From Yinghuangia soli (GTDB lineage: Bacteria; Actinomycetota; Actinomycetes; Streptomycetales; Streptomycetaceae), in contig NZ_JAKFHA010000043.1 in the NCBI RefSeq assembly GCF_021502675.1, positions 1 through 64,000 on the forward strand: 64,000 nucleotides of DNA. Direction: 5' to 3'. The notes beneath the pieces were generated by a model. The model worked only from the letters and a program-made list of their open reading frames with translations. It did no database searches and had not been told where the DNA came from. Each line of letters begins with the position of its first letter. Positions within the stretch are counted from its first letter, which is position 1. The position numbers and the translations under genes were made by a program. Of the stretch, positions 1-64,000 are shown one piece after another.

Positions 1-52
1 CCCCGCCGCCGTTGCGCTGCAACGCCCTGGGGCGGTGCCCAGGACGGCCGGT

Positions 53-1744
53 TCAGGCCAGGCCGACCAGGCCGGGCACCTCTGGCCTGGAGAGCCATGT
101 GAAGCCGATGAGGCGTCCTTCGCTGAGCATCCAGATCGCCGAGTCGGCGGCGTCGAGCAGGGCCCTCCCGTCGACCGCCCGGGCGCCGAGCGACGAGCCG
201 TCCTCGTGCTTGAAGGCCATCAGCTGCCCGGGCGCCCCGGGGAGGCCGGTGCCGAGGACGAGGACGCCGGAGGCGTCGGTGCCGACGATTTCGATGTCCG
301 CGACGTCCTTGCCCATCGGCATGCTCCACCGGGCTTTCCCGGTACCGAGGTCGAAGGCGACGAGCCGGACGATTTCGCCGAGCTTCTGATCGCGCCGTTC
401 GGTCTTGATGTAGAGGGTGTTCTTGGCGACCGCGACCGAGTAGTAGGGCGCGCTGTCGAAGTCGGAATTGTAGGGCGCGCTGCGCATGTCCCTGGGGTCG
501 GTCATGCCGTCCGGACCGTGGCTGGGGATTTCCGCGCGGAGCTTCCCGTCGCGGTCGTAGGACTGGAGTATGTAGTCGCCGCCGCGGGCGATTTCGACGA
601 CCACCGGGTCGGCGTGCACGAGGTTCAGCCAGGCGTATCCGTCGTCGGCCGGCGGAATGCTCTTGGACCAGCGGCGGCTGCCGTCGGCGGCGTCGATCGC
701 TATCAGGTTGGCGGGTGATTGCTTTTCGTACGAGGACTGCTCGACGAGGACGGTTCCGCCTTCCACGCGCAGCCCGTCGACGCCTTCGTCGTCGGACGAA
801 GTGGGCGACCAGTCCCAGCGTTTGGCGCCGTCCTTGAGGTTGAAGGCGCTGAGTCCGGTGCTGGTGGAGATCACCGCGATGTCGCCGTCGACGGCGGTCT
901 GGACGCGCCGGAATTTGTCGTCGGAGTTGGCCACGTCTTTGCTTTTGCGCTCCCATGCGGAGCGCATGGTGGCGAGGTCGATGGCGACGGTCATGTCGCA
1001 TTTTCCGGCCGGTCCGTAGGCGGCTATGCCGATGCCTTGGGAGGCTTTGGTGGCCATGCCGCAGAACTCGCCGGTGGGCGGGGTGAATCTGCCGGCTTCG
1101 CGGCCGTCGGCGATGTCGTAGGCGGTGATCGCTTTGGCGTCGCCGGTGATGACGCGCTGTCCGGAGGTCCAGGCGCCGAGGGTCTCGACGCGGCCGTCGC
1201 CGGGCGGGGTCTTCCAGGCGTGCTTCATGGTCTTGCCGTCGGTGACGGGGCTGCCGCCGTCGCCGCCGTCGTCCTTGAGGGCGAATTGCCAGACCAGGAT
1301 GCCGCCGGCGACGAGGACGAGGGCGACCACGGCGGCGACGGCGGCCACGAAGCGGCGCGATGCGGCGCGTCCCGGGGCGCGGGGTATCGGCGGGGTGCCG
1401 TGTGCGGGTTGGCCGTATGGCGGGCTGCCTCCCATGGGCGGCATGCCGACCGGGCTGCCGGGGCCGACCGGGCCGCCCATCCCTCCGGAGCCGGGCGGCG
1501 GGCTGCTGCCCGGCAGGCTGCCCGGGAAGGGCGCGCCCGGCGGTGTGGTCGGTGCCGCGGGCGGTCCGGGCGGTGGCGGTACGCCGGGGAGGCTGGGGCT
1601 GGGCGGTCCGGGCTGCCAGGGCGGTACGCCGTCCCCGCCGGCCCCCGCGCCGGTGGGTCCGAGGGGTTCTCCGGGTGGCGGCCCTGACGGCGGCCCCGGT
1701 GGCGGACCTGGTGGCGGACCGTAGGGTCCGGGCGGTTGCGACAT
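53..1744 (-). CDS. Membrane-anchored PQQ-like beta-propeller protein
   Basis: A 563-residue protein with three parts. Residues 1-130 are extremely Pro/Gly-rich (repeated PPGPP units) and should be cytoplasmic and disordered. Residues 131-152 form one hydrophobic transmembrane helix. The remaining 400 residues read as an extracellular PQQ-enzyme-like beta-propeller, with repeated blades of the type 'aiDaaDGsrrWs' and 'afDLgtGkaRWs'. No enzymatic residues were recognised. Such proteins in actinobacteria are usually of unknown function, and binding or scaffolding outside the membrane is an inference. The ATG at 1744 begins MSQPPGPYGP. The gene lies downstream of the helicase gene on the same strand with a 123-bp gap, so it may have its own promoter. 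Family call fairly secure, role unknown. Confidence 0.8.
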   Translation of the reverse strand: MSQPPGPYGPPPGPPPGPPSGPPPGEPLGPTGAGAGGDGVPPWQPGPPSPSLPGVPPPPGPPAAPTTPPGAPFPGSLPGSSPPPGSGGMGGPVGPGSPVGMPPMGGSPPYGQPAHGTPPIPRAPGRAASRRFVAAVAAVVALVLVAGGILVWQFALKDDGGDGGSPVTDGKTMKHAWKTPPGDGRVETLGAWTSGQRVITGDAKAITAYDIADGREAGRFTPPTGEFCGMATKASQGIGIAAYGPAGKCDMTVAIDLATMRSAWERKSKDVANSDDKFRRVQTAVDGDIAVISTSTGLSAFNLKDGAKRWDWSPTSSDDEGVDGLRVEGGTVLVEQSSYEKQSPANLIAIDAADGSRRWSKSIPPADDGYAWLNLVHADPVVVEIARGGDYILQSYDRDGKLRAEIPSHGPDGMTDPRDMRSAPYNSDFDSAPYYSVAVAKNTLYIKTERRDQKLGEIVRLVAFDLGTGKARWSMPMGKDVADIEIVGTDASGVLVLGTGLPGAPGQLMAFKHEDGSSLGARAVDGRALLDAADSAIWMLSEGRLIGFTWLSRPEVPGLVGLA

Positions 1745-1867
1745 GGTCCCCCTTGTCCTCCGCGCGTGGCCGGCGGTCGGCCGTGGCGCGTTACGACAAT
1801 ACGAAGCACCTTGCGGCGCCTGCTGCGTGAGGATCCGTCAGTTCTTCGGGCGGGGAACGGGCCTTGC

Positions 1868-4177
1868 TCAGACGTCGATTGCGGACAGCGAGCGGCGTAC
1901 CTGGTTGCGGTCGGTGGTGTACCAGAAGTCGGGCATGGAGGACCGGAAGAAGCCGCCGTACTGCTTGGTGGCCAGCCGGGAGTCGAGGACGGCGACGACG
2001 CCGCGGTCGTCGGCGGCGCGGACCAGGCGTCCGGCGCCCTGGGCCATGAGCAGGGCGGCGTGGGTGGCGGAGACGGCCATGAAGCCGTTGCCGCCGGCCT
2101 GGTGGACGGCGTGGGCGCGGGCGCTCATGAGGGGGTCGTCGGGGCGCGGGAAGGGGATGCGGTCCATGACGACGAGCTGGCAGGCGGGGCCGGGGACGTC
2201 GACGCCCTGCCACAGGGACAGCGTGCCGAAGAGGCAGGCGCGGACGTCGCCGGCGAAGGCCTTGAGGAGTTCGGGGAGCGAGTCGTCGCCCTGGCACAGG
2301 ATGGGGAAGTCGAGGCGTTCGCGCAGGGCTTCGGTGGCGGCTTCGGCGGCGCGGCGCGAGGAGAAGAGGCCGAGGGTGCGGCCGCCTGCGCATTCGATGA
2401 GCTCGGCGAGTTCGTCGAGGGTGTCGGGGTGCATGCCGTCGCGGCCGGGCGGGGGCAGGTGCTTGGCGACGTAGAGGATGCCCTGCTTGGGGTATTCGTA
2501 GGGCGAGCCGACGTCCATGGAGCGCCAGGGGGCGAGTTCGGCGTCGGTGTCCGGGTCGATGTCGTCGTCGAGGTCGGCGGGGACGTCGGCCTTCGTCTTG
2601 CTCTTCGCCTTCGGTTTGGTCTTCGGGGCAGGCTTGGGCTTGCCCAGGACCTTGGCGACCGGGACGGCTTCGCCGGGTTCGGGCAGGAGGCCTTCCGGGC
2701 TCAGGCCGAGGGTGCGCGCCACGCCGGTGAAGTCGCCGCCGAGTTTGAGGGTGGCGGAGGTGAGGACGACGGTGCGGTCGCCGAAGAGCGACTCGCGCAG
2801 GAGTCCGGCCACCGCGAGCGGGGCGATGCGCAGGGAGGGTCCGACGCGGTCGCTGCGTTCGATCCACAGGACGTCGTACGGGGAGCCGGACAGGATGCGT
2901 TCGCAGGTGTCGTGCACGTTCTGGACGGCGGCCATGGCCTGGCGGCGGGCGGCGTCTTCGTCGGTGAGCGACTTGTCGCGTACTTCGCCGAGCGAGGTGA
3001 TGACCCCGCGGCTGGCGTCGCGCAGCGCGGCGAGGGCCCAGCCGAGGTCGGGGTCGGGTTCGTCGAGGCGGGCCGGTTCGCGCATGCTCATGGCCTTGGC
3101 GTAGGCCTCGGCGGCGGCTTGGAGGGCGTCGACGGCCTTTTCGTTGGCGAGTTTGGCGGCGCGGCGGGCGGCGCGTTCGACGCTGCCGATGGTGAGGTCG
3201 TCGGTGGCCACGGAGGTGACGCGGGCGGCGAGTTCGTGGGCTTCGTCGACGACGAGGACTTCGTGCTCGGGGAGGACGGGGGCGCCTTCGAGGGCGTCGA
3301 TCGCGAGCAGCGCGTGGTTGGTGACGATGATGTCGGACTGCTTGGCGATCTCGCGGGCGCGTTCGGCGAAGCACTCTTGCCCGTAGGGGCATTTGGCGGC
3401 GCCGAGGCATTCGGTGGAGGAGACGGAGACCTGGGCCCAGGCGCGGTCGTTGACGCCGGGGCTGAGGTCGTCGCGGTCGCCGGTCTCGGTGTCGTCGTCG
3501 GCCCAGTCGCGGATGCGGATGATGTCGCGGCCGGTCTGCGAGGTGGGCGAGGGGTCGAAGAGGACTTCGCCGTCGTCCGGGGGGCCGTCGTGGAGGCGGT
3601 GCAGGCAGACGTAGTTGCTGCGGCCCTTCAGGGTGGCGAAGGTGGGGCGGCGGCGGAGCAGCGGGTGGAGGGCGTCGACGGTGCGCGGGAGGTCGCGTTC
3701 GACGAGTTGGCGCTGCAGCGCGAGGGTGGCGGTGGCGACGACGACGCGGCGGCGGCCGGCCAGTGCGGGGACGAGGTACGCGAGCGACTTCCCGGTGCCG
3801 GTGCCGGCCTGGACGAGGAGGTGCTCGCGGCGGGCGACGGCGCCGGCGACGGCTTCGGCCATGCGGACCTGGCCGGGGCGTTCGGTGCCGCCGACGGCCG
3901 CGACGGCGGCGGTGAGGAGTTGTCCGAGGTCGGGGCGGCCGCCGGGTGCGGCGGTCGGCGCTCCCGCGGTGTCCTCGTCCTGCTCGTCGTCTTCGTCCTC
4001 CGAGTCGTCCTCGTCGTACTCCGAGTCACCATCGTCGTCCTCGGCGGCTTCGTCCGAGGTGCCGTCGATCCCGGCGTCGAGGGTGCCGGTGTCCTCGGGT
4101 GTTCCGTCGGGCCCCCGGTCGGCGTCGGTGGTGCCGTCGAGGTCTTCGGGGGCGTCGTGTTCCGCGGTGTCGCTCAT
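1868..4177 (-). CDS. dinG: DinG/XPD-family ATP-dependent DNA helicase
   Basis: A 769-residue superfamily 2 helicase. After an acidic, disordered first 80 residues come the Walker A motif AGTGTGKS (124-131) and the DEAH box (311-314). Between them lie four cysteines (191, 257, 263, 269) placed like the Fe-S cluster ligands of XPD/DinG helicases. The C-terminal half carries the second motor domain, with GLFSSRRAAE and the motif VI region GAGRLVR. A Lys/Pro-rich low-complexity insert sits near residue 525 (KPKPAPKTKPKAK). The start at 4177 (MSDTAEHD) was preferred over an in-frame ATG 39 bases upstream, because the extra residues look like leader sequence. Family role: 5'-3' unwinding in DNA repair. 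The S. coelicolor neighbourhood has a similar helicase near hflX and recA. Confidence 0.92.
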   Translation of the reverse strand: MSDTAEHDAPEDLDGTTDADRGPDGTPEDTGTLDAGIDGTSDEAAEDDDGDSEYDEDDSEDEDDEQDEDTAGAPTAAPGGRPDLGQLLTAAVAAVGGTERPGQVRMAEAVAGAVARREHLLVQAGTGTGKSLAYLVPALAGRRRVVVATATLALQRQLVERDLPRTVDALHPLLRRRPTFATLKGRSNYVCLHRLHDGPPDDGEVLFDPSPTSQTGRDIIRIRDWADDDTETGDRDDLSPGVNDRAWAQVSVSSTECLGAAKCPYGQECFAERAREIAKQSDIIVTNHALLAIDALEGAPVLPEHEVLVVDEAHELAARVTSVATDDLTIGSVERAARRAAKLANEKAVDALQAAAEAYAKAMSMREPARLDEPDPDLGWALAALRDASRGVITSLGEVRDKSLTDEDAARRQAMAAVQNVHDTCERILSGSPYDVLWIERSDRVGPSLRIAPLAVAGLLRESLFGDRTVVLTSATLKLGGDFTGVARTLGLSPEGLLPEPGEAVPVAKVLGKPKPAPKTKPKAKSKTKADVPADLDDDIDPDTDAELAPWRSMDVGSPYEYPKQGILYVAKHLPPPGRDGMHPDTLDELAELIECAGGRTLGLFSSRRAAEAATEALRERLDFPILCQGDDSLPELLKAFAGDVRACLFGTLSLWQGVDVPGPACQLVVMDRIPFPRPDDPLMSARAHAVHQAGGNGFMAVSATHAALLMAQGAGRLVRAADDRGVVAVLDSRLATKQYGGFFRSSMPDFWYTTDRNQVRRSLSAIDV

Positions 4178-4212
4178 CGGGGCCAAGCCTAATTGTGCGG
4201 AGTGACGCCGCG

Positions 4213-4253
4213 GCACGGACGCCCCGGGAGGGCCGCTCCCGGGGTGTCCGTGC
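4213..4253. terminator. Intrinsic terminator hairpin
   Basis: GCACGGAC and GTCCGTGC arms enclose a further nine-pair stem with loop GGCCG. It lies just past the stop of the SGNH esterase gene on the minus strand and probably ends that transcript before the helicase gene. No T-run, as is usual in high-GC actinobacteria. Confidence 0.75.
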
Positions 4254-4271
4254 GACGGGAACCGCGGAGGG

Positions 4272-5276
4272 TCAGCCCTTGGCCTTGGCGAGCACCGCGG
4301 CGGCCATGCCCTGCTGCCCGAGGGCGTTGGGGTGGGCGGGTGCGGCCGGGGACTGGGGCGCGATGCCTTCGACCCACTTGGTGCCGGCGGGCTGGCAGAC
4401 GTCGTGGCCGAGGCCGGGGGTGAAGGTGTCGACGTAGGTGGCGTTCGCGGTGCCGGCGCTGGTGGACAGCATGGTGTTGAGGCCGCGGATGACGCCGCGC
4501 AGGTAGTCGAGGTCGCCGACGGCGATGGGGACCTGGGCCGGGCAGCCGTCGCCGGTCTCGGGGAGGATCGAGGGGTAGCCGACGAGGAGGACGCGGGCGT
4601 CGGGGGACTTCGCGCGGATGGTCTTGAGCGAGGCGTCGACCTTGGCGGCGGTGTCCTTGATGCGCTGGGCGAGGACGTCCTTGCCGTCCTTGGTGAAGGC
4701 GTCCTTGCAGGGGGTCGGGGAGGCCTTGTCGCCGCTGCGCATGACGCAGGTGGTCATGATCTCGCCGAAGCCGATGTCGTTGCCGCCGATGCCGAGGGTG
4801 ACCAGCTTGGTCTGCGGTCCGAGGGCGTCGAACTGGGCGGCCGGCGAGTCTCCGCCGTTCTTGAAGACCTGGGGTGCGCCGAGGTCGGCCGTGGTGGCGG
4901 CGCCGCAGGTGACGTCGGTGAAGGACGGTACGGCGAGCTGCTTGGCGGTGAGGTGGGCGTAGTTGCTGGAGCTGCGGCTGCAGTTCTTGGGGCTGCCCGG
5001 GACGGTCTCGGGGATCATGACGCCGGCCGCGTAGGAGTCGCCGAGGGCGACGTAGTAGGAGCCGCCGGAGGTTGCCGGGGCAGGTATTCCGCCGGTGCCG
5101 GCCGCGGGGGCGGTGGAAGAGCCGGGAGTGCCCGGGGCGGTTTCCTTGGCCTTCCCGCCGCCGGTTCCGGTGCCGGTGTCGCCGCCGGAGTCGGAGTCGG
5201 AGGAGCAGGCGCCGAGTGTGAGGGCTGCGGCCGCGATGAGTGCGGTCGCCGCCGCGAGGTGTCGTGCCTGGCCCAC
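4272..5276 (-). CDS. SGNH/GDSL-family secreted esterase lipoprotein
   Basis: A 334-residue exported hydrolase. The GTG at 5276 follows AAGGGGA at good distance and starts a lipoprotein signal peptide ending in the lipobox LGAC. A Ser/Gly/Thr/Pro-rich linker follows. The catalytic domain shows block I GDSY, block III GGND and the C-terminal His in AHPNALGQ, giving the Ser-Asp/His arrangement of the SGNH superfamily. Several cysteines suggest disulfides, as in the Streptomyces secreted lipases of this fold. Substrate unknown; short-chain lipids or esters are likely. Monocistronic: it has its own terminator downstream, and a 180-bp upstream gap with imperfect 10-bp tandem repeats (around 5420-5455). 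Confidence 0.88.
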   Translation of the reverse strand: MGQARHLAAATALIAAAALTLGACSSDSDSGGDTGTGTGGGKAKETAPGTPGSSTAPAAGTGGIPAPATSGGSYYVALGDSYAAGVMIPETVPGSPKNCSRSSSNYAHLTAKQLAVPSFTDVTCGAATTADLGAPQVFKNGGDSPAAQFDALGPQTKLVTLGIGGNDIGFGEIMTTCVMRSGDKASPTPCKDAFTKDGKDVLAQRIKDTAAKVDASLKTIRAKSPDARVLLVGYPSILPETGDGCPAQVPIAVGDLDYLRGVIRGLNTMLSTSAGTANATYVDTFTPGLGHDVCQPAGTKWVEGIAPQSPAAPAHPNALGQQGMAAAVLAKAKG

Positions 5277-5456
5277 GTCGTGTCCCCTTGTCGTCGTACG
5301 TCCTGCTCGCGGCCTTCCCCGTACGCGGCGGTTACCGGCGGGTAGGCAGTGCGGTGAGCTTAGGCGTCCCGCGGTGAACCCGCCAGGGGCCGGAGGTCCC
5401 GTCCGCAGGCGACCGGACGGCAGACCGCGGCAGACCACGACGGACCACGGCAGGCC

Positions 5457-6287
5457 TCAGTCGAGCTTGATCCGTTCGCGGCGGCTGGCCGGGCACGGGA
5501 TCTCGCTGAGCATGGTGAGGCTTTCCCGGGCCGCGTCGATCTCGAAGTCCTGCAGGGTGGCGACGACGACGTCGACGCGGTCGCCGTCGGCCTCCGCGAC
5601 CACGCGCCCGTCCGGCCCGAAGACCGCGCTGCGGCCGCAGCCGGGTCCGTCGCCGGTGGCGCCGACGTGGTTGGCCAGCACGGTGTAGCAGGTGTTCTCG
5701 AGGGCGCGGGTGGCCAGGTAGAGGCCGCGCCGGTATTCCTCGTCGCCGCGGGTGAAGAGGCCGCCGCACAGGTACGCGTCGCAGCCGTCGAGGGTGGCGG
5801 CGCGCACGTGTTCGGGGAAGCCGATGTCGTGGCGGGTGCCGATGCCGAGGCGCCAGCCGCGGACCTCGATGGAGCAGCCGTGGTCGCCGGGGGTGAACAG
5901 GTCGCGGGCGTCGGGCGGGAGGTGCTCGGCGTCGTAGGCGACCCGGGCCTCGCCGTCGCGGCCGACGACGAGGACCGACCAGGTGCGGCCGCCGGGTCTG
6001 CGCACGCAGGCGCCGACGACGGCGACGGTGCGGCTGGCGTAGCAGGCCGCGACGAGGTCGTCGAGGCGCGGGTCGCCGGGCACGATCTCGCACCGGGCCG
6101 GGTCGCGGCGCATGAGGTCGAGGTCGCGGCCCGTCAGGAAGAGCTCGGGCAGGACCACGACATCGGCGCCGGCGGACGCGGCGAACCGGACGAGCTGGGC
6201 GGCGGTGGCCACGTTCTCCGCCACGTTGCCGGCCAGGGCGTGTGCCTGGGCCGCGGCCACGCGCAAGGGTGCTCGATCCAACGTCAC
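5457..6287 (-). CDS. Nitrilase-superfamily protein lacking catalytic Cys and Lys
   Basis: A 276-residue carbon-nitrogen hydrolase fold. The first catalytic residue, Glu48 in LPELFLTG, is present. The lysine motif (normally YRKxHL) reads YDAEHL, with Ala120 in place of Lys. The nucleophile elbow (normally CYDxxFPE) reads RHDIGFPE, with Arg152 in place of Cys. Flanking motifs (DIGFPE, LDGCDAYLCGG) are well kept, so this is not a frameshift or decay. The protein is therefore probably not an amidase or nitrilase, and a binding or regulatory role is an inference. GTG start at 6287. It lies 38 bp from the stop of the siderophore operon on the same strand and could be its distal cotranscribed member. 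Confidence 0.85.
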   Translation of the reverse strand: MTLDRAPLRVAAAQAHALAGNVAENVATAAQLVRFAASAGADVVVLPELFLTGRDLDLMRRDPARCEIVPGDPRLDDLVAACYASRTVAVVGACVRRPGGRTWSVLVVGRDGEARVAYDAEHLPPDARDLFTPGDHGCSIEVRGWRLGIGTRHDIGFPEHVRAATLDGCDAYLCGGLFTRGDEEYRRGLYLATRALENTCYTVLANHVGATGDGPGCGRSAVFGPDGRVVAEADGDRVDVVVATLQDFEIDAARESLTMLSEIPCPASRRERIKLD

Positions 6288-6325
6288 CGCGGCATTGTGG
6301 CATCGTGACCGGAATCACACCATGG

Positions 6326-8374
6326 TCATCTTGGTCCGCCGTACAGCGGGTTGGGCACGGTTCCGTGCGCGGCGACGTGCGGGCGGCCCGGCCGGTCGCG
6401 GTATCCGTCGAGGAGGAGCCGGTTCCGGTTGAGGCACAGCCGGTCGATGCGCGGGGTGAGCAGATCGAACATCCGGTGCCGTTCGGAGAGTTCGGGGAAG
6501 CGGGCCTGGTGGTCGAGGATTTCGTCGCGGACCATGGCCCAGAAGTCGCTCTGCGGGACGCCGAGGTGCATCTCGGCGAGGTCGGCGAGGTAGCGGTAGT
6601 GGCCGACGAGCAGCGCGGCGTGGATGAACTGGCACAGATACGCGGGCGCCTCGCGCAGAAGGACCGCGGAGACGTCGGCGGGGAGGTCGGCGAGTTCGGG
6701 GAGCGGCTGGTCGGTGATGTTGACGTCGTCGACGAAGTCCTTGACCGCGAGCCTTGTCGGGACGTCGTATTCGTCGAAGACGACGATGGCGTTCTCGCCG
6801 TGCGGGGAGAAGACCAGGCCGTACTGGTAGAGGCAGTGCAGGAGCGGCGGCAGCATGGTGTGGAAGAGGCTGCGGAGCCAGGCGCGGGGGGCGATGCCGG
6901 ACCGGTCGACGAGTTCGGCGACGAACGGGCGGCCGTACGGGTCGACGTGCAGGAGCGAGGCGAGCGTCCGGGCCCGCTCGCCTTCGCCGAGTTCGGGGAC
7001 GAGGGGCTCGCGCCAGATGGTGCCGAGGAGTTCGCGGTACTGGTACGGGACGCCGGGGAGGTCTTCGAGGACCGGGTGGCGGACGGTGACGGATGCGGTC
7101 TCGCCGAGCAGGACGACGCGGCATTCGTCGCGCAGGAACGGGTCGCTGTCGCGCAGTCCGTGGACCCAGGCGGTGACGGCGGGGGCGGCGAGGGTGCGTT
7201 CGGTGGGCAGGCCGCGCCAGACCAGGGTGTTGAGGACGGAGAGCGGGAGTTTGACGGTGCGCCGGCCGGGCTGGTCGACGTCGAGGAAGGTGCGGACGGA
7301 CTGCTGGGCGAGGTAGCGGTCGGGGGCTTCGCCGAGGCGGAGGATGCGGCCGGCGGCGATGTCGGGGGCGAAGAGCGGGGCGATGGTCTCGTCCCATTGC
7401 CAGGGGTGGACGGGCAGCCAGAGGTAGGCGCCGAGGTCGGCGTCCTCGCCGAGGCGGGAGTGCATGCGCTCGCGGAAGCGCTGCGCGGTGGCCGGGTCCA
7501 ACTCTTCGGCGTACAGGCGGTGTTCGTCGAGTCCGGGGACGCCGCGGAATTGTGCGAGGTCGCGGTGTACGGCGATCCACGGCAGGCGCATGGTGCGGCG
7601 CGATTCGGGGGCGTAGGCGGCGGCGTCGGTGGCGGAGAACCCGAGCCGGCCCTTGTTGGCGACGATCCAGGGGTGGCCGGTCTGGTGGCCTTCGAGGTCG
7701 GCGTAGTCGAGATCGGCGAGTACCGAAGCGGGTTGTGCGGTGGCGGAGAGGGCGACGTCGGCGGCGAGGGTGGCGGTGAGTTCGCGGACGAGGTGCCCTG
7801 CGGTGTCTCCGGTGAGGCCGAGGGCGGTGTGCGCGTCGAGGAGGAAGCGCAGCATGTCGTCGCCGGGTTCGTCGCCGAGGGGGCTGCCGCGGCGCAGGGA
7901 TGCGGGGTCGACGTGCCAGCAGTCGTAGGCGCCGCGGCGGGCCCGGAAGCGGTAGCGGACTTCGCCGGGGAGGTCGATGCGGTAGGTGTCGCCGTGTTCG
8001 TGGACGGGGGCGAGGAGTTCCTCGTACGCGAATTCGGCGAGGGCCTTGGCGAGCATGGTGCGGCCGGCGTCGGCCCAGGCGCCGTCCTGGCGGCGCGGGT
8101 CGGGGGCGGTGCGGGCGCCGGGTAACGCGGCGGGTGCGGGGTCGAGGTCCGGTCCGGCGGTGCCCGGGCCGCGGACCGCCGCGTCTCCGCCGGTCCGTGC
8201 GCCGAGGGCGGTCCCGGGGAGAGCGGTTGCCCTGGTGCGGGCGCTTCCGGAGGGTGCCGCGTGGCGGCCGCTGCCGGCGGCGTGCCGGGCGGCGGGTGCG
8301 GCGGGCAGGGGTGCGGCGGCGGTGCCGGCCGCGGTGGCGCCTGCGGAGCGGGCGGGGTCAGTGGGCAGGGACAC
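6326..8374 (-). CDS. NIS siderophore synthetase, IucA/IucC family (RhbF/DesD-like)
   Basis: A 682-residue NRPS-independent siderophore synthetase that would condense a hydroxamate amine with a carboxylate (citrate or a citrate half-product) using ATP. The first 90 residues are an Ala/Pro/Arg-rich extension absent from typical 580-620-residue family members. The synthetase fold starts near DAGRTMLAKALAEFAYEELL. Family landmarks include HPWQWDE, the SPHGEN catalytic segment and the terminal PNPL motif. GTG start at 8374 with GGAG eight bases upstream, inside the end of the monooxygenase gene (17-bp overlap). It is the last gene of the operon and occupies the rhbF/iucC position, predicted to do the second condensation. 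Confidence 0.93.
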   Translation of the reverse strand: MSLPTDPARSAGATAAGTAAAPLPAAPAARHAAGSGRHAAPSGSARTRATALPGTALGARTGGDAAVRGPGTAGPDLDPAPAALPGARTAPDPRRQDGAWADAGRTMLAKALAEFAYEELLAPVHEHGDTYRIDLPGEVRYRFRARRGAYDCWHVDPASLRRGSPLGDEPGDDMLRFLLDAHTALGLTGDTAGHLVRELTATLAADVALSATAQPASVLADLDYADLEGHQTGHPWIVANKGRLGFSATDAAAYAPESRRTMRLPWIAVHRDLAQFRGVPGLDEHRLYAEELDPATAQRFRERMHSRLGEDADLGAYLWLPVHPWQWDETIAPLFAPDIAAGRILRLGEAPDRYLAQQSVRTFLDVDQPGRRTVKLPLSVLNTLVWRGLPTERTLAAPAVTAWVHGLRDSDPFLRDECRVVLLGETASVTVRHPVLEDLPGVPYQYRELLGTIWREPLVPELGEGERARTLASLLHVDPYGRPFVAELVDRSGIAPRAWLRSLFHTMLPPLLHCLYQYGLVFSPHGENAIVVFDEYDVPTRLAVKDFVDDVNITDQPLPELADLPADVSAVLLREAPAYLCQFIHAALLVGHYRYLADLAEMHLGVPQSDFWAMVRDEILDHQARFPELSERHRMFDLLTPRIDRLCLNRNRLLLDGYRDRPGRPHVAAHGTVPNPLYGGPR

Positions 8375-9905
8375 GCGGTGTCTCCAGTTCGTCGGGCGGG
8401 GCCGGGCGGCGGCCGGTGCGGCCGGGCCGCGAGGGGCCGGGCGGGCGCGGGGCCGGGGTGCCGGGGCCGGCCGGTTCCGGGGTGCCGTCGGGGCCGGGGG
8501 CGGCGGATGCGGAGGCCGGCGCGGCGGGTTCGGCGGTGTCGCCGGCGGCGAGTCCGAAGGTGGTGTACGCGGTGCGGGCGGGCAGCCGGTAGACGGCCCG
8601 TCCGCAGACGGCGTTGAGGATCACGGCGGCGCGGTGCGCGCCGAGGCCGAGGTCGGGGGTGCCGACCCCGTGGGTGTGGAGTTCGGCGTTCTGCACGTAG
8701 AGGCCGCCGGTGATGCTCTCGTCGAGGGCGACGCGGTGGTCGAGGCCGATGCGGGGGCGGCCGCGGCCGTCGCGGAGCAGGTGCGCGTCGAGGGGTTCGA
8801 GGAGGTCGGGGCGGCGCGGGGCGTAGCCGGTGGCGAGCACGACTTTGTCGGTGAGCCGGGTGAAGCTGCGGTTCTGGTGGGCGTGGTGGCAGCCGAGTTC
8901 CAGGCCGCCGTCGGTGCGGGCGGCGGCGGTGACGGTGACGCCGGGCATGAGGGCGGCGCGGATGCGGCCGCCCGCGATGCCGCGTTCGTACAGCTCGTCG
9001 TGGATGGCGGCCAGGGTCTCGCCGCTGACCGCCTTGTACAGCTGGCCCTGGCTGGGCAGGAGCCGGTCGCGGACGGGTTCGGCGAGGCCGTGGAAGTAGC
9101 GGGTGTAGTCGGGGGTGAAGTGCTCCAGGCCGAGCTTGGAGTACTCCATGGGGCTGAACGCCGGGGAGCGGGTGAGCCAGCTGAGCCGGTGCCGCGGGGA
9201 GGTGCGGCGGCGCAGGAGGTCGAGGAAGACCTCGGCGCCGGACTGCCCGGAGCCGATGACGGTGACGTCGGGGGCGGCGGTGAGGGTGTCGCGGTGGTCG
9301 AGGTAGTCGGCGCTGTGCAGGACGTCGCGGTGCGCAGGCGTGTCGAGGAGGTCGGCGAACGGGGCCGGGACGACGGGTTCGGTGCCGATGCCGAGGACGA
9401 GGTTGCGGGCTGCGGCGTGGTGCGTCTCGCCGGTCTTGGTGTCGCGGAACTCGACGCGGAAGAGGCCGCTTTGCGGGTCCCAGGCGGCGCGGGTGACGTC
9501 GGCGCCGAACCGGCAGGCGGGTAGTGCGGCGGCGGCCCAGCGGCAGTAGTGGTCGTATTCGCGGCGCGGCACGTGGAACCGTTCGGAGAAGTAGAACGGG
9601 AAGAGCCGGTCGTGGGCGCGCAGGTAGGCGAGGAACGACCAGGGGCTGGTCGGGTCGACGAGGGTGACGAGGTCGGCGAGGAACGGCACTTGGAGGGTGG
9701 TGCCGTCGACGAGGAGGCCGGGGTGCCAGCGGAATTCGGTGGACCGGTCGAGGAAGAGGGTGCGGAGTCCCCCGACCCGGTCGGCGAGGGCGGCGAGGGC
9801 CAGGTTGAAGGGGCCGATGCCGATGCCGACCAGGTCGTGGACGGGGGTGCCGGGGTCGGGTCGGGGTGATCCGCGGCGCGGGTGCGGGAGTTCGCGGGTG
9901 GTCAC
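8358..9905 (-). CDS. Siderophore amine N-monooxygenase (RhbE/IucD/DesB-like)
   Basis: A 515-residue flavin-dependent N-hydroxylating monooxygenase. The N-terminal FAD site is GIGIGPFNLALAAL. The NADPH site is IGSGQSGAEVFLDLL, and LATGY is the conserved C-terminal family motif. Active-site-region segments such as WHPGLLVDG and FLAYLRAH match lysine/ornithine/diaminopropane hydroxylases. It would hydroxylate one amino group of 1,3-diaminopropane before acylation. The last 70 residues are a Pro/Ala-rich tail not needed for the fold. The GTG at 9905 overlaps the acyltransferase stop as GTGA, implying translational coupling. Substrate assigned from operon context, not from residues. Confidence 0.92.
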   Translation of the reverse strand: MTTRELPHPRRGSPRPDPGTPVHDLVGIGIGPFNLALAALADRVGGLRTLFLDRSTEFRWHPGLLVDGTTLQVPFLADLVTLVDPTSPWSFLAYLRAHDRLFPFYFSERFHVPRREYDHYCRWAAAALPACRFGADVTRAAWDPQSGLFRVEFRDTKTGETHHAAARNLVLGIGTEPVVPAPFADLLDTPAHRDVLHSADYLDHRDTLTAAPDVTVIGSGQSGAEVFLDLLRRRTSPRHRLSWLTRSPAFSPMEYSKLGLEHFTPDYTRYFHGLAEPVRDRLLPSQGQLYKAVSGETLAAIHDELYERGIAGGRIRAALMPGVTVTAAARTDGGLELGCHHAHQNRSFTRLTDKVVLATGYAPRRPDLLEPLDAHLLRDGRGRPRIGLDHRVALDESITGGLYVQNAELHTHGVGTPDLGLGAHRAAVILNAVCGRAVYRLPARTAYTTFGLAAGDTAEPAAPASASAAPGPDGTPEPAGPGTPAPRPPGPSRPGRTGRRPAPPDELETPRVPAH

Positions 9906-10819
9906 GCCGGGGCCGCCGGCCTGGGGCGGGTGCTGCCGGTGCCGCGCGGGTTGCCGGTGCGGGCGTCGGTGCCGCGGGTGGCTTCGGCGGTGTCGCTGCC
10001 GGGGCCGTCGCGGTGCCGGTCGCGGATCATGAGGGCGGCGGTCTTCCCGGGGAGGGACAGGTCGACGCTGCGGCGGAATCCGGCGCGCCGGAAGGCGGCG
10101 ATGGAGGCGGCGTTGCGGACGTCGGGTTCGGCGATGACGCGGCGGGTGTCGGGGGCGGCGCGCAGGATGAGTTCGCTGACCACGAGGAGGAGCAGCGAGC
10201 CGAGGCCTTGGCCGCGGTGTGCGGCGGGGCCGATGAGCAGGTGGATGCCGACGTCGTGGGGTTGCGCGGCGTAGTGCCGCGAGAGCGGGTCGAGGTCGGC
10301 GCGGTAGAGCTCCCAGTAGCTGACCGGCTGGTCGTCGAGGCAGCCGACGTAGGCGGTGGCGTGGGTGAGGCGGCTTTGTGCGGCGAGGTGGTTGGCGGTG
10401 GTCTCGGGGCCGCCGGCGAGTTCCCACCAGCGGGCCACCTCGGGGTCGTTCATCCATTCGTGGATGATCGGGAGGTCGCGCTTGAGGTGGAGTTCGTGGA
10501 AGGAGAAGCGGCCGGGGGGCAGGGCGACGGTGCCCCAGCGGTTGGCTTCGGTGAGGGGTCCGGAGAGGCCTTCGCGGAGCCTGCGGTGGGTGAGCCGGAG
10601 GGTGTCGTCCTCGGGCACGCCGGTGCGGGCGGCGACGGCTGCCTCCGCGGCGGCTGCGGCGGCTGCGGTGTCGGCCGCCGCGGCGGCGAGGCCGGTGAGG
10701 TCGGTGCCTGCGGCGGCGGCTGCGTCGAGGGCGGCGGCGGCCTGGACGGCGGCGTCGACGGTCGCCTCGACGGTGGCGTCGGCGGGGCTGCTTGCGGGGG
10801 ACAGCGGGGACACGGTCAT
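9902..10819 (-). CDS. Siderophore N-acyltransferase, GNAT fold (RhbD/IucB-like)
   Basis: A 305-residue protein. The first 75 residues are Ala/Thr/Asp-rich low complexity. The rest is the IucB/AlcE/RhbD-type GNAT domain, with FHELHLKRDLPIIHEWMNDP, the CoA-loop-like AHRGQGLGSLLLL and the C-terminal IAAFRRAGF. It would acylate the hydroxylamine to make the hydroxamate. Whether the acyl donor is acetyl-, succinyl- or a longer acyl-CoA cannot be read from sequence. The ATG at 10819 overlaps the upstream synthetase stop as ATGA, and its own stop overlaps the monooxygenase GTG. Confidence 0.9.
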   Translation of the reverse strand: MTVSPLSPASSPADATVEATVDAAVQAAAALDAAAAAGTDLTGLAAAAADTAAAAAAAEAAVAARTGVPEDDTLRLTHRRLREGLSGPLTEANRWGTVALPPGRFSFHELHLKRDLPIIHEWMNDPEVARWWELAGGPETTANHLAAQSRLTHATAYVGCLDDQPVSYWELYRADLDPLSRHYAAQPHDVGIHLLIGPAAHRGQGLGSLLLLVVSELILRAAPDTRRVIAEPDVRNAASIAAFRRAGFRRSVDLSLPGKTAALMIRDRHRDGPGSDTAEATRGTDARTGNPRGTGSTRPRPAAPA

Positions 10820-12636
10820 GCGGGGACGGCACCTCCGGATGCGCGGTGGGGGTGAAGGGGGTTGGGGATGTCGACGTAGACGGACTGGGCGGCCACCGGC
10901 CCGACCAGTTCGTCCAGCCCGTGGAGGCGGGTCATGAGGTTGCCTTTGCAGCGCAGCGTCGCGGTGTCGGCGAGGAGCCGTGCGGCGGGCACGTGTTCGG
11001 CGTGTGCGGCGAGGGTGGCGCGGACGCGCCGGAGGAGGGTGTCCTCGTCGGCGAGGCCTTGGGCGCCGAAGGCGCCGACGAGGCCGAGGAGGTTGTTGAC
11101 GCCGAGGTAGTAGGCGAGGCGTTCGTCGGCGACGGCGTCGGGGACGACGGTGTCGCTGGCGCCGCCGGCGCCGAGGAGGCGGCGGCGGAGGTCGGCGGCG
11201 CGGGAGGCGCGGAAGTAGTAGCCCTGGTTGTCGCGGTAGCGGCCGCCGGCGGGCCAGCCGTCGGCGTCGAGGACGACGAGGGTGTTCTGCTGGTGGGCTT
11301 CGAGGGCGATGCCGGCGTGGGCGTCGAGCCACAGGATGGGGTCGGCGACGGCGGCGAGGTAGCGGGTGAGCCATTCCTCGGCGACGGACGCGGTGGTGCG
11401 TGCGGTGCGCTCGGCGAGGGTGTGCACGAGCCTGGCGAGGCGGGAAGGGCCCAGGCCGGGGCGTTCGGCGACGAGGCCGGCCACGCAGACGACGTCGTCG
11501 GTGCCGAACGGGTTGTCGCGCAGCACGAGTTCGAGGCCGCTCTCGGCGATTTCCGGGCCGGAGGTGCGGGGGGCGTCGACGGCGAGCCAGCCGATGTCGC
11601 GGACGATGTCGAAGCCGGGGTGGACGGCGTGCAGTTCGGCGGCGAGGCCGGCGCGCATGATGCGGTCGACTTCGAGGCCGCGCAGGAGTTCCTTGCGGAG
11701 GTTCTCGCGGCGGGAGTTGGTGATGCGCAGGCCCAGGGAGAGCTTGAGCATGACCGGGGCGGCGGCCCGGTAGAGGGTGCGGACCGAGGACGTGGGGTGC
11801 CAGGTGGGTCCGCCGGGGCCGAGGTCGCGGATGAGGGCGACGTCGAGGAGGGCGCGGATGCCGGGGCGGTGCGCGAGGTCGCGGGCCTGCCACGGGTGGG
11901 CCGGGACGAGGATGTGGTCGGCGGGGCCGACGAGTCCGTCGGAGAGTCCGGCGAGGATCTGCGCGGTGCTGCGGTCCCAGGAGCTGTCCTGCGTGACGAG
12001 GTCCTGGTGGACGGCGAACCAGTGCAGGGGGAACGCGCCGCGCAGTTCGGGGGCGTAGGCGGCGGCTTCGGCGCCGGTGAGGCCGTCGCGGCTCTTGGGG
12101 GTGGGGTGCAGGGGGTGGCCGAGCAGGAGGGCTTGCTCGGCGGCGAGGAACGGGGTGGTGCCGGGCGGGTCGTCGGGGTGGGCGCGGCGGTGCCGGACGT
12201 GTTCGGCGGTGCGGGCGGCCGAGTCGGCGACGCGGGCGGCGGTGTCGGTGCGGGTGGCGGCGGTGGCGCCGTCGGCCTCGCGGCCCAGCAGGGCGGCGAC
12301 GGCGACGGCGTCGAGGTCGGGTCCGGGGGTGTCCGCGAGGCGGGCCGGGTCGAAGCGGTGCCAGCCGGCCTCGGACCAGTAGCGGACGGGGACTTCGAGG
12401 GTGACGCCGGTGTGCGGCAGGGCGAGGCGGAGCGGCCGGCCGGCGGCCGGGCGCGGGATGCCGCGTTCGCGGACCCAGCAGCGCAGCAGGGCTTCGGTGG
12501 CGGCGGTGTCGCCGACGCGGGCCGGGTCGGGGTCGTCGAGCGGGTCGCTCGTCCGGATGCGGGTGTCGTCGCCCGCGCGGGCCGCGGGTGCGGGCACGGG
12601 GACTCCGGCAGGCGCAGCAGGACCTGCGGTCGTCAT
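10816..12636 (-). CDS. NIS siderophore synthetase, IucA/IucC family (RhbC/IucA-like)
   Basis: A 606-residue IucA/IucC synthetase and second paralogue of the operon. The motifs VPAHPWQARDL, WHPTSSVRTLY and the nucleotide/citrate-binding segment EAHQQNTLVV are typical. In the RhbC/IucA position it should perform the first condensation on citrate. Two adjacent ATGs occur at 12639 and 12636; the second sits five bases from GGAG and was chosen. A 205-bp gap separates it from the decarboxylase. This is the only non-overlapping junction of the operon, so a second promoter there is possible. The stop overlaps the acyltransferase start. Confidence 0.93.
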   Translation of the reverse strand: MTTAGPAAPAGVPVPAPAARAGDDTRIRTSDPLDDPDPARVGDTAATEALLRCWVRERGIPRPAAGRPLRLALPHTGVTLEVPVRYWSEAGWHRFDPARLADTPGPDLDAVAVAALLGREADGATAATRTDTAARVADSAARTAEHVRHRRAHPDDPPGTTPFLAAEQALLLGHPLHPTPKSRDGLTGAEAAAYAPELRGAFPLHWFAVHQDLVTQDSSWDRSTAQILAGLSDGLVGPADHILVPAHPWQARDLAHRPGIRALLDVALIRDLGPGGPTWHPTSSVRTLYRAAAPVMLKLSLGLRITNSRRENLRKELLRGLEVDRIMRAGLAAELHAVHPGFDIVRDIGWLAVDAPRTSGPEIAESGLELVLRDNPFGTDDVVCVAGLVAERPGLGPSRLARLVHTLAERTARTTASVAEEWLTRYLAAVADPILWLDAHAGIALEAHQQNTLVVLDADGWPAGGRYRDNQGYYFRASRAADLRRRLLGAGGASDTVVPDAVADERLAYYLGVNNLLGLVGAFGAQGLADEDTLLRRVRATLAAHAEHVPAARLLADTATLRCKGNLMTRLHGLDELVGPVAAQSVYVDIPNPLHPHRASGGAVPA

Positions 12637-12753
12637 CATGACTCCGGGGGTTCGTTCGGCCCGGGCGGGCCGACATCCATCGATGATCTGAGGATTTCCG
12701 GCGATGTCGACCATTTAGGCCGTGTTTCGCCGAAATCAGTACAAACAACCTTG

Positions 12754-12768
12754 CTGACGTTGCGTCAG
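12754..12768. promoter_or_regulatory. Perfect CTGAC-N5-GTCAG palindrome in the siderophore operon gap
   Basis: A five-base inverted repeat with a five-base spacer (GTTGC), in the 205-bp gap upstream of the second half of the siderophore operon. A similar element occurs at 31810-31824 before the kinase gene, but a third lies inside hflX coding sequence. Operator function is only a guess. Confidence 0.25.
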
Positions 12769-12841
12769 GAGGCTATGTGCGCACGGAGGGTGCCCGCGCA
12801 AATGCGGGGAGTCCCCGGGGCGGCCGGCGCCGGGCGTGCGG

Positions 12842-14974
12842 TCACAGGTCGCGCTCCACGGCCCGACCGGCGGCGATGACGAGGTTGAGCAGCGCGTCGA
12901 CGTCGCGTTCGGTGGCGTGCGGGTTGAGGAGGGTCAGCTTGAGCCGCACCGATCCGGGGCCGGTGCCCACTTCGGTGCGTCCGACCACGGCGCGGCCCTC
13001 GGTGAGGAGGCGGCGGCGCAGTTCGGCGTTGACCCGGTCGGAGCGGCGGCCGTCGGACTCGCCCGGGGACGGGTGCGGCACGTAGCGGAACACCACGGTG
13101 GTGAGCACCGGTTCGGCGGTGAGTTCGAGGGCGCCGGGGCCGGGGTCGCGGTCGATGCGCACACCCGCGTGGCAGGCGAGTTCGTGGCAGCGGTCGACCA
13201 GGGCGCCGAGCCCGGCGCGGCCCAGCGCGCGCAGCGTCACGGCGATCTTGAACACGTCGGCGCGGCGCGTGGTGCGCGGCGAGTGCCCGAGCAGGCTCGG
13301 GAATCCGGCGTCCTCGTCGTCCGCCGGGTTGAGGTACTTCGCGCGCTGCGTGAGCGGCGCGAACAGGGCGCGGTCGCGGACCAGGAACACCCCTGCGGCG
13401 ACCGGCTGCCAGCCGAGTTTGTGCAGGTCCAGCCCGATCGAGTCGGCACGGTCGAGGCCGGTGAGCAGCGGGGCGAGCCGGTCCGAGAACAGCGCTCCGC
13501 CGCCGTACGCGGCATCGACGTGCAGCCACGCGCCATGCTCGCGGGCGACGTCGGCGCAGGCCGCGAGCGGGTCGACGGCGCCGAGGTCGGTGGTCCCGGC
13601 GGTGGCGACGATCGCGGTGGGGCGGTCGTTCGCGGCGGTGATGCGGCGGCAGACCGCGTCCAGGGCGCCCGGGTCGATGCGGTGGTCGGTGCAGGTCGCG
13701 ACGGGCACGACGGCGTCGTCGCCGAGGCCGAGGAGGGCGGCGGAGCGGCGTACCGAGAAGTGCGCGGCGTCCGAGCACAGCACGCGGTGCCGGCCCGCAC
13801 CGGGGCCGTGCCGGTCCCGGGCCAGCAGCAGCCCGAGCAGGTTGGACTCGGTGCCGCCGGTGGTGACCGTGCCGGACGCGAGCTGCGGCGTGAAGCCGGC
13901 GAGTGCCGCGAGGGCGGCGACCACCTCGGTCTCCAGCGCGGTGGCGGCCGGGGCCTGGTCCCACGAGTCCAGCGACGGGTTCAGCGCGGCGGCGGCCAGT
14001 TCGGCGGCGACCGCGACGGCCAGCGGCGGGCAGTGCAGGTGGCCTGCGCAGGCCGGGTCGGCCGGGTCGGTGGTGCCGTACGCGAGGACGCGGGCGAGCG
14101 TGCCGAGCGCCTCGTGCGCGCCGGTGCCCTGCGCGGGCAGCGCGGCGCCGCCCAGGGCGCGGCGTACCGCGGCGTCGACGGCGGGCGGCCCGCCGGGCGG
14201 CAGCGGTCCGCCCCGGTCCTGCGCGCCCGCGGCGAGCGCACCGAGCACCGTGCCGAGCAGCACGCCGAGTTCCTCGGGCCCGCGGACTCCCCCGGCCAGG
14301 ACGGCGTCCGGCAGCACGGCCGGCCACGCGGCCGCGGCAGAGTGCGGCGCGGCGGGTCCGGCTGCATCCGCCGGCACCGCCGCGTACCGGAGGCCGGTCG
14401 CGCCGGACGCTTCCGGGGCGACCGCTCCGAAGCCGCCCGAGCCGACCGGATCCGTGGCCATGGCGCTCCCGTTCGACGCACTCCAGCCGACGGTGCCGAC
14501 GACCGGCACCAGACCTGTCGCCCCTCCCGCGCCGTTCGCCTCTGCCGGAGCGGCAGCTCCGGCGTAGGCAGGGCCGGCCGGCCCCGCATGACGCGGCAGC
14601 TCCTCCCCGGCTGACCGACCGATCCCCTGCCCACCCGGGGAACCGTCGGTGACAGTCGTGCCTGCCGCACTGGCGCTGCCCGTTCCGGTCCCCGCTGATG
14701 CGCCGGCCCCCGGATCCATGGCCATGACCCCCGCGGCCGTATCCGCGGCCGCGGCGCGGGCCGACACTTCCGGCGCACCAGCGGCCATGAGCCCACTGAG
14801 CCCTCGCGCGGGCTCCGGCGCGGCTTCCGCATGCGGCAGGCCCCTCCAGGCCGTTCCGGTCTGCGGCTGTGCCAGGTCATGGGCCGCCGCCGCGCCGGTC
14901 GCGGGCGCGGAACCGGCGTCGGGCCCGTCCACAGGACCTGCCGCGTACGGGTGTTCGGGAGGACCCGCGGTCAC
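12842..14974 (-). CDS. PLP-dependent diaminobutyrate decarboxylase (RhbB/Ddc-like) with long N-terminal extension
   Basis: A 710-residue group II PLP decarboxylase. The catalytic domain starts near residue 220 and contains HVDAAYGG (the PLP Asp) and DLHKLGW with Schiff-base Lys519. It would convert L-2,4-diaminobutyrate to 1,3-diaminopropane, given the aminotransferase upstream. Residues 1-215 are a low-complexity Ala/Gly/Pro/Thr stretch, while usual family length is about 480-520. The GTG at 14974 has an excellent AAGGAG at eight bases and overlaps the aminotransferase stop (GTGA), so the long start is well supported. Internal ATGs exist, for example at residues 63, 84 and 172. Lysine decarboxylase (DesA-like) is the alternative activity. 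Confidence 0.9.
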   Translation of the reverse strand: MTAGPPEHPYAAGPVDGPDAGSAPATGAAAAHDLAQPQTGTAWRGLPHAEAAPEPARGLSGLMAAGAPEVSARAAAADTAAGVMAMDPGAGASAGTGTGSASAAGTTVTDGSPGGQGIGRSAGEELPRHAGPAGPAYAGAAAPAEANGAGGATGLVPVVGTVGWSASNGSAMATDPVGSGGFGAVAPEASGATGLRYAAVPADAAGPAAPHSAAAAWPAVLPDAVLAGGVRGPEELGVLLGTVLGALAAGAQDRGGPLPPGGPPAVDAAVRRALGGAALPAQGTGAHEALGTLARVLAYGTTDPADPACAGHLHCPPLAVAVAAELAAAALNPSLDSWDQAPAATALETEVVAALAALAGFTPQLASGTVTTGGTESNLLGLLLARDRHGPGAGRHRVLCSDAAHFSVRRSAALLGLGDDAVVPVATCTDHRIDPGALDAVCRRITAANDRPTAIVATAGTTDLGAVDPLAACADVAREHGAWLHVDAAYGGGALFSDRLAPLLTGLDRADSIGLDLHKLGWQPVAAGVFLVRDRALFAPLTQRAKYLNPADDEDAGFPSLLGHSPRTTRRADVFKIAVTLRALGRAGLGALVDRCHELACHAGVRIDRDPGPGALELTAEPVLTTVVFRYVPHPSPGESDGRRSDRVNAELRRRLLTEGRAVVGRTEVGTGPGSVRLKLTLLNPHATERDVDALLNLVIAAGRAVERDL

Positions 14975-16434
14975 GCCGTGCTCCTTACCCGCGCGATTGC
15001 GGCCGGGACCGCGTCCGCGAGCCGCTGCAGCACCGCGTCCGCCTGGGACTCGGTCATGGTCAGCGGCGGCAGCAGGCGCACCACGGTGCCGTGCCGGCCG
15101 CCGAGTTCCACGATCAGGCCGCGGTCGAGGGCCTCGGCCCGTACCGCGGCGGCGAGTTCGGGGGCGGGCGGGAGGACGCCGTCGCGGCCGACTGCGGCGT
15201 GCGGGTCGACGATCTCGACGCCGATCATGAGGCCGCGGCCGCGGACGTCGCCGATCTCGTCGTGCGCGGCCATCAGCTCGCGGAGTCCGGCGGTGAGCCG
15301 GGCGCCGAGCCGGGCGGCGTGCTCGTCCAGGCGGTTCTCCCGGATGAACCCGATGGTCGCGGTGCCGGCCGCCATGGCGAGCTGGTTGCCGCGGAAGGTG
15401 CCGGCGTGCGCGCCCGGCCACCAGCGGTCCAGGTCGCCGCGGTAGACCACGACGGCGAGCGGCAGCGATCCGCCGACCGCCTTGGAGATGACCATGACGT
15501 CCGGGACGACGCCGCTGTGCTCGACCGCCCAGAACGCGCCGGTGCGGCCGAGCCCGGTCTGCACTTCGTCGACCACGAGCGGGATGCCGCGCTCGTCGGT
15601 GATGCGGCGCATCTCGCGCATCCAGCCGTCGGGGGCGGGCACGACGCCGCCCTCCCCCTGGACCACTTCGAGGATCATCGCGGCAGGTGCCGCGACGCCG
15701 CCGGACGGGTCGTCCAGGAGCGTCTCGGTGTACCGGGCCGCGAGGCGCGCGCCTTCCGCGCCGCCGGCCCCGAACGGGCAGCGGTACGCGTGCGGGTAGG
15801 GCAGCCGGGTCACTTCGTCCGCGCCGGGGCCGATCGCCTCGCGGATCGCGGTGTCGCCGCTGACCGCGAGGGCCCCGGCGGTCATGCCGTGGTACGCCCC
15901 GGTGAAGGCCAGCACGCCGCGGCGGCCGGTGGCGGTGCGCACCAGCTTGAGCGCGGCCTCGACGCCGTCGGTGCCGGCCGGCCCGCAGAACTGGATGCGG
16001 GCGTCGCGGGCGAACTCCGGCGGCAGCGTGTCGAACAGCGCTTCGACGAAGCGGTCCTTGACCGGGGTGGCGAGGTCGAGGACGTGCAGCGGGGCCTCGG
16101 CGTCCAGCACGCCGCGGATGGCCTCCAGGACCACGGGGTGGTTGTGCCCGAGGGCAAGCGTGCCCGCACCGGAGAGGCAGTCCAGGTAGCGCGTGCCGTC
16201 CGCGCCTTCGACGGTCATGCCGCGGGCCCGCACCGGGACGATCGGCAGCGAGCGGGCATAGGTCCGGGCCGCCGATTCACGGCGGGCCTGGCGCATGAGG
16301 ATGCCCTCGCGGGCGCCCGCGTCCACGGCCGCGCGGCGGCCGGGCGCGGGGACGGCGGGCTCCGCGCCGGGGCCGGCGGCCGGTCCGGACGCGCCGGCTC
16401 CGGCGTCGTCGGCCCTGGTGAGTGCGGGGGTCAT
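14971..16434 (-). CDS. Diaminobutyrate-2-oxoglutarate aminotransferase (RhbA/Dat-like)
   Basis: A 487-residue class III PLP aminotransferase, first gene of the siderophore operon. Features: DCLSGAGTLALGHNHP near the N-terminus, FTGAYHGMT, the DEVQTGLGRTG PLP-binding aspartate motif, and ISKAVGG with the Schiff-base lysine. It should make L-2,4-diaminobutyrate from aspartate semialdehyde and glutamate, feeding the decarboxylase. An ectoine-type EctB activity is the main alternative, but no ectoine genes are present. The ATG at 16434 follows GGAGG. An iron box lies 55-73 bases upstream. The first 40 residues are Ala/Gly/Pro-rich. Confidence 0.92.
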   Translation of the reverse strand: MTPALTRADDAGAGASGPAAGPGAEPAVPAPGRRAAVDAGAREGILMRQARRESAARTYARSLPIVPVRARGMTVEGADGTRYLDCLSGAGTLALGHNHPVVLEAIRGVLDAEAPLHVLDLATPVKDRFVEALFDTLPPEFARDARIQFCGPAGTDGVEAALKLVRTATGRRGVLAFTGAYHGMTAGALAVSGDTAIREAIGPGADEVTRLPYPHAYRCPFGAGGAEGARLAARYTETLLDDPSGGVAAPAAMILEVVQGEGGVVPAPDGWMREMRRITDERGIPLVVDEVQTGLGRTGAFWAVEHSGVVPDVMVISKAVGGSLPLAVVVYRGDLDRWWPGAHAGTFRGNQLAMAAGTATIGFIRENRLDEHAARLGARLTAGLRELMAAHDEIGDVRGRGLMIGVEIVDPHAAVGRDGVLPPAPELAAAVRAEALDRGLIVELGGRHGTVVRLLPPLTMTESQADAVLQRLADAVPAAIARVRSTA

Positions 16435-16488
16435 GGACAGGCCTCCAAGGCTGCGAGGGGGTGCGTGGGACGCGCGACCCGGGGCTTA

Positions 16489-16507
16489 TTAGGCAAGGCT
16501 TACCTGA
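16489..16507 (-). promoter_or_regulatory. Iron box (DmdR1/IdeR-type operator)
   Basis: The plus strand reads TTAGGCAAGGCTTACCTGA, close to the actinobacterial iron box consensus TTAGGTTAGGCTAACCTAA. It lies just upstream of the siderophore operon and predicts repression by an Fe2+-loaded DtxR-family protein (DmdR1 in Streptomyces). On the minus strand it overlaps a TAATAA that could be the -10 element. Confidence 0.85.
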
Positions 16508-17793
16508 GTTTGATCACGTACTGCAACCAGCACCACCGTTTCGAGTGACCAAAGGCCAAGTTCCGCAGCCCGCACCGGCGTCGCCCGTTCCCGCCGGCTC
16601 CCGTCGGACCCCGCCCGGTCGCCGGCCGGCCTCCGCTCGGCCCCGGGCCGGACCGCGGCCCGCAGCCGCCTGATCCCGCCCGCGGTCCGCGCGTGCGGCG
16701 CCCGGACCCCGTGTCCAACGACGCGAACCGACCTCGAACACGGTCTGACCGCCCACGTTTTCCCCACCCCCACCCGGGACCGCCCCACCCGCACGCAACG
16801 ACACCGCCGCCCAGACCCACACCCGATAAACCCAAATTGCCCCAACTCCCGCCCCCAGCAAGGCCGCACACCGCCAGAGCCCCATCGCCCCCCGAAGGTC
16901 CGAATCACGCCAAGCCCCATGCGGGGCCGGTCATGCCGGCGCGCCGCGACACCGAGACGCCGAGACCGGGAACCGGCGCAAGGAGCCGCGTGCCCCGCCG
17001 GAGTCCAGGCGGCGACCGCGAGAGGCCCTCGGCACCGAACACCGGACGCCAGGCGCCACCAGCCCTCGCGACCTGCCGCATCGCGTCCGACCACGCACCG
17101 AGAACCAGCGGACCGCCGCCAAGAGCCGTGCGGCGGGCGTTGGGGGCTCGTGCCGAAGTGCCTGCAATGCGGCACCAAGAGCCGCCGGACCACCTCGACC
17201 TGACGCCTCGCGGCCGACCACGCACCGAGACCAGCGGACCAGCACCACGAGCCGCAAGCCCCGGCGCCGGCGCCTGGCACCGGACGCCGTCTGACGTTCC
17301 CGTCCTGCCGCGCTACGCCGAACCGGGCACCAAACGCGCCGCGCCCCCGTTCGGGGGTGGGGGCTAGGTGGGCGGGGCGTCAGGGAGCTCGTGCCGAAGT
17401 GCCTGCAACGCGGCACCAAGAGCCACCGGACCACCTCGACCTGACGCATCGCGGCCGACCGCGCACCGAGACCAGCGGACCAGTACCACGAGCCGCAAGC
17501 CCCGGCGCCTGGCACCGGGCTTCGGATATCGGCGTCGGGCGTCACCGGACCTTCTCGGTCGGACGCGTCGTGTCGGATCTGGTGCCAACGGGCCGGGGAT
17601 CGTGCCGGGTTGCCTGTGGTTCGGTGTCGGCCGTCGGGTGGTGGCGGGCCATTTCGGGCGAGGTGACGCGCCGCACGTTGCGCGGGCCCGTTAGGGCATA
17701 GTTGCGGGTCTGCCGGTTCGGCCCAGGTGCCGCGCCCGGCGGCGAGCCCCGACGGGCGCGGCAGGAAACGGGGAAACGGGAGGTGGGCGCCGC
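16508..17793. other. 1.3-kb non-coding stretch between siderophore operon and protease
   Basis: No reading frame here has a ribosome binding site, conserved motif or credible composition; all are arginine/proline or tryptophan/glycine-rich shadows. The interval holds pyrimidine-biased sequence (16740-16900) and the degenerate direct repeats annotated separately. The end nearest 17794 should hold the protease promoter. Confidence 0.6.
17146..17518. repeat. Two copies of a ~135-bp direct repeat (plus a partial third)
   Basis: Copy A, 17146-17283, and copy B, 17387-17518, are nearly identical apart from scattered substitutions and a 6-base GCCGGC difference near the end. Both start with GCTCGTGCCGAAGTGCCTGC. 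A 45-base core of the same unit recurs in degenerate form at 17069-17114. The copies lie in an intergenic region and are not translated in any sensible frame. Confidence 0.8.
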
Positions 17794-18873
17794 GTGACGC
17801 GCTCGGTGCGGACACTGCTGGTCGCGGTCGTAGTCGCGGTGGCGCTGCTGGTCGCCGGGACCGTCATGGCGCTCAGCCTCGGCTCCGACGAACCGCTCCG
17901 GCCGCCCGCGGCGGCGACCGGCTCCTCCCCCGCCCCCGACGCGCCCGACGACACCTCGCCGTGGACCCCCGAGCGCATGAGCCAGGCCCGCCCGCGCGAC
18001 CCGCTGGTCGCCGAGGCCCCGGACCCCTCGGGCAGCGCGGGCAGTCCCGGCCCCAATCCGTCCGGCACCCTCGGGCCGCTGCCCGACAACGTCGCGGAGG
18101 CCCGGCCCCCGGTGGTCGCCGCCGCCGAAGTCCCGCGCCCGTACGCCCGGGACGCGGTGGTCGGCAAACTCTTCTTCGACGCCCCCGAAGGCCCCGCGGT
18201 CTGCTCCGGCACCGTGATAGCCGACCCGACCGCCCCCGGGCGCAGCAACCTGGTGTGGACCGCCGGGCACTGCGTGCACGCCGGCAAGGGCGGCACGTGG
18301 TTCAAGAACGTGCAGTTCGTGCCCGCCTTCAACAGCGGTGGCCACGCCACTCTGGGCAACCTCCGCGAACCCGGCCCGGTGGCGCCCTTCGGGCAGTGGT
18401 GGGCGGCCGACATGGCCACCTCGCAGCGCTGGAAGGACGGCGGCACCGGCGGCGACTCGCCGGCCAGCGCGTACGACTACGGCGTGGTCCGGGTGCGGAA
18501 CCCCGACAACTCCGGGCGGAGCCTGCAGGAGACCGTCGGCTGGGCCCTGCCGGTCTGGTTCGACGCCCCGCGCGACCTGGCCCGGGTGGCCGCGTTCGGC
18601 TACCCGCAGGACCCGCCGTACAACGGGCTCGCGATGTTCCACTGCGACCAGGACCCGCGCCGCCTCACCGTCGACCCGGCCTCTCCCCCGCTGCTGCGCA
18701 TCGGCTGCACGATGACCGGCGGCGCCAGCGGCGGCGGCTGGTACGCCAAGGCCCCCGACGGCGAGGTCCGCCTGGTCAGCAACAGCGCCCTCGGCGGCAC
18801 CGGCCGAACCTGGCTGGCCGGCCCCTACTTGGGCGCCGACGCCCGCACCGTCCTGGCCTCCGTCCGCCGCTGA
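17794..18873 (+). CDS. Secreted trypsin-like/V8-like serine protease
   Basis: A 359-residue protein with an N-terminal hydrophobic helix (residues 7-28) serving as signal or membrane anchor, a Pro/Ser-rich linker to about residue 105, then a chymotrypsin-fold peptidase. The catalytic triad is visible: His159 in TAGHC, Asp228 in YDYG and Ser312 in GGASGGGW. Cys137/Cys160 and Cys284/Cys305 are likely disulfide pairs. The GASGGGW serine loop resembles the glutamyl-endopeptidase/V8 branch rather than classical GDSGGP trypsins. The GTG at 17794 follows GGGAGG. Substrate unknown. Monocistronic, convergent with hflX. Confidence 0.9.
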   Translation: MTRSVRTLLVAVVVAVALLVAGTVMALSLGSDEPLRPPAAATGSSPAPDAPDDTSPWTPERMSQARPRDPLVAEAPDPSGSAGSPGPNPSGTLGPLPDNVAEARPPVVAAAEVPRPYARDAVVGKLFFDAPEGPAVCSGTVIADPTAPGRSNLVWTAGHCVHAGKGGTWFKNVQFVPAFNSGGHATLGNLREPGPVAPFGQWWAADMATSQRWKDGGTGGDSPASAYDYGVVRVRNPDNSGRSLQETVGWALPVWFDAPRDLARVAAFGYPQDPPYNGLAMFHCDQDPRRLTVDPASPPLLRIGCTMTGGASGGGWYAKAPDGEVRLVSNSALGGTGRTWLAGPYLGADARTVLASVRR

Positions 18874-19283
18874 CGCCTCCGCCGCGGACAGGCCGACGGC
18901 TTCCGGTCTCCGGACAGGGATCCGGCAACGGCAGCGCGGCCCGCTAACGCGGCCCGAAACACGGCCCGCGGCACCGCCCATACATCCGCTCCGGAGGACC
19001 CGCGGTGCGGCGAACGGAAACCTCATCCGCCGCTCTTCCGGCCCAGGGCCCGCTCGATGCTCACCGGCCGTCCCGGTCCGGCCTCCGCAAAGCACAGACC
19101 ACTTCCCGCCGTGCAGCACAGGCCCTGACTCGGCGACCTCCCCACGGCCCGGCCCGCACCATGCACGCCCGCCCCTGCGGCGGGCCGGCTCCGCCTCCAC
19201 CAGCACATCCGCAGCGGCCGCGCGAACGCGCGAACGGCGGGTCCCTTTCGGGACCCGCCGTTCGTTTCCGAGTACTTCTGTGA
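18874..19283. other. Convergent intergenic region protease/hflX
   Basis: 410 bases without a convincing gene. A GTG at 19005 has a nearby GGAGG, but the frame is composition-driven and runs through the terminator hairpin. The only clear element is the hairpin at 19231-19264. Confidence 0.55.
19231..19264. terminator. Bidirectional terminator between protease and hflX
   Basis: Perfect 15-bp stem (arms 19231-19245 and 19250-19264), loop TTTC, followed on the plus strand by TTTCC. It sits 20 bases past the hflX stop and can end both convergent transcripts. Confidence 0.85.
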
Positions 19284-20804
19284 CTAGTGGTTCGCCACCG
19301 CGAAGGCCTGCAGTTCCGCGGCCAGCATCGCGCCGACGCGGGCGCGCAGCCACGTGCCCTCGGCGCGGTGCTCGCTCTCCAGGATCTCGCCGCTCTCGTG
19401 CACCTTGGCCACCAGGTCGCCGCGGTGGTACGGGACCAGCGCCTCGACCTCGACCTCGGGCCGCGGGAGCTCCTCGTCGATGAGCGCGAGCAGTTCGTCG
19501 ATGCCCTGCCCGGTCTTCGCCGACACCGCGATGGCGTGCGGCTCGCGGCGCAGCAGGCGGGCCAGCACCATGGGGTCGGCGGCGTCCGCCTTGTTGACCA
19601 CCACGATCTCCGGCACGTTCTGCGCCTCGACGTCGACGAACACCTCGCGCACCGCGGCGAGTTGCGCCTCGGGCTCGGGGTGCGAGCCGTCCACGATGTG
19701 CAGGATCAGGTCGGCTTCGGCGACCTCTTCCAGCGTGGAGCGGAAGGCCTCGACGAGCTGGTGCGGCAGGTGCCGTACGAACCCGACGGTGTCCGCGAGG
19801 GTGTAAACCCGCCCGGACGGCGTCTCGCTCCGGCGCACGGTCGGGTCGAGGGTGGCGAACAGTGCGTTCTCCACCAGGACGCCCGCGCCGGTGAGCCGGT
19901 TGAGCAGCGAGGACTTGCCGGCGTTGGTGTAGCCGGCGATCGCCACCGACGGCACCTTGTTGCGGCGCCGTTCGGCGCGCTTGGTGTCGCGCGCCTTCTT
20001 CATGTCGGCGATCTCGCGGCGCATCTTGGCCATCTTCTCGCGGATGCGCCGCCGGTCGGTCTCGATCTTGGTCTCACCCGGGCCGCGGGTGGCCATGCCG
20101 CCGCCGCTGCTGCCGGAGCCGCCGCCGCCCATCTGGCGGGAGAGCGACTGGCCCCAGCCGCGCAGGCGCGGCAGCATGTACTGCATCTGCGCGAGCGAGA
20201 CCTGCGCCTTGCCCTCGCGGGACTTGGCGTGCTGGGCGAAGATGTCGAGGATGAGCGCGGTCCGGTCGACGACCTTGACCTTGACCACGTCTTCCAGGTG
20301 GATGAGCTGACCGGGCGTCAGTTCACCGTCGCAGACGACGGTGTCGGCGCCGGTCGCGACGACGATGTCGCGCAGCTCGCGGGCCTTGCCCGAACCGATG
20401 TAGGTCGCGGGGTCCGGCTTGTCGCGGCGCTGGATGAGGCCGTCGAGGATCTCGGAGCCGGCCGTCTCGGCGAGCGCGGCGAGCTCCTGGAGGGAGTTCT
20501 CGGCGTCCTCGACGGTGCCGTCGGTCCAGACGCCGACGAGCACCACGCGCTCCAGGCGGAGCTGGCGGTACTCGACTTCGGTGACGTCGGCGAGCTCGGT
20601 GGAGAGCCCCGCGACGCGGCGCAGCGCGTTGCGGTCGGCGAGGTCGAGCTGGTCGCCGTCGAAGTCCGCGTCGAACGCAGGACCCGACCCGGCGCGGTCG
20701 CCCGACCCGATGCCGTCGTCGTCGATTCCGTCGTGGTCCAGATCGTCGAGAAGCTCGACAGCGGAGTCGTCGTCGTACGGGGTTCGGTCGTATGCGGAGG
20801 TCAT
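19284..20804 (-). CDS. hflX: GTPase HflX
   Basis: A 506-residue ribosome-associated GTPase that splits or rescues stalled ribosomes after stress (family knowledge). An acidic N-terminal region of about 55 residues precedes the HflX nucleotide-binding-like domain (RLERVVLVGVWTDG, ATYIGSGKARELRDIV). A glycine-rich linker (GGGGSGSSGGG) and coiled coil (IREKMAKMRREIADMKKARD) lead to the G domain, with G1 AGYTNAGKSSLL, G3 DTVGF and G4 NKAD. The start at 20804 (MTSAYDRTPYDD) has AGGA six bases upstream; longer in-frame starts are rejected. Located near dapF and miaA as in other streptomycetes. Confidence 0.96.
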   Translation of the reverse strand: MTSAYDRTPYDDDSAVELLDDLDHDGIDDDGIGSGDRAGSGPAFDADFDGDQLDLADRNALRRVAGLSTELADVTEVEYRQLRLERVVLVGVWTDGTVEDAENSLQELAALAETAGSEILDGLIQRRDKPDPATYIGSGKARELRDIVVATGADTVVCDGELTPGQLIHLEDVVKVKVVDRTALILDIFAQHAKSREGKAQVSLAQMQYMLPRLRGWGQSLSRQMGGGGSGSSGGGMATRGPGETKIETDRRRIREKMAKMRREIADMKKARDTKRAERRRNKVPSVAIAGYTNAGKSSLLNRLTGAGVLVENALFATLDPTVRRSETPSGRVYTLADTVGFVRHLPHQLVEAFRSTLEEVAEADLILHIVDGSHPEPEAQLAAVREVFVDVEAQNVPEIVVVNKADAADPMVLARLLRREPHAIAVSAKTGQGIDELLALIDEELPRPEVEVEALVPYHRGDLVAKVHESGEILESEHRAEGTWLRARVGAMLAAELQAFAVANH

Positions 20805-21039
20805 ATGTTCCTGTTCAACGCGGCACCGGGCGGTTGTCTTCCGGCACCTGGGAAATCCGTCACCTCGATCGTGCCACGGCGGCGCGCGGAATGGCACGCG
20901 GGTTTCCCCAGGCACACCCCGGCGTGCCCCCGGCCCGCGACCGGTCAGGCCACATCAGGCCGCGTCAGGCCGGGTCGGGCCGGGAACAGGCCAGGAGCAG
21001 GCCAGGAGCAGGCTGGAAGCAGGGCGGCACCAGGCCGGC

Positions 21040-21765
21040 TCAGCTGTGCAGTACCCGGGCCTGGCCTGCGGTGGTGCGGACTTTGATCTTGCTGGGCGCG
21101 TTGGCGTCCTTGGCGACGTCGACATCGGTGTCGCCGACCGAGGCGTCGACGTCGACCGCGTAGGACTGGCCGCTGGGCACCTGTACGGTGGCGCGGCCCG
21201 CGGTGGTCTTGGCGTCCACGGCGGCGGGCGCGGAGGCGAAGGACAGCGTGAGGCTGCCGGCCGTGGTGCGCGCGGTGGCCTGCTTGGCGGTCAGCCCGGT
21301 TCCGTCGATCTTGCCGGCGCCGGTGCTGACGTCGAGGTCGCCGGACAGCCCCCGGAGTTCGACCTCGCCGGCGTCGGTCTCGACGCGGGTGGCGGTGCCG
21401 CGCGGCACGGTGATGTCGTACGAGACCCAGCAGGCGTTGTTCTTGGCGCACTTGTAGCCGAGGTCGAGGGTGTCGGCGTTCACGTTGTGCGTGGTGGTGG
21501 GCTCGGTGTCGCCTTCCCAGTGCTTCGTCTCGGTGACCTGGACACGCTGGATGTCCTTCTCGGTGACGGTGACCTTGCCGGCCGTGGTGGACACCGAGAT
21601 CTTGGCGGCCTTCTCGGCGACGTCGTAGCTGGAGCTCTTCTTGTTGTCCGCGTCGACGTCGACGTCGAGGTCGCAGGCGGCCAGGGCGAGCGGGAGCACG
21701 GCGGCGGCCGGTATGAGCAGGGCGAGCCGGCGGCGGCGCCGGTTTCCGGGGCGGGACGCGGACAT
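21040..21765 (-). CDS. DUF4097-type beta-helix/adhesin-like lipoprotein
   Basis: A 241-residue exported lipoprotein: Arg-rich n-region, hydrophobic core and lipobox LAAC at Cys31. The mature part is built of repeated short beta strands (ISVSTTAGKVTV, VETDAGEVELRG, ARTTAGSLTLSF, VDAKTTAGRATVQV) of the DUF4097 right-handed beta-helix type. Two cysteines (YKCAKNNACW) probably pair. Function unknown; homologues are often next to stress-response or sigma-factor genes, but none is evident here. ATG 21765 follows AGGAGG. Confidence 0.8.
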   Translation of the reverse strand: MSASRPGNRRRRRLALLIPAAAVLPLALAACDLDVDVDADNKKSSSYDVAEKAAKISVSTTAGKVTVTEKDIQRVQVTETKHWEGDTEPTTTHNVNADTLDLGYKCAKNNACWVSYDITVPRGTATRVETDAGEVELRGLSGDLDVSTGAGKIDGTGLTAKQATARTTAGSLTLSFASAPAAVDAKTTAGRATVQVPSGQSYAVDVDASVGDTDVDVAKDANAPSKIKVRTTAGQARVLHS

Positions 21766-21965
21766 GGAGGGCCTCCTGGCAGGGAATGCTGCGATGCATT
21801 CCACGCTAGGTCGCCGCTTTTCGGGCCACGTCGCCCGCGCGACCGGGAAGCCGGGTCCTCCCCGCGGGGGAGAGGAGCCCGGTTCCCTGCGACTTTCTCC
21901 GGGTTGCCCCTGACAGGGTCCCGTCCGTCCGGAGGATCGGCGCTCCGGGCCGGCCGCGCTGCGGG

Positions 21966-22724
21966 TCAGGCGTCCAGGTGCGCGAGTGCGGCCGGAAGGA
22001 GTGCGGCGAACTCCGCGGACTCGGCGTCGTCGAGCACCGTGTAGGCGGCGGCGACCAGTTCGTCGGTGAGCGCCTCGGCCTCGGCGCGGCGCGCGGCGAG
22101 TTCGTCGTCGAGGGCCGGGAAGGGCTCGGTCCAGCCGAAGAACTTGATCATGCCTTCGTGCTTGCGCTCGCCGATCTGCGCCTCCAGGGCGGTGATGCGG
22201 GTCGCGCGCAGTGCGAGGGCGTGCAGGTCGCTGCGGTGCTCGCGGAGGGACTGCAGGTGGTGCATGGCGCGGGCAGGCGCGTCGTCGGGCAGGGGCAGGG
22301 CGCGCCAGCCGGTGTAGAGGCGGCCGGCCGGGCCCAGGTCGTTGGCCTCGACGATCTTGCCGGCCAGCTCGGCGAGGCGCTCGACGCCGTCGAAGCCGGC
22401 CAGGTGGGCACGGCCCCAGGCGTGCCCGCACTCGGCGTAGGCGGCGGCCGCGTCGGCGACCGGGCCGATCTTGGCGGCGGCGGCCCACATCGCGGCGAGG
22501 GCGGTCGGCTCGAAGTAGTGGAAGGCCTCGACGACCACGTCGTCGGAGGCGTCGCCGACCACGCCGCCGCGGCCGGCGATGTAGAACTGGAGGCCGTCGT
22601 AGCCGAGTTCGGTGCCGCGCGCGGTGGTGGCGGGGTCGAAGAAGAACTTCGGTGCGATCTTCTGGACGGCTTCCTTGACCGCGGCGTTGGTGGTGCGTGC
22701 GACATCGATGCGAGAACCGGTCAT
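21966..22724 (-). CDS. Conserved actinobacterial protein, SCO6745-like family
   Basis: A 252-residue, Ala-rich, largely helical protein without signal peptide or membrane segment. It begins MTGSRIDVARTTNAAVKEAVQKIAPKFFFDP. I recognise it as resembling the SCO6745 family of uncharacterised actinobacterial proteins. Recurring features are FYIAGRGGVVGDAS, the YAECGHAWGR segment and a heptad-like helix (RRAEAEALTDELVAAAYTVL). No catalytic motif is evident. ATG 22724 with GGAGGGG upstream. A palindromic element overlaps the promoter region (22742-22758). Confidence 0.7.
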   Translation of the reverse strand: MTGSRIDVARTTNAAVKEAVQKIAPKFFFDPATTARGTELGYDGLQFYIAGRGGVVGDASDDVVVEAFHYFEPTALAAMWAAAAKIGPVADAAAAYAECGHAWGRAHLAGFDGVERLAELAGKIVEANDLGPAGRLYTGWRALPLPDDAPARAMHHLQSLREHRSDLHALALRATRITALEAQIGERKHEGMIKFFGWTEPFPALDDELAARRAEAEALTDELVAAAYTVLDDAESAEFAALLPAALAHLDA

Positions 22725-22741
22725 GACGACCCCTCCGATTA

Positions 22742-22758
22742 ACTTGGCTTCGTCAAGT
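22742..22758. promoter_or_regulatory. Possible operator: ACTTG-N7-CAAGT inverted repeat
   Basis: ACTTG at 22742-22746 and CAAGT at 22754-22758, with partly symmetric AT-richer flanks, lie 17-34 bases before the SCO6745-like start. The position fits a MarR- or TetR-type operator, but no regulator gene adjoins it. Confidence 0.3.
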
Positions 22759-22830
22759 GTTTCTAGCAGAGGCGTCGGCACGCTCCCAGAGCGCATCCCC
22801 GTTCCCGGGCCTTTTCTGGGGCGGCCCACA

Positions 22831-22862
22831 GCCGGCGGCCCGGGCTGTGCCCGGGCGCCGGC
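22831..22862. terminator. Terminator downstream of dapF
   Basis: Arms 22831-22845 and 22849-22862 form a 14-pair stem with one bulged G and loop TGT. It starts 37 bases past the dapF stop on the minus strand. Confidence 0.7.
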
Positions 22863-22898
22863 CGTGCAGGGGTCTGGAGGAAAAGTGGGGACCGCGGC

Positions 22899-23756
22899 TC
22901 AGGACCGCAGGGTCAGCTCGCCGAGGTCGACCTCGCCCTCGGCGACGATGCGCGCGGGGCCGGTCATCTCGATGCGGCCGTCCGCGTGCTCGGTGATCAC
23001 CAGGCGGCCGCCGGGGACGTCCACCGTGTACGTCGCGGGCAGCGCGGCGCCGTCGCGGCGCGCGGTGGCGACCATGACCGCGCAGGCCCCGGTGCCGCAG
23101 GACCGCGTCTCGCCCGAGCCGCGCTCGTGCACGCGCATGGCGACGTGGCCGGGGGCGCGGTCGACCACGAACTCGACGTTGACGCCCTCGGGGTACGCCG
23201 CGGCCGGGGCGACCGGCGGCGCGGTGAACAGGTTGCCCGCCTCGTCCAGGTCGTCGACGAACACGACGGCGTGCGGGTTGCCCATATTGACGTTGACCGC
23301 GGGGCGGGTCGTGCCGTCCGGCAGTGTGACCTCGATGCCGTCCGAGCCGGGCAGCTTCGCGACGCCCATGTCGACCGTCACGTCGCCGCCGTCGGCCGGC
23401 ACCTGCATGGTCTTGATGCCGCCCCGGGTGGCGATCTTGAACGTGCCGGGCGCGGCCTCGCCGGCCGCGACCAGGTAGCGGGCGAAGACCCGGGTGCCGT
23501 TGCCGCACATCTCGGCGATGCTGCCGTCCGCGTTGCGGTAGTCCATGAACCACTCGGCCTCGGCGGCCATGTGCGCCGCCGCGGGGTCCTTGGCCGACCG
23601 GACGACGCGCAGCACGCCGTCGGCGCCGATGCCGGCCCGCCGGTCGCACAGCGCCGCCACCTGGGCCGCGCTCAGGTCGAGCGCGCCGTCGGCATCCGGC
23701 ACGATCACGAAGTCGTTCTCGGTGCCGTGCCCCTTGAGGAATCGCAGAGTGCTCAC
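22899..23756 (-). CDS. dapF: Diaminopimelate epimerase
   Basis: A 285-residue cofactor-independent epimerase converting LL- to meso-diaminopimelate for lysine. In streptomycetes, whose wall contains LL-DAP, the product mainly serves lysine synthesis. Both catalytic cysteines are present: MCGNGTR and SCGTGACA. ATG 23756 begins MSTLRFLKGHGTENDF, the family N-terminus. Flanked by terminator-like hairpins on both sides, so probably monocistronic. Confidence 0.97.
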   Translation of the reverse strand: MSTLRFLKGHGTENDFVIVPDADGALDLSAAQVAALCDRRAGIGADGVLRVVRSAKDPAAAHMAAEAEWFMDYRNADGSIAEMCGNGTRVFARYLVAAGEAAPGTFKIATRGGIKTMQVPADGGDVTVDMGVAKLPGSDGIEVTLPDGTTRPAVNVNMGNPHAVVFVDDLDEAGNLFTAPPVAPAAAYPEGVNVEFVVDRAPGHVAMRVHERGSGETRSCGTGACAVMVATARRDGAALPATYTVDVPGGRLVITEHADGRIEMTGPARIVAEGEVDLGELTLRS

Positions 23757-23809
23757 CCTGCCGATCCTACGGCGGTGCGCGGATCACCGGCGGCGGCGCC
23801 CATGCGGCG

Positions 23810-23847
23810 GCGGGGCCCGCCGCGTCCTCGGACGCCGCGGGCCCCGC
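23810..23847. terminator. Terminator downstream of ggt
   Basis: Arms of 16 pairs with one mismatch around loop CTCG, between the ggt stop and the dapF start on the minus strand. Confidence 0.65.
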
Positions 23848-23892
23848 ATCACTGCATCTGCTGCCCGACCTACCGGCCTGCCGGTCAGCCGG

Positions 23893-25698
23893 TCAGCCGG
23901 GCCACACCACCCCCGCCGAGCCGCCGCCCCGCCGGGTGGGTTCGGCGACCGCCTGGATGCGGTTCCGGGTGAGGAATTCGAGCGCGGTCGCGGCACCGAT
24001 CTCCGGGTTCTCGCGCAGCACGTGCCCGCGCGCGATCAGCGCGGCCCGCAGCTCGGCGGGTACGCCCGGTTCGACCTCGGTGGCCGCGCCGTTGCGCTGC
24101 GAGAGCCGGGCCGCGGCGACCGCGTCCGGCAGTCCGAGCCCGCGGTCCAGGCGTCCGGTGAGCACCTGCAGGACGGTGGTGATGATGGTCGCGCCGCCGG
24201 GCGAGCCGACCGCGATGAGCGGCTTGCCGTCCTGCAGCACGATGGTCGGCGACATGCTGCTGCGCGGCCGCTTGCCGGGCGCCGGGAGGTTCGGGTCCGG
24301 GACCGCGGGGTTGGCGGGCGCGAAGCTGAAGTCGGTCAGCTCGTTGTTGAGCAGGAAGCCGCGGCCCGGCACGGTGATCGCGCTGCCGCCGGTCTGCTCG
24401 ATGGTCAGGTTGTACGCCACCACGTTGCCCCAGCGGTCGGCGGTGACCAGGTGCGTGGTGGACAGCCCTTCGTAAGGCTCGGCATCGCCGATGCCGGTGG
24501 CCGCCGGGCAGCCCTGGTAGGGCGGTGCCGGGTCGCCGGGGGCGATCGGGCTGACCGCGGCCTTGGCCGGGTCGATCAGGCAGGCGCGTTCCTTGGCGAA
24601 CCCGTCGGAGAGCAGCCCGCGTTGCGGGACGTCGACGAACTTCGGGTCGCCGACGTACCGGTTGCGGTCGGCGAAGGCCAGCCGCGACGCCTCCAGGTAG
24701 TAGTGCGTCGCGGTCGTCTGGTCCATGCCGCGCAGGTCGACGGTCTCCAGGATGTTGAGCGCCTCGCCGACCGTGGTGCCGCCGGACGAGGAGGGCGCCA
24801 TGCCGTAGATGCTCAGCCCGCGGTAGTCGATCCTGGTCGGCTTCTGGTCGAGGACCCGGTACGCGGCCAGGTCGCCGGTCTCCATGAGCCCGGGCCGGAA
24901 GACGCGGTCGGCGTCCGGCGCGACCGGCGGTGCCTTCACGGTCTGCACGACCTCGCGGCCCAGCGGGCCCTTGTAGAGCCAGTCGACGCCGTTGCGGCCC
25001 ATCTCGCGGTACGTGCGGGCGAGGTCCGGGTTGCGGAACGTGCTGCCCACGACCGGGGGTTGGCCGCCGGGCAGGAAGAGGTCGCGGGTCGGGACGATGT
25101 CGTCGAAGCGCGTCTGGTTCGCGGCCGTCTGCGCCCGGAACGTCTCGTCCACCACGAAGCCGCGGGCGGCCAGTTCGGCGGCCGGATCCAGCGCCTGGCG
25201 CAGCGGGATCGTGCCCCACTCGCGCAGCGCGCGGGCCCACGTCGCGGGGGTGCCGGGGACGCCGACCGACAGGCCGGAGTTCACGCCCTGGTCGAACGGC
25301 AGCGGTTTGCCGGTGGCCGGATCGATGAACGCGGTCTCGGTCATGCGGGCGGGCGCGGTCTCGCGGCCGTCGATGGTCCGCACGGTGCGCGAACGCGCGT
25401 CGTAGTAGACGAAGTAGCCGCCGCCGCCGATGCCGGCCGAATACGGCTCGGTGACGCCGAGCGCGGCGGCGGTGGCGACCGCCGCGTCGACCGCGTTGCC
25501 GCCGCGTCTCAGCACCTCGAGGCCGATGCGGGTGGCGTCGGGGTCGACGCTGGAGACCGCGCCGCCGTACCCGGTCATGACCGGGACCTTCGGGAACGGC
25601 GCGGGTGTGCCCGGGTGCGCGGACGCCGCCGGGGACGCGGTGACGAGCAGGGCGGCCGCGGCCGCGCCGGCGGCCCAGCGCCGCGGCGCCTCCTTCAT
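23893..25698 (-). CDS. ggt: Gamma-glutamyltranspeptidase, exported
   Basis: A 601-residue N-terminal-nucleophile hydrolase precursor. A signal peptide (MKEAPRRWAAGAAAAALLV) is followed by GGNAVDAAVA and EPYSAGIGGGGYFVYYDA, typical of the large subunit. Autocleavage should occur before the nucleophilic Thr of STTHLVTADRWGN, giving the small subunit with GSPGGATIITTV. It hydrolyses or transfers gamma-glutamyl groups from glutathione-like peptides outside the cell; the product glutamate could feed the glu transporter nearby. The ATG at 25698 was chosen because the signal peptide begins there. Its ribosome binding site is weak. Confidence 0.94.
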   Translation of the reverse strand: MKEAPRRWAAGAAAAALLVTASPAASAHPGTPAPFPKVPVMTGYGGAVSSVDPDATRIGLEVLRRGGNAVDAAVATAAALGVTEPYSAGIGGGGYFVYYDARSRTVRTIDGRETAPARMTETAFIDPATGKPLPFDQGVNSGLSVGVPGTPATWARALREWGTIPLRQALDPAAELAARGFVVDETFRAQTAANQTRFDDIVPTRDLFLPGGQPPVVGSTFRNPDLARTYREMGRNGVDWLYKGPLGREVVQTVKAPPVAPDADRVFRPGLMETGDLAAYRVLDQKPTRIDYRGLSIYGMAPSSSGGTTVGEALNILETVDLRGMDQTTATHYYLEASRLAFADRNRYVGDPKFVDVPQRGLLSDGFAKERACLIDPAKAAVSPIAPGDPAPPYQGCPAATGIGDAEPYEGLSTTHLVTADRWGNVVAYNLTIEQTGGSAITVPGRGFLLNNELTDFSFAPANPAVPDPNLPAPGKRPRSSMSPTIVLQDGKPLIAVGSPGGATIITTVLQVLTGRLDRGLGLPDAVAAARLSQRNGAATEVEPGVPAELRAALIARGHVLRENPEIGAATALEFLTRNRIQAVAEPTRRGGGSAGVVWPG

Positions 25699-25925
25699 GC
25701 GCCTGAACGGTGTGAACTCCCGTGCTGATGTGGACGATCCGGCCACGGCACCCTCCCCCGGACGCGACGACGACGCATCAACGGTGGCACTTGCGTCCCA
25801 CGCGGCACAGCCGAAATCGGGCCACAGCCGCAAGGTTCACCCGGATCGGCGACACCGCAGCGGGTGTGCGGCTCCGATTACCGGGGCACGAAAGCCCGTT
25901 CGCCGCACGCTCGCCCCCTCCCCCG

Positions 25926-26984
25926 CTACTCCCCGCCTTCCGGCCCGCCCGGCTGCCCACCCGGTTGTCCGCCCTGCGGCCCGGCCCCTTCCGGAGTCTC
26001 GAAGGCGATCTGGCGCAGCGCCTCGCCGACCAGGTCGGGCCGGTCGTACGCCAGCCACCGCACCCGCCGGTCGCGCCGGAACCAGGTGTCCTGGCGGCGC
26101 GCGAACCTGCGGGTGGACCGGGCGGTGTCCTCCTTGGCCTCGGCCTCGCCGATCTCGCCGGTGAGCTGCCGCAGCACCTGCGCGTAGCCGAGCGCGCGCG
26201 AGGCGGTCAGGCCGTCCCGCAGGCCCTGCTTCTCCAGGGCCCGGACCTCGTCGACGAGCCCGTCGCGCCACATGCGTTCGACGCGGGCGTCGATGCGCTC
26301 GTCCAGGACCGGGCGCGGTACGTCGACGCCGATCTGGACGCAGTCGTACACCGGCACCGGGCCGGGCAGCGTGGCGGTGAAGGGCCGCCCGGTGATCTCG
26401 ATGACCTCCAGCGCGCGCACGATGCGGCGGCCGTTGCTGGGCAGGATCGCGGCCGCGGCGGCCGGGTCGAGTCCGGCGAGGCGGGTGTGCAGCGGGCCGG
26501 AGCCGCCGGCCTCCAGTTCGCGTTCCAGCCGGGCCCGGACCTCCGGGTCGGTGCCGGGGAACTCCAGGTCGTCGACGACCGCGCGGACGTACAGGCCCGA
26601 GCCGCCGACCAGGACCGGGGTGCGCCCGGCCGCGAGCAGCCCGTCGACGACCGCGCGGGCGTCGTGCTGGTACTCCGCGACGCTCGCGGTGCGGGTGACG
26701 TCCCAGACGTCCAGGAGGTGGTGCGGCACGCCGTCGCGTTCGGCGACGGTGAGCTTGGCGGTGCCGATGTCCATGCCCCGGTAGAGCTGCATCGAGTCGG
26801 TGTTGACGACGTCGCCGCCCAGCGCGCGCGCGAGCGCGACGCCGAGATCGGACTTGCCGGCCGCGGTGGGTCCGACCACCGCGACGACGCGCGGCGGCCG
26901 CGGGCCGCCGGCCGCCGGACGGGCCGCCGGATCGGTCGCGGCACCGGCCGCCGGTTCTGCTTCGGGAAGGGATCGCGCACTCAC
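25926..26984 (-). CDS. miaA: tRNA dimethylallyltransferase
   Basis: A 352-residue tRNA A37 isopentenyltransferase. P-loop VGPTAAGKSDLGVALA, substrate motifs DSMQLYRGMDIGTAK and GGSGLYVRA, and C-terminal RRFARRQDTWFRRD are all present. With miaB it makes ms2i6A37 in tRNAs reading U-starting codons, including the rare TTA codon (bldA tRNA) of streptomycetes. The last 25 residues are a Gly/Pro-rich tail. GTG 26984 (VSARSLPE) fits the family N-terminus although no clear Shine-Dalgarno precedes it. Confidence 0.95.
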   Translation of the reverse strand: MSARSLPEAEPAAGAATDPAARPAAGGPRPPRVVAVVGPTAAGKSDLGVALARALGGDVVNTDSMQLYRGMDIGTAKLTVAERDGVPHHLLDVWDVTRTASVAEYQHDARAVVDGLLAAGRTPVLVGGSGLYVRAVVDDLEFPGTDPEVRARLERELEAGGSGPLHTRLAGLDPAAAAAILPSNGRRIVRALEVIEITGRPFTATLPGPVPVYDCVQIGVDVPRPVLDERIDARVERMWRDGLVDEVRALEKQGLRDGLTASRALGYAQVLRQLTGEIGEAEAKEDTARSTRRFARRQDTWFRRDRRVRWLAYDRPDLVGEALRQIAFETPEGAGPQGGQPGGQPGGPEGGE

Positions 26985-27134
26985 GGGGACAAGTCTGCCG
27001 GAACACCGGCTACTTACCGTCACCCGATGCGGTACGCCGGGGCCCGGCGACATAACCGTGCCCCGTCCGGCCTCGTTGTCCTGCGGCACGACATGCACAT
27101 CCCGCACCTCCGACGTAGGGTCAAGGAGCAAGAA

Positions 27135-27668
27135 ATGGGCGTTTTCGACTGGTTCAGGCGTAATTCTTCCGCGGACGCCGAGCAGGAGCCCGGCTCCCCG
27201 GACCCGGCCCGCGCCGGAAGCGTCGGAACCCTTGTCGAGGAGCGGCCCGCGACCGAGTGTTGCGTCCCCGCCCAGGATTCCGGTGCCTGCTGCGAAGGCA
27301 GCCGACCGGAGGAGGCCGCGGACGTTGCTTCGCCCGCAGCACTCGCGACTGTCCCGGAGCCTTCCGGCTCGGGTCGCAAGTCCGAAGGAGAGCAAGACAT
27401 GGGTCTCTTGGACACCATCAAGGAAAAGCTCGCCCCGCACAGCGACAAGGCCGAGCAGGCGGTCGACAAGGCCACCGACATGATCGACGAGAAGACCGGC
27501 GGCAAGTACAGCGGTCAGCTGGACGCCGGGGCCGAGAAGGCGAAGGACACCCTCGGCATCAACAACGACGAGGCTGCCCCCGAAGCACCTGCCGAGGCAG
27601 CCCCCGAGGCGCCGGCCGCCGAGGCCCCGGCCGAAGCGCCTCCCGCGGAGGAGAACCCGCCCGCCTGA
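27135..27668 (+). CDS. Two-start gene: Cys-containing leader region fused in frame to an antitoxin-like protein
   Basis: One uninterrupted frame of 177 codons. The ATG at 27135 follows AAGGAG at seven bases and starts MGVFDWFRRN. The next 80 residues are Glu/Pro/Ser-rich with two cysteine pairs (ECCVP and ACCEG). At 27399 a second ATG, also with AAGGAG at eight bases, starts MGLLDTIKEKLAPHSDKAEQ. This 89-residue part matches the Rv0909/MT0933-like antitoxin family and ends in an Ala/Pro/Glu repeat tail. Either one fused protein, two nested products, or only the short protein is made. In other streptomycetes the short form stands alone at this position. No toxin gene is adjacent. Confidence 0.7.
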   Translation: MGVFDWFRRNSSADAEQEPGSPDPARAGSVGTLVEERPATECCVPAQDSGACCEGSRPEEAADVASPAALATVPEPSGSGRKSEGEQDMGLLDTIKEKLAPHSDKAEQAVDKATDMIDEKTGGKYSGQLDAGAEKAKDTLGINNDEAAPEAPAEAAPEAPAAEAPAEAPPAEENPPA

Positions 27669-27679
27669 CGGACGGGCAA

Positions 27680-27759
27680 GGCCGGCCCGGGAGGGCCGGC
27701 CGCACGGCACAGGTTCGCAGGCGACGGCGGCCACGGGAGAGTTCCCGTGGCCGCCGTCG
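27680..27759. terminator. Double hairpin terminator
   Basis: A 9-bp perfect stem (27680-27701, loop GGGA) is followed by a 17-bp perfect stem (27722-27759, loop GAGT). They separate the antitoxin-like gene from the convergent LigB-like gene. Confidence 0.85.
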
Positions 27760-27792
27760 TATGTGCGTGCGGGGCTTGCGCGTTCGGTGCGG

Positions 27793-28497
27793 TCAGCGCC
27801 ACACCGCGACGAAGTAGCCCACGCCGTAAGGCGCGTCCTCGTACGTCAGGGTGCCGGTCAGGCCCGCGCCGTCGGCGGCGCCGGCCAGCACCTGCCAGGC
27901 TGCGCGGCCCGCCACCCAGAGCTGGTCGGCGAGTTCGGGGTCCAGGCCGGCCAGCGCGAGCACGTCGGCGCCGCCGAGTGCGGCGGCGATGGCCGCGTCG
28001 TACGCCTCGGCGCGCGCGTCGAGGTAGCCGGGCGCCTTCTCGGTCCGGCACGCGGAGCCGTCGCCGAGCACCAGGAGCGCGATCCGCTCGTCGCCCGCGG
28101 CGAGTTCGGCGCCGGACGCCAGGCAGTCGGCGGCATCCGCGCCGGCGGCCACCGCGAGGCCCGAGACCGGCACGCCGACCGGGGTGCGGGCCAGCAGCCA
28201 GGCGCCGACGGCCAGCGATTCGGGGAGCCGCTCGGTGCCGTCCCCGGTGCCGCCCTCGCCCAGGCGTACCGCGAGGTCCACGCCGAACGGCGCGAAGGAC
28301 CCGGTACCGCCCTTGGCGAAGTCGGCCGACTCGGGGCCGGTGCCGACCACCACGACCCGGTCCGGGCGGGCGTCGGCCAGCGCGGCGACGGCGGCGTCGC
28401 ACGCTCGGCGCAACGCGTCGAGCTCGCCCGCGGCGCCCGCGGCCAGCTCGGGGACGATCAACGGCGGATGAGGACACACGGCAGCGGCAACGAGCAC
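27793..28497 (-). CDS. Class III extradiol dioxygenase (LigB-like) domain protein
   Basis: A 234-residue protein of the class III extradiol ring-cleavage dioxygenase subunit B fold. The N-terminus VAAAVCPHPPLIVPELA has the conserved His-Pro-Pro of the iron site, and VVVVGTGPES follows at about residue 50. It is a single-gene member conserved between miaA and miaB in streptomycetes. True dioxygenase activity is unproven and the substrate unknown. GTG 28497, divergent from the phosphatase gene with 34 bp between starts. Confidence 0.75.
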   Translation of the reverse strand: MLVAAAVCPHPPLIVPELAAGAAGELDALRRACDAAVAALADARPDRVVVVGTGPESADFAKGGTGSFAPFGVDLAVRLGEGGTGDGTERLPESLAVGAWLLARTPVGVPVSGLAVAAGADAADCLASGAELAAGDERIALLVLGDGSACRTEKAPGYLDARAEAYDAAIAAALGGADVLALAGLDPELADQLWVAGRAAWQVLAGAADGAGLTGTLTYEDAPYGVGYFVAVWR

Positions 28498-28531
28498 GGC
28501 ACGAGACTACCCAACGTGTTCTGATGGGCTC

Positions 28532-29122
28532 ATGGCGCAGCTCACGATCCTGAGACACGGCGAGACCGAGTGGAGCCGGTCCGGACGGCACACCGGGCGG
28601 ACCGACATCCCGCTGACCCCCGCCGGCGAGGAGCAGGCCCGCGCCGCGGGCAAGTTGCTCGCCGGGCAGCGCTTCGCGCTGGTGCTGGCCAGCCCGCTGC
28701 AGCGGGCCCGCGAGACCGCGGCGCTGGCCGGACTGGCCGGTGCGGAGCCGGAGCCGGACCTGATGGAGTGGGACTACGGCGGCTACGAGGGCCTGACCAC
28801 GCCGCAGATCCGCGAGACGGTCCCCGACTGGTACCTGTGGCGGGACGGGATCGTCCCCGGCGACCCCGAGCATCCCGGCGAGCAGGCCGCGGAGGTCGGC
28901 GCCCGCGTCGACCGCGTCCTGGCGCGCGTCCGCCCGGTGCTGGCCGGCGGCGACGACGTGGCGCTGGTCGCGCACGGCCACGTGCTGCGCGTCCTGACCG
29001 CGCGGTGGCTGGGCCTCCCGCCCGCCGACGGCCGCCTCTTCGCGCTGGCCACGGCAGGTGTGTCCACGCTGGGGTACGAGCACGGCTTCCCGGTCATGAC
29101 GGGCTGGAACGAGCGCGGCTGA
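28532..29122 (+). CDS. Histidine phosphatase (phosphoglycerate mutase-like) family protein
   Basis: A 196-residue protein. The RHGETEWS motif near the N-terminus gives the phosphorylated histidine. SPLQRARETA and a C-terminal VAHGHVLRV supply the other catalytic Arg and His residues. Substrate specificity (phosphosugar, alpha-ribazole phosphate and others) cannot be assigned. ATG 28532 begins MAQLTILRHGE. Ends at a shared terminator with miaB. Confidence 0.9.
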   Translation: MAQLTILRHGETEWSRSGRHTGRTDIPLTPAGEEQARAAGKLLAGQRFALVLASPLQRARETAALAGLAGAEPEPDLMEWDYGGYEGLTTPQIRETVPDWYLWRDGIVPGDPEHPGEQAAEVGARVDRVLARVRPVLAGGDDVALVAHGHVLRVLTARWLGLPPADGRLFALATAGVSTLGYEHGFPVMTGWNERG

Positions 29123-29140
29123 GCTCTGGCCGGCTCGCAA

Positions 29141-29190
29141 ACGGCGGCGGCCCGGTCAGGGGCTGTTTCCCCCGGCCGGGCCGCCGCCGT
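29141..29190. terminator. Bidirectional terminator between phosphatase gene and miaB
   Basis: A perfect 15-bp stem (29141-29155 with 29176-29190) and 20-base loop between convergent stops. Confidence 0.75.
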
Positions 29191-29198
29191 GTGTTGCG

Positions 29199-30689
29199 TC
29201 AGTCGGCGCAGCAGGCGCCGGCCGCGGGGGCGTCAGCCGGTTGGGCCGGGGCGCCGATCTGCGGCATGCCGAGGAGCACGCCGGGCTTGGCCGCGGCGGC
29301 CGCCGTCCCGGTGCGCTTGGCCCAGGCGTCGCCCGCGCGGGTGGCGCGCACGGACCGCGTCGGGCCTTCGGCGAGCAGGTGGTGCGGGGCGGCGTAGGTG
29401 ATCTCGACGGTCGCCACGTCGCCGGGGCGCACGTCCTGCGCAGGGCGCTCGAAGTGCACGAGGCGGTTGTCGGGGGCGCGCCCGGAGAGCCGCGCGGTGG
29501 CCTCGTCCTTGCGGCCTTCGCCTTCCGCGACGAGGACCTCCAGGGTGCGGCCGACCTGCTTCTTGTTCTCGTCCCAGGAGATCTCGTCCTGCAGCGCGAC
29601 GAGGCGCTGGTAGCGCTCCTGGACGACCTCCTTGGGGATCTGGCCGTCCATGGTGGCCGCGGGGGTGCCGGGGCGCTTGGAGTACTGGAAGGTGAACGCG
29701 TTCGCGAAGCGGGCCTCGCGGACCGTGTGCAGGGTCTGCTCGAAGTCCGCCTCGGTCTCGCCGGGGAAGCCGACGATGATGTCGGTCGAGATGGCCGCGT
29801 CCGGCATGGCCGCGCGGACCCGCTCGATGATGCCGAGGTAGCGGTCCTGCCGGTACGAGCGGCGCATCGCGCGCAGCACGTCGTCCGAGCCGGACTGCAG
29901 CGGCATGTGCAGCTGGTGCATGACGTTCGGCGTCTCGGCCATCGCGGCGATGACGTCGTCGGTGAAGTCGCGCGGGTGCGGCGAGGTGAAGCGCACGCGT
30001 TCGAGGCCGTCGATCTGCCCGCAGGCGCGCAGCAGTTTGGAGAAGGCCTCGCGGTCGCCCATGTCCGAGCCGTACGCGTTGACGTTCTGGCCGAGCAGGG
30101 TGACTTCGATCACGCCTTCGGCGACCAGCGCCTCGATCTCGGCGAGGACGTCGCCGGGGCGGCGGTCCTTCTCCTTGCCGCGCAGCGCGGGCACGATGCA
30201 GAACGTGCAGGTGTTGTTGCAGCCGACCGAGATGGACACCCAGGCCGCGTAAGCCGATTCGCGGCGGGTGGGGAGCGTGGACGGGAACACGTCCAGCGAC
30301 TCGAGGATCTCGACCTGGGCTTCCTCCTGCACGCGGGCGCGCTCCAGGAGCACCGGCAGCGAGCCGATGTTGTGGGTGCCGAAGACCACGTCGACCCAGG
30401 GGGCCTTGGCGACGATGGTGTCGCGGTCCTTCTGGGCGAGGCAGCCGCCCACCGCGATCTGCATGCCTGGCCGTTTGGCTTTCTTCGGCGCAAGATGGCC
30501 GAGGTTGCCGTACAGCCGGTTGTCGGCGTTCTCCCGCACCGCGCAGGTGTTGAAGACGACGACATCGGCTTCTTCGCCCGCGGAAGCGCGGACGTAGCCC
30601 GCGTCCTCCAGCAGGCCGGACAGCCGCTCGGAGTCGTGGACGTTCATCTGGCACCCGTAGGTGCGCACCTCGTAAGATCGCGCGCTCAT
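29199..30689 (-). CDS. miaB: tRNA-2-methylthio-N6-dimethylallyladenosine synthase
   Basis: A 496-residue radical SAM methylthiotransferase. The N-terminal UPF0004 domain has three cluster cysteines ([20 protein letters not shown]). The radical SAM motif is CNNTCTFC. The C-terminal TRAM region binds tRNA. It completes ms2i6A37 after MiaA. The ATG at 30689 ([16 protein letters not shown]) was chosen by family N-terminus. A short C-terminal extension ends in ACCAD. Its start is 21 bases from the start of the divergent TAXI gene. Confidence 0.96.
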
Positions 30690-30710
30690 ATCGAAATCAA
30701 GGGTACGCGT

Positions 30711-31727
30711 ATGAGACAGGGCGGCACAGCGCCGGTTCCCCGGGGCGGCGGGCAGATCCGGCGTACCCGGACGATCGTCGCGCTGGCACTCGCGCTCGCG
30801 CTCGCGCTGTTCGCCGGCGGGCTGTGGATCAGCTCGGACGACGCGGCGCCGTACCGCGGCGGGCCGATCTCGATCGCGGCCGGGGTGCGCAGCGGCGTCT
30901 ACTTCAAGTACGGCGAGCTGCTGGCCCCGCGGCTCACCGAGGACCTGGGCGCGCCGGTCCGCGTGGACGAGAGCAGCGGTTCGGTGGACAACCTGGCCCG
31001 GATCGGCGACGGCCGGAACACGCTGGGCATAGCGACGGCCGACTCGGTCGCGAACCTCGACCCGGCGAAGCGGGCCGAGCTGCGCGCGGTCGCGCGGTTG
31101 TACGACGACTACGTGCAGTTGGTCGTGCCGGCGTCGTCGGGCATCCGGTCGCTGGAGGACCTGAAGGGCAAGCGCGTGGTGATCGGCCCTCCGCAGTCGG
31201 GTGTGGAGCTGATCACGCGGCGCATCCTGGCGACCGCCGAGATGGACGCGGACCGCGACATCGTGCCGGTGCGGCTGGGCATCGGCGACGCCACGAAGGA
31301 GCTGGGCGCCGGGAACGTGGACGCGTTCTTCTGGTCCGGCGGGCTGCCGACCGAGGCGGTGTGGCAGCTGGCCCGGAGCATGAAGCTGCGGTTCGTGCCG
31401 CTGGGCGAGGTGGCCACCAAGCTGCGGGCGAAGTACGGGCATGTGTACCGCGAGGCGGTGATCCCGGCCGACGCGTACCCCGGGCTGGACGGGCGCCGCG
31501 ATGCGACCGTGCCGACGATCGCGGTGCCGAACCTCCTGGTGACCCGGGCGGATGCGGACACCGGGCTGATCCGGCAGGTCACCGGCACGGTGATGGGCGA
31601 GCGGGAGTCGATCGGGGCGCAGGTGCACGCCGCCCAGTTGGTGGATCCGCGGACCGCGATCTTCACGGACCCTCCGCTGAAGCTGCACGAAGGTGCCCGG
31701 CTCTGGTACAGATCGGCGAAACCGTGA
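30711..31727 (+). CDS. TAXI-family substrate-binding protein (orphan)
   Basis: A 338-residue protein with a basic N-terminus and one hydrophobic segment (residues 20-40). It lacks a lipobox cysteine, so it is either a cleaved secreted protein or membrane-tethered. The mature part matches TRAP-associated extracytoplasmic immunogenic (TAXI) binding proteins: [60 protein letters not shown]. Such proteins bind glutamate/glutamine or other carboxylates and normally work with a DctQM-type permease, none of which is in the window. ATG 30711 after AAGGG. Located next to the glutamate-sensing locus. Confidence 0.87.
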
Positions 31728-31803
31728 TGCGTCCGACGTCGCGCGTAGACCGGTAAATGCAAGATGCTGGGGGCCTGACCCTCCGGCGAGTGCGCGGCAC
31801 TCC

Positions 31804-31825
31804 TACACTCTGACCTCCTGTCAGA
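31804..31825 (+). promoter_or_regulatory. Possible promoter with overlapping palindrome before the kinase gene
   Basis: TACACT (31804-31809) is a plausible -10 element, followed by TCTGAC-CTCCT-GTCAGA, an inverted repeat with six-base arms (31809-31825). It lies about 40 bases before the GTG of the kinase-binding protein fusion. Confidence 0.35.
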
Positions 31826-31863
31826 AGTCGGAGCACACTCCCGGAGCACCCTGGGAGGAGGGC

Positions 31864-34056
31864 GTGACCGCAGTGTCCGAAGGCGATGTCGGCCGTGTGC
31901 TGAACCAGCGGTACCGCCTGAGCCGCAGCCTGGGCCGCGGCGGTATGGGCGAGGTCTGGTTGGCCGTCGACACCGCGTTGGGCCGCGAGGTCGCGGTCAA
32001 GGAACTCCTGCTGCCGGCTTCCCTGGACGAGGCCGCGCAGCGGTCCTGGCTGGAGCGCAGCAAGCGCGAGGCCACTGCCGCCGCCCGGATCCGGCACGAG
32101 AACGTGGTCACCGTCCACGACGTGTTCGAAGAGGACGGGCGCCCGTGGATCGTCATGGAGCTGGTGATCTCCCGCTCGCTGTCCGAAGTGGTGCGCACCG
32201 AAGGCCGGCTCGAGTACGCGGAGGCCGCGCGCATCGGGCTCGACGTGCTGCGGGCGCTGCGCGCCGCGCACGCGAAGGGTGTGCTGCACCGCGATGTGAA
32301 GCCCGCGAACGTGCTGCTGGGCTTCGACGGCCGGGTGGTGCTCACCGACTTCGGCATCGCGACGTTCGTGGACGCCCCGCAGGTGACGCATGTCGGGGAG
32401 CTGCTGGGCACGCCCGGGTATCTGGCGCCGGAGCGGGCCGAGCGGTTCGCCACCGGCGGTGTGCCGGTCGAGGGCCGGCGCGGCGGGGCGGTCTGCGAGG
32501 CGGACGAGTGCGACCCGGAGGCGTGCGACGCGGACGGCCGGGAGGCCGGCGCCGAGACCGCGGTGGCCGGCGGGGGCGTGCGGACGTCGGACGAGACGCT
32601 GGGCATGAGCGGTACGACGCTGCTGGACCCGGCGTCCGACCTGTGGTCGCTGGGCGCCACGCTGTACGAGATGGTCGAGGGCCGTCCGCCGTTCATCCGG
32701 GCCTCGCCGGTCGAGGTCGTGGACGCCGTGGTCAACCACGCGCCCGCGCCGCCGCGCCATGCCGGTGCGCTGGAGCCGGTGGTGATGGGCCTGCTGCGGA
32801 AGGACCCGGCGGAGCGGCTGGACGCCAAGGAGGCCGAGGAGCTGCTGGTCCGGGTGATCCAGGACGCGCTGCCGCGCACCTGGGGCGGCGAGATGCTCCC
32901 GGCGCAGCGGCCGCCGTCCGCGGGCGAGACCGCGGGGCCGGGCGCGTACCGGGCAGGGCTCGGCAGCGGGCACACCGCGACGCACCGCAGTGTGCCGGGC
33001 GGTTCGGGAACGCGGGCGGGCGAAGCGGCGGCGGAGCTGGGCGTCCATGCCGCGGACGAGCCGGTGGAGCCGACGTGGGCCGGCGAGCTTCCGGACGATG
33101 CGGAAGCGGCGGTCGTCCTCGGCGGGCCCGCGGGCGATGCGCCGGATCCGGCCCCGGGGCGGTGGACGCGCCGCCGGAAGCTGCAGGTGATCGTGCCCGC
33201 GGTGCTCGCGCTCGTGCTGGTCGCGACGTCGCTGGTGCTGCTGAAGGCGGTCGGCTCGGACGGCAAGGGCAGCGACCGGCTGGCGCAGTTGCGGGCCCGG
33301 TCGGCGACGTACCAGGCGATGGTGCAGCGCGGCTACATGATCGTCGGGGTGAAGCCGGACCAGCCCGGGGTGAGCCAGAAGGGCGCCGACGGGCAGTACA
33401 CGGGCTTCGACGACGACATCGCGCGGATGATTGCGGCGGATCTCGGGTTCGCCGGGAAGATCCGCTTCGTGGACGTCGAGACGCAGGGCCGCGAATACCG
33501 GATAGCGAGCGGCCAGGTCGACCTCGTGGTGGCGAGTTACACGATAAATCCGGAGCGGCTGCAGCGGGTTTCGTTCGCCGGCCCGTACTACGTGGCGGGG
33601 CAGGACTTCCTGGTCCGCAAGGACGACCCGGGTGCGGCGCGCCCGGAGGACCTGGCGGGCAGCCGGGTGTGCGTGGTCCGCGAGTCGACGTCCGCGGCGC
33701 GGGTGCGGCAGAAGTTCCCGACCATGCAGGTCGAGGAGCGCGGCAAGTATTCGGAGTGCGTCGACGAGCTGCTCAAGCGCAATGTGCGCGGGGTGAGCAC
33801 CGACGACACCATCCTGGCCGGGTTCGTGGCCCGGCATCCGGCCGAACTTCGGGTGCTGGGCAGCCCGTTCTCGGACGAGCCGTACGGTGTGGGGCTCAGC
33901 CGCGGCGATGCGGCGCTGGCCGGTGCGGTGTGCGATGCGCTGAACCGGCACATCGCCAACGGCGACTGGCAGCGGGCCTACGACGGGACGCTCGGCACGC
34001 TCGGTCTGCTGCCGCCGCGGCCGCCCAAGTGCGTACCGCACGTGCCGTCCGAGTAG
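31864..34056 (+). CDS. Transmembrane Ser/Thr protein kinase fused to an extracellular GluB-like amino-acid-binding domain
   Basis: A 730-residue receptor kinase. Residues 15-335 are a Hanks-type kinase: GRGGMGEVW (24-32), Lys46 in VAVKEL, HRDVKPAN (142-149), DFG (162-164), APE (188-190). A 60-residue insert follows APE and contains CEADECDPEAC (Cys211, 216, 221). Residues 340-435 are a low-complexity juxtamembrane region, 439-461 a single transmembrane helix. Residues 487-730 are a complete solute-binding protein domain closely resembling the GluB encoded 3.4 kb downstream (shared GFDxDIARMI, FAGPYYVxGQ, LVRKDD, TDDxIL). External glutamate or a similar ligand should control internal kinase activity. 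GTG 31864 sits after GGAGGAGG. Next to gluK-gluR-gluABCD. Confidence 0.93.
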   Translation: MTAVSEGDVGRVLNQRYRLSRSLGRGGMGEVWLAVDTALGREVAVKELLLPASLDEAAQRSWLERSKREATAAARIRHENVVTVHDVFEEDGRPWIVMELVISRSLSEVVRTEGRLEYAEAARIGLDVLRALRAAHAKGVLHRDVKPANVLLGFDGRVVLTDFGIATFVDAPQVTHVGELLGTPGYLAPERAERFATGGVPVEGRRGGAVCEADECDPEACDADGREAGAETAVAGGGVRTSDETLGMSGTTLLDPASDLWSLGATLYEMVEGRPPFIRASPVEVVDAVVNHAPAPPRHAGALEPVVMGLLRKDPAERLDAKEAEELLVRVIQDALPRTWGGEMLPAQRPPSAGETAGPGAYRAGLGSGHTATHRSVPGGSGTRAGEAAAELGVHAADEPVEPTWAGELPDDAEAAVVLGGPAGDAPDPAPGRWTRRRKLQVIVPAVLALVLVATSLVLLKAVGSDGKGSDRLAQLRARSATYQAMVQRGYMIVGVKPDQPGVSQKGADGQYTGFDDDIARMIAADLGFAGKIRFVDVETQGREYRIASGQVDLVVASYTINPERLQRVSFAGPYYVAGQDFLVRKDDPGAARPEDLAGSRVCVVRESTSAARVRQKFPTMQVEERGKYSECVDELLKRNVRGVSTDDTILAGFVARHPAELRVLGSPFSDEPYGVGLSRGDAALAGAVCDALNRHIANGDWQRAYDGTLGTLGLLPPRPPKCVPHVPSE

Positions 34057-34131
34057 CCGTCCGCGTGGCCGTACGTGTAGCCGTCCGTGCAGGCGTACGA
34101 GCAGCCGGCCGCCCGGGGCTCGGAGCGGGTC

Positions 34132-35574
34132 TCAGAGGGCGCGGTCGACGGTGACCGTGACGACCAGTCCCCCGCCGTCGCGCGCCGAGAAGTCGATGCT
34201 GCCGCCGGTGGCCCGCAGGAGTGTGCGGGCGATGGACAGGCCCAGCCCGGAGCCGTCCACGTTCTGATGGTGCTGGCTGCGCCAGAACCGGTCCCCGACG
34301 CGCCGGAGTTCGGCCGGTTCGAGGCCGGGGCCGCGGTCCGCGACGCGGATCTCCAGGACGCCGCCGACGGCCGCGAGGGCGACGGCGACCTCGCCGTCGT
34401 CGGGGCTGAACTTGAGGGCGTTGTCGAGGATCGCGTCCAGTGCGCTGCCCAGCGCGATCGGGTCGACCTGGCCGGTGAGGGCGCGCGGGCCCTGCTGGTC
34501 GAAGTGCTGGCCGCGGGAGCGGGCCACCGGCTCCCAGGCGTCGATGCGCTCGCGGACCAGGGCGGCGACGTCGAGCGGGACGCGGTCGGCGGCGCCGCCC
34601 GCGGCGTTGGCGGCGTTCTCGGCCAGGGCCAGGGCGAGCAGTTCGTCGAGGACGTGGGTGAGGCGCCGGCCTTCGTCGCGTACGCCGTCGAGGGTCGCCT
34701 GGTGCTCGGGCGGCAGGCTGAGGCCGAGCTCCTCGATGCGCAGCAGGAGGGCCGAGAGCGGGTTGCGGAGCTGGTGCGAGGCGTCCGCGGAGAAGGCCCG
34801 CTGCTGTTCGACGACGGTCTCCACGTGGTCGGCCATCTCGTTGAACGCCTTGGCCAGGCGCCGCAGTTCGGGCGGTCCCTGGGCGGCTGCCACGCGGGCG
34901 CCCAGGCGGCCGGTGGCGATCTCGTGGGTGGCCTTGTCGAGGACCTGGACGGGCCGCAGGATGGTGCCGGTCAGGCGGCCGGCCGCGAGCAGCGCGACGA
35001 CCAGCGCGACGGCCTCGGCGGCGCCCAGGAAGAGCCAGGCGTCGGTGGTGCGGCCGCGCATCTTGGCGGTGTCCGAGTCGGTGATCGCGACGGCGACGAC
35101 GTCGCCGCGGTGCACGACGGGGACCGCGACCACGATGCGGCGGTCCTGCCAAGGCCACACCAGCGGGGGGTCGTCGCTGCGCCGCCCGGCCAGCGCGGCG
35201 TCGAAGGCGGCCTTGGCCTGCCCGTCGGAGGGCAGGGTGTAGACGGCGTCGGAGGCCAGCATGGTGCGGCGCTGCCGGTCCAGGATGGCGGCGTGGATGC
35301 CGTACGTGTCCTCGTACTGCTCCAGGTAGCCGCGGAGTTCGGCGCGGTTGATGCGGTCGGTCTCGGTCTGCGCCGGGGTCTCCGCGGAGATCTCCAGGTC
35401 GTCGCGGACCATGCTGCTCTGGAAGTCGGCGGCGAAGGCGGCGGTGTCGTCGGCCCGGTCCCGGGCGGTCTCCTGCTGGTAGCCGGCCGCCTGGGAGAGG
35501 GCCAGCGGGATGCCGAGGGCCAGCAGTACGGCCACCATGAGGGCGAGCAGCAGGGCCAGGAGTCGGGTGCGCAC
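34132..35574 (-). CDS. gluK: Sensor histidine kinase GluK
   Basis: A 480-residue membrane sensor kinase: transmembrane helix 1 (about 5-26), extracellular sensor region 27-177, helix 2 (178-200), HAMP, then HisKA with phospho-acceptor His267 in ADASHQLRNP, and an HATPase domain with the G1 box VADRGPGL and SGLGLSIAR. From memory, the S. coelicolor pair beside gluABCD is GluR-GluK, which senses extracellular glutamate/glutamine and controls the transporter; position and orientation agree. GTG 35574; the upstream regulator gene ends 13 bases before it, so they form one operon. Convergent with the kinase-fusion gene. Confidence 0.88.
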   Translation of the reverse strand: MRTRLLALLLALMVAVLLALGIPLALSQAAGYQQETARDRADDTAAFAADFQSSMVRDDLEISAETPAQTETDRINRAELRGYLEQYEDTYGIHAAILDRQRRTMLASDAVYTLPSDGQAKAAFDAALAGRRSDDPPLVWPWQDRRIVVAVPVVHRGDVVAVAITDSDTAKMRGRTTDAWLFLGAAEAVALVVALLAAGRLTGTILRPVQVLDKATHEIATGRLGARVAAAQGPPELRRLAKAFNEMADHVETVVEQQRAFSADASHQLRNPLSALLLRIEELGLSLPPEHQATLDGVRDEGRRLTHVLDELLALALAENAANAAGGAADRVPLDVAALVRERIDAWEPVARSRGQHFDQQGPRALTGQVDPIALGSALDAILDNALKFSPDDGEVAVALAAVGGVLEIRVADRGPGLEPAELRRVGDRFWRSQHHQNVDGSGLGLSIARTLLRATGGSIDFSARDGGGLVVTVTVDRAL

Positions 35575-35587
35575 GTGCGGGGACCGG

Positions 35588-36334
35588 TCAGGCGTCCGGG
35601 ACGATGCGGTAGCCGACGCCGCGGACGGTCTCGACGATGCGGGGGTTGCCCAGCTTGGCGCGCAGCGAGGCGACGTGGACTTCGAGGGTGCGGCCGCTGC
35701 CGGCCCAGCTGGTCCGCCACACCTCGCTCATGATCTGCTCGCGCCGGAAGACCACGCCGGGGCGCTGGGCGAGCAGCGCGAGCAGGTCGAATTCCTTGCG
35801 GGTGAGGACCACCTCGGTGCCGTGCACGGTGACCCGGCGGGCGGCGCCGTCCACGACCACGGTGCCGACCGCGAGCGGGCCGGGGCCGGGCGCGGGGGCG
35901 GCGGGCTGGGGTGCCGCGGCGGTGACGGCCGGGTCCGGGGCGGCGGCGGGGGCCTGGGGGCGGTCCGGGCGGGCGTCGGAGCGGCCCCGGCGGCTGACCG
36001 CGTGGATGCGGGCGAGGAGCTCGGCGATGTCGTACGGCTTGGTCACGTAGTCGTCGGCGCCCAGGTTGAGGCCGTGCACGCGGGACCGGACGTCGGCGCG
36101 CGCGGTGACCATGATGACCGGCACATCGCTGATGCGGCGTATTCGGGCGCAGACCTCGAAGCCGTCGTGGTCCGGCAGGTTGAGGTCCAGGAGCACCACG
36201 TCGACGTCGGCGGTCAGCGCGTCCAAGGCTTCCTCGCCGGTGCAGGCGTGCCGGACGTCCATGCCGTGCCGGCCGAGGACCGCGCGCAGCGGGGCGGCGA
36301 TGCGCAGGTCGTCTTCGACCATCAGCAGCTGCAT
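35588..36334 (-). CDS. gluR: OmpR-family response regulator GluR
   Basis: A 248-residue regulator. The receiver domain has acidic residues VEDD (6-9), phospho-acceptor Asp50 in LLDLNLP and Lys99 in VTKP. A Pro/Ala-rich linker of about 45 residues, longer than usual, leads to a winged-helix DNA-binding domain (VVLTRKEFDLLALL, VRGVGYRI). ATG 36334 follows GGAGGA. It is divergent from gluA across 205 bp, where its target site should lie. Confidence 0.88.
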   Translation of the reverse strand: MQLLMVEDDLRIAAPLRAVLGRHGMDVRHACTGEEALDALTADVDVVLLDLNLPDHDGFEVCARIRRISDVPVIMVTARADVRSRVHGLNLGADDYVTKPYDIAELLARIHAVSRRGRSDARPDRPQAPAAAPDPAVTAAAPQPAAPAPGPGPLAVGTVVVDGAARRVTVHGTEVVLTRKEFDLLALLAQRPGVVFRREQIMSEVWRTSWAGSGRTLEVHVASLRAKLGNPRIVETVRGVGYRIVPDA

Positions 36335-36448
36335 GGCGTGTCCTCCTCCGGGCTGGTTCCGGGCGGGCGGGTCGTGAACCGGGTCATCTAAGCAGACAGT
36401 CCAGATTCTGCCGAGGACGCACGACACACAACCCTCCGTTATCCGGTC

Positions 36449-36468
36449 TTGACCTCAGGTGAAGCTCA
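36449..36468. promoter_or_regulatory. Possible GluR site and -35 element upstream of gluA
   Basis: TTGACC (36449-36454) resembles a -35 hexamer. CTCA occurs at 36454 and again at 36465, an 11-base spacing typical of OmpR-family tandem half-sites. No clear -10 was found, so this is tentative. Confidence 0.3.
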
Positions 36469-36539
36469 AATCCGGCCCGATCCGCGGTTCTTGCCCGCTT
36501 ACATATGCCCACCACACGATCCGGAGGAGCGAAGCCACC

Positions 36540-37322
36540 GTGACCGAAGCCCTGGACAAGACACCGTCCCTGGAGAAAGAGGACGCCGTACCTCTGGTGG
36601 TCCTGTCGAAGGTCAACAAGCACTTCGGCGCGCTGCACGTCCTCCAGGACATCGACCTGACGATCACGCAGGGCGAGGTCGTCGTCGTCATCGGCCCCTC
36701 CGGGTCGGGCAAGTCGACGCTGTGCCGCACGATCAACCGGCTGGAGCCGATCGACTCCGGGTCGATCACCATCGACGGCCGCGCGCTGCCGCAGGAGGGC
36801 CGTGCGCTGGCCCGGCTGCGGTCGGACGTCGGCATGGTGTTCCAGTCGTTCAACCTGTTCGCGCACAAGACGGTGCTGCAGAACGTGATGCTCGGCCCGG
36901 TCAAGGTGCGCCGCGAGACGCGCCAGGCGGCCGAGCTGCGGGCCCGGCAGCTGCTGGACCGGGTCGGCGTGGGCAACCAGGCCGACAAGTACCCGGCGCA
37001 GCTGTCCGGCGGCCAGCAGCAGCGTGTGGCGATCGCCCGGGCGCTGGCCATGCAGCCCAAGGTGATGCTGTTCGACGAGCCGACCTCGGCGCTCGACCCC
37101 GAGATGGTCAACGAGGTGCTGGAGACCATGCGGTCGCTGGCCGCGGACGGCATGACCATGGTCGTCGTGACGCACGAGATGGGCTTCGCCCGCTCGGCGG
37201 CCAACCGCGTGATCTTCATGGCGGACGGCCGGATCGTCGAGGAGAACACCCCCGACGAGTTCTTCGGCAACCCGCGCAGCGACCGCGCCCGCGACTTCCT
37301 GTCGAAGATCCTGCACCACTGA
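36540..37322 (+). CDS. gluA: Glutamate ABC transporter ATP-binding protein GluA
   Basis: A 260-residue ABC ATPase of the polar amino acid uptake class. Walker [11 protein letters not shown]-loop VFQSFNLF, signature [10 protein letters not shown], Walker [13 protein letters not shown] and H-loop THEMGFA are all intact. GTG 36540 (VTEALDK) follows GGAGGAG by about 12 bases. It energises uptake with GluC and GluD. First gene of gluABCD. Confidence 0.95.
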
Positions 37323-37341
37323 TCCCCGCAGCTTCCCGGGT

Positions 37342-37361
37342 GCACCGCCATGCGGCGGTGC
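37342..37361 (+). other. Hairpin between gluA and gluB
   Basis: A perfect 8-bp stem GCACCGCC/GGCGGTGC with loop ATGC, 20 bases past gluA. It could act as a processing or stabilising element ahead of the strongly translated gluB. Confidence 0.5.
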
Positions 37362-37428
37362 GGCGGCCGGACGCCGTGCCCGGGGCCGCCCGCTTGCCCG
37401 TACCTGAAACCACCAAGGAGTGAGGGTC

Positions 37429-38316
37429 ATGAAGATCCGCAAGACCATAGCCGTCGCCGGCGTCGCCGCCCTGGCCCTGCTCGGCACCGCTTGTGGCAAG
37501 GACGACAAGTCGAGCGACGCGGGCAAGGCCCCGTCGTACGAGGTCAACGACAAGTTCTCGATGCCGGACTCGAAGACCTGGAAGGCCGCGAAGGACCGCG
37601 GCCACCTGATCGTCGGCGCCAAGGAAGACCAGCCGTTCCTGGGCTTCATGGACCCGGCCACCAAGGAGCGTTCCGGCTTCGACATCGAGATGGCCCGGAT
37701 GATCTCGGCCGAGCTGGGCCTGGACCCGAAGAAGATCGAGTTCAAGACCATCGCGTCGGCGAACCGCGAGACCGCGCTGCAGAAGGGCGACGTGGACATC
37801 TACGTCGGCACCTACAGCATCACCGACAAGCGCAAGGAGTCGGTCGGCTTCGCGGGTCCGTACTACATCTCGGGCCAGAGCCTGCTGGTGAAGAAGGACA
37901 ACACCGCGATCACCGGCAAGGACACGATCGCGAACAAGAAGGTCTGCTCGGCCAAGGGCTCGACCCCGGCCCAGAAGATCACCAAGGACTTCCCGACCAC
38001 CACGCTGGTCGAGTACGACACGTACAGCCTGTGCGTGGACAACCTGCTGAGCGGCCAGGTCGACGCGGTCACCACCGACGAGGCGATCCTCAAGGGCTAC
38101 GCGGCCAAGGACCCGAAGAACCTCAAGGTCGTCGGCGAGAACTTCTCCACCGAGAAGTACGGCATCGGCGTCTCCAAGGACGACGCGCAGCTCCGCGAGG
38201 CGGTCAACAAGATCCTCGAGGAGAGCAACAAGGAAGGCGTCTGGAAGAACATCTACGACGCCACCCTGGGCCTGTCCGGAGCGCGGCCCCGGGCCGCCCC
38301 GCGGGTCGCGCGCTAG
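37429..38316 (+). CDS. gluB: Glutamate-binding lipoprotein GluB
   Basis: A 295-residue solute-binding lipoprotein: signal peptide with lipobox LGTAC, then a family 3 amino-acid-binding domain (GAKEDQPFLGF, GFDIEMARMISAELG, FAGPYYISGQ, CVDNLL, TTDEAIL). ATG 37429 has AAGGAG eight bases upstream. Captures extracellular glutamate for GluC/GluD/GluA. Near-identical leader and signal peptide to the second copy at 40248. Confidence 0.95.
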   Translation: MKIRKTIAVAGVAALALLGTACGKDDKSSDAGKAPSYEVNDKFSMPDSKTWKAAKDRGHLIVGAKEDQPFLGFMDPATKERSGFDIEMARMISAELGLDPKKIEFKTIASANRETALQKGDVDIYVGTYSITDKRKESVGFAGPYYISGQSLLVKKDNTAITGKDTIANKKVCSAKGSTPAQKITKDFPTTTLVEYDTYSLCVDNLLSGQVDAVTTDEAILKGYAAKDPKNLKVVGENFSTEKYGIGVSKDDAQLREAVNKILEESNKEGVWKNIYDATLGLSGARPRAAPRVAR

Positions 38317-38331
38317 TGCGCCTACCGCGGC

Positions 38332-38368
38332 ACCGCCGGCCGCGCCCTTCCCGGGCGCGGCCGGCGGT
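38332..38368 (+). other. Strong intercistronic hairpin between gluB and gluC
   Basis: A perfect 16-bp stem (38332-38347 with 38353-38368), loop TTCCC, starting 15 bases after the gluB stop and 110 bases before gluC. This placement is typical of operons where the binding protein must be made in excess: partial terminator or 3'-end protector. Confidence 0.7.
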
Positions 38369-38479
38369 CCCCGGACCACGTCTCCACGTCCGATCCAGAC
38401 CTGCGGGGATCACCGTGAACACATGCCCTGACGCCGCCCGCACGGCGGGCCTGCCCTCGGGCCGGAAGGCGGGTGCGCG

Positions 38480-39124
38480 ATGAGCGTGCTCCGCGACAAC
38501 TGGGACCTGATCCACAAGGGCTTCGTCGAGACGCTCTGGCTCACCCTGTGGTGCGGCGTCGTGGCGCTCGTGCTGGGGACGCTCCTGGCCGCCTGCCGGG
38601 TCTCGCCGGTGCCGCCGCTGCGCTGGTTCGGCACCGCGTACGTCAACATCATCCGCAACACGCCGCTGACGCTGCTGATGTTCTTCGTCGCGCTCGGGTT
38701 CCCCAAGCTCGACATCAAGTTCGACTACTTCACCTTCGCGGTGATCGCGGTCGGCGGCTACACCGCCGCGTTCATCTGCGAGGCGGTCCGCTCCGGCATC
38801 AACACGGTGCCGCTGGGCCAGGCCGAGGCGGCCCGCAGCCTGGGCATGACGTTCGGCCAGACGCTGTCGCTGGTCGTGCTGCCGCAGGCGCTGCGCGCCG
38901 TCATCCCGCCGATCGGCTCGCTGCTGATCGCGATGGTCCGCAACTCGGCGATCGCCGGTGCGTTCAACGTCGACGAACTGTTCGGCGTGAACTCCACGCT
39001 GGTCGAGAACGGCGAGAACGTCCTGTGGGTGTTCCTGTGGATCGCGGTCGGCTACCTGACGATCACGCTCACCCTGAGCGCGGTGTTCGCGCTGCTGGAG
39101 AAGAAGCTGGCGGTGGCCCGATGA
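38480..39124 (+). CDS. gluC: Glutamate ABC transporter permease GluC
   Basis: A 214-residue permease with about five hydrophobic helices. It carries the amino-acid permease EAA loop GQAEAARSLGMTFGQTL. ATG 38480 follows GGGTGCGCG, a weak ribosome binding site. Its last four bases overlap gluD (ATGA), so the two permease subunits are translationally coupled. Confidence 0.94.
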   Translation: MSVLRDNWDLIHKGFVETLWLTLWCGVVALVLGTLLAACRVSPVPPLRWFGTAYVNIIRNTPLTLLMFFVALGFPKLDIKFDYFTFAVIAVGGYTAAFICEAVRSGINTVPLGQAEAARSLGMTFGQTLSLVVLPQALRAVIPPIGSLLIAMVRNSAIAGAFNVDELFGVNSTLVENGENVLWVFLWIAVGYLTITLTLSAVFALLEKKLAVAR

Positions 39125-40026
39125 GCCAGAAAGCCACTGTCCTGTTCGACGCCCCGGGGCCCAGGGCCCGGCGCCGGAACACGATCATCGGGGTCGTCGG
39201 GATCGCGCTGCTGATCGGCGCACTCGCGTACGTGGTCTACAAGTTCGACAAGACCGGGCAGTTCGAGTCGCGCAAGTGGGAGCCGTTCCAGTACACCGGC
39301 ATCCAGGAGCTGATCCTCGACGGCCTGTACGCCACCCTCAAGGCGTTCGCGCTCGCGGTGGTGTTCTCGCTGATCCTCGGCGCGCTGCTGGCCGCCGGGC
39401 GGCTGTCCGAGCACCGCGTGCTGCGCTGGGCGGCGACCGCGTTCGTCACGTTCTTCCGGGCGATGCCGCTGGTCATCATGATCTTCTTCCTGTACGTGGC
39501 GCCCGCCAAGCTCGACGCCTGGCCCGGGTTCCTCGACTGGATCGGCGACGACGTCATGTGGCCGCTGGTCATCGGCCTGACGCTGTACAACGGCACGGTG
39601 CAGGCCGAGACGATGCGCGCCGGCATCCTCGCGGTCCCGAGCGGGCAGAGCGAGGCGGCGTACGCGATCGGCATGCGCAAGACGCAGGTCATGACCGTGA
39701 TCCTGCTGCCGCAGGGCATCCGCGCGATGCTGCCGTCGATCATCAGCCAGATGGTGGTGACCCTCAAGGACACCTCGCTGGGCTTCCTCATCACGTACGG
39801 CGAACTCCTGTACACCGCCAAGCAGATCGGTGCGGTGCAGGACTACGGCCTGCCGCTGATCCCGGCGGCGATCGTGATCGGCACCATCTACATCCTGATC
39901 TGCACGCTGCTGTCGCTGTTCGCGGTGTGGCTGGAGCGGTTCCTCAGCAGCAGCCGGCAGGGCAAGCCGCCGGCCATCGCGGCGCCCGGCGACGGGGAGC
40001 TGCAGCAGGCGGGTGCAACTGCCTGA
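39121..40026 (+). CDS. gluD: Glutamate ABC transporter permease GluD
   Basis: A 301-residue permease. One N-terminal helix (about 20-40) precedes an extracellular loop, then the permease domain with EAA loop GQSEAAYAIGMRKTQVM. A short hydrophilic C-terminal tail is Ala/Gln-rich. ATG 39121 overlaps the gluC stop. Pairs with GluC in the membrane. Confidence 0.94.
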   Translation: MSQKATVLFDAPGPRARRRNTIIGVVGIALLIGALAYVVYKFDKTGQFESRKWEPFQYTGIQELILDGLYATLKAFALAVVFSLILGALLAAGRLSEHRVLRWAATAFVTFFRAMPLVIMIFFLYVAPAKLDAWPGFLDWIGDDVMWPLVIGLTLYNGTVQAETMRAGILAVPSGQSEAAYAIGMRKTQVMTVILLPQGIRAMLPSIISQMVVTLKDTSLGFLITYGELLYTAKQIGAVQDYGLPLIPAAIVIGTIYILICTLLSLFAVWLERFLSSSRQGKPPAIAAPGDGELQQAGATA

Positions 40027-40070
40027 TCCCGACCGGGATCCGCGGCCGGCCGTGTGCCGGACCGAAGCCC

Positions 40071-40106
40071 GACGCCCCCGCGGTGCCACCCCGCCGCGGG
40101 GGCGTC
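40071..40106. terminator. gluABCD terminator
   Basis: A perfect 13-bp stem (40071-40083 with 40094-40106), 45 bases after the gluD stop. It separates the operon from the second gluB copy, which therefore needs its own promoter within 40107-40240. Confidence 0.75.
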
Positions 40107-40247
40107 GCCATGTCCCGAGCCAGTCCTGCTCTCCACGGAGGGCCGCGATACCCCATGATGTCGTCCTGAAGTCCGGTCCCGGGGGAGACGGCGGCGCACC
40201 GCGCCCGCCCATGTGCCGACCCCGGCTGCCACCAAGGAGTAGGGGTC

Positions 40248-41168
40248 ATGAGACTGCGCAAGGCCATAGCCGTCGCCGGCATCGCCGCCCTGGCCCTGCT
40301 CGGCACGGCCTGCGGCCGGGACGACAAGCCCGGCGGCACGCCGCCGCCGACCGGCGCGCCGCCCGCGGCGCCGTCGCTGCCGGTGTACACCGCGAAGGCG
40401 GGTGTGGACCTGTCCGCGTCGCCGACCTGGGCGAAGGCCAAGGAGCGCGGCCACCTGATCGTGGGGGCGAAGGACGACCAGCCGTTCCTGGGCTATCTGG
40501 ACCGCGCGACGCTGGCGCGTTCCGGCTTCGACATCGAGATCGCCCGCATGGTGTCCGCCGAACTGGGCCTGGACCCGGCGAAGATCGAGTTCAGCACCGT
40601 CCCGTCGTCGGGGCGCGAGACCGCGATCCAGAACGGCGACGTGGACATGTACGTCGGCACATACAGCATCACCGAGCAGCGCAAGAAGCTGGTGGCGTTC
40701 GCCGGGCCGTACTACGTCTCCGGGCAGAGCTTCCTGGTGCGCAAGGACGAACAGGCCATCACCGGCAAGGACACGATCCGCGGCAAGCGGGTGTGTTCGG
40801 CGAAGGGGTCCACCGCATTCCAGCGCCTGCAGGTGGATTTCCCCGAGACGCAGGCGGTCTTCCAGGACGACTACAGCAACTGCGTGGAGCATCTGCTGGC
40901 CGGGCAGGTCGACGCGGTCTCCACGGACGAGGCGATCCTCAAGGGCTATGCGGCCAAGGACCCGGGCCGGCTCAAGGTGGTCGGGCAGCCGTTCACCACG
41001 GAGAACTACGGCATCGGACTCCCGCAGCAGGACCCGGTGTTCCGCACCGCGGTGAACGACGCCATCGAGGCGAGCATCGCCAACGGCAACTGGAAGGCGG
41101 CGTACGACGCGACGCTGGGCCTGTCCGGTGCGCCGGCGCCGCAGACCCCCAAGGTCGAGCGCGGCTGA
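40248..41168 (+). CDS. Second GluB-like binding lipoprotein (orphan paralogue)
   Basis: A 306-residue lipoprotein very close to GluB over its whole length (signal peptide MRLRKAIAVAGIAALALLGTAC, GAKDDQPFLGY, GFDIEIARMVSAELGLDP, FAGPYYVSGQ, STDEAILKGYAAKDP). The leader region before it (CACCAAGGAGTAGGGGTC) also resembles that of gluB, showing a segmental duplication. It has a longer Pro/Gly/Thr-rich linker after the lipid anchor and no permease of its own. It could feed GluCD/GluA with another ligand or present ligand to the receptor kinase. Confidence 0.92.
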   Translation: MRLRKAIAVAGIAALALLGTACGRDDKPGGTPPPTGAPPAAPSLPVYTAKAGVDLSASPTWAKAKERGHLIVGAKDDQPFLGYLDRATLARSGFDIEIARMVSAELGLDPAKIEFSTVPSSGRETAIQNGDVDMYVGTYSITEQRKKLVAFAGPYYVSGQSFLVRKDEQAITGKDTIRGKRVCSAKGSTAFQRLQVDFPETQAVFQDDYSNCVEHLLAGQVDAVSTDEAILKGYAAKDPGRLKVVGQPFTTENYGIGLPQQDPVFRTAVNDAIEASIANGNWKAAYDATLGLSGAPAPQTPKVERG

Positions 41169-41427
41169 GCCGCCGGACGCGCCCGCGCCGGGACTTCCTC
41201 CTTTCGGGCGTACCGGGTCGTGCGGCGCACGCCGTGGCGTACCGCCGCGCGCCCGGCAATGCGCCCGGTGCGCCGCCGTGCGACGCCGCTCCGCGCCCGC
41301 CGCGCCCGCCGCGCCGCGGGGCGTTGTCACACGAGTCGCCTCCGGTGCCGGATGATGGTCCGCAGGCGGTCCCGGGACGCGCCTGCGGACGCGGCCCGGG
41401 ACCTCGACTCGTCGCGGGAGGCAGCAC

Positions 41428-43134
41428 ATGCCAGGCACGGCCGATTCCCCTCACCACCGGGACTCGGTGATCATCGTCGGCGCCGGACCGGCCGGTCTGG
41501 CGTGCGCCCTGGCACTCGCCCGGCACGGGGTGCGCTCGGTGCTCGTGGACGCGGGCGACGGGCGGGCCCGGGAAGGCTCGCGCTCGTGCGGTCTGGAGGC
41601 CGCCACCTACGCCTTCGCGGCGGGCCTGGCCGGCGGCCGGCTGGACGGTGCGGCGCAGCCGTGGGGGCCGCTGCGGATCCGCCGCCGGTCGACCACGGTG
41701 CCCGCGCCGCGGGCCGCGGACGGCCCGGCTGATGCCGGGCCCGCGCAGTACGGGCTGCCGCAGCAGATCCTGGAGCAAGCGCTGCTGGACGAGATCCCGG
41801 CGCACCGGCTGATCGCCACCGCGTGGCGGCACCGGGTCGAGGGCATCGAGCAGGACGCCGATTCGGTGACGGTGACCGCGCGCGGCCCGGGCGGCATCGC
41901 GCAGTGGCGCGGCGGCTGGCTGGTGGCCGCCGACGGGGCGCATTCGGCGGTGCGGCGTGCGCTGGGCGTGCGCTTTCCGGGGCGGCCGCGGGTGGACCGG
42001 CTGCTGTGCGCCGATGTGAAGGTCGCGCTGCCGCGCGTACCCTGGGACGAAACCCCGCCGGAGCCCTGGCTGTTCGTGGATCCGCCGTTCCAGCGGGACG
42101 GCACGGTGCTGGCCCGGCCGCTGCCGTCCGACATGTGGCGGCTGACCTGGCAGCTGCCGCTCGCGCACGGGGTGGCCAAGGCCGCGGACGCCACCGCGCT
42201 TATCCCGGTGCACGGCGATCCGGCCGATCCGGCGCGCACCGCGCAGCGGATCCGGGCGGTGCTGCGCACCCTGGAGGCGATGAGCCCGGATGCGGACACC
42301 GCCGCGGATCCGGCGTACGACCTGGTGTGGAGCGGCGAGTTCGAGGTGCACCAGCGGCTGGCGCGGCGGTTCCGGACCGGGCGCGTGCTGCTCGCCGGGG
42401 ATGCCGCGCATCTGGTGCACCCCAATGTCGCGGACGGGGTGGACCTGGCGCTGCAGGACGCCCGCAATCTGGCGTGGAAGCTGGGCCTGGTGCTGGGGCG
42501 GCAGGCTCCGGAGCGGCTCGTGGAGACATACCACGGGGAGCGGCGGGGCGCGGCCCGGCGGCGGCTGGCGTACGGCGAGGACGCGCTGCATTTCCTGGCC
42601 CCGCGCGGCGCCGCGCAGAAGGTCGGGCGGCGCCTGACGCTGATGGGCGCGCGCAGCAAGGGCACCACGCTGCGACGCCTGGATCCGCGGGCGCTGGTGG
42701 CCGACTCGGTTCCGGAGTACGCCGGTTCGCCGCTGCTGACGCCGGGCGGCCCGGGGGTGGGGGCGCTGGTCGAGGACGTCGCGGTGGTGCGTGCGGACGG
42801 GCGGCGCGGGCAGCTGTCGGGGTGCTTGGACTCCGGTCTGGTGGCCGTGCTGGTCGCGCCGGGCATAGAGGTGTGGGACGGGCCGCGGTGGCGCGATGCG
42901 GGGCTGATGCCGCTGCTGCGCGCCCGGCTCGGCGAACTCCCGGTGCCGGCCGAGCTGGTGGTGACGCACGGGTATCCGGATGCGCCCGCGCACACGCTGC
43001 TGCTGGTGCGTCCGGACGGCTATCTCGCGGCGTGGCTGCCGCCCGGCAGCGACGGCGACGACCTGGTCGCGGCGGCGCTGCGGGTGGTGGGGCGGCGGGT
43101 CCCGGAGGCGGAGAGCGCGCCGGTGCCGGGCTGA
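41428..43134 (+). CDS. FAD-dependent aromatic-ring hydroxylase (MhpA/PheA-like)
   Basis: A 568-residue flavoprotein monooxygenase. FAD-binding GAGPAG (18-23) lies near the N-terminus. VAADGAHSAVRRALG is the DG motif, and GRVLLAGDAAHLVHPNVADGVDLALQDARNLAWKL is summarised as the GD motif with its following helix. The C-terminal thioredoxin-like domain is typical of class A phenolic hydroxylases. Substrate unknown; resembles 3-(3-hydroxyphenyl)propionate and polyketide hydroxylases. ATG 41428 follows GGAGG. It stands alone between gluB2 and the LLM gene. Confidence 0.9.
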   Translation: MPGTADSPHHRDSVIIVGAGPAGLACALALARHGVRSVLVDAGDGRAREGSRSCGLEAATYAFAAGLAGGRLDGAAQPWGPLRIRRRSTTVPAPRAADGPADAGPAQYGLPQQILEQALLDEIPAHRLIATAWRHRVEGIEQDADSVTVTARGPGGIAQWRGGWLVAADGAHSAVRRALGVRFPGRPRVDRLLCADVKVALPRVPWDETPPEPWLFVDPPFQRDGTVLARPLPSDMWRLTWQLPLAHGVAKAADATALIPVHGDPADPARTAQRIRAVLRTLEAMSPDADTAADPAYDLVWSGEFEVHQRLARRFRTGRVLLAGDAAHLVHPNVADGVDLALQDARNLAWKLGLVLGRQAPERLVETYHGERRGAARRRLAYGEDALHFLAPRGAAQKVGRRLTLMGARSKGTTLRRLDPRALVADSVPEYAGSPLLTPGGPGVGALVEDVAVVRADGRRGQLSGCLDSGLVAVLVAPGIEVWDGPRWRDAGLMPLLRARLGELPVPAELVVTHGYPDAPAHTLLLVRPDGYLAAWLPPGSDGDDLVAAALRVVGRRVPEAESAPVPG

Positions 43135-43167
43135 CCGGTCCGGCTGTGCGGCATCGCGGCTGTGCCG

Positions 43168-43199
43168 CAGCACGGCAGCACGGCAGCACGGCAGCGCGG
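43168..43199. repeat. Short tandem repeat, 8-bp unit CACGGCAG
   Basis: About three and a half copies of CACGGCAG just after the hydroxylase stop, ending in a variant CGCGGCAT. Probably replication slippage; no function evident. Confidence 0.7.
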
Positions 43200-43211
43200 C
43201 ATGCGAACGGC

Positions 43212-43249
43212 GGCGGCAACCGGAGGCCCCTGAATCTCCGGATGCCGCC
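43212..43249. terminator. Bidirectional terminator hydroxylase/LLM gene
   Basis: GGCGGCA-A-CCGGAG pairs with CTCCGG-A-TGCCGCC around a ten-base loop, with one A-A mismatch. It lies between convergent stops. Confidence 0.65.
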
Positions 43250-43274
43250 GCCCGGCGGTTGGTTCGCGGTGCCG

Positions 43275-44384
43275 TCAGTCCCGGAACTGCGGGAGGACGT
43301 GCTTGCCCATGAGCTCGATCGAGCGCATGACTTCCTCGTGCCCGATCTTGTACGGGTTGACCAGGCAGAGCAGCAGGTCGCAGCCCGCCGCCTCGTAGCG
43401 CTTGGCGACCTCGACGCAGTGGTCGGGGTCGCCGACGATCGCCGAGCCGGAGTTCTGCAGGTAGTCGAAGTTCAGGTGGCTGAGCGCGCCGCTGCGGCGG
43501 TGCTCGAGCGGGCCCGCGGCGTAGCTGTACGAGCCCAGTTCCTGCTTCTGCTCCTCCATCCACTCGGCGACCGAGGCGATGAGCGCGCCGCCGTGCCCGA
43601 CGTACCAGACGCACGATTCGGCGGCCTCTTCGACGGCCTGCTCGGTGGTCGGCGCGCAGTGCACCATGGTGAAGGTGGCAGCCTGGTCGTTGATGAACTT
43701 CCCGGCCGGGTTGGTGCATTCGGCCAGACCCTGGCGGTACGACGCGATGCGGTCCGCGAGTTCCTCGGGCGGCACGCCCACGGTGAACGAGCACAGGCCC
43801 AGGCCGCGGCGGCCGATCTCCTTGTGGCCCTCCGGGCTGGAGGTGGCGCCCCACATCGGCGGGTGCGGCTTCTGCAGGGTGCGCGGCAGCACGCGCCGGG
43901 GCGCGCCCATCTGCCAGTACTTGCCCTGTGCCTGGTATTCGTCCTCGGTCCACGCGCCGACGATGTGGTCGAGGGCCTCGTTCCACATTTCGCGCGTCTC
44001 GGCCGGGTCGATCCCGAAGCCCTCCAGTTCGGCGCGGGTGGAGCTGCGCCCGGTGCCGAACTCGACGCGGCCGTCCGAGATCAGGTCGAGCACGGCGGCC
44101 GACTCGGCGGTGCGGATGGGGTGGTTGTACGGCTTGGGCAGCAGGCGGACGCCGTAGCCGAGCCGGATGTTCTCGGTGCGGGCCGCGATGGCGCCGTACA
44201 GCGTCTCGGGGTTGGAGCAGTGCGAGTACTCCTCCAGGAAGTGGTGCTCCACGGTCCAGAAGGAGTGGAAGCCCATCTTGTCGCCGAGGACGGCCTGTTC
44301 GATGGTGTTCTTGTACGCGCGGTGCTCGCTCTCGTCGTCCCACGGACGGGCGACCGGTATTTCGTAGAACAGTGCGAACTTCAT
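43275..44384 (-). CDS. LLM-class flavin-dependent oxidoreductase (luciferase-like)
   Basis: A 369-residue TIM-barrel protein of the bacterial luciferase/F420-or-FMN group: FWTVEHHFLEEYSH, IRLGYGVRLLP, DLISDGRVEFGTGRSS, and RRGLGLCSFTVG. It would oxidise an unknown substrate with reduced flavin or F420. ATG 44384 follows AGGAGG. It is cotranscribed with the upstream TetR gene (67-bp gap), suggesting it belongs to that regulator's regulon. Confidence 0.9.
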   Translation of the reverse strand: MKFALFYEIPVARPWDDESEHRAYKNTIEQAVLGDKMGFHSFWTVEHHFLEEYSHCSNPETLYGAIAARTENIRLGYGVRLLPKPYNHPIRTAESAAVLDLISDGRVEFGTGRSSTRAELEGFGIDPAETREMWNEALDHIVGAWTEDEYQAQGKYWQMGAPRRVLPRTLQKPHPPMWGATSSPEGHKEIGRRGLGLCSFTVGVPPEELADRIASYRQGLAECTNPAGKFINDQAATFTMVHCAPTTEQAVEEAAESCVWYVGHGGALIASVAEWMEEQKQELGSYSYAAGPLEHRRSGALSHLNFDYLQNSGSAIVGDPDHCVEVAKRYEAAGCDLLLCLVNPYKIGHEEVMRSIELMGKHVLPQFRD

Positions 44385-44451
44385 GGCGATCCTCCTGCTC
44401 GGACGTACGGGGCGGTCGGTGCGGTGGGGGCGGTCGGGTCGGCCGCGCCGG

Positions 44452-45060
44452 TCAGGGCGCGAACCCCCGGGTGATGAACTCGGCGACGAAGTCCCGGACC
44501 TGCTCGGGGTCGTCGGCGTCGAAGGCGCGCGCGGGCACGGTGACCAGTGAGATCACCATGCGCATGATCCATTCGGTGGCGCGGTCGGCGTCCAGGTCGG
44601 CGCGCACTTCCCCGCGGGCCCGGGCCTCCTCCACGAACGGGATCCAGAAGGCGTGCCAGGCGGCCATGGCGCGTTCGCTGTGCGCGAGCAGCAGTGTGGC
44701 GTCCTCGGACTCGCCGGGCCGGTAGCTGAGCCCGAGTTGGAGCTCGGCGGGCCCCAGCGCGTGCACGTGCACCGCCGCCTCGGCGACCTGGCCGGCCAGC
44801 GTCGCGCGGCGGCGCACCAGGGGTTCGACGGCGGCCACGGTGAGTTCGGAGATGCGGGTGAGGACCGCGAGCACGAGCGCCTCGCGGTCCGCGAAGTGCA
44901 GGTAGACGGTGCGGCGCGAGACGCCGGCCTGCTGGGCCACGTCGTTCATCGAGACGCGGCGGATGCCCCACCTGCGGATGCAGTCGGTGGCCGCCTCGAC
45001 GATGCGGTCGCGGGTGTCCGAACCCCGGGCCGCGCCCGGGGCGTTCACGGCACCGTCCAC
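44452..45060 (-). CDS. TetR-family transcriptional regulator
   Basis: A 202-residue repressor. The N-terminal helix-turn-helix spans about residues 18-62 (RIVEAATDCIRRWG, MNDVAQQAGVSRRTVYLHF). The ligand-binding C-terminal part is helical and unassigned. GTG 45060 has GGAGG seven bases upstream. Divergent from the hydrolase at 45349 across 288 bp containing palindromes, and followed by the LLM oxidoreductase gene. It probably represses both directions. Confidence 0.9.
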   Translation of the reverse strand: MDGAVNAPGAARGSDTRDRIVEAATDCIRRWGIRRVSMNDVAQQAGVSRRTVYLHFADREALVLAVLTRISELTVAAVEPLVRRRATLAGQVAEAAVHVHALGPAELQLGLSYRPGESEDATLLLAHSERAMAAWHAFWIPFVEEARARGEVRADLDADRATEWIMRMVISLVTVPARAFDADDPEQVRDFVAEFITRGFAP

Positions 45061-45114
45061 GTCCCACCTCCGGATTCCGGCGCGTGCCGACGGCCCGCGC
45101 CGCGGGTGATTCCC

Positions 45115-45153
45115 GACTGCTCAAGTGCACAAGTTTTGTATAGCTGTGCAGTC
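45115..45153. promoter_or_regulatory. Nested palindromes near the TetR promoter
   Basis: GACTGC (45115-45120) mirrors GCAGTC (45148-45153), and TGCACA (45126-45131) mirrors TGTGCA (45145-45150) around the AT-rich core AGTTTTGTATAGC. The core is unusually AT-rich for this genome and suits a TetR operator over its own promoter. Confidence 0.45.
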
Positions 45154-45247
45154 GCAATGTCCAGAGTCATCCGCGCAGCGCGGGCCCGGTCGCGGCGCCC
45201 GCCGCGGGGCAGACCGCGGACCGGGTGGCGGCGGCCCGCCGCGGAGC

Positions 45248-45283
45248 TTGACCCTGTCAACCGGGCGCCGGAAGGCATATAAA
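45248..45283 (+). promoter_or_regulatory. Promoter and palindrome of the hydrolase gene
   Basis: TGTCAA (45255-45260) and TATAAA (45278-45283) are spaced 17 bases. The -35 is embedded in the palindrome TTGACCCTGTCAA (45248-45260), a plausible operator. It lies 65 bases before the hydrolase ATG. Confidence 0.5.
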
Positions 45284-45348
45284 GATCCCGACGCACGATC
45301 CCCTCGCACTTCCGGCACAAGCCCCGTCCGCACCACCGGAGGACCCGC

Positions 45349-46311
45349 ATGCCCGTCGTTCCGCAGATCCAGTCGATACTCGACGCCCTCGCCGGCGCTC
45401 CGCCGCAGCCGGAGGGGCTCCCCCTGGAAGAGCGCCGCGCGGCCGCGCACAAGGGCCTGGAGTCGGCGATCCTCGCGTTCGGCGAACCGGCCCCGGACGA
45501 CGTGGAGCGCCGCGACGTCGCGATCACCGTGAAGATCCCGGACCACGGGACCATCCCGGCGCGCGTCTACACGCCGTCCACGCCGAAGCCGCGCGGCGGG
45601 CGCCCGGCGCACGTGTACTTCCACGGCGGCGCGTGGTGGCTCGGCACGCTGGACCACTTCGACGCGGAGTGCGCGAACCTGGCCAAGCTCACCGACTGCG
45701 TGGTCATCTCGGTGGACTACCGGCTGGCCCCGGAGTTCGCGTACCCGGTGCCGTTCGAGGACGGCGTCGCGGCGTGGGTGTGGGTGCAGGAGCGCGCGTT
45801 CGGGCTCGGCGTGAACCCGGACCGGGTCTCGATCGGCGGCGACAGCGCGGGCGGCAACATCGCCGCCGCGGTGACCCTCGCGCTGCGCGACCGGCGCATC
45901 CCGATGCCGGTCTGCCAGGTGCTGGAGGTCCCGGCCACCGACCTGACGATGACGCAGCCGTCGATCACGGAGAACGGCAGCGGCTACCTGCTGACCGAGA
46001 AGGCGATGCGCGAGGCCGTCGAGCTCTACATCGGCAAGTACGGGGACGCGAAGGACCCGTTCGCCTCGCCGCTGCACGCCGAGACGCTGCTCGGGCTGCC
46101 GCCGGCCCTGGTGATGACGTGCGAGTACGACCCGCTGCGCGACGAGGGCGAGGCGTACGCCAAGCGCCTGGAGGAGGCCGGCGTGCCGACCGTGGCGAAG
46201 CGCTGGGACGGGCTGACGCACGGCGCCGGGATGTACACCGCGCTGCTCGAAGAGGCCCGCGAGTACCGCGCGTTCCTGGTGGACTACCTGAGGACCGCGC
46301 ACAAGATCTGA
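45349..46311 (+). CDS. Alpha/beta hydrolase, hormone-sensitive lipase (HSL) family
   Basis: A 320-residue esterase. The oxyanion-hole motif HGGAWW is at 92-97 and the nucleophile Ser166 lies in GDSAGGN. The acid is probably in EYDPLRDEG and the His in LTHGAGM near the C-terminus. No signal peptide, so cytoplasmic. Substrate unknown. ATG 45349 follows GGAGG. Divergent from the TetR gene, so likely induced by its ligand. Confidence 0.92.
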   Translation: MPVVPQIQSILDALAGAPPQPEGLPLEERRAAAHKGLESAILAFGEPAPDDVERRDVAITVKIPDHGTIPARVYTPSTPKPRGGRPAHVYFHGGAWWLGTLDHFDAECANLAKLTDCVVISVDYRLAPEFAYPVPFEDGVAAWVWVQERAFGLGVNPDRVSIGGDSAGGNIAAAVTLALRDRRIPMPVCQVLEVPATDLTMTQPSITENGSGYLLTEKAMREAVELYIGKYGDAKDPFASPLHAETLLGLPPALVMTCEYDPLRDEGEAYAKRLEEAGVPTVAKRWDGLTHGAGMYTALLEEAREYRAFLVDYLRTAHKI

Positions 46312-46343
46312 GTCCGGCATCCGAATCCGGCGGGCGTGCCGCC

Positions 46344-46382
46344 CGCGGCCCCGGGACGGTCTTCGGACCGCCCGGGGCCGCG
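46344..46382. terminator. Bidirectional terminator hydrolase/SDR
   Basis: A 17-pair stem with a single bulged A and UUCG-type loop TTCG, between convergent genes. Confidence 0.85.
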
Positions 46383-46390
46383 GCCGCCGG

Positions 46391-47227
46391 TCAGCCCAGC
46401 GGAGGGGTCTGCGGCACCGCGCCGGAGAGCTGCTCGGCCGGGCGGGCCAGCAGGTATTCGGCGTATTCGGGGTGTGTGAAGGCCAGGAAGCGCTCCTCGC
46501 GGATCGCCTCGACCACGGTCTCCGCGGCGAGCGCCGGGTCGATGCCGCGGCCGGTGGTCTCGCCGAGTGCGGACTCCAGGAAGTCGGCGTCCGGGCTTGC
46601 CTCGGCGGCCAGTTCGGTGGGCCGGTTGCGCGCCGAACCGGGCAGCGCGGTGTTGACGTTGCCCGGGCACAGCACGGTCGCCTTGAGCTTGGACCCCTGC
46701 GCGGCGAGGTCGTGGGCGAGCGTCTCGGTGGCGGCGTACGAGGCGAACTTCGAGATGGTGTAGGCCGCGGAGTAGGCCGGGACGAAGAGGCCGGCGGCCG
46801 ACGAGGTGGTCACGATGTGGCCCTCGGTGTCCTGCGCGATCATGCGCGGTACGAACGCCCGGATGCCGTGCATGACGCCCCACAGGTTCACCCGCAGCGT
46901 CCACTCCAGGTCGGCGGGCGGGCGGCCCCAGATCACGCCGCCGGCGAAGACGCCGGCGTTGTTGCACAGCACGTGGACCGCCTCGAACTGCGCGTAGGCG
47001 AAGTCGGCGAGTGCGCATACCTGGGCCTCGTCGCCGACATCGGTCACCTTGGCGACCGCTTCGGCGCCGCGCTTGTCGAGCAGTTCGAGTGTCTCGTCGA
47101 GGGCGTCCTCCTCGATGTCGGCGGCCACCACGCGCATGCCTTCCGCGGCGAAGCGCAGCGCGAGCGCGCGCCCGATGCCGCTGCCCGCGCCGGTGACCAC
47201 CGCGGTGCGTCCCGCGAAATCGCGCAC
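46391..47227 (-). CDS. Short-chain dehydrogenase/reductase
   Basis: A 278-residue classical SDR. Cofactor motif TGAGSGIG, NNAG, and active-site Ser and YxxxK in SAAYTISKFA. The GTG at 47227 (VRDFAGRTAVVTGAG) follows AGGGGGA. Probably acts on an alcohol or ketone related to the neighbouring hydrolase and oxidoreductase genes, which is inference. Upstream are short 10-bp tandem repeats (around 47283-47320). Confidence 0.9.
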   Translation of the reverse strand: MRDFAGRTAVVTGAGSGIGRALALRFAAEGMRVVAADIEEDALDETLELLDKRGAEAVAKVTDVGDEAQVCALADFAYAQFEAVHVLCNNAGVFAGGVIWGRPPADLEWTLRVNLWGVMHGIRAFVPRMIAQDTEGHIVTTSSAAGLFVPAYSAAYTISKFASYAATETLAHDLAAQGSKLKATVLCPGNVNTALPGSARNRPTELAAEASPDADFLESALGETTGRGIDPALAAETVVEAIREERFLAFTHPEYAEYLLARPAEQLSGAVPQTPPLG

Positions 47228-47452
47228 TGTCCCATCCCCCTGGCGATGTGTGCCTGAGCCCTGGAGCGGTCCAGGGCAACCGAGTCGAGCGGGTCGAGCG
47301 GGTGGAGCCGGTCGAGCAGGCCGAACGAGGTGGAGCACAGCGATCCGTACGCAAGCGTATGGGCGAGTACGGACGCGCGCCGGGAGCCTAGACCAGCGCG
47401 CCGCGCTTTCCCAGGGCCCGGACCGCCGGCCGCCGCACCGCCGCCGGGCCGG

Positions 47453-47896
47453 TCAGGCCCCGTACGACGGGCACAGATGGGTGTTCGCCGCGCGCACGAT
47501 CGCCTCCGCGTGCGCGGTGCCGACGATGTAGCCGGTGCGCGCGAACTTCTTCTTGGTCTCGGTGATCAGCTTGGCGTGGTTCATGTTCGCCGCGATGGAA
47601 CGGCAGGTGGTGCGGCCGCGTTCGACCACCCCGTCGACGTCCGAGCCCACGATGCGCGGGTCGACCGCTTCGAGGGCGGCGACGTACTTGGCCCGGGTCT
47701 CGGCGTCCGGCAGCGGCGGCAGACCGGAGAGCGAAGGGGCGGGCTGCGGTGCGGACGAGGCCGGCCCGGGCGAGGCGGACCCGGTCCCGGTCGCGCCGGA
47801 GGACGGCTTGCCGCCTTCCGCGTCCGCGTCCTGGCAGGCCGCGAGCACGAGGACGACGACCAGGCCGATCCCAGCAATCTGCGCACGGCGTAGCAC
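47453..47896 (-). CDS. Small lipoprotein with DUF732-like domain
   Basis: A 147-residue exported lipoprotein: lipobox LAAC near residue 21, then a Ser/Gly/Pro-rich linker. The C-terminal domain of about 80 residues (YVAALEAVDPRIV, GRTTCRSI, NTHLCPSY) has two cysteines that probably pair. It resembles the mycobacterial/actinobacterial DUF732 family. Function unknown. Divergent from the iron-box gene across about 290 bp. Confidence 0.75.
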   Translation of the reverse strand: MLRRAQIAGIGLVVVLVLAACQDADAEGGKPSSGATGTGSASPGPASSAPQPAPSLSGLPPLPDAETRAKYVAALEAVDPRIVGSDVDGVVERGRTTCRSIAANMNHAKLITETKKKFARTGYIVGTAHAEAIVRAANTHLCPSYGA

Positions 47897-48015
47897 GGCG
47901 AGCCCCCCGACTTGACCTGTGGTGGAGGCACCCTAGCCGAGCACTCGGGCCGGGCGGGAGCGGCTCCGCGAAGAACATGCCGGTTGATCGATTCTTCGGC
48001 ACCTCCCCCTCTTGC

Positions 48016-48034
48016 AAAGGTAAGCCTTGCCTAA
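48016..48034 (+). promoter_or_regulatory. Iron box upstream of wall-anchored protein gene
   Basis: The minus-strand reading is TTAGGCAAGGCTTACCTTT, almost identical to the siderophore-operon iron box. It lies between a possible -35 TTGCAA (48012) and -10 TTATGG (48036), the ideal repressor position. It predicts iron repression of the gene at 48184. Confidence 0.82.
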
Positions 48035-48183
48035 GTTATGGTGAGCGCCATGCCGCAGCGGCCGCGGTCCGCAAGGACCGGGTCTTTTGCGGCGCTCCGG
48101 GCTGCCCGCGCCCGGGTCCGCTGCCGTCCGCGTTCCGCCCCGACGCGCCGCACCCACCTCGCCCCGTACAGGAGTTCGCCGCC

Positions 48184-48855
48184 ATGACGTCCCCGCGCAC
48201 CCGCACCGTCCTCGGCCTCGCCGCCGCCACGACCGCCGCCGCCGCCCTCACCCTCGGCCTCGCGGGCACCGCCTCGGCGGCCGGCTCGCTGTCCGTCAGC
48301 AAGACCACCGGCGTGAAGAGCGGCGACACGCTCACCGTGACCGGCGCCGGCTTCGAGGGCGACAAGAACGTCATGGTCATGTTCTGCGACCTGGGCGCCA
48401 AGGGTGCGAGCGGCTGCGACTCGGCCACCATCGCCAACGCCACGCCCAAGGGCGGTGCCTTCACCACGAGCATCAAGGTGAACGCGACGTTCGGCTCGAC
48501 GGACTGCACCAAGGTGTCCTGCGGCGTGGTCGCGTACGACATGCAGACCCACACGCTGACCGGCCAGACCAAGATCACCTTCGCGGCCGCGGGCGGCGAG
48601 AAGCCGTCCGAGAAGCCCGCCACCAAGCCCGCCGCGACCGAGAAGCCGGCCACCAAGCCCGCCACCTCGAAGCCGGCCGCCACCGCGCCCGCCAAGCCGG
48701 CCCCGGCCACCACCGCCCCGGCCACGCCCGAACTGGCCAAGACCGGCAGCTCGGACAACACCCCGATGCTGGTCGCCGGCGGTGCCGCGCTGGTCCTCGT
48801 GGGCACCGGCGCCGTGGTCGCCACCCGCCGCCGCAAGCAGACCACCGCGGTCTGA
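48184..48855 (+). CDS. Neocarzinostatin-fold, sortase-anchored (LAxTG) cell-wall protein
   Basis: A 223-residue secreted protein. Signal peptide ends near residue 33 (ASA). Residues 34-134 match the neocarzinostatin apoprotein Ig-like fold, with four cysteines at 68, 78, 108 and 113; the spacings (10 and 5) equal the two disulfides of neocarzinostatin. A Lys/Pro/Ala/Thr-rich stalk (138-182) leads to LAKTG (184-188), a hydrophobic helix and RRRK, a class E sortase signal. No enediyne genes are nearby. The iron box upstream points to expression under iron starvation, perhaps binding a siderophore or haem, which is inference. ATG 48184 with CAGGAG nine bases upstream. Confidence 0.85.
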   Translation: MTSPRTRTVLGLAAATTAAAALTLGLAGTASAAGSLSVSKTTGVKSGDTLTVTGAGFEGDKNVMVMFCDLGAKGASGCDSATIANATPKGGAFTTSIKVNATFGSTDCTKVSCGVVAYDMQTHTLTGQTKITFAAAGGEKPSEKPATKPAATEKPATKPATSKPAATAPAKPAPATTAPATPELAKTGSSDNTPMLVAGGAALVLVGTGAVVATRRRKQTTAV

Positions 48856-48923
48856 CCCGGCCCGCACGGCCCCGACCGCCCGCGATCCTGCCTGCCGCGA
48901 ACCGGCGGGCGGTCGGACAACTC

Positions 48924-48966
48924 CGGACGCGCCGGGAAGAGCAGCACGCTCTTCCCGGCGCGTCCG
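48924..48966. terminator. Very strong terminator hairpin
   Basis: A perfect 19-bp stem (48924-48942 with 48948-48966) and loop AGCAC, 70 bases after the wall-protein stop. Its right arm overlaps the start of the first 62-bp direct repeat. Confidence 0.88.
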
Positions 48967-49154
48967 TGCGCGCCTGTGGGTATCCGTGCGCATCCGGCGG
49001 GATCCGGCCGAGGCCCGGCCGAGGCCCCCCCGCCGGGGCCCCCCCCCCCCCCCCGCCCCCCCCCCCTCCCCCCCCCCCCCCCCCCCCCCCCCGCGTCCGT
49101 GCGCGCCTGTGGGTATCCGTGCGCATCCGACGGGATCCGTCCGAGGCACGGCCG
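48960..49154. repeat. 62-bp direct repeats flanking a ~70-bp poly-C tract
   Basis: Copy 1, 48960-49021, and copy 2, 49093-49154, differ at three positions. Between them, 49024-49092 is almost pure C on the plus strand, with isolated G and T interruptions. The remaining segment to 49198 is the short upstream region of the VOC gene. Confidence 0.9.
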
Positions 49155-49198
49155 ATTCGTTCAAGACCCGGCGCGCGCCCGGCGCATAGCCTCGCGGC

Positions 49199-49606
49199 AT
49201 GACTGCTCCGACCCCGCCCCGCTTCACGTTCATCGGCATGGCCGTCGACGACATGGCCGCCTCGCTCGCCTTCTACCGGCTGCTCGGCCTCGACATCCCG
49301 GCGGACGGCGACACCCGGCCCCACGTCGAGGCACCGCTGCCCGGCGGGCTGCTGCTGGTCTGGGACACCGTCGCCTCGATCCGCACCTTCCACCCCGATT
49401 GGGAGGACGCCAAGGGCAGCCGCACCAGCCTGGCCTTCACCTGCGCCGACCCGGCCGCCGTCGACGCCGCCTACGCGGCGCTCACCGCGGCCGGATACGC
49501 CGGGCCGCTGGCCCCGTTCGACGCCCCCTGGGGCCAGCGCTACGCCTCCGTGCTCGACCCGGACGGCAACGGCGTCGACCTGCTCGCCGTCCTCCCGGCG
49601 GACTGA
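49199..49606 (+). CDS. VOC-family (glyoxalase/dioxygenase fold) protein
   Basis: A 135-residue protein with paired beta-alpha-beta-beta-beta modules: FTFIGMAVDDMAASLAFYRLLGLD and a C-terminal YASVLDPDGNGVDLLA. Possible metal ligands are few (His107-like position is not obvious), so lyase, dioxygenase or resistance roles remain open. Stops 4 bases before the stop of the convergent AraC gene. Confidence 0.85.
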   Translation: MTAPTPPRFTFIGMAVDDMAASLAFYRLLGLDIPADGDTRPHVEAPLPGGLLLVWDTVASIRTFHPDWEDAKGSRTSLAFTCADPAAVDAAYAALTAAGYAGPLAPFDAPWGQRYASVLDPDGNGVDLLAVLPAD

Positions 49607-49610
49607 GCGC

Positions 49611-50291
49611 TCAGCGCAGCAGCTCCCCCATCGGTACGCCGGCCAGCCCGCGCACCTCGCGCGACAAGTGCGCCTGGTCGGCGTACCCGGCGGTGGCCGC
49701 GACCTCCGCCAGCGGCCGCCCGGCGCGGGCCAGTTCGAGTGCGCGCCCGAGCCGCAGCACGCGTCCCAGCGTCTTCGCCCCGTACCCGAACGCGGCCACA
49801 CTGCGGCGGTACAGCTGCCGGTCGCTCAGCCCCACCTCGTACGCCAGCGCCGCGACCCCGGTGCCGCGCGCCAGCCCCTGCGCGACCAGCCGGGCCACCG
49901 GATCCGGTTCGGCCTCCCGCAAGCGCGCCGCCGCGACCTCCTCCAGCAGCCGCCCCGGATCGTCCGCTTCGGCCATCCGCTCGGCCAACTCGGCGGCCCC
50001 CGGCCACAGATCCCCCAGCGGCACCCGCCGGTCCCGCAACTCGACGGCCGGCACCCCGAGCACCGCGGGACCGGTCCCGGGCGCGAACCGGATCCCCACG
50101 TAGTCCGCACCGCGCTGCCCGGACGCCAGGTGCGCGACGGTGTCCGGACCGGCCACCACCAGCCCGCCGTCCATCCAGATCAGGTCCATGCAGCCGTCCG
50201 GCAGCACCCGCGCCGCCCCCGCACCCGCGGGCTCGGCCCGGCGCGACCACACCACCGCACCGGCCACCCGGGACCGCCGTTCCTCGTACAT
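49611..50291 (-). CDS. AraC-family transcriptional regulator
   Basis: A 226-residue protein. The N-terminal DUF6597-like sensor region has VLPDGCMDLIWMDG and GIRFAPG. The C-terminal double helix-turn-helix spans about residues 125-226 (LAYEVGLSDRQLYRRSVAAFGYGAKTL, AGYADQAHLSREVRGLAG). The ATG at 50291 (MYEERRS) was preferred. It faces the VOC gene tail to tail, and the two are commonly neighbours in streptomycetes. Confidence 0.88.
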   Translation of the reverse strand: MYEERRSRVAGAVVWSRRAEPAGAGAARVLPDGCMDLIWMDGGLVVAGPDTVAHLASGQRGADYVGIRFAPGTGPAVLGVPAVELRDRRVPLGDLWPGAAELAERMAEADDPGRLLEEVAAARLREAEPDPVARLVAQGLARGTGVAALAYEVGLSDRQLYRRSVAAFGYGAKTLGRVLRLGRALELARAGRPLAEVAATAGYADQAHLSREVRGLAGVPMGELLR

Positions 50292-50390
50292 ACCCCCAGC
50301 TTGCCTGGTCAGCGCCTCGAGATGCCGTCCACCCACGGTCGATCTACGCTGCCAGTACGTCACCATCCACACGCATTCGAGGTGATTTTC

Positions 50391-50594
50391 GTGACGGGCA
50401 AGTTCGAGTGGTTCAACGACAAGGCCGGCAAATGGCGCTGGCACCTGCTGGCGGGCAACGGCCAGATCATCGCCACCAGCCAGGCCTACAAGTCGAAGCA
50501 GGCCTGCATGGACGGCATCGAGTCGGTACGCCGGAACGCTCCTGGCGCCCCTGTCGTCGAACACCAGCCCGACCAGGTGCTGACCAGCGCCTGA
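50391..50594 (+). CDS. Small DUF1508 (YegP-like) protein
   Basis: A 67-residue single-domain DUF1508 protein: KFEWFNDKAGKWRWHLLAGNG, then SQAYKSKQACMDGIESVRRNA. Too short for the usual two-repeat YegP form. GTG 50391 after GAGGTGA. Function unknown. It is homologous to the N-terminus of the H1-like protein at 59437. Own promoter and terminator. Confidence 0.85.
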   Translation: MTGKFEWFNDKAGKWRWHLLAGNGQIIATSQAYKSKQACMDGIESVRRNAPGAPVVEHQPDQVLTSA

Positions 50595-50604
50595 CCGAAG
50601 CTCA

Positions 50605-50639
50605 CAAGGGCCGCCCCGCCACGTGCGGGGCGGCCCTTG
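50605..50639. terminator. Bidirectional terminator
   Basis: A perfect 15-bp stem with loop CACGT between the DUF1508 gene and the convergent SRPBCC gene. Confidence 0.85.
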
Positions 50640-50651
50640 CGCGTGCCGGGG

Positions 50652-51104
50652 TCAGCGCGCCGCGTGCGGCTCCAGGACCCGGCGGCGCAGCGCCTGGTTG
50701 AGGGCCTCGAAGTCGCCGTTCGTCCCGTCCAGCATCTTCCCGAGGGCCCGCACCAGCAGTCCGCCGAACAACTCGCCGTGCTCCACGCGCGTGTGCGGCC
50801 CGTCCGCCCCCGGGATCTCCACCAGCCGGAAGTAGTGCTCGCCGTCGAAGATGCCGCGTACGAACAAGCGTCCGATCCAGCGCAGTTCCACCCCCGGCTC
50901 GGCCACCAGCACACGCGGCTTGAACACCATCGGCTTGCCGTTCGCCGGGAACATCTTCAGCCGCAGCCGCGCCCCGACCCGCACCTCGCCCTCGGCTTCG
51001 CGGATGAAGGGATTCCACTCCCCGAAGCGGGCGAAGTCGGTGAGGACCGCCCAGACCTGCTCGGGAGCGGCCTCGATCACGACCTGGGTTTCGATCTTGC
51101 GCAT
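50652..51104 (-). CDS. SRPBCC-family (START/Bet v1-like) protein
   Basis: A 150-residue polyketide-cyclase-like helix-grip protein: VVIEAAPEQVWAVLTDFARFGEWNPFI at the N-terminus and LFGGLLVRALGKMLDG before the final amphipathic helix. Probably binds a hydrophobic ligand. ATG 51104 follows AAAGGA. No pathway neighbours. Confidence 0.88.
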   Translation of the reverse strand: MRKIETQVVIEAAPEQVWAVLTDFARFGEWNPFIREAEGEVRVGARLRLKMFPANGKPMVFKPRVLVAEPGVELRWIGRLFVRGIFDGEHYFRLVEIPGADGPHTRVEHGELFGGLLVRALGKMLDGTNGDFEALNQALRRRVLEPHAAR

Positions 51105-51251
51105 GTGCGGTGATTCCTTTACCGACGCCACACCACCGCAGCAAACCGCCCGGCAGCCCCGAACGCCCCGCGCCTTTCGGCCGGAACGCGCGGACGGACC
51201 GACATCCTGACTGCACGCCGGTTGCGCGTCAACGGTGGTTGCCGACGAGCG

Positions 51252-51284
51252 CGGCCGCGGTGCCCGGCCCCGGTTCCGCGGCCG
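51252..51284. terminator. sdaA terminator
   Basis: A 9-bp stem CGGCCGCGG/CCGCGGCCG with 15-base loop, ten bases past the sdaA stop. Confidence 0.55.
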
Positions 51285-51293
51285 GGCGCCGGT

Positions 51294-52676
51294 TCAGCAC
51301 TCGATGATGTTCACCGCGAGGCCGCCGCGGGCGGTCTCCTTGTACTTGGTCTTCATGTCGGCGCCGGTCTCCTTCATGGTCTTGATGGCCTTGTCGAGGG
51401 AGACGTGGTGCCGGCCGTCGCCGCGGAGCGCCATGCGGGCGGCGGTGACCGCCTTGACCCCGGCCATGCCGTTGCGCTCGATGCACGGGATCTGGACGAG
51501 GCCGCCGACCGGGTCGCAGGTCAGGCCGAGGTTGTGCTCGATGCCGATCTCGGCGGCGTTCTCGACCTGTTCGGGAGTGCCGCCGAGGACCTCGGCGAGG
51601 CCGCCGGCGGCCATCGCGCAGGCCGAGCCGACCTCGCCCTGGCAGCCGACCTCGGCGCCGGAGATGGAGGCGTTCTCCTTGAACAGCATGCCGACCGCGC
51701 CGGCCGCGAGGAGGAAGCGCACCACGCCGTCCTCGTCGGCGCCGGGGACGGCGGCCATGTAGTGGTGCAGGACCGCGGGGATGATGCCAGCGGCGCCGTT
51801 GGTGGGGGCGGTCACGACGCGGCCGCCGGCCGCGTTCTCCTCGTTGACGGCCATGGCCCACAGGGTGACCCACTCCATGGCGTGGCTGGCCCGGTCGCCC
51901 TCGGCGCGCAGCACCTTGGCGGTGTGCGCGGCGCGGCGCCGGACCTTGAGGCCGCCGGGGAGGATGCCCTCGGTCTTGAGGCCCTGCGCGACGCAGGCCT
52001 TCATGACCTCCCAGATCTCCAGGAGTCCGGCGCGCACCTCGGCCTCGCTGCGCCAGGCCTTCTCGTTCTCCAGCATGAGCGCGGAGACGCTCAGGCCGGT
52101 CTCCCGGGTCAGCCGCAGCAGTTCGTCGCCGGTGCGGAACGGGTAGCGCAGCACGGTGTCGTCGGGCTTCACGCGGTCCGCGCCGACCGCGTCCTCGTCG
52201 ACCACGAAGCCGCCGCCGACGGAGTAGTAGGTCTTCTCCAGGACCGGCACGCCCTCGGCGTCGTACGCGCAGACCGTCATGCCGTTGGCGTGGTACGGCA
52301 GCGAGCGGCGCCGGTGCAGGACGAGCTGGCCGGACTCGTCGAAGGCGATCTCGTGCGCGTCGCCGACCTCGGCGCCGAGCAGGCGCAGCCGGCGGGTGGT
52401 GCGGATCCGCTCCAGGACCGGTTCGACGCCCTGCGGGTCGACGGTGCGCGGCGAGAAGCCCTCCAGGCCGAGCAGCACCGCCTTGGGGGTGCCGTGGCCG
52501 TGCCCGGTGGCGCCCAGCGAGCCGAACAGTTCGACGCGCACCGCGGCGGTCTGCGCGAGCAGGCCCTGCGACTTGAGGCGGCGGACGAACATCCGCGCCG
52601 CGCGCATCGGACCGACCGTGTGCGAACTCGACGGGCCGATACCTATCGAGAACATGTCGAAGACGCTGATCGCCAA
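51294..52676 (-). CDS. sdaA: L-serine ammonia-lyase, single-chain iron-sulfur type
   Basis: A 460-residue L-serine dehydratase converting serine to pyruvate and ammonia. The N-terminal [19 protein letters not shown], the internal [18 protein letters not shown] and the C-terminal [13 protein letters not shown] carry the Fe-S ligating cysteines. The start is TTG at 52676 (MAISVFDM), an unusual codon but the first residue before the invariant FDMF; AAAGG lies about 11 bases upstream. A later ATG at residue 8 would cut into the conserved motif. Confidence 0.95.
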
Positions 52677-52839
52677 CGGAGGTGGCCTTTCGTGGGGTCA
52701 CGGTCGGTGCGGACGCCCGGCCCCGCTTGTGGCGGAGCCGGGTGGGCTGCGGGCGCTGGGTGCGCGCGTCCTCCCAGGGTAAGCGCAGCGGATGTCCGGC
52801 GTGATCAGGGTCACCTCGGAGCGGTCGGCGGGCGTACGG

Positions 52840-54297
52840 TCAGCGGGCGTACTCGGTGGCCCGGCTCTCGCGTACGACCGTGACCCGGATCTGCCCCGGG
52901 TAGGTCAGCTCCGCCTCGACCTGCTTGGCCACATCGCGGGCGATGACGTGCGCCTGGACGTCGTCGACGAGCTCGGGCAGCACCATCACGCGCAGCTCGC
53001 GCCCGGCCTGCATGGCGAAGACGCGGTCCACGCCGGGGTGCGCGCGGGCGATCTCCTCCAGCCGGGCGAGCCGCTTGACGTACAGCTCCGGCGCCTCGCG
53101 CCGGGCGCCGGGGCGGCCGCCCGAGATGGCGTCGGCGGCCTGGGTGAGCACCGCCTCGACGGACCGCATCTCGACCTCGTCGTGGTGCGCCTCGATGGCG
53201 TGCACCACGTCGTCGCACTCGCCGTACCGCCGGGCCAGGTCGGCGCCGATGACCGCGTGGCTGCCCTCGACGTCGTGGCCGAGCGCCTTGCCGACGTCGT
53301 GCAGGAGCGCGCAGCGCTTGAGCAGCGGGGCGGGCAGCCGCAGTTCGGCGGCCAGCATGCCGGCCACGTGCGCGGACTCCACCAGGTGCTTGAGGACGTT
53401 CTGGCCGTAGGAGGTCCGGAAGCGCAATTTGCCGAGCAGGGCCACGAGTTCGGGGTGCATGTCGGTGATGCCGAGTTCGACGACGGCGTCCTCGCCCGCG
53501 CGCCGGCAGCCGCGCTCGACCTCGTGCCGGCAGCGTTCGAACACGTCCTCGATGCGGTGCGGGTGGATGCGGCCGTCCGCGACCAGGGCCTCGAGGGTGA
53601 GCCGGCCGATCTCGCGCCGCATCGGGTCGAAGCAGGACAGCAGGACGGCCTCGGGCGTGTCGTCCACGATGAGGTTGACCCCGGTGACCGCCTCGAAGGT
53701 CCGGATGTTGCGGCCTTCGCGGCCGATGATGCGGCCCTTCATGTCGTCGTGCGGCAGGTGCAGGACGGACACCACCGACTCCGCGGTCTGCGGGCCGGCG
53801 ATGCGCTGGATCGCCAGCGCCACGATGCCCCGGGCCCGGGTCTCGGCCTCGCGGCGGGCCTCCGCCTCGATGTCCCGGACGGTACGCGCCGCCTCGCGCT
53901 TGGCCTCGTTCTCGATGCCGCGGACCAGTTCGGCCTTGGCCGCCTCGGCGCTCAGTCCGGCGGCGCGTTCCAGCACCGCGCGGCGCTCCTCGGCGACCCC
54001 GGCCAGGCGGGTGCGCTCGGCGTCCAGCCGCTCCTCGGCCGCGGTCACGCCGGCGCTGCGCTCGTGCAGCCGGGCCCGGTCCGCGTCGAGGCGCTCCTCG
54101 CGCTCGGCGAGGCGCTGCTCGCGGCGCTCCAGTTCGCCGCGGCGGTCGCGCTGCTCGGTCTCGGCGCGCTGTGCGGCCCGGTCCTGTTCGAGCCGCGCGC
54201 GGCGCAGCGCGGCGATGCAGGCCACCGCCACCACCGCGGCGGCCAGGGCCGTCGTGACCGGGACGACGGTGCCGGAGTCCAGGGCGACTGTCACCAC
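52840..54297 (-). CDS. rny: Ribonuclease Y-like membrane endoribonuclease
   Basis: A 485-residue protein in the RNase Y layout: an N-terminal membrane helix (about residues 8-30), a long Glu/Arg-rich coiled coil (to about 150), a KH domain with KGRIIGREGRNIRTFE, and an HD domain with LLHDVGKA and HHDE. Initiates mRNA turnover at the membrane. Adjacent GTGs at 54297 and 54294; the first is eight bases from GGGAG. It lies about 545 bp downstream of recX and has a probable promoter about 300 bases upstream. Confidence 0.92.
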   Translation of the reverse strand: MVTVALDSGTVVPVTTALAAAVVAVACIAALRRARLEQDRAAQRAETEQRDRRGELERREQRLAEREERLDADRARLHERSAGVTAAEERLDAERTRLAGVAEERRAVLERAAGLSAEAAKAELVRGIENEAKREAARTVRDIEAEARREAETRARGIVALAIQRIAGPQTAESVVSVLHLPHDDMKGRIIGREGRNIRTFEAVTGVNLIVDDTPEAVLLSCFDPMRREIGRLTLEALVADGRIHPHRIEDVFERCRHEVERGCRRAGEDAVVELGITDMHPELVALLGKLRFRTSYGQNVLKHLVESAHVAGMLAAELRLPAPLLKRCALLHDVGKALGHDVEGSHAVIGADLARRYGECDDVVHAIEAHHDEVEMRSVEAVLTQAADAISGGRPGARREAPELYVKRLARLEEIARAHPGVDRVFAMQAGRELRVMVLPELVDDVQAHVIARDVAKQVEAELTYPGQIRVTVVRESRATEYAR

Positions 54298-54840
54298 GGG
54301 GCCCACTCCCTCTCTTCGCCGGATCCGCCGCGGGGCGGCGCCAGGGCGTGCGGGTGCAGCGCGAGGAGTGCGTCGCGGGTGTCCGCGCGGGTGGCGCCGG
54401 AGCATCGGGAGGCCGGGCAGGGCACCGGTCGCGCGGCCGGCGGGTGGCACAGGGCGGGTGCAGGTGCGGTATGCCGGTGCGGCGTGCGGTGGTCGGGTGT
54501 GGTGCCGGATGGACGGCCCTCTCCGGCCACGCCAAATGGCGCGCCGGGACCGCCGGTTCGCGTCGTCCGCGATGATCCCTCGCTGATTGCCAAGCTAGGT
54601 CCAGGTCACGGAACGGTCAAGCAACCGGACCAGAACTCCCTTGTATCCGCCCCGGAGTTGCGCATTTCGCCCCCGGGCGGGCGCAGCTTCCCCTTTCGGG
54701 CGCGAAGTTGCCGCGATCGGCAGGCGATAGCCCGCCGCGCAGCGACACGCGCGAGGAGGCCCGGGGGGCTCGGGGATTGGGAGCGTTCGGGAGTGCCGCC
54801 TGGCCCGGAGCGTCCCCCGACACACCCTGCCGGCGGACGG
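54298..54840 (-). other. 543-bp gap: rny leader and recX downstream region
   Basis: No credible gene. The half next to rny would be its 5' leader if the promoter at 54592-54620 is used. It contains a small hairpin (GCCGGA ... TCCGGC near 54515). The rest, 54621-54840, contains no clear recX terminator. Confidence 0.5.
54592..54620 (-). promoter_or_regulatory. Probable rny promoter
   Basis: On the minus strand TTGACC (54620-54615) and TAGCTT (54597-54592) are spaced exactly 17 bases. Transcription would begin near 54585, giving a leader of about 290 nt. Confidence 0.5.
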
Positions 54841-55956
54841 TCAGACGAGGGGGTCGTAGCGCCAGCCGTCGTCGTCCGGGCCTGCGGCGCCGAACTCGTC
54901 GTCATCGTCGGGGTGGTCCGCCTCGTCGGCGTCCAGCGCCTCGCGGACGACGCGCAGGGCGAGGCCCTCGCCGTAGCCCTTGCGGGCCAGCATGCCCGCG
55001 AGCCGGCGCATGCGGGCCTGCCGGTCCAGGCGCCGGGTGGCCGGCAGCCGGCGGGCCACGAGGGCGCGGGCGGTGGCCAGTTCCTGTTCCGGGTCGAGGC
55101 GTTCGACCGCCTCGTCGACCAGCGACGCATCGACGCCGCGCTGCCGCAGCTCGCGGGCCAGCGCGCGGCGCGCCAGGCCGCGGCCCTGGTGCCGGGTGTC
55201 CACCCACGCGGCCGCGAAGGCCGCATCGTCGATCAGCTTGACCTCGGTGAAGCGCCCCAGCACGTGGTCGGCGACGTCGTCGGGCACGCCGCGCTTCTTG
55301 AGCGCGTCGGCCAACTGCGCCCGGGTACGCGGCTGCCCGGTGAGCTGCCGCAGGCAGATGGCCCGTGCGGCGGCCTCCGGATCGGCGTCCGGGTCGATCT
55401 GCGCGGGTCCGGTACGGCGCTCCCGGCGTCGCGGAGCGCCCTCGTCGCCGCCTTCGCCGTCCGTCCCCTCGGCTCCCCCGCCGCGGCCCTTGCGGCCGCC
55501 GCGGCGTCCCCGGCGGCCGGAGCGTCCCGCGCCGGCCTCGGCATCGGCGCCGAAGAGGCGTCCGCCGCCGAACCCGCCGGCGGACTCCGGCTCCTCGGCG
55601 GCATCCGCGCCGTCGGCAGGGCCTGCCGCATGGCCGGCCGGCCGTGCGTCCTGCGCGGCGGGGTCCGGCTTCGGGCCCCCGCCCCGGGCGGACACCGGGC
55701 GGCTGCGGCGGCGCTGCTCCTCGGACCACTCCTTCACGGCGTCGGCGGCCCCCGAGCCGCCCTCCAACGCCATGCCGAGCAGCGCGCGGGCGCGCTGCTG
55801 CTCCTCGGGAGTGACCTTGCCGGCCCAGGTGTCGTTCCAGTCCGGATCCGCCCCGCCGGGGGCCGGGCGGTCTCCCCCGGCCCCTTCGTCCGGTCCGTTC
55901 GGTTCGCCGGGTTGCGGCCCGGTCGACGCCCCGGACCCGGTCACTGCCGCGGACAC
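54841..55956 (-). CDS. recX: RecA regulator RecX with long disordered N-terminus
   Basis: A 371-residue protein. The RecX domain lies in the C-terminal half: RAICLRQLTGQPRTRAQLADALKKRGV, FTEVKLIDDAAFAAAWV, RHQGRGLARRALARELRQRGV, and GMLARKGYG. The first 190 residues are Gly/Arg/Pro/Glu-rich and disordered, making it about twice the usual length. It modulates RecA filaments. GTG 55956 is seven bases beyond the recA stop, so it is read from the recA transcript. Confidence 0.92.
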   Translation of the reverse strand: MSAAVTGSGASTGPQPGEPNGPDEGAGGDRPAPGGADPDWNDTWAGKVTPEEQQRARALLGMALEGGSGAADAVKEWSEEQRRRSRPVSARGGGPKPDPAAQDARPAGHAAGPADGADAAEEPESAGGFGGGRLFGADAEAGAGRSGRRGRRGGRKGRGGGAEGTDGEGGDEGAPRRRERRTGPAQIDPDADPEAAARAICLRQLTGQPRTRAQLADALKKRGVPDDVADHVLGRFTEVKLIDDAAFAAAWVDTRHQGRGLARRALARELRQRGVDASLVDEAVERLDPEQELATARALVARRLPATRRLDRQARMRRLAGMLARKGYGEGLALRVVREALDADEADHPDDDDEFGAAGPDDDGWRYDPLV

Positions 55957-55963
55957 TGTGCCG

Positions 55964-57013
<1,050 letters not shown>

Positions 57014-57134
57014 CGCTGCTGCCGCCCTGTCGGGTCGTGGTGTGCGCTTCATTGTCCAGACGCTAACCCGTCGCACCGACATCGCGGGACGCGCCTCGCA
57101 CACCTGTGGATAACTCAGCCGCCCCAGCGTAGGC

Positions 57135-57146
57135 GAACTTTTGTTC
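57135..57146 (-). promoter_or_regulatory. SOS (LexA) box of recA
   Basis: GAACTTTTGTTC, a perfect GAAC-N4-GTTC site with right flank GA, matches the actinobacterial/Gram-positive LexA box. On the minus strand TACGCT directly downstream could be the -10. Confidence 0.88.
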
Positions 57147-57317
57147 GAATACGACTTCGACACACGCCCAAGGCCGGAAAATCAGGCGAAAGAGGCGAAC
57201 GCCAGGGGGCGGCCACGGCGCGCGGCACCGGCGCACAGCGGGCCCTGGAGGAGATTTCACTCCGACCCGAAGCAGCGGAGCACCGGGGATCCGGGGCCGC
57301 CGGACAGGCGGCGTACG

Positions 57318-57539
57318 TCAGGCGGTCCGGCCCGCGCGCGCCCGGCCGACCCGGGCCCGGCGCTGGTGGTACCACGCGATGTTGCCGTCGACCGCGGCCA
57401 GCAGCAGGAAGGGGACGCCGAGCCAGCTGCCGTTGGCGAACGCCACGACCGCGGCGGCCAGGGCCAGGACGCAGACGATGCCGGCCAGGACGACGATGCG
57501 CGGCGTGCGGGCGGGCGCGGGGCTGGGCGTGGCGGACAT
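57318..57539 (-). CDS. Small membrane protein, two helices
   Basis: A 73-residue protein: short Pro-rich N-terminus, two hydrophobic helices (about 16-36 and 38-56), then a His/Arg-rich tail (WYHQRRARVGRARAGRTA). ATG 57539 follows GGGAG. Found near recA but not recognised as a named family; function unknown. Confidence 0.65.
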   Translation of the reverse strand: MSATPSPAPARTPRIVVLAGIVCVLALAAAVVAFANGSWLGVPFLLLAAVDGNIAWYHQRRARVGRARAGRTA

Positions 57540-57669
57540 CAGGGCGGCTCCCGGGAGGGCGGCGGTGGACGCCCCATTGTCCCCGACCGCCTCCGGGCGG
57601 AATAAACCGAGGCGCGCGGAACCTGATGACACGGGACACCGGCCCCGCACGCCGGAATCCCACCCGAAA

Positions 57670-57713
57670 GTTGAATTCACAACAACACCCGGGTACGTTG
57701 TTCAATGTTCAAC
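57670..57713. promoter_or_regulatory. Possible operator/promoter of FMN reductase gene
   Basis: GTTGAATTCACAAC (57670-57683) contains a GTTG/CAAC inverted repeat, and GTTGTTCAATGTTCAAC (57697-57713) repeats GTTCAA. The region is locally AT-rich and lies 25-68 bases before the ATG. Redox regulators of the HxlR/MarR type bind such sites; inference only. Confidence 0.35.
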
Positions 57714-57737
57714 CACAAGGCCTATGGAGGTCCTGCC

Positions 57738-58349
57738 ATGTCCCGCGTCCTCGCCATCTCCGGCTCGATCCGCACCGAGTCCTTCAACACCGCGCTGCTC
57801 AACGCCTTCGGCTCGCTCGCCCCCGAGGGCATGTCGATCGAGGTCTTCAAGGGCATCGACGAGCTCCCGCACTTCAACCAGGACCTCGAAGGCGACGTGC
57901 CGGCCTCGGTGACGCGCCTGCGCGAGGCGGTCCAGGCCGCCGACGCCGTGATCATCTCCACCCCGGAGTACAACCGCGCCATCCCGGGCGTACTGAAGAA
58001 CGCGCTCGACTGGGCCTCGCGCCCGTACGGCCAGTCCTCCTGGCAGGGCAAGCCGGTCGCCGCGCTCTCCGCCTCCCCGGGCGCCCAGGGCGGCGTCCGT
58101 GCCCTGGAGGAGCTCACCGGCCAGCTGCAGAACCTGTCGGCGTACCTCGTGCGCGGCCCCGAGATCGCGATCCCCGAGGTGCACACCCGCCTCGGCGCCG
58201 ACGCGGACGCCCGGGCCACGCTGACCGACCCGGCCACCGCGGGCATGGTCAAGTACCTGCTCGAGGCGCTGCAGGTCGCGATCGACACCAAGGCCGGCGA
58301 GAACCACGTCAAGGCGCTCGGCGCCTGGGCCGCGTCGCTGAACGGCTGA
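57738..58349 (+). CDS. NADPH-dependent FMN reductase family protein
   Basis: A 203-residue flavodoxin-like reductase: phosphate-binding [29 protein letters not shown] (the family signature), and SASPGAQGG. May supply reduced FMN or act as a quinone/azo reductase. ATG 57738 with GGAGG seven bases upstream. Confidence 0.92.
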
Positions 58350-58431
58350 CCGGGACGCACCCCGCCGGACGGCGGGACGACGCACGCCGCAGCGGCAGTT
58401 GAACACCTGCGGCGGCGAACAGCAGGGCGCA

Positions 58432-58481
58432 GGACAGCAGGAGGGCCCCGCACCATTCGGTGCGGGGCCCTCCTGCTGTCC
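58432..58481. terminator. Strong bidirectional terminator
   Basis: A perfect 23-bp stem with loop ATTC between the FMN reductase gene and the convergent F420 oxidoreductase gene. Confidence 0.92.
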
Positions 58482-58518
58482 GTTCTGCGTCCCGCTGCCT
58501 GCGGTCGCCGCGGCGGGG

Positions 58519-59211
58519 TCAGACGTCGGTGATGCGGACGCCCGCGTGCGCCTTGTAGCGGCGGTTCACCGAGATGAGGTTGGCGGTGAGCGCCTCGACC
58601 TGCCCGGCGTTGCGCAGGCGGCCCGCGAACACGCCGCGCATGCCCGGGATCCGGCCGGCCAGCGCCTGCACCACGTCGGTGGCGGCGCGCTCGTCGCCGA
58701 GCACCATGATGTCGGTGTCCAGCGACTCGACGTTGGGGTCGAGCAGCAGCACCGCGGAGACGTGGTGGAAGGCCGCGGTGACCCGCGCCTCGGGCAGGAC
58801 CGCGGCAGCCTGCTGCGCCGCGCTGCCTTCTTCGACGGGCAGCGAGTACGCGCCCTGCTTGTCGAAGCCCATCGGGTTCACGCAGTCCACGACGATCTTG
58901 CCGGCCAGCTGCTCGCGCAGCGAGACCAGAAGTTCCTTGTGGCCGTCCCACGGCACCGCGACGATCACGACGTCGCTCTCGGCCGCGCAGGTCGCATTGT
59001 CGGTGCCGCGCACTCCTGCACCCAGCTCCGCGGCGGCGGACTCGGCGCGGTCCGCGCTGCGCGAACCGATGATCACTTTCTGGCCCGCGACGGCGAGCCG
59101 GTACGCGAGGCCGCGGCCCTGCTCACCGGTACCGCCGAGGACGCCGACGACGAGGCTGCCGACGTCCGGCAGGTCGCGCGGGTCGCGCTGAGCGTTGGAG
59201 GGGGTAGTCAT
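58519..59211 (-). CDS. npdG: NADPH:F420 oxidoreductase
   Basis: A 230-residue Rossmann protein of the Fno family: NADP motif [33 protein letters not shown] (2'-phosphate arginines), [12 protein letters not shown], and [15 protein letters not shown] at the C-terminus. Interconverts NADPH and reduced F420, relevant to F420-using enzymes such as LLM oxidoreductases. ATG 59211. Confidence 0.93.
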
Positions 59212-59322
59212 GGCGCGATCCTGCCAGCGGGGTCTTCAAGAGGCACGGGGCAGCACCCAGATGCAGCCGACGTCACAGCTCATTTCACCGCCAAAAGTCG
59301 CCATTCGGAGTATTTCGGACCT

Positions 59323-59352
59323 TTGACACTTCGCACAAAAGGCTCGAAATAT
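59323..59352 (+). promoter_or_regulatory. Probable promoter of the DUF1508-H1 gene
   Basis: A perfect TTGACA (59323-59328) with an AT-rich AAATAT (59347-59352) after 18 bases, in an AT-rich stretch 85-115 bases upstream of the gene. Confidence 0.45.
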
Positions 59353-59436
59353 GTGACAACCGACACAATTCGTGCTTCTTTGATACGGAAATCGTTCGGC
59401 GACGGGCCGGACATGTCCCGAACACGGGAGGCACCG

Positions 59437-60042
59437 ATGCCGGCGAAGTTCGTTCTCAGCAAGGGGCGTACAGGCAAGTACGGCTTTGTCCTGGAGGCGG
59501 CGAACGGCACCACACTCGCCAAGTCCCTGTCGTACGCCACCAAGCGCGAGGCGCTCGCCGCACTGCGCTCGGTGCAGCGCAGCGGCGCCACCGACAAGGT
59601 GGACGACCAGACAGACGCCGCCGCGGCCCCCAAGAAGGCCGCGGCCAAGAAGACCGCTGCCAAGAAGACCGCGGCGAAGAAGACGACCGCGAAGAAGACG
59701 GCCGCCAAGAAGACCGTCGCCAAGAAGGCCGCCCCGAAGAAGGCGGTCACCGCGAAGAAGACCGCAGCCAAGAGCACCGCGAAGAAGACGGCCGCGAAGA
59801 AGGCCACGGCGAAGAAGTCCGTGGCAAAGAAGGCAGTTGCCAAGAAGACGGCGACGAAGAAGACCACTGCGGCGAGGCCCGCCGCGAAGAAGACCGCGGC
59901 CAAGAAGACCGTCGCCAAGAAGGCGGTCACGAAGAAGGCGGCGACCACGGCACCGGCGCGCAAGTCCGCTGCCAAGAAGGCGCCGGCCACCAAGAAGGCG
60001 GCCCGCAAGACCGCCACGCGCCGTCCGGCCGCGAAGAAGTAG
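59437..60042 (+). CDS. DUF1508 domain fused to a histone H1-like Lys/Ala tail
   Basis: A 201-residue, extremely basic protein. Residues 1-55 are a DUF1508 (YegP-like) domain ([37 protein letters not shown]). Residues 61-201 are almost entirely [10 protein letters not shown] and KKTVA repeats like the tails of eukaryotic H1 and bacterial H1-like (HupS-type) proteins. The likely role is nucleoid or RNA binding, inferred from composition. ATG 59437 with GGGAGG six bases upstream; another ATG eight codons earlier is less well placed. Own promoter and terminator. Confidence 0.88.
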
Positions 60043-60072
60043 GCAGCAGAAGAAGGACCGATTGTCCGGCCC

Positions 60073-60113
60073 GTCGTGCCCCGTACCGCCACTGCTGCGG
60101 TCCGGGGCACGAC
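60073..60113. terminator. Terminator after the DUF1508-H1 gene
   Basis: An 11-bp outer stem (60073-60083 with 60103-60113), then an inner four- to five-pair stem, 30 bases past the stop. Confidence 0.8.
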
Positions 60114-60164
60114 TGCGTCATGGCGTCGCCGTGACGTCGGCGCGGTGGTGTCGGCGCGGCAGCG

Positions 60165-60431
60165 TCAGCGCGGCGGCGTACCGCCGTCCGGGTCGGCTTG
60201 GCCCCCGGCGCCCGCACCGCCGCCGCTGCGGTCGTTCCAGTCCGGGTCGTTCTCCCACGTCTGGTTCCGCTCGCGCGCGATCTCCAGGGCGTGTTCCGCC
60301 TCGGTGCGGCTCTCGTACGGGCCGAGGCGGTCCAGGGCCCGGCACTCCGGCCCTTCCTCGACCTTGTTGTGCCGGACGCAGTAGAACCACTCGCCCTCAC
60401 GGCCCTTGGGCCGGCGCCACAGCCTGAACAT
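60165..60431 (-). CDS. Small conserved actinobacterial protein
   Basis: An 88-residue hydrophilic protein: [27 protein letters not shown], then [23 protein letters not shown] and DPDWND, ending in a Gly/Ala/Pro-rich tail. I recognise it as a common short actinobacterial protein with SPOR-like pattern (aromatic strand followed by a helix of EAExAL), but have no function for it. ATG 60431 follows AAGGGAG. Divergent from map. Confidence 0.75.
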
Positions 60432-60538
60432 CGCGGGCTCCCTTCGGTGGAACGCGGGCGGCACGGACACGGCCCGGCGCCCGGCCCGGCCGTTCGCGGG
60501 TGATGATGCCCGGGCCGCGCTGGCTACACTCGCAGGTT

Positions 60539-61387
60539 ATGGCGACTCTCGTTCCCGGCAAGGCCACCCCGATCCGCACCGTCCCCGCCGACATCCCCCG
60601 GCCGGAGTACGTGGGGAAGGAAGCGCCGACCCCGTACCAGGGCCCGGACGTGCAGAGCGCCGAGACCATCGAGAAGATGCGCATCGCGGGCCGGATCGCG
60701 GCCGGGTCGATGGCCGAGGCGGCCAAGCACGTCGCGCCCGGCGTGACCACCGACGAGTTGGACCGCATCGCGCACGAGTACATCCTCGACCACGGCGCCT
60801 ACCCGTCCTGCCTGGGCTACCGCGGCTTCCCCAAGACCGTGTGCACCTCGATCAACGAGGTCATCTGCCACGGCATCCCGGACAGCACGCGGCTGAACGA
60901 CGGCGACATCGTCAACATCGACGTGACCGTCTTCATCGGCGGCGTGCACGGCGACACCGACGCGACCTACCTGGTCGGCGACGTCGACGAGGAGTCGCGG
61001 CTGCTCGTGGAGCGCACCCAGGAGGCGCTGAACCGCGGCATCAAGGCGGCGCGCGCGGGCCGCCAGATCAATGTCATCGGGCGCGTCATCGAGTCGTACG
61101 CCAAGCGCTTCGGCTACGGCGTGGTCCGGGACTTCACCGGGCACGGCATCAACTCGTCGTTCCACTCCGGCCTGATCATCCCGCACTACGACGACCCGCG
61201 GGCGGTCACCGTGATGGAGCCGGGCATGACGTTCACCATCGAGCCGATGCTGACGCTGGGCACCCACGACTACGACATGTGGGACGACGGCTGGACCGTG
61301 GTCACCAAGGACCGCAAGCGCACCGCGCAGTTCGAGCACACGATCGTGATCACCGACTCGGGTGCGGAGATCCTGACGCTGCCGTAG
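60539..61387 (+). CDS. map: Methionine aminopeptidase, type I
   Basis: A 282-residue dinuclear metallopeptidase removing initiator methionine. Metal ligands are visible in NIDVT (Asp), GDTDAT (Asp), TGHGIN (His), FTIEPM (Glu) and FEHTI (Glu). The N-terminal 40 residues resemble the longer MapA-type actinobacterial form. ATG 60539 (MATLVPGK). Confidence 0.95.
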
Positions 61388-61419
61388 CGCGCGGCCCGGC
61401 CCCGGTACGGCCGCAGCAC

Positions 61420-61463
61420 AGGTGCAGCAGAGGTGCAGCAGAGGTGCAGCAGAGGTGCAGCAC
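61420..61463. repeat. Tandem repeat, four 11-bp units AGGTGCAGCAG
   Basis: Three perfect copies and a fourth with a final C, between map and the lipoprotein gene. Confidence 0.85.
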
Positions 61464-61591
61464 AGCCGCAGCGCCGTCGCAGCGAGGGCTTCGGGAGTCG
61501 GCCGCCCGCAGCGGGGCCGCGCACAGTAGGGTTTCGCGCGTCCCCGCAGTGTCCCGCGGCCGTCGCCGGCGGGCCGCCCCGGAAGGCTCCC

Positions 61592-62584
61592 ATGGCCCTC
61601 GCAGGTACCCCCCGTCGTTTGTCCGCCCGGCAGTTCGCCACGGCGGCGACCGCGCTCGCCCTGGCCGCCGCCGCGACCGGCTGCATGACGGTGGACGGCG
61701 AGAAAGCCCGGGTGCCGGGCCTGAGCAAGAGCGAAGCGGCGCAAGTGCTGGTCGACTTCGACGCCCGCAACAACCAGGTGTGGGCCACCCGGGACGCCGA
61801 GTTGAACGCGCTGAACGAGACCGGGTCCTTCGGCGCCATCGACACCGCCGCGCTGCGCATCAAGAACTTCACCGACCCGCGGCAGACCAAGCCGTCGGTG
61901 CCGTTCACGCACGACAAGCCGCAGTTCTGGATACCCAGGCCGGTCGGCTGGCCGAAGTGGTTCGCGGTGCAGAACACCCCCTCGTACACGAACGCCCGCA
62001 CGATGCTGCTGGTGTTCACCAAGGAGAACCCGGACGCCCCCTGGAAGGCCGCCTGGGGGCCGTCGCTGCGGCCCGGCGAGTCGTTCCCGGAGCCGCACCG
62101 CGACGCCAAGGGGTACGTGACGGCGGTGCCGCTCGACGAGGCCGGCCTGGTGGCCGCGCCGAAGGACACCGCGGGCGTACTGACCGGCTACCTCGCGGAC
62201 GGCAAGGCGTCGGCCGACCTGCTGACGCCCTCGGCGATCACCCAGGAGCTGCGCAAGCCGCGCGAGGAGCCCGTGCAGGACGGCTTCGTCCGGCAGTTCG
62301 TGGACGCGCCCGCAACGCAGTTCCCGCCCCTGGCGATCCGCACCAAGGACGGCGGCGCACTGGTGCTGCTGACCGCCACCCACAGCATGAAGCTGACCGT
62401 TCAGCCGCCCAACACGCTGGGCGAGGTCGAGGCGCACCAGCAGGCATTCCTCAGCCGCAAGCCCGAGCGCTCGGTGACCGAGCACCGGCTCGCGGAGTAC
62501 GCGGTGGTCGTGCCGAAGGCCGGGCAGGGCCGCATCAAGGTGGTCGCGAGCGCTTCCGGGGTCATCGGCGCGGACGGCGAGTGA
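61592..62584 (+). CDS. Uncharacterised exported lipoprotein
   Basis: A 330-residue protein with signal peptide and lipobox-like AATGC at Cys31, followed by TVDGEKARVPGLSKSEAAQVL. The mature region has two probable alpha/beta modules: WPKWFAVQNTPSYTNARTMLLVFTKEN and FPPLAIRTKDGGALVLLTATHSMKL. I do not recognise a family. ATG 61592 follows GGAAGG. Confidence 0.8.
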   Translation: MALAGTPRRLSARQFATAATALALAAAATGCMTVDGEKARVPGLSKSEAAQVLVDFDARNNQVWATRDAELNALNETGSFGAIDTAALRIKNFTDPRQTKPSVPFTHDKPQFWIPRPVGWPKWFAVQNTPSYTNARTMLLVFTKENPDAPWKAAWGPSLRPGESFPEPHRDAKGYVTAVPLDEAGLVAAPKDTAGVLTGYLADGKASADLLTPSAITQELRKPREEPVQDGFVRQFVDAPATQFPPLAIRTKDGGALVLLTATHSMKLTVQPPNTLGEVEAHQQAFLSRKPERSVTEHRLAEYAVVVPKAGQGRIKVVASASGVIGADGE

Positions 62585-62669
62585 CGCGGGGACGCGTCAC
62601 ATCCCCTCGCGTCCCCTCCTGCCCGCCACCTTCCCCCGCGCCCCCTCGTGTCCCCGGTCGCGGCCCCGC

Positions 62670-63377
62670 TCACATCCCCATGAGCCAGCGCGTGTCGGCA
62701 GCGACCGCGCCGACCGTGTCGCAGGCGTCGGTCAGCACGTCGAGGACGCGCAGCGGGTCGGGCAGCGGGGTCTCGGGCCCGCGGATCCAGCGCACGCTAC
62801 TGCCGGACGGATGCCGGGACGGCGGCAGCAGCACGTAGCTGCCGCGGCAGTGCCAGCGCAGGCCGGGGTGTTCGTCGAGGGTCTCGGGGTGGCAGTCCAG
62901 CTCGCACGGCCACCACTCGTCCTCGTCGACGGGGGTGCCGCGGGTGGCGGTGAAGAAGAGGTACCGGTCCGGGCCGCACGCGGCGACCGGTCCGACCTCG
63001 TCGCCGAGTGCGGCCAAGGCCAGTTCGCCGGCTTCCGCGGGGACGTCGAGGACGTCGTGCGCGATGCCGGTGGCGGTCACGAAGTTGGCGTCCGGGTCCC
63101 GCTCCAGCCAGCGGGTCACCTGGGCGGTGTCGGTGGTGGCCTGGGTCTGCCAGGCGAACGAGACCGGGTGCATGCCGGGCGAGGGGCAGCCCACCCGGTC
63201 GCACGAGCAGCCGTATTCCAGCGGGTGGGCGGCCGGGCATACCGGCCAGCCGAGGCTTACCGCGTCCAGGAGTTGGCCGGCGCGGCGGTCGGCGCCCGTG
63301 TCCGGCTCCTCGCGCTGCACGCGGCGCAGCCAGCCGGCCACGCGGGCCCGCTTGCCGATGCGGTCCGTACGGTCCAT
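62670..63377 (-). CDS. Bifunctional DNA primase/polymerase-like protein with degenerate acidic motif
   Basis: A 235-residue protein resembling the N-terminal Prim-Pol domain of plasmid and phage primase-polymerases: LLDAVSLGWPVCPAAHPLE, CSCDRVGCPSPGMHP, WLERDPDANFVTATG and LDVP. The usual catalytic hhDhD reads HDVLDVP, so the second Asp is Pro. Later conserved parts (YLFFTATRG, LRWHCRGSYVLLPPS) remain. Without helicase partner or replication genes it is probably not a replicase. ATG 63377 with AAGGGG. Confidence 0.8.
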   Translation of the reverse strand: MDRTDRIGKRARVAGWLRRVQREEPDTGADRRAGQLLDAVSLGWPVCPAAHPLEYGCSCDRVGCPSPGMHPVSFAWQTQATTDTAQVTRWLERDPDANFVTATGIAHDVLDVPAEAGELALAALGDEVGPVAACGPDRYLFFTATRGTPVDEDEWWPCELDCHPETLDEHPGLRWHCRGSYVLLPPSRHPSGSSVRWIRGPETPLPDPLRVLDVLTDACDTVGAVAADTRWLMGM

Positions 63378-63698
63378 GGCACCCCTTCTTCCGCCTGCTG
63401 ACCATGATCTCCGGGCGTGTAGCGTCACCGTGCACAACGCGGAAGAACGCCGAAGGCAATCCCCATCATCGCGGTTCGGCGGGTGCGGTGACCGCCGCGG
63501 GTTCCGAGGTGACCGGAAAGCGACCGTGGCGCCACATCCGGTCATCGCAATTGGCCGAACCGGTACGGAAAGTGTCCGGGGTCGGCCCGCGAAACGCGAG
63601 CGGCCCCGCCGCCGGCGGACCGGGGCGGGGCGCTCGTCGCAACCGACTGCGGCCAAGGAGGGCAGACCGCGTTCGGCAGAACAGGCGGATCGGGGAGA
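63378..63698. other. Intergenic region between chaplin and primase-like gene
   Basis: 321 bases, no gene supported. It holds the promoter region of the primase-like gene and, at 63603-63631, the chaplin terminator. Confidence 0.5.
63603..63631. terminator. Chaplin gene terminator
   Basis: An 8-bp stem GCCCCGCC/GGCGGGGC with 13-base loop, about 70 bases past the chaplin stop on the minus strand. Confidence 0.55.
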
Positions 63699-63941
63699 TC
63701 AGCCGGCGTTCATGCAGGTGTTGCCGAAGGCCGGGTTCAGCGCGGCGATGACGTCCACGCTGTTGCCGCACACGTTGACCGGGACGTGCACGCCGAGCTG
63801 GCCGACGTTGCCGGACGCGACGCCCGGGGAGCCGACCGCGGCGCCGTCCGCCTCGGTGCTGGCGTGGGCCGCGCCGGCGCCCGCAGCGACGACACCGCCG
63901 GCGACGGCCGCGAGGACGGCCGCCTTCTTGATGTTGTTCAC
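63699..63941 (-). CDS. Short chaplin (aerial hyphae surface amyloid)
   Basis: An 80-residue secreted protein: signal peptide of about 28 residues (ending AHAS), then one chaplin domain with GNVGQLGVHVPVNVCGNSVDV and FGNTCMNAG; Cys58 and Cys76 form the disulfide of ChpD-H-type short chaplins. It assembles into amyloid fibrils that lower surface tension for aerial growth. The GTG at 63941 follows GGAGGAAC. Diagnostic for streptomycete-like actinobacteria. Confidence 0.95.
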   Translation of the reverse strand: MNNIKKAAVLAAVAGGVVAAGAGAAHASTEADGAAVGSPGVASGNVGQLGVHVPVNVCGNSVDVIAALNPAFGNTCMNAG

Positions 63942-64000
63942 AGTTCCTCCACGTAATGCTGCCGATCGGGTTCGGCTGCATGGTCAACGAGAGACCTTGT

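Follow-up and report, generated by a model that had tools for sequence, protein, structure and literature searches.

A kinase-SBP fusion with a predicted acidic amino acid pocket at the glu locus of Yinghuangia soli and related Streptomycetaceae

In a window of 64,000 nucleotides from Yinghuangia soli (contig NZ_JAKFHA010000043.1, positions 1 to 64,000), we found a gene for a single-chain receptor kinase, in which a Hanks-type Ser/Thr kinase is joined through one transmembrane helix to a solute-binding protein (SBP) domain. The protein is probably a receptor for an acidic amino acid, in which closure of the SBP trap by extracellular glutamate or aspartate would switch the kinase. The architecture itself was known before: Bhattacharyya et al. 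(2018, mBio; PMC6069109) named MSMEG_1200 (StpK7) and about 260 further "SBP kinases" in InterPro, and StpK7/MSMEG_1200 has its own NCBIfam entry (NF052427). The claim of an earlier, sequence-only reading of this DNA, that no system with such an arrangement had been described, is thus too strong. What is new is the predicted glutamate-type pocket and the conserved coupling to gluKR-gluABCD; no description of a kinase-SBP gene at the glu locus was found in the open-access papers searched, nor any report for this clade that a bound solute controls the kinase.

The frame is uninterrupted from 31864 to 34056 on the forward strand and translates into 730 amino acids. Its G+C contents at the three codon positions (0.76/0.52/0.91) mark it as coding, and by the same measure the long antisense open reading frames (31663-34041, reverse strand) are an artefact of high G+C content. 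Since the fusion is kept in at least 17 genomes, a frameshift or assembly join between the kinase and the SBP domain was ruled out. We consider it practically certain that 31864-34056 is a real gene encoding one intact kinase-TM-SBP protein. A comparison of six loci showed that the GTG codon at 31864 is missing from the Embleya homologues and shifted in another genome (G002), so the conserved start is probably GTG 31873 (codon 4) rather than GTG 31864. In the interval upstream, 31728-31863, Yinghuangia and Embleya share conserved blocks, which include ATGCTGGG as well as a box resembling TAnnnT that precedes CTCTGA. The kinase-SBP gene may have its own promoter within this interval.

The predicted cytoplasmic kinase domain (residues ~16-335; 31909..32868, forward strand) matched Pfam Pkinase (PF00069) at 3.5e-43, with 148.3 bits against a cut-off of 31.7. 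In an alignment of 15 homologues, the motifs GRGGMG, VAVK, the alphaC glutamate, HRDVKP.N, DFG, APE and DLW were invariant or nearly so, and with the Pfam score above the cut-off and the catalytic motifs intact, the domain belongs to the Hanks-type Ser/Thr kinases. A lineage-variable insert occupies residues ~196-252. The kinase is followed by a variable, proline-rich juxtamembrane linker that aligns with many gaps (residues 336-437; 32869..33174, forward strand) and then by the sole strong hydrophobic stretch of the protein (residues 439-461; 33178..33246, forward strand), in which the best 19-residue window (442-460) has a mean hydropathy of 2.88. Because RRRK precedes this single stretch, the kinase is predicted to lie inside and the SBP domain outside the membrane. 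The latter (residues 487-730; 33322..34053, forward strand) matched SBP_bac_3 at 5.8e-24 over residues 493-707, and its AF2 model (pLDDT 93) showed a complete Venus-flytrap fold. A model of the full-length protein, built on an alignment of five sequences, had a pLDDT of 43.6 and was not used; it drew the helix at 437-464. The intact kinase motifs, the one helix at 439-461 and a complete binding domain with limits 487-730 had all been read from the DNA alone, and each agrees with these results; kinase, helix and SBP stand in this order in one frame, so ligand capture and kinase are indeed parts of one chain. The protein has seven cysteines, of which those at 603, 632, 690 and 723 belong to the SBP domain and show little or no variation among the aligned homologues; the remaining three are in the lineage-specific kinase insert.

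The receptor gene lies between a gene for a TAXI-family solute-binding protein and a complete glu locus. The TAXI protein (30711..31727, forward strand; TIGR02122 at 1.5e-65, PF16868) has an N-terminal membrane anchor. Downstream on the reverse strand are a GluK-like sensor histidine kinase (34132..35574; HAMP, HisKA and HATPase_c domains, assigned also by synteny) and a GluR-like OmpR-family response regulator (35588..36427; Response_reg and Trans_reg_C). They are followed on the forward strand by the ABC ATPase gene gluA (36459..37322; ABC_tran), by gluB, encoding an SBP_bac_3 lipoprotein with the lipobox LLGTAC at its N terminus (37420..38316), and by the permease genes gluC (38480..39124; BPD_transp_1) and gluD (39121..40026, start approximate; BPD_transp_1 in the open reading frame 38473-40026). 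A third SBP_bac_3 gene, a paralogue of gluB, directly follows gluD at 40248-41168, as it does in G002.

To survey the fusion, 61 relatives and 81 genomes of the family were searched with single-protein queries and the loci were then read; the counts of presence and absence cover the matches listed, and weak matches were not scored as absences. The kinase-SBP fusion was found at the glu locus in at least 17 genomes from seven genera of Streptomycetaceae, including Yinghuangia and Embleya. The gene order was the same in 17 of 17, with the TAXI-type binding protein, the kinase-SBP gene, the oppositely oriented gluK and gluR and then gluABCD, and miaB lay upstream of the TAXI gene wherever the stretch extended that far. 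The linkage to gluKR-gluABCD proposed from the single locus is therefore conserved. In seven other genomes of the same family the kinase gene was absent and the TAXI gene was directly followed by gluK, and one genome of another family (G245) had TAXI, gluK, gluR and gluABCD together without the kinase. Together these loci are a clean case of presence or absence of one single gene at the same locus (17 with, 8 without). In one genome (L053 11630-14652), an MFS transporter gene and one further, unassigned frame lay between the kinase-SBP gene and gluK.

In the family sample, among the matches listed, the fusion occurred in all genomes of groups g1 (3 of 3), g4 (four), g8 (two) and g11 (three), in the single genomes of g10 and g12, in 3 of 14 genomes of g6 and in none of g14. 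Group g9, which makes up most of the order sample, had at least four fusions, every one of them away from the glu locus; our guess is that g9 is Streptomyces-like and g14 Kitasatospora-like, and genomes of these two types have the glu locus minus just the kinase gene. In most Streptomyces gluKR-gluABCD is present but the kinase gene is not, so the receptor is dispensable for the control of glutamate uptake. The TAXI protein was considered as part of a TRAP transporter and rejected, as a search for the TRAP permease DctM gave no match anywhere in the genome. Because its gene is next to gluK also in loci that lack the kinase, the TAXI protein may instead serve the GluK system as a sensor component. 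Five further loci with long SBP frames (L114, L116-L118 and L123) had no kinase domain by Pfam and were not counted as fusions. The plasmid collection yielded kinases only, with no record in which one place covered 80% of the query, and a phylum-level search showed no further fusion among the matches listed.

The trees placed the kinase halves of 21 fusions in one clade (support 98/96) and the SBP halves of the same 21 in one clade (support 97). This main clade includes four members away from the glu locus. Since both halves gave the same clade, its members descend from one fusion that was inherited whole. The sequence-only reading had seen a close resemblance between the SBP domain and the GluB whose gene lies 3.4 kb away. 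The two do share the SBP_bac_3 family, but their identity is about 39-41% and the fusion SBPs form a clade of their own apart from GluB, so the likeness was overstated.

Purifying selection acts on both domains: dN/dS was about 0.06-0.12 in the kinase core, where dN is well below dS, and 0.16-0.32 in the SBP domain, compared with about 0.4-0.65 in the linker. It could be argued that the SBP domain is vestigial or purely structural and that the kinase is either always active or governed by a different signal, as might be expected from a long, poorly conserved linker and a gene missing from most Streptomyces. However, the dN/dS of the SBP domain, its conserved pocket residues and the one-piece inheritance across seven genera speak against such a domain, and we regard it as very improbable.

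The structure prediction that had been suggested for the SBP domain pointed to acidic amino acids. Among solved structures, the model came nearest to 5EYF, which holds glutamate (Z 31.9, rmsd 1.7), and to GlnH in complex with aspartate or glutamate (Z 31.1); the two count as tied because rows within Z 1 were treated as equal. The best sequence match in the PDB was also GlnH of M. tuberculosis (6e-33), the aspartate/glutamate sensor of PknG (PMC6069109). When the GlnH contacts reported in PMC6069109 were taken as pocket positions, they mapped onto R543, A557, S558, T560, R565, Y629 and D647 of the receptor. The residues for an alpha-amino acid (T560, R565 and D647) and for a side-chain carboxylate (R543) are all present, as the proposal of an acidic amino acid pocket implied. 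Of the 17 fusions at the glu locus, 16 had the pocket string RAS(T/S)RYTD and one had RATSRYTD; the corresponding strings were RATTRYTD in 5EYF, RGTSRYTD in GluB of the glu locus, RKTSRWTD in GlnH and ISSTRQAD in StpK7. The side-chain arginine, the alpha-group residues and the aspartate were conserved throughout the main clade. From these residues, the pocket is predicted to be of the type of acidic amino acid binders, with glutamate and perhaps aspartate as the ligand. None of the outcomes that the sequence-only reading had named as refuting it came about: there was no join between the domains, the ligand pocket was present and related genomes had the fusion.

On the other hand, the SBP domain may bind a different ligand, such as glutamine, an opine-like compound or a cell-wall-derived compound, and the neighbourhood would then mislead on the signal. 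K161 and W232 of GlnH are replaced by Ala and Tyr in the receptor, and StpK7 has a different pocket in the same architecture, both of which would fit such a ligand. Against it, the acid-specific arginine was found in 21 of 21 main-clade members and the pocket equals that of the glutamate-bound crystal structure (5EYF) at seven of eight positions, which makes a different ligand improbable. Because of the two replacements, the pocket does not give a rank order of ligands. Compared with GlnH of M. tuberculosis, the pocket has its Ser/Thr positions exchanged, a feature shared with C. glutamicum GlnH, which binds its ligands more weakly (PMC9769921); by this analogy, a low ligand affinity of the receptor is possible.

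For a receptor of an acidic amino acid, the mechanism may be pictured as follows. The C-terminal Venus flytrap outside the membrane would bind glutamate, perhaps aspartate, and its closure would be transmitted to the cytoplasmic kinase at the N terminus by way of the one helix and a short segment next to the membrane. For PknB-like kinases, trans-phosphorylation in a dimer is accepted. In the simplest case, the two chains of a dimer would pack differently once the trap has closed, and their kinases would trans-phosphorylate each other. Once active, the kinase would tune the uptake of glutamate or carbon/nitrogen metabolism, alongside GluK-GluR. The sequence-only reading had named GluR, the transporter and central carbon/nitrogen enzymes as candidate targets; we consider it unlikely that the kinase acts on GluR, GluK or the transporter. 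It is also unlikely that the Ser/Thr kinase and the histidine kinase jointly read one extracellular amino acid at one locus, in which case GluR or GluK or the transporter would be cross-phosphorylated and the orphan TAXI protein might supply a further input. It was also considered that the tethered SBP domain docks on the GluCD permease, so that the kinase would read occupancy or flux and perhaps phosphorylate the transporter. The constant linkage to gluABCD would be consistent with such a transport-coupled sensor, and its N-terminal membrane anchor gives the SBP domain the geometry of lipid-anchored GluB; since the transporter genes are a full gluABCD set that includes a GluB, and some clade members lie away from the glu genes, we consider it unlikely.

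StpK7 is the closest described architecture, with a Hanks kinase, one transmembrane helix and SBP_bac_3 in one chain (by Pfam, in two mycobacterial-type copies above the NCBIfam cut-off). It differs from the receptor in that the kinase domains are 40% and the SBP domains 26% identical, and an isoleucine stands where the receptor has the acid-binding arginine. The receptor scored 177.7 bits against the NF052427 cut-off of 900, with its strongest matching segment confined to the kinase domain, and a common kinase-domain clade of the two was rejected in a quick tree (p-AU 0.0096). With the cut-off missed, the clade rejected and the pocket different, the receptor belongs to the broad SBP-kinase kind and not to the StpK7 family.

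In mycobacteria and corynebacteria, an SBP_bac_3 protein for acidic amino acids likewise feeds a Ser/Thr kinase in the GlnH-GlnX-PknG system (PMC6069109, PMC9769921); there, however, the three are separate proteins, and PknG has TPR and rubredoxin domains and no transmembrane helix. Pfam found neither domain in the receptor, which is thus not PknG. The comparison with PknG made from the sequence was apt, given that GlnH is the best PDB match and that the genome carries a PknG of its own, with TPR and rubredoxin domains (L062 4697-11263) and an SBP_bac_3 gene upstream; we assign these two to a GlnH-PknG route. Since the genome also has PknG, the receptor adds to this route and does not replace it. 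In S. coelicolor, GluK reportedly binds glutamate and controls gluABCD (PMC9739842). GluK-GluR shares the locus and the presumed ligand with the receptor, but it is a two-component His-Asp system, and no Ser/Thr kinase stands there in the Streptomyces-like loci examined. The PASTA kinases PknB/Stk1 have the same order of N-terminal cytoplasmic kinase, one transmembrane helix and C-terminal outside sensor, and a similar kinase fold; the receptor has a Venus flytrap in place of the PASTA repeats, for which no match was found in it (NF033483, 238.9 bits against a cut-off of 450). The Venus kinase receptors of invertebrates, one of which is activated by L-arginine, also join a Venus flytrap through one transmembrane helix to a kinase (PMC2680970), but their kinase is a tyrosine kinase near the insulin receptor and their flytrap is GABA-B-like, so that the likeness is presumably convergent and an analogy only.

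With sensor and kinase joined in a single polypeptide, a ligand predicted from the pocket and a pathway named by the neighbouring genes, an experiment from ligand to kinase is feasible with one purified protein, and relatives with the same locus minus the kinase gene offer a natural comparison.

Kinase-SBP fusions also occurred outside the main clade, as second copies in Embleya, as one in G007 and as three in family f19. The SBP tree speaks against a single origin of all fusions, as it requires four or more changes of state; the kinase tree, which included few outgroup kinases, did not reject a single clade of all fusions (p-AU 0.076). SBP domains and kinases thus appear to have been joined repeatedly and independently, which suggests that many actinobacteria use Ser/Thr kinases to sense extracellular amino acids. 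Further fusions of apparently separate origin are at L097 8633-11746, L103 8840-11596, L093 9305-11188 and L120-L122. Some of them have altered pockets, such as Asp-Leu-Thr or Gly-Ser-Leu, which suggests other ligands. One record titled Streptomyces sp. SID3343 (L031) grouped with Embleya in both trees and is probably misnamed.
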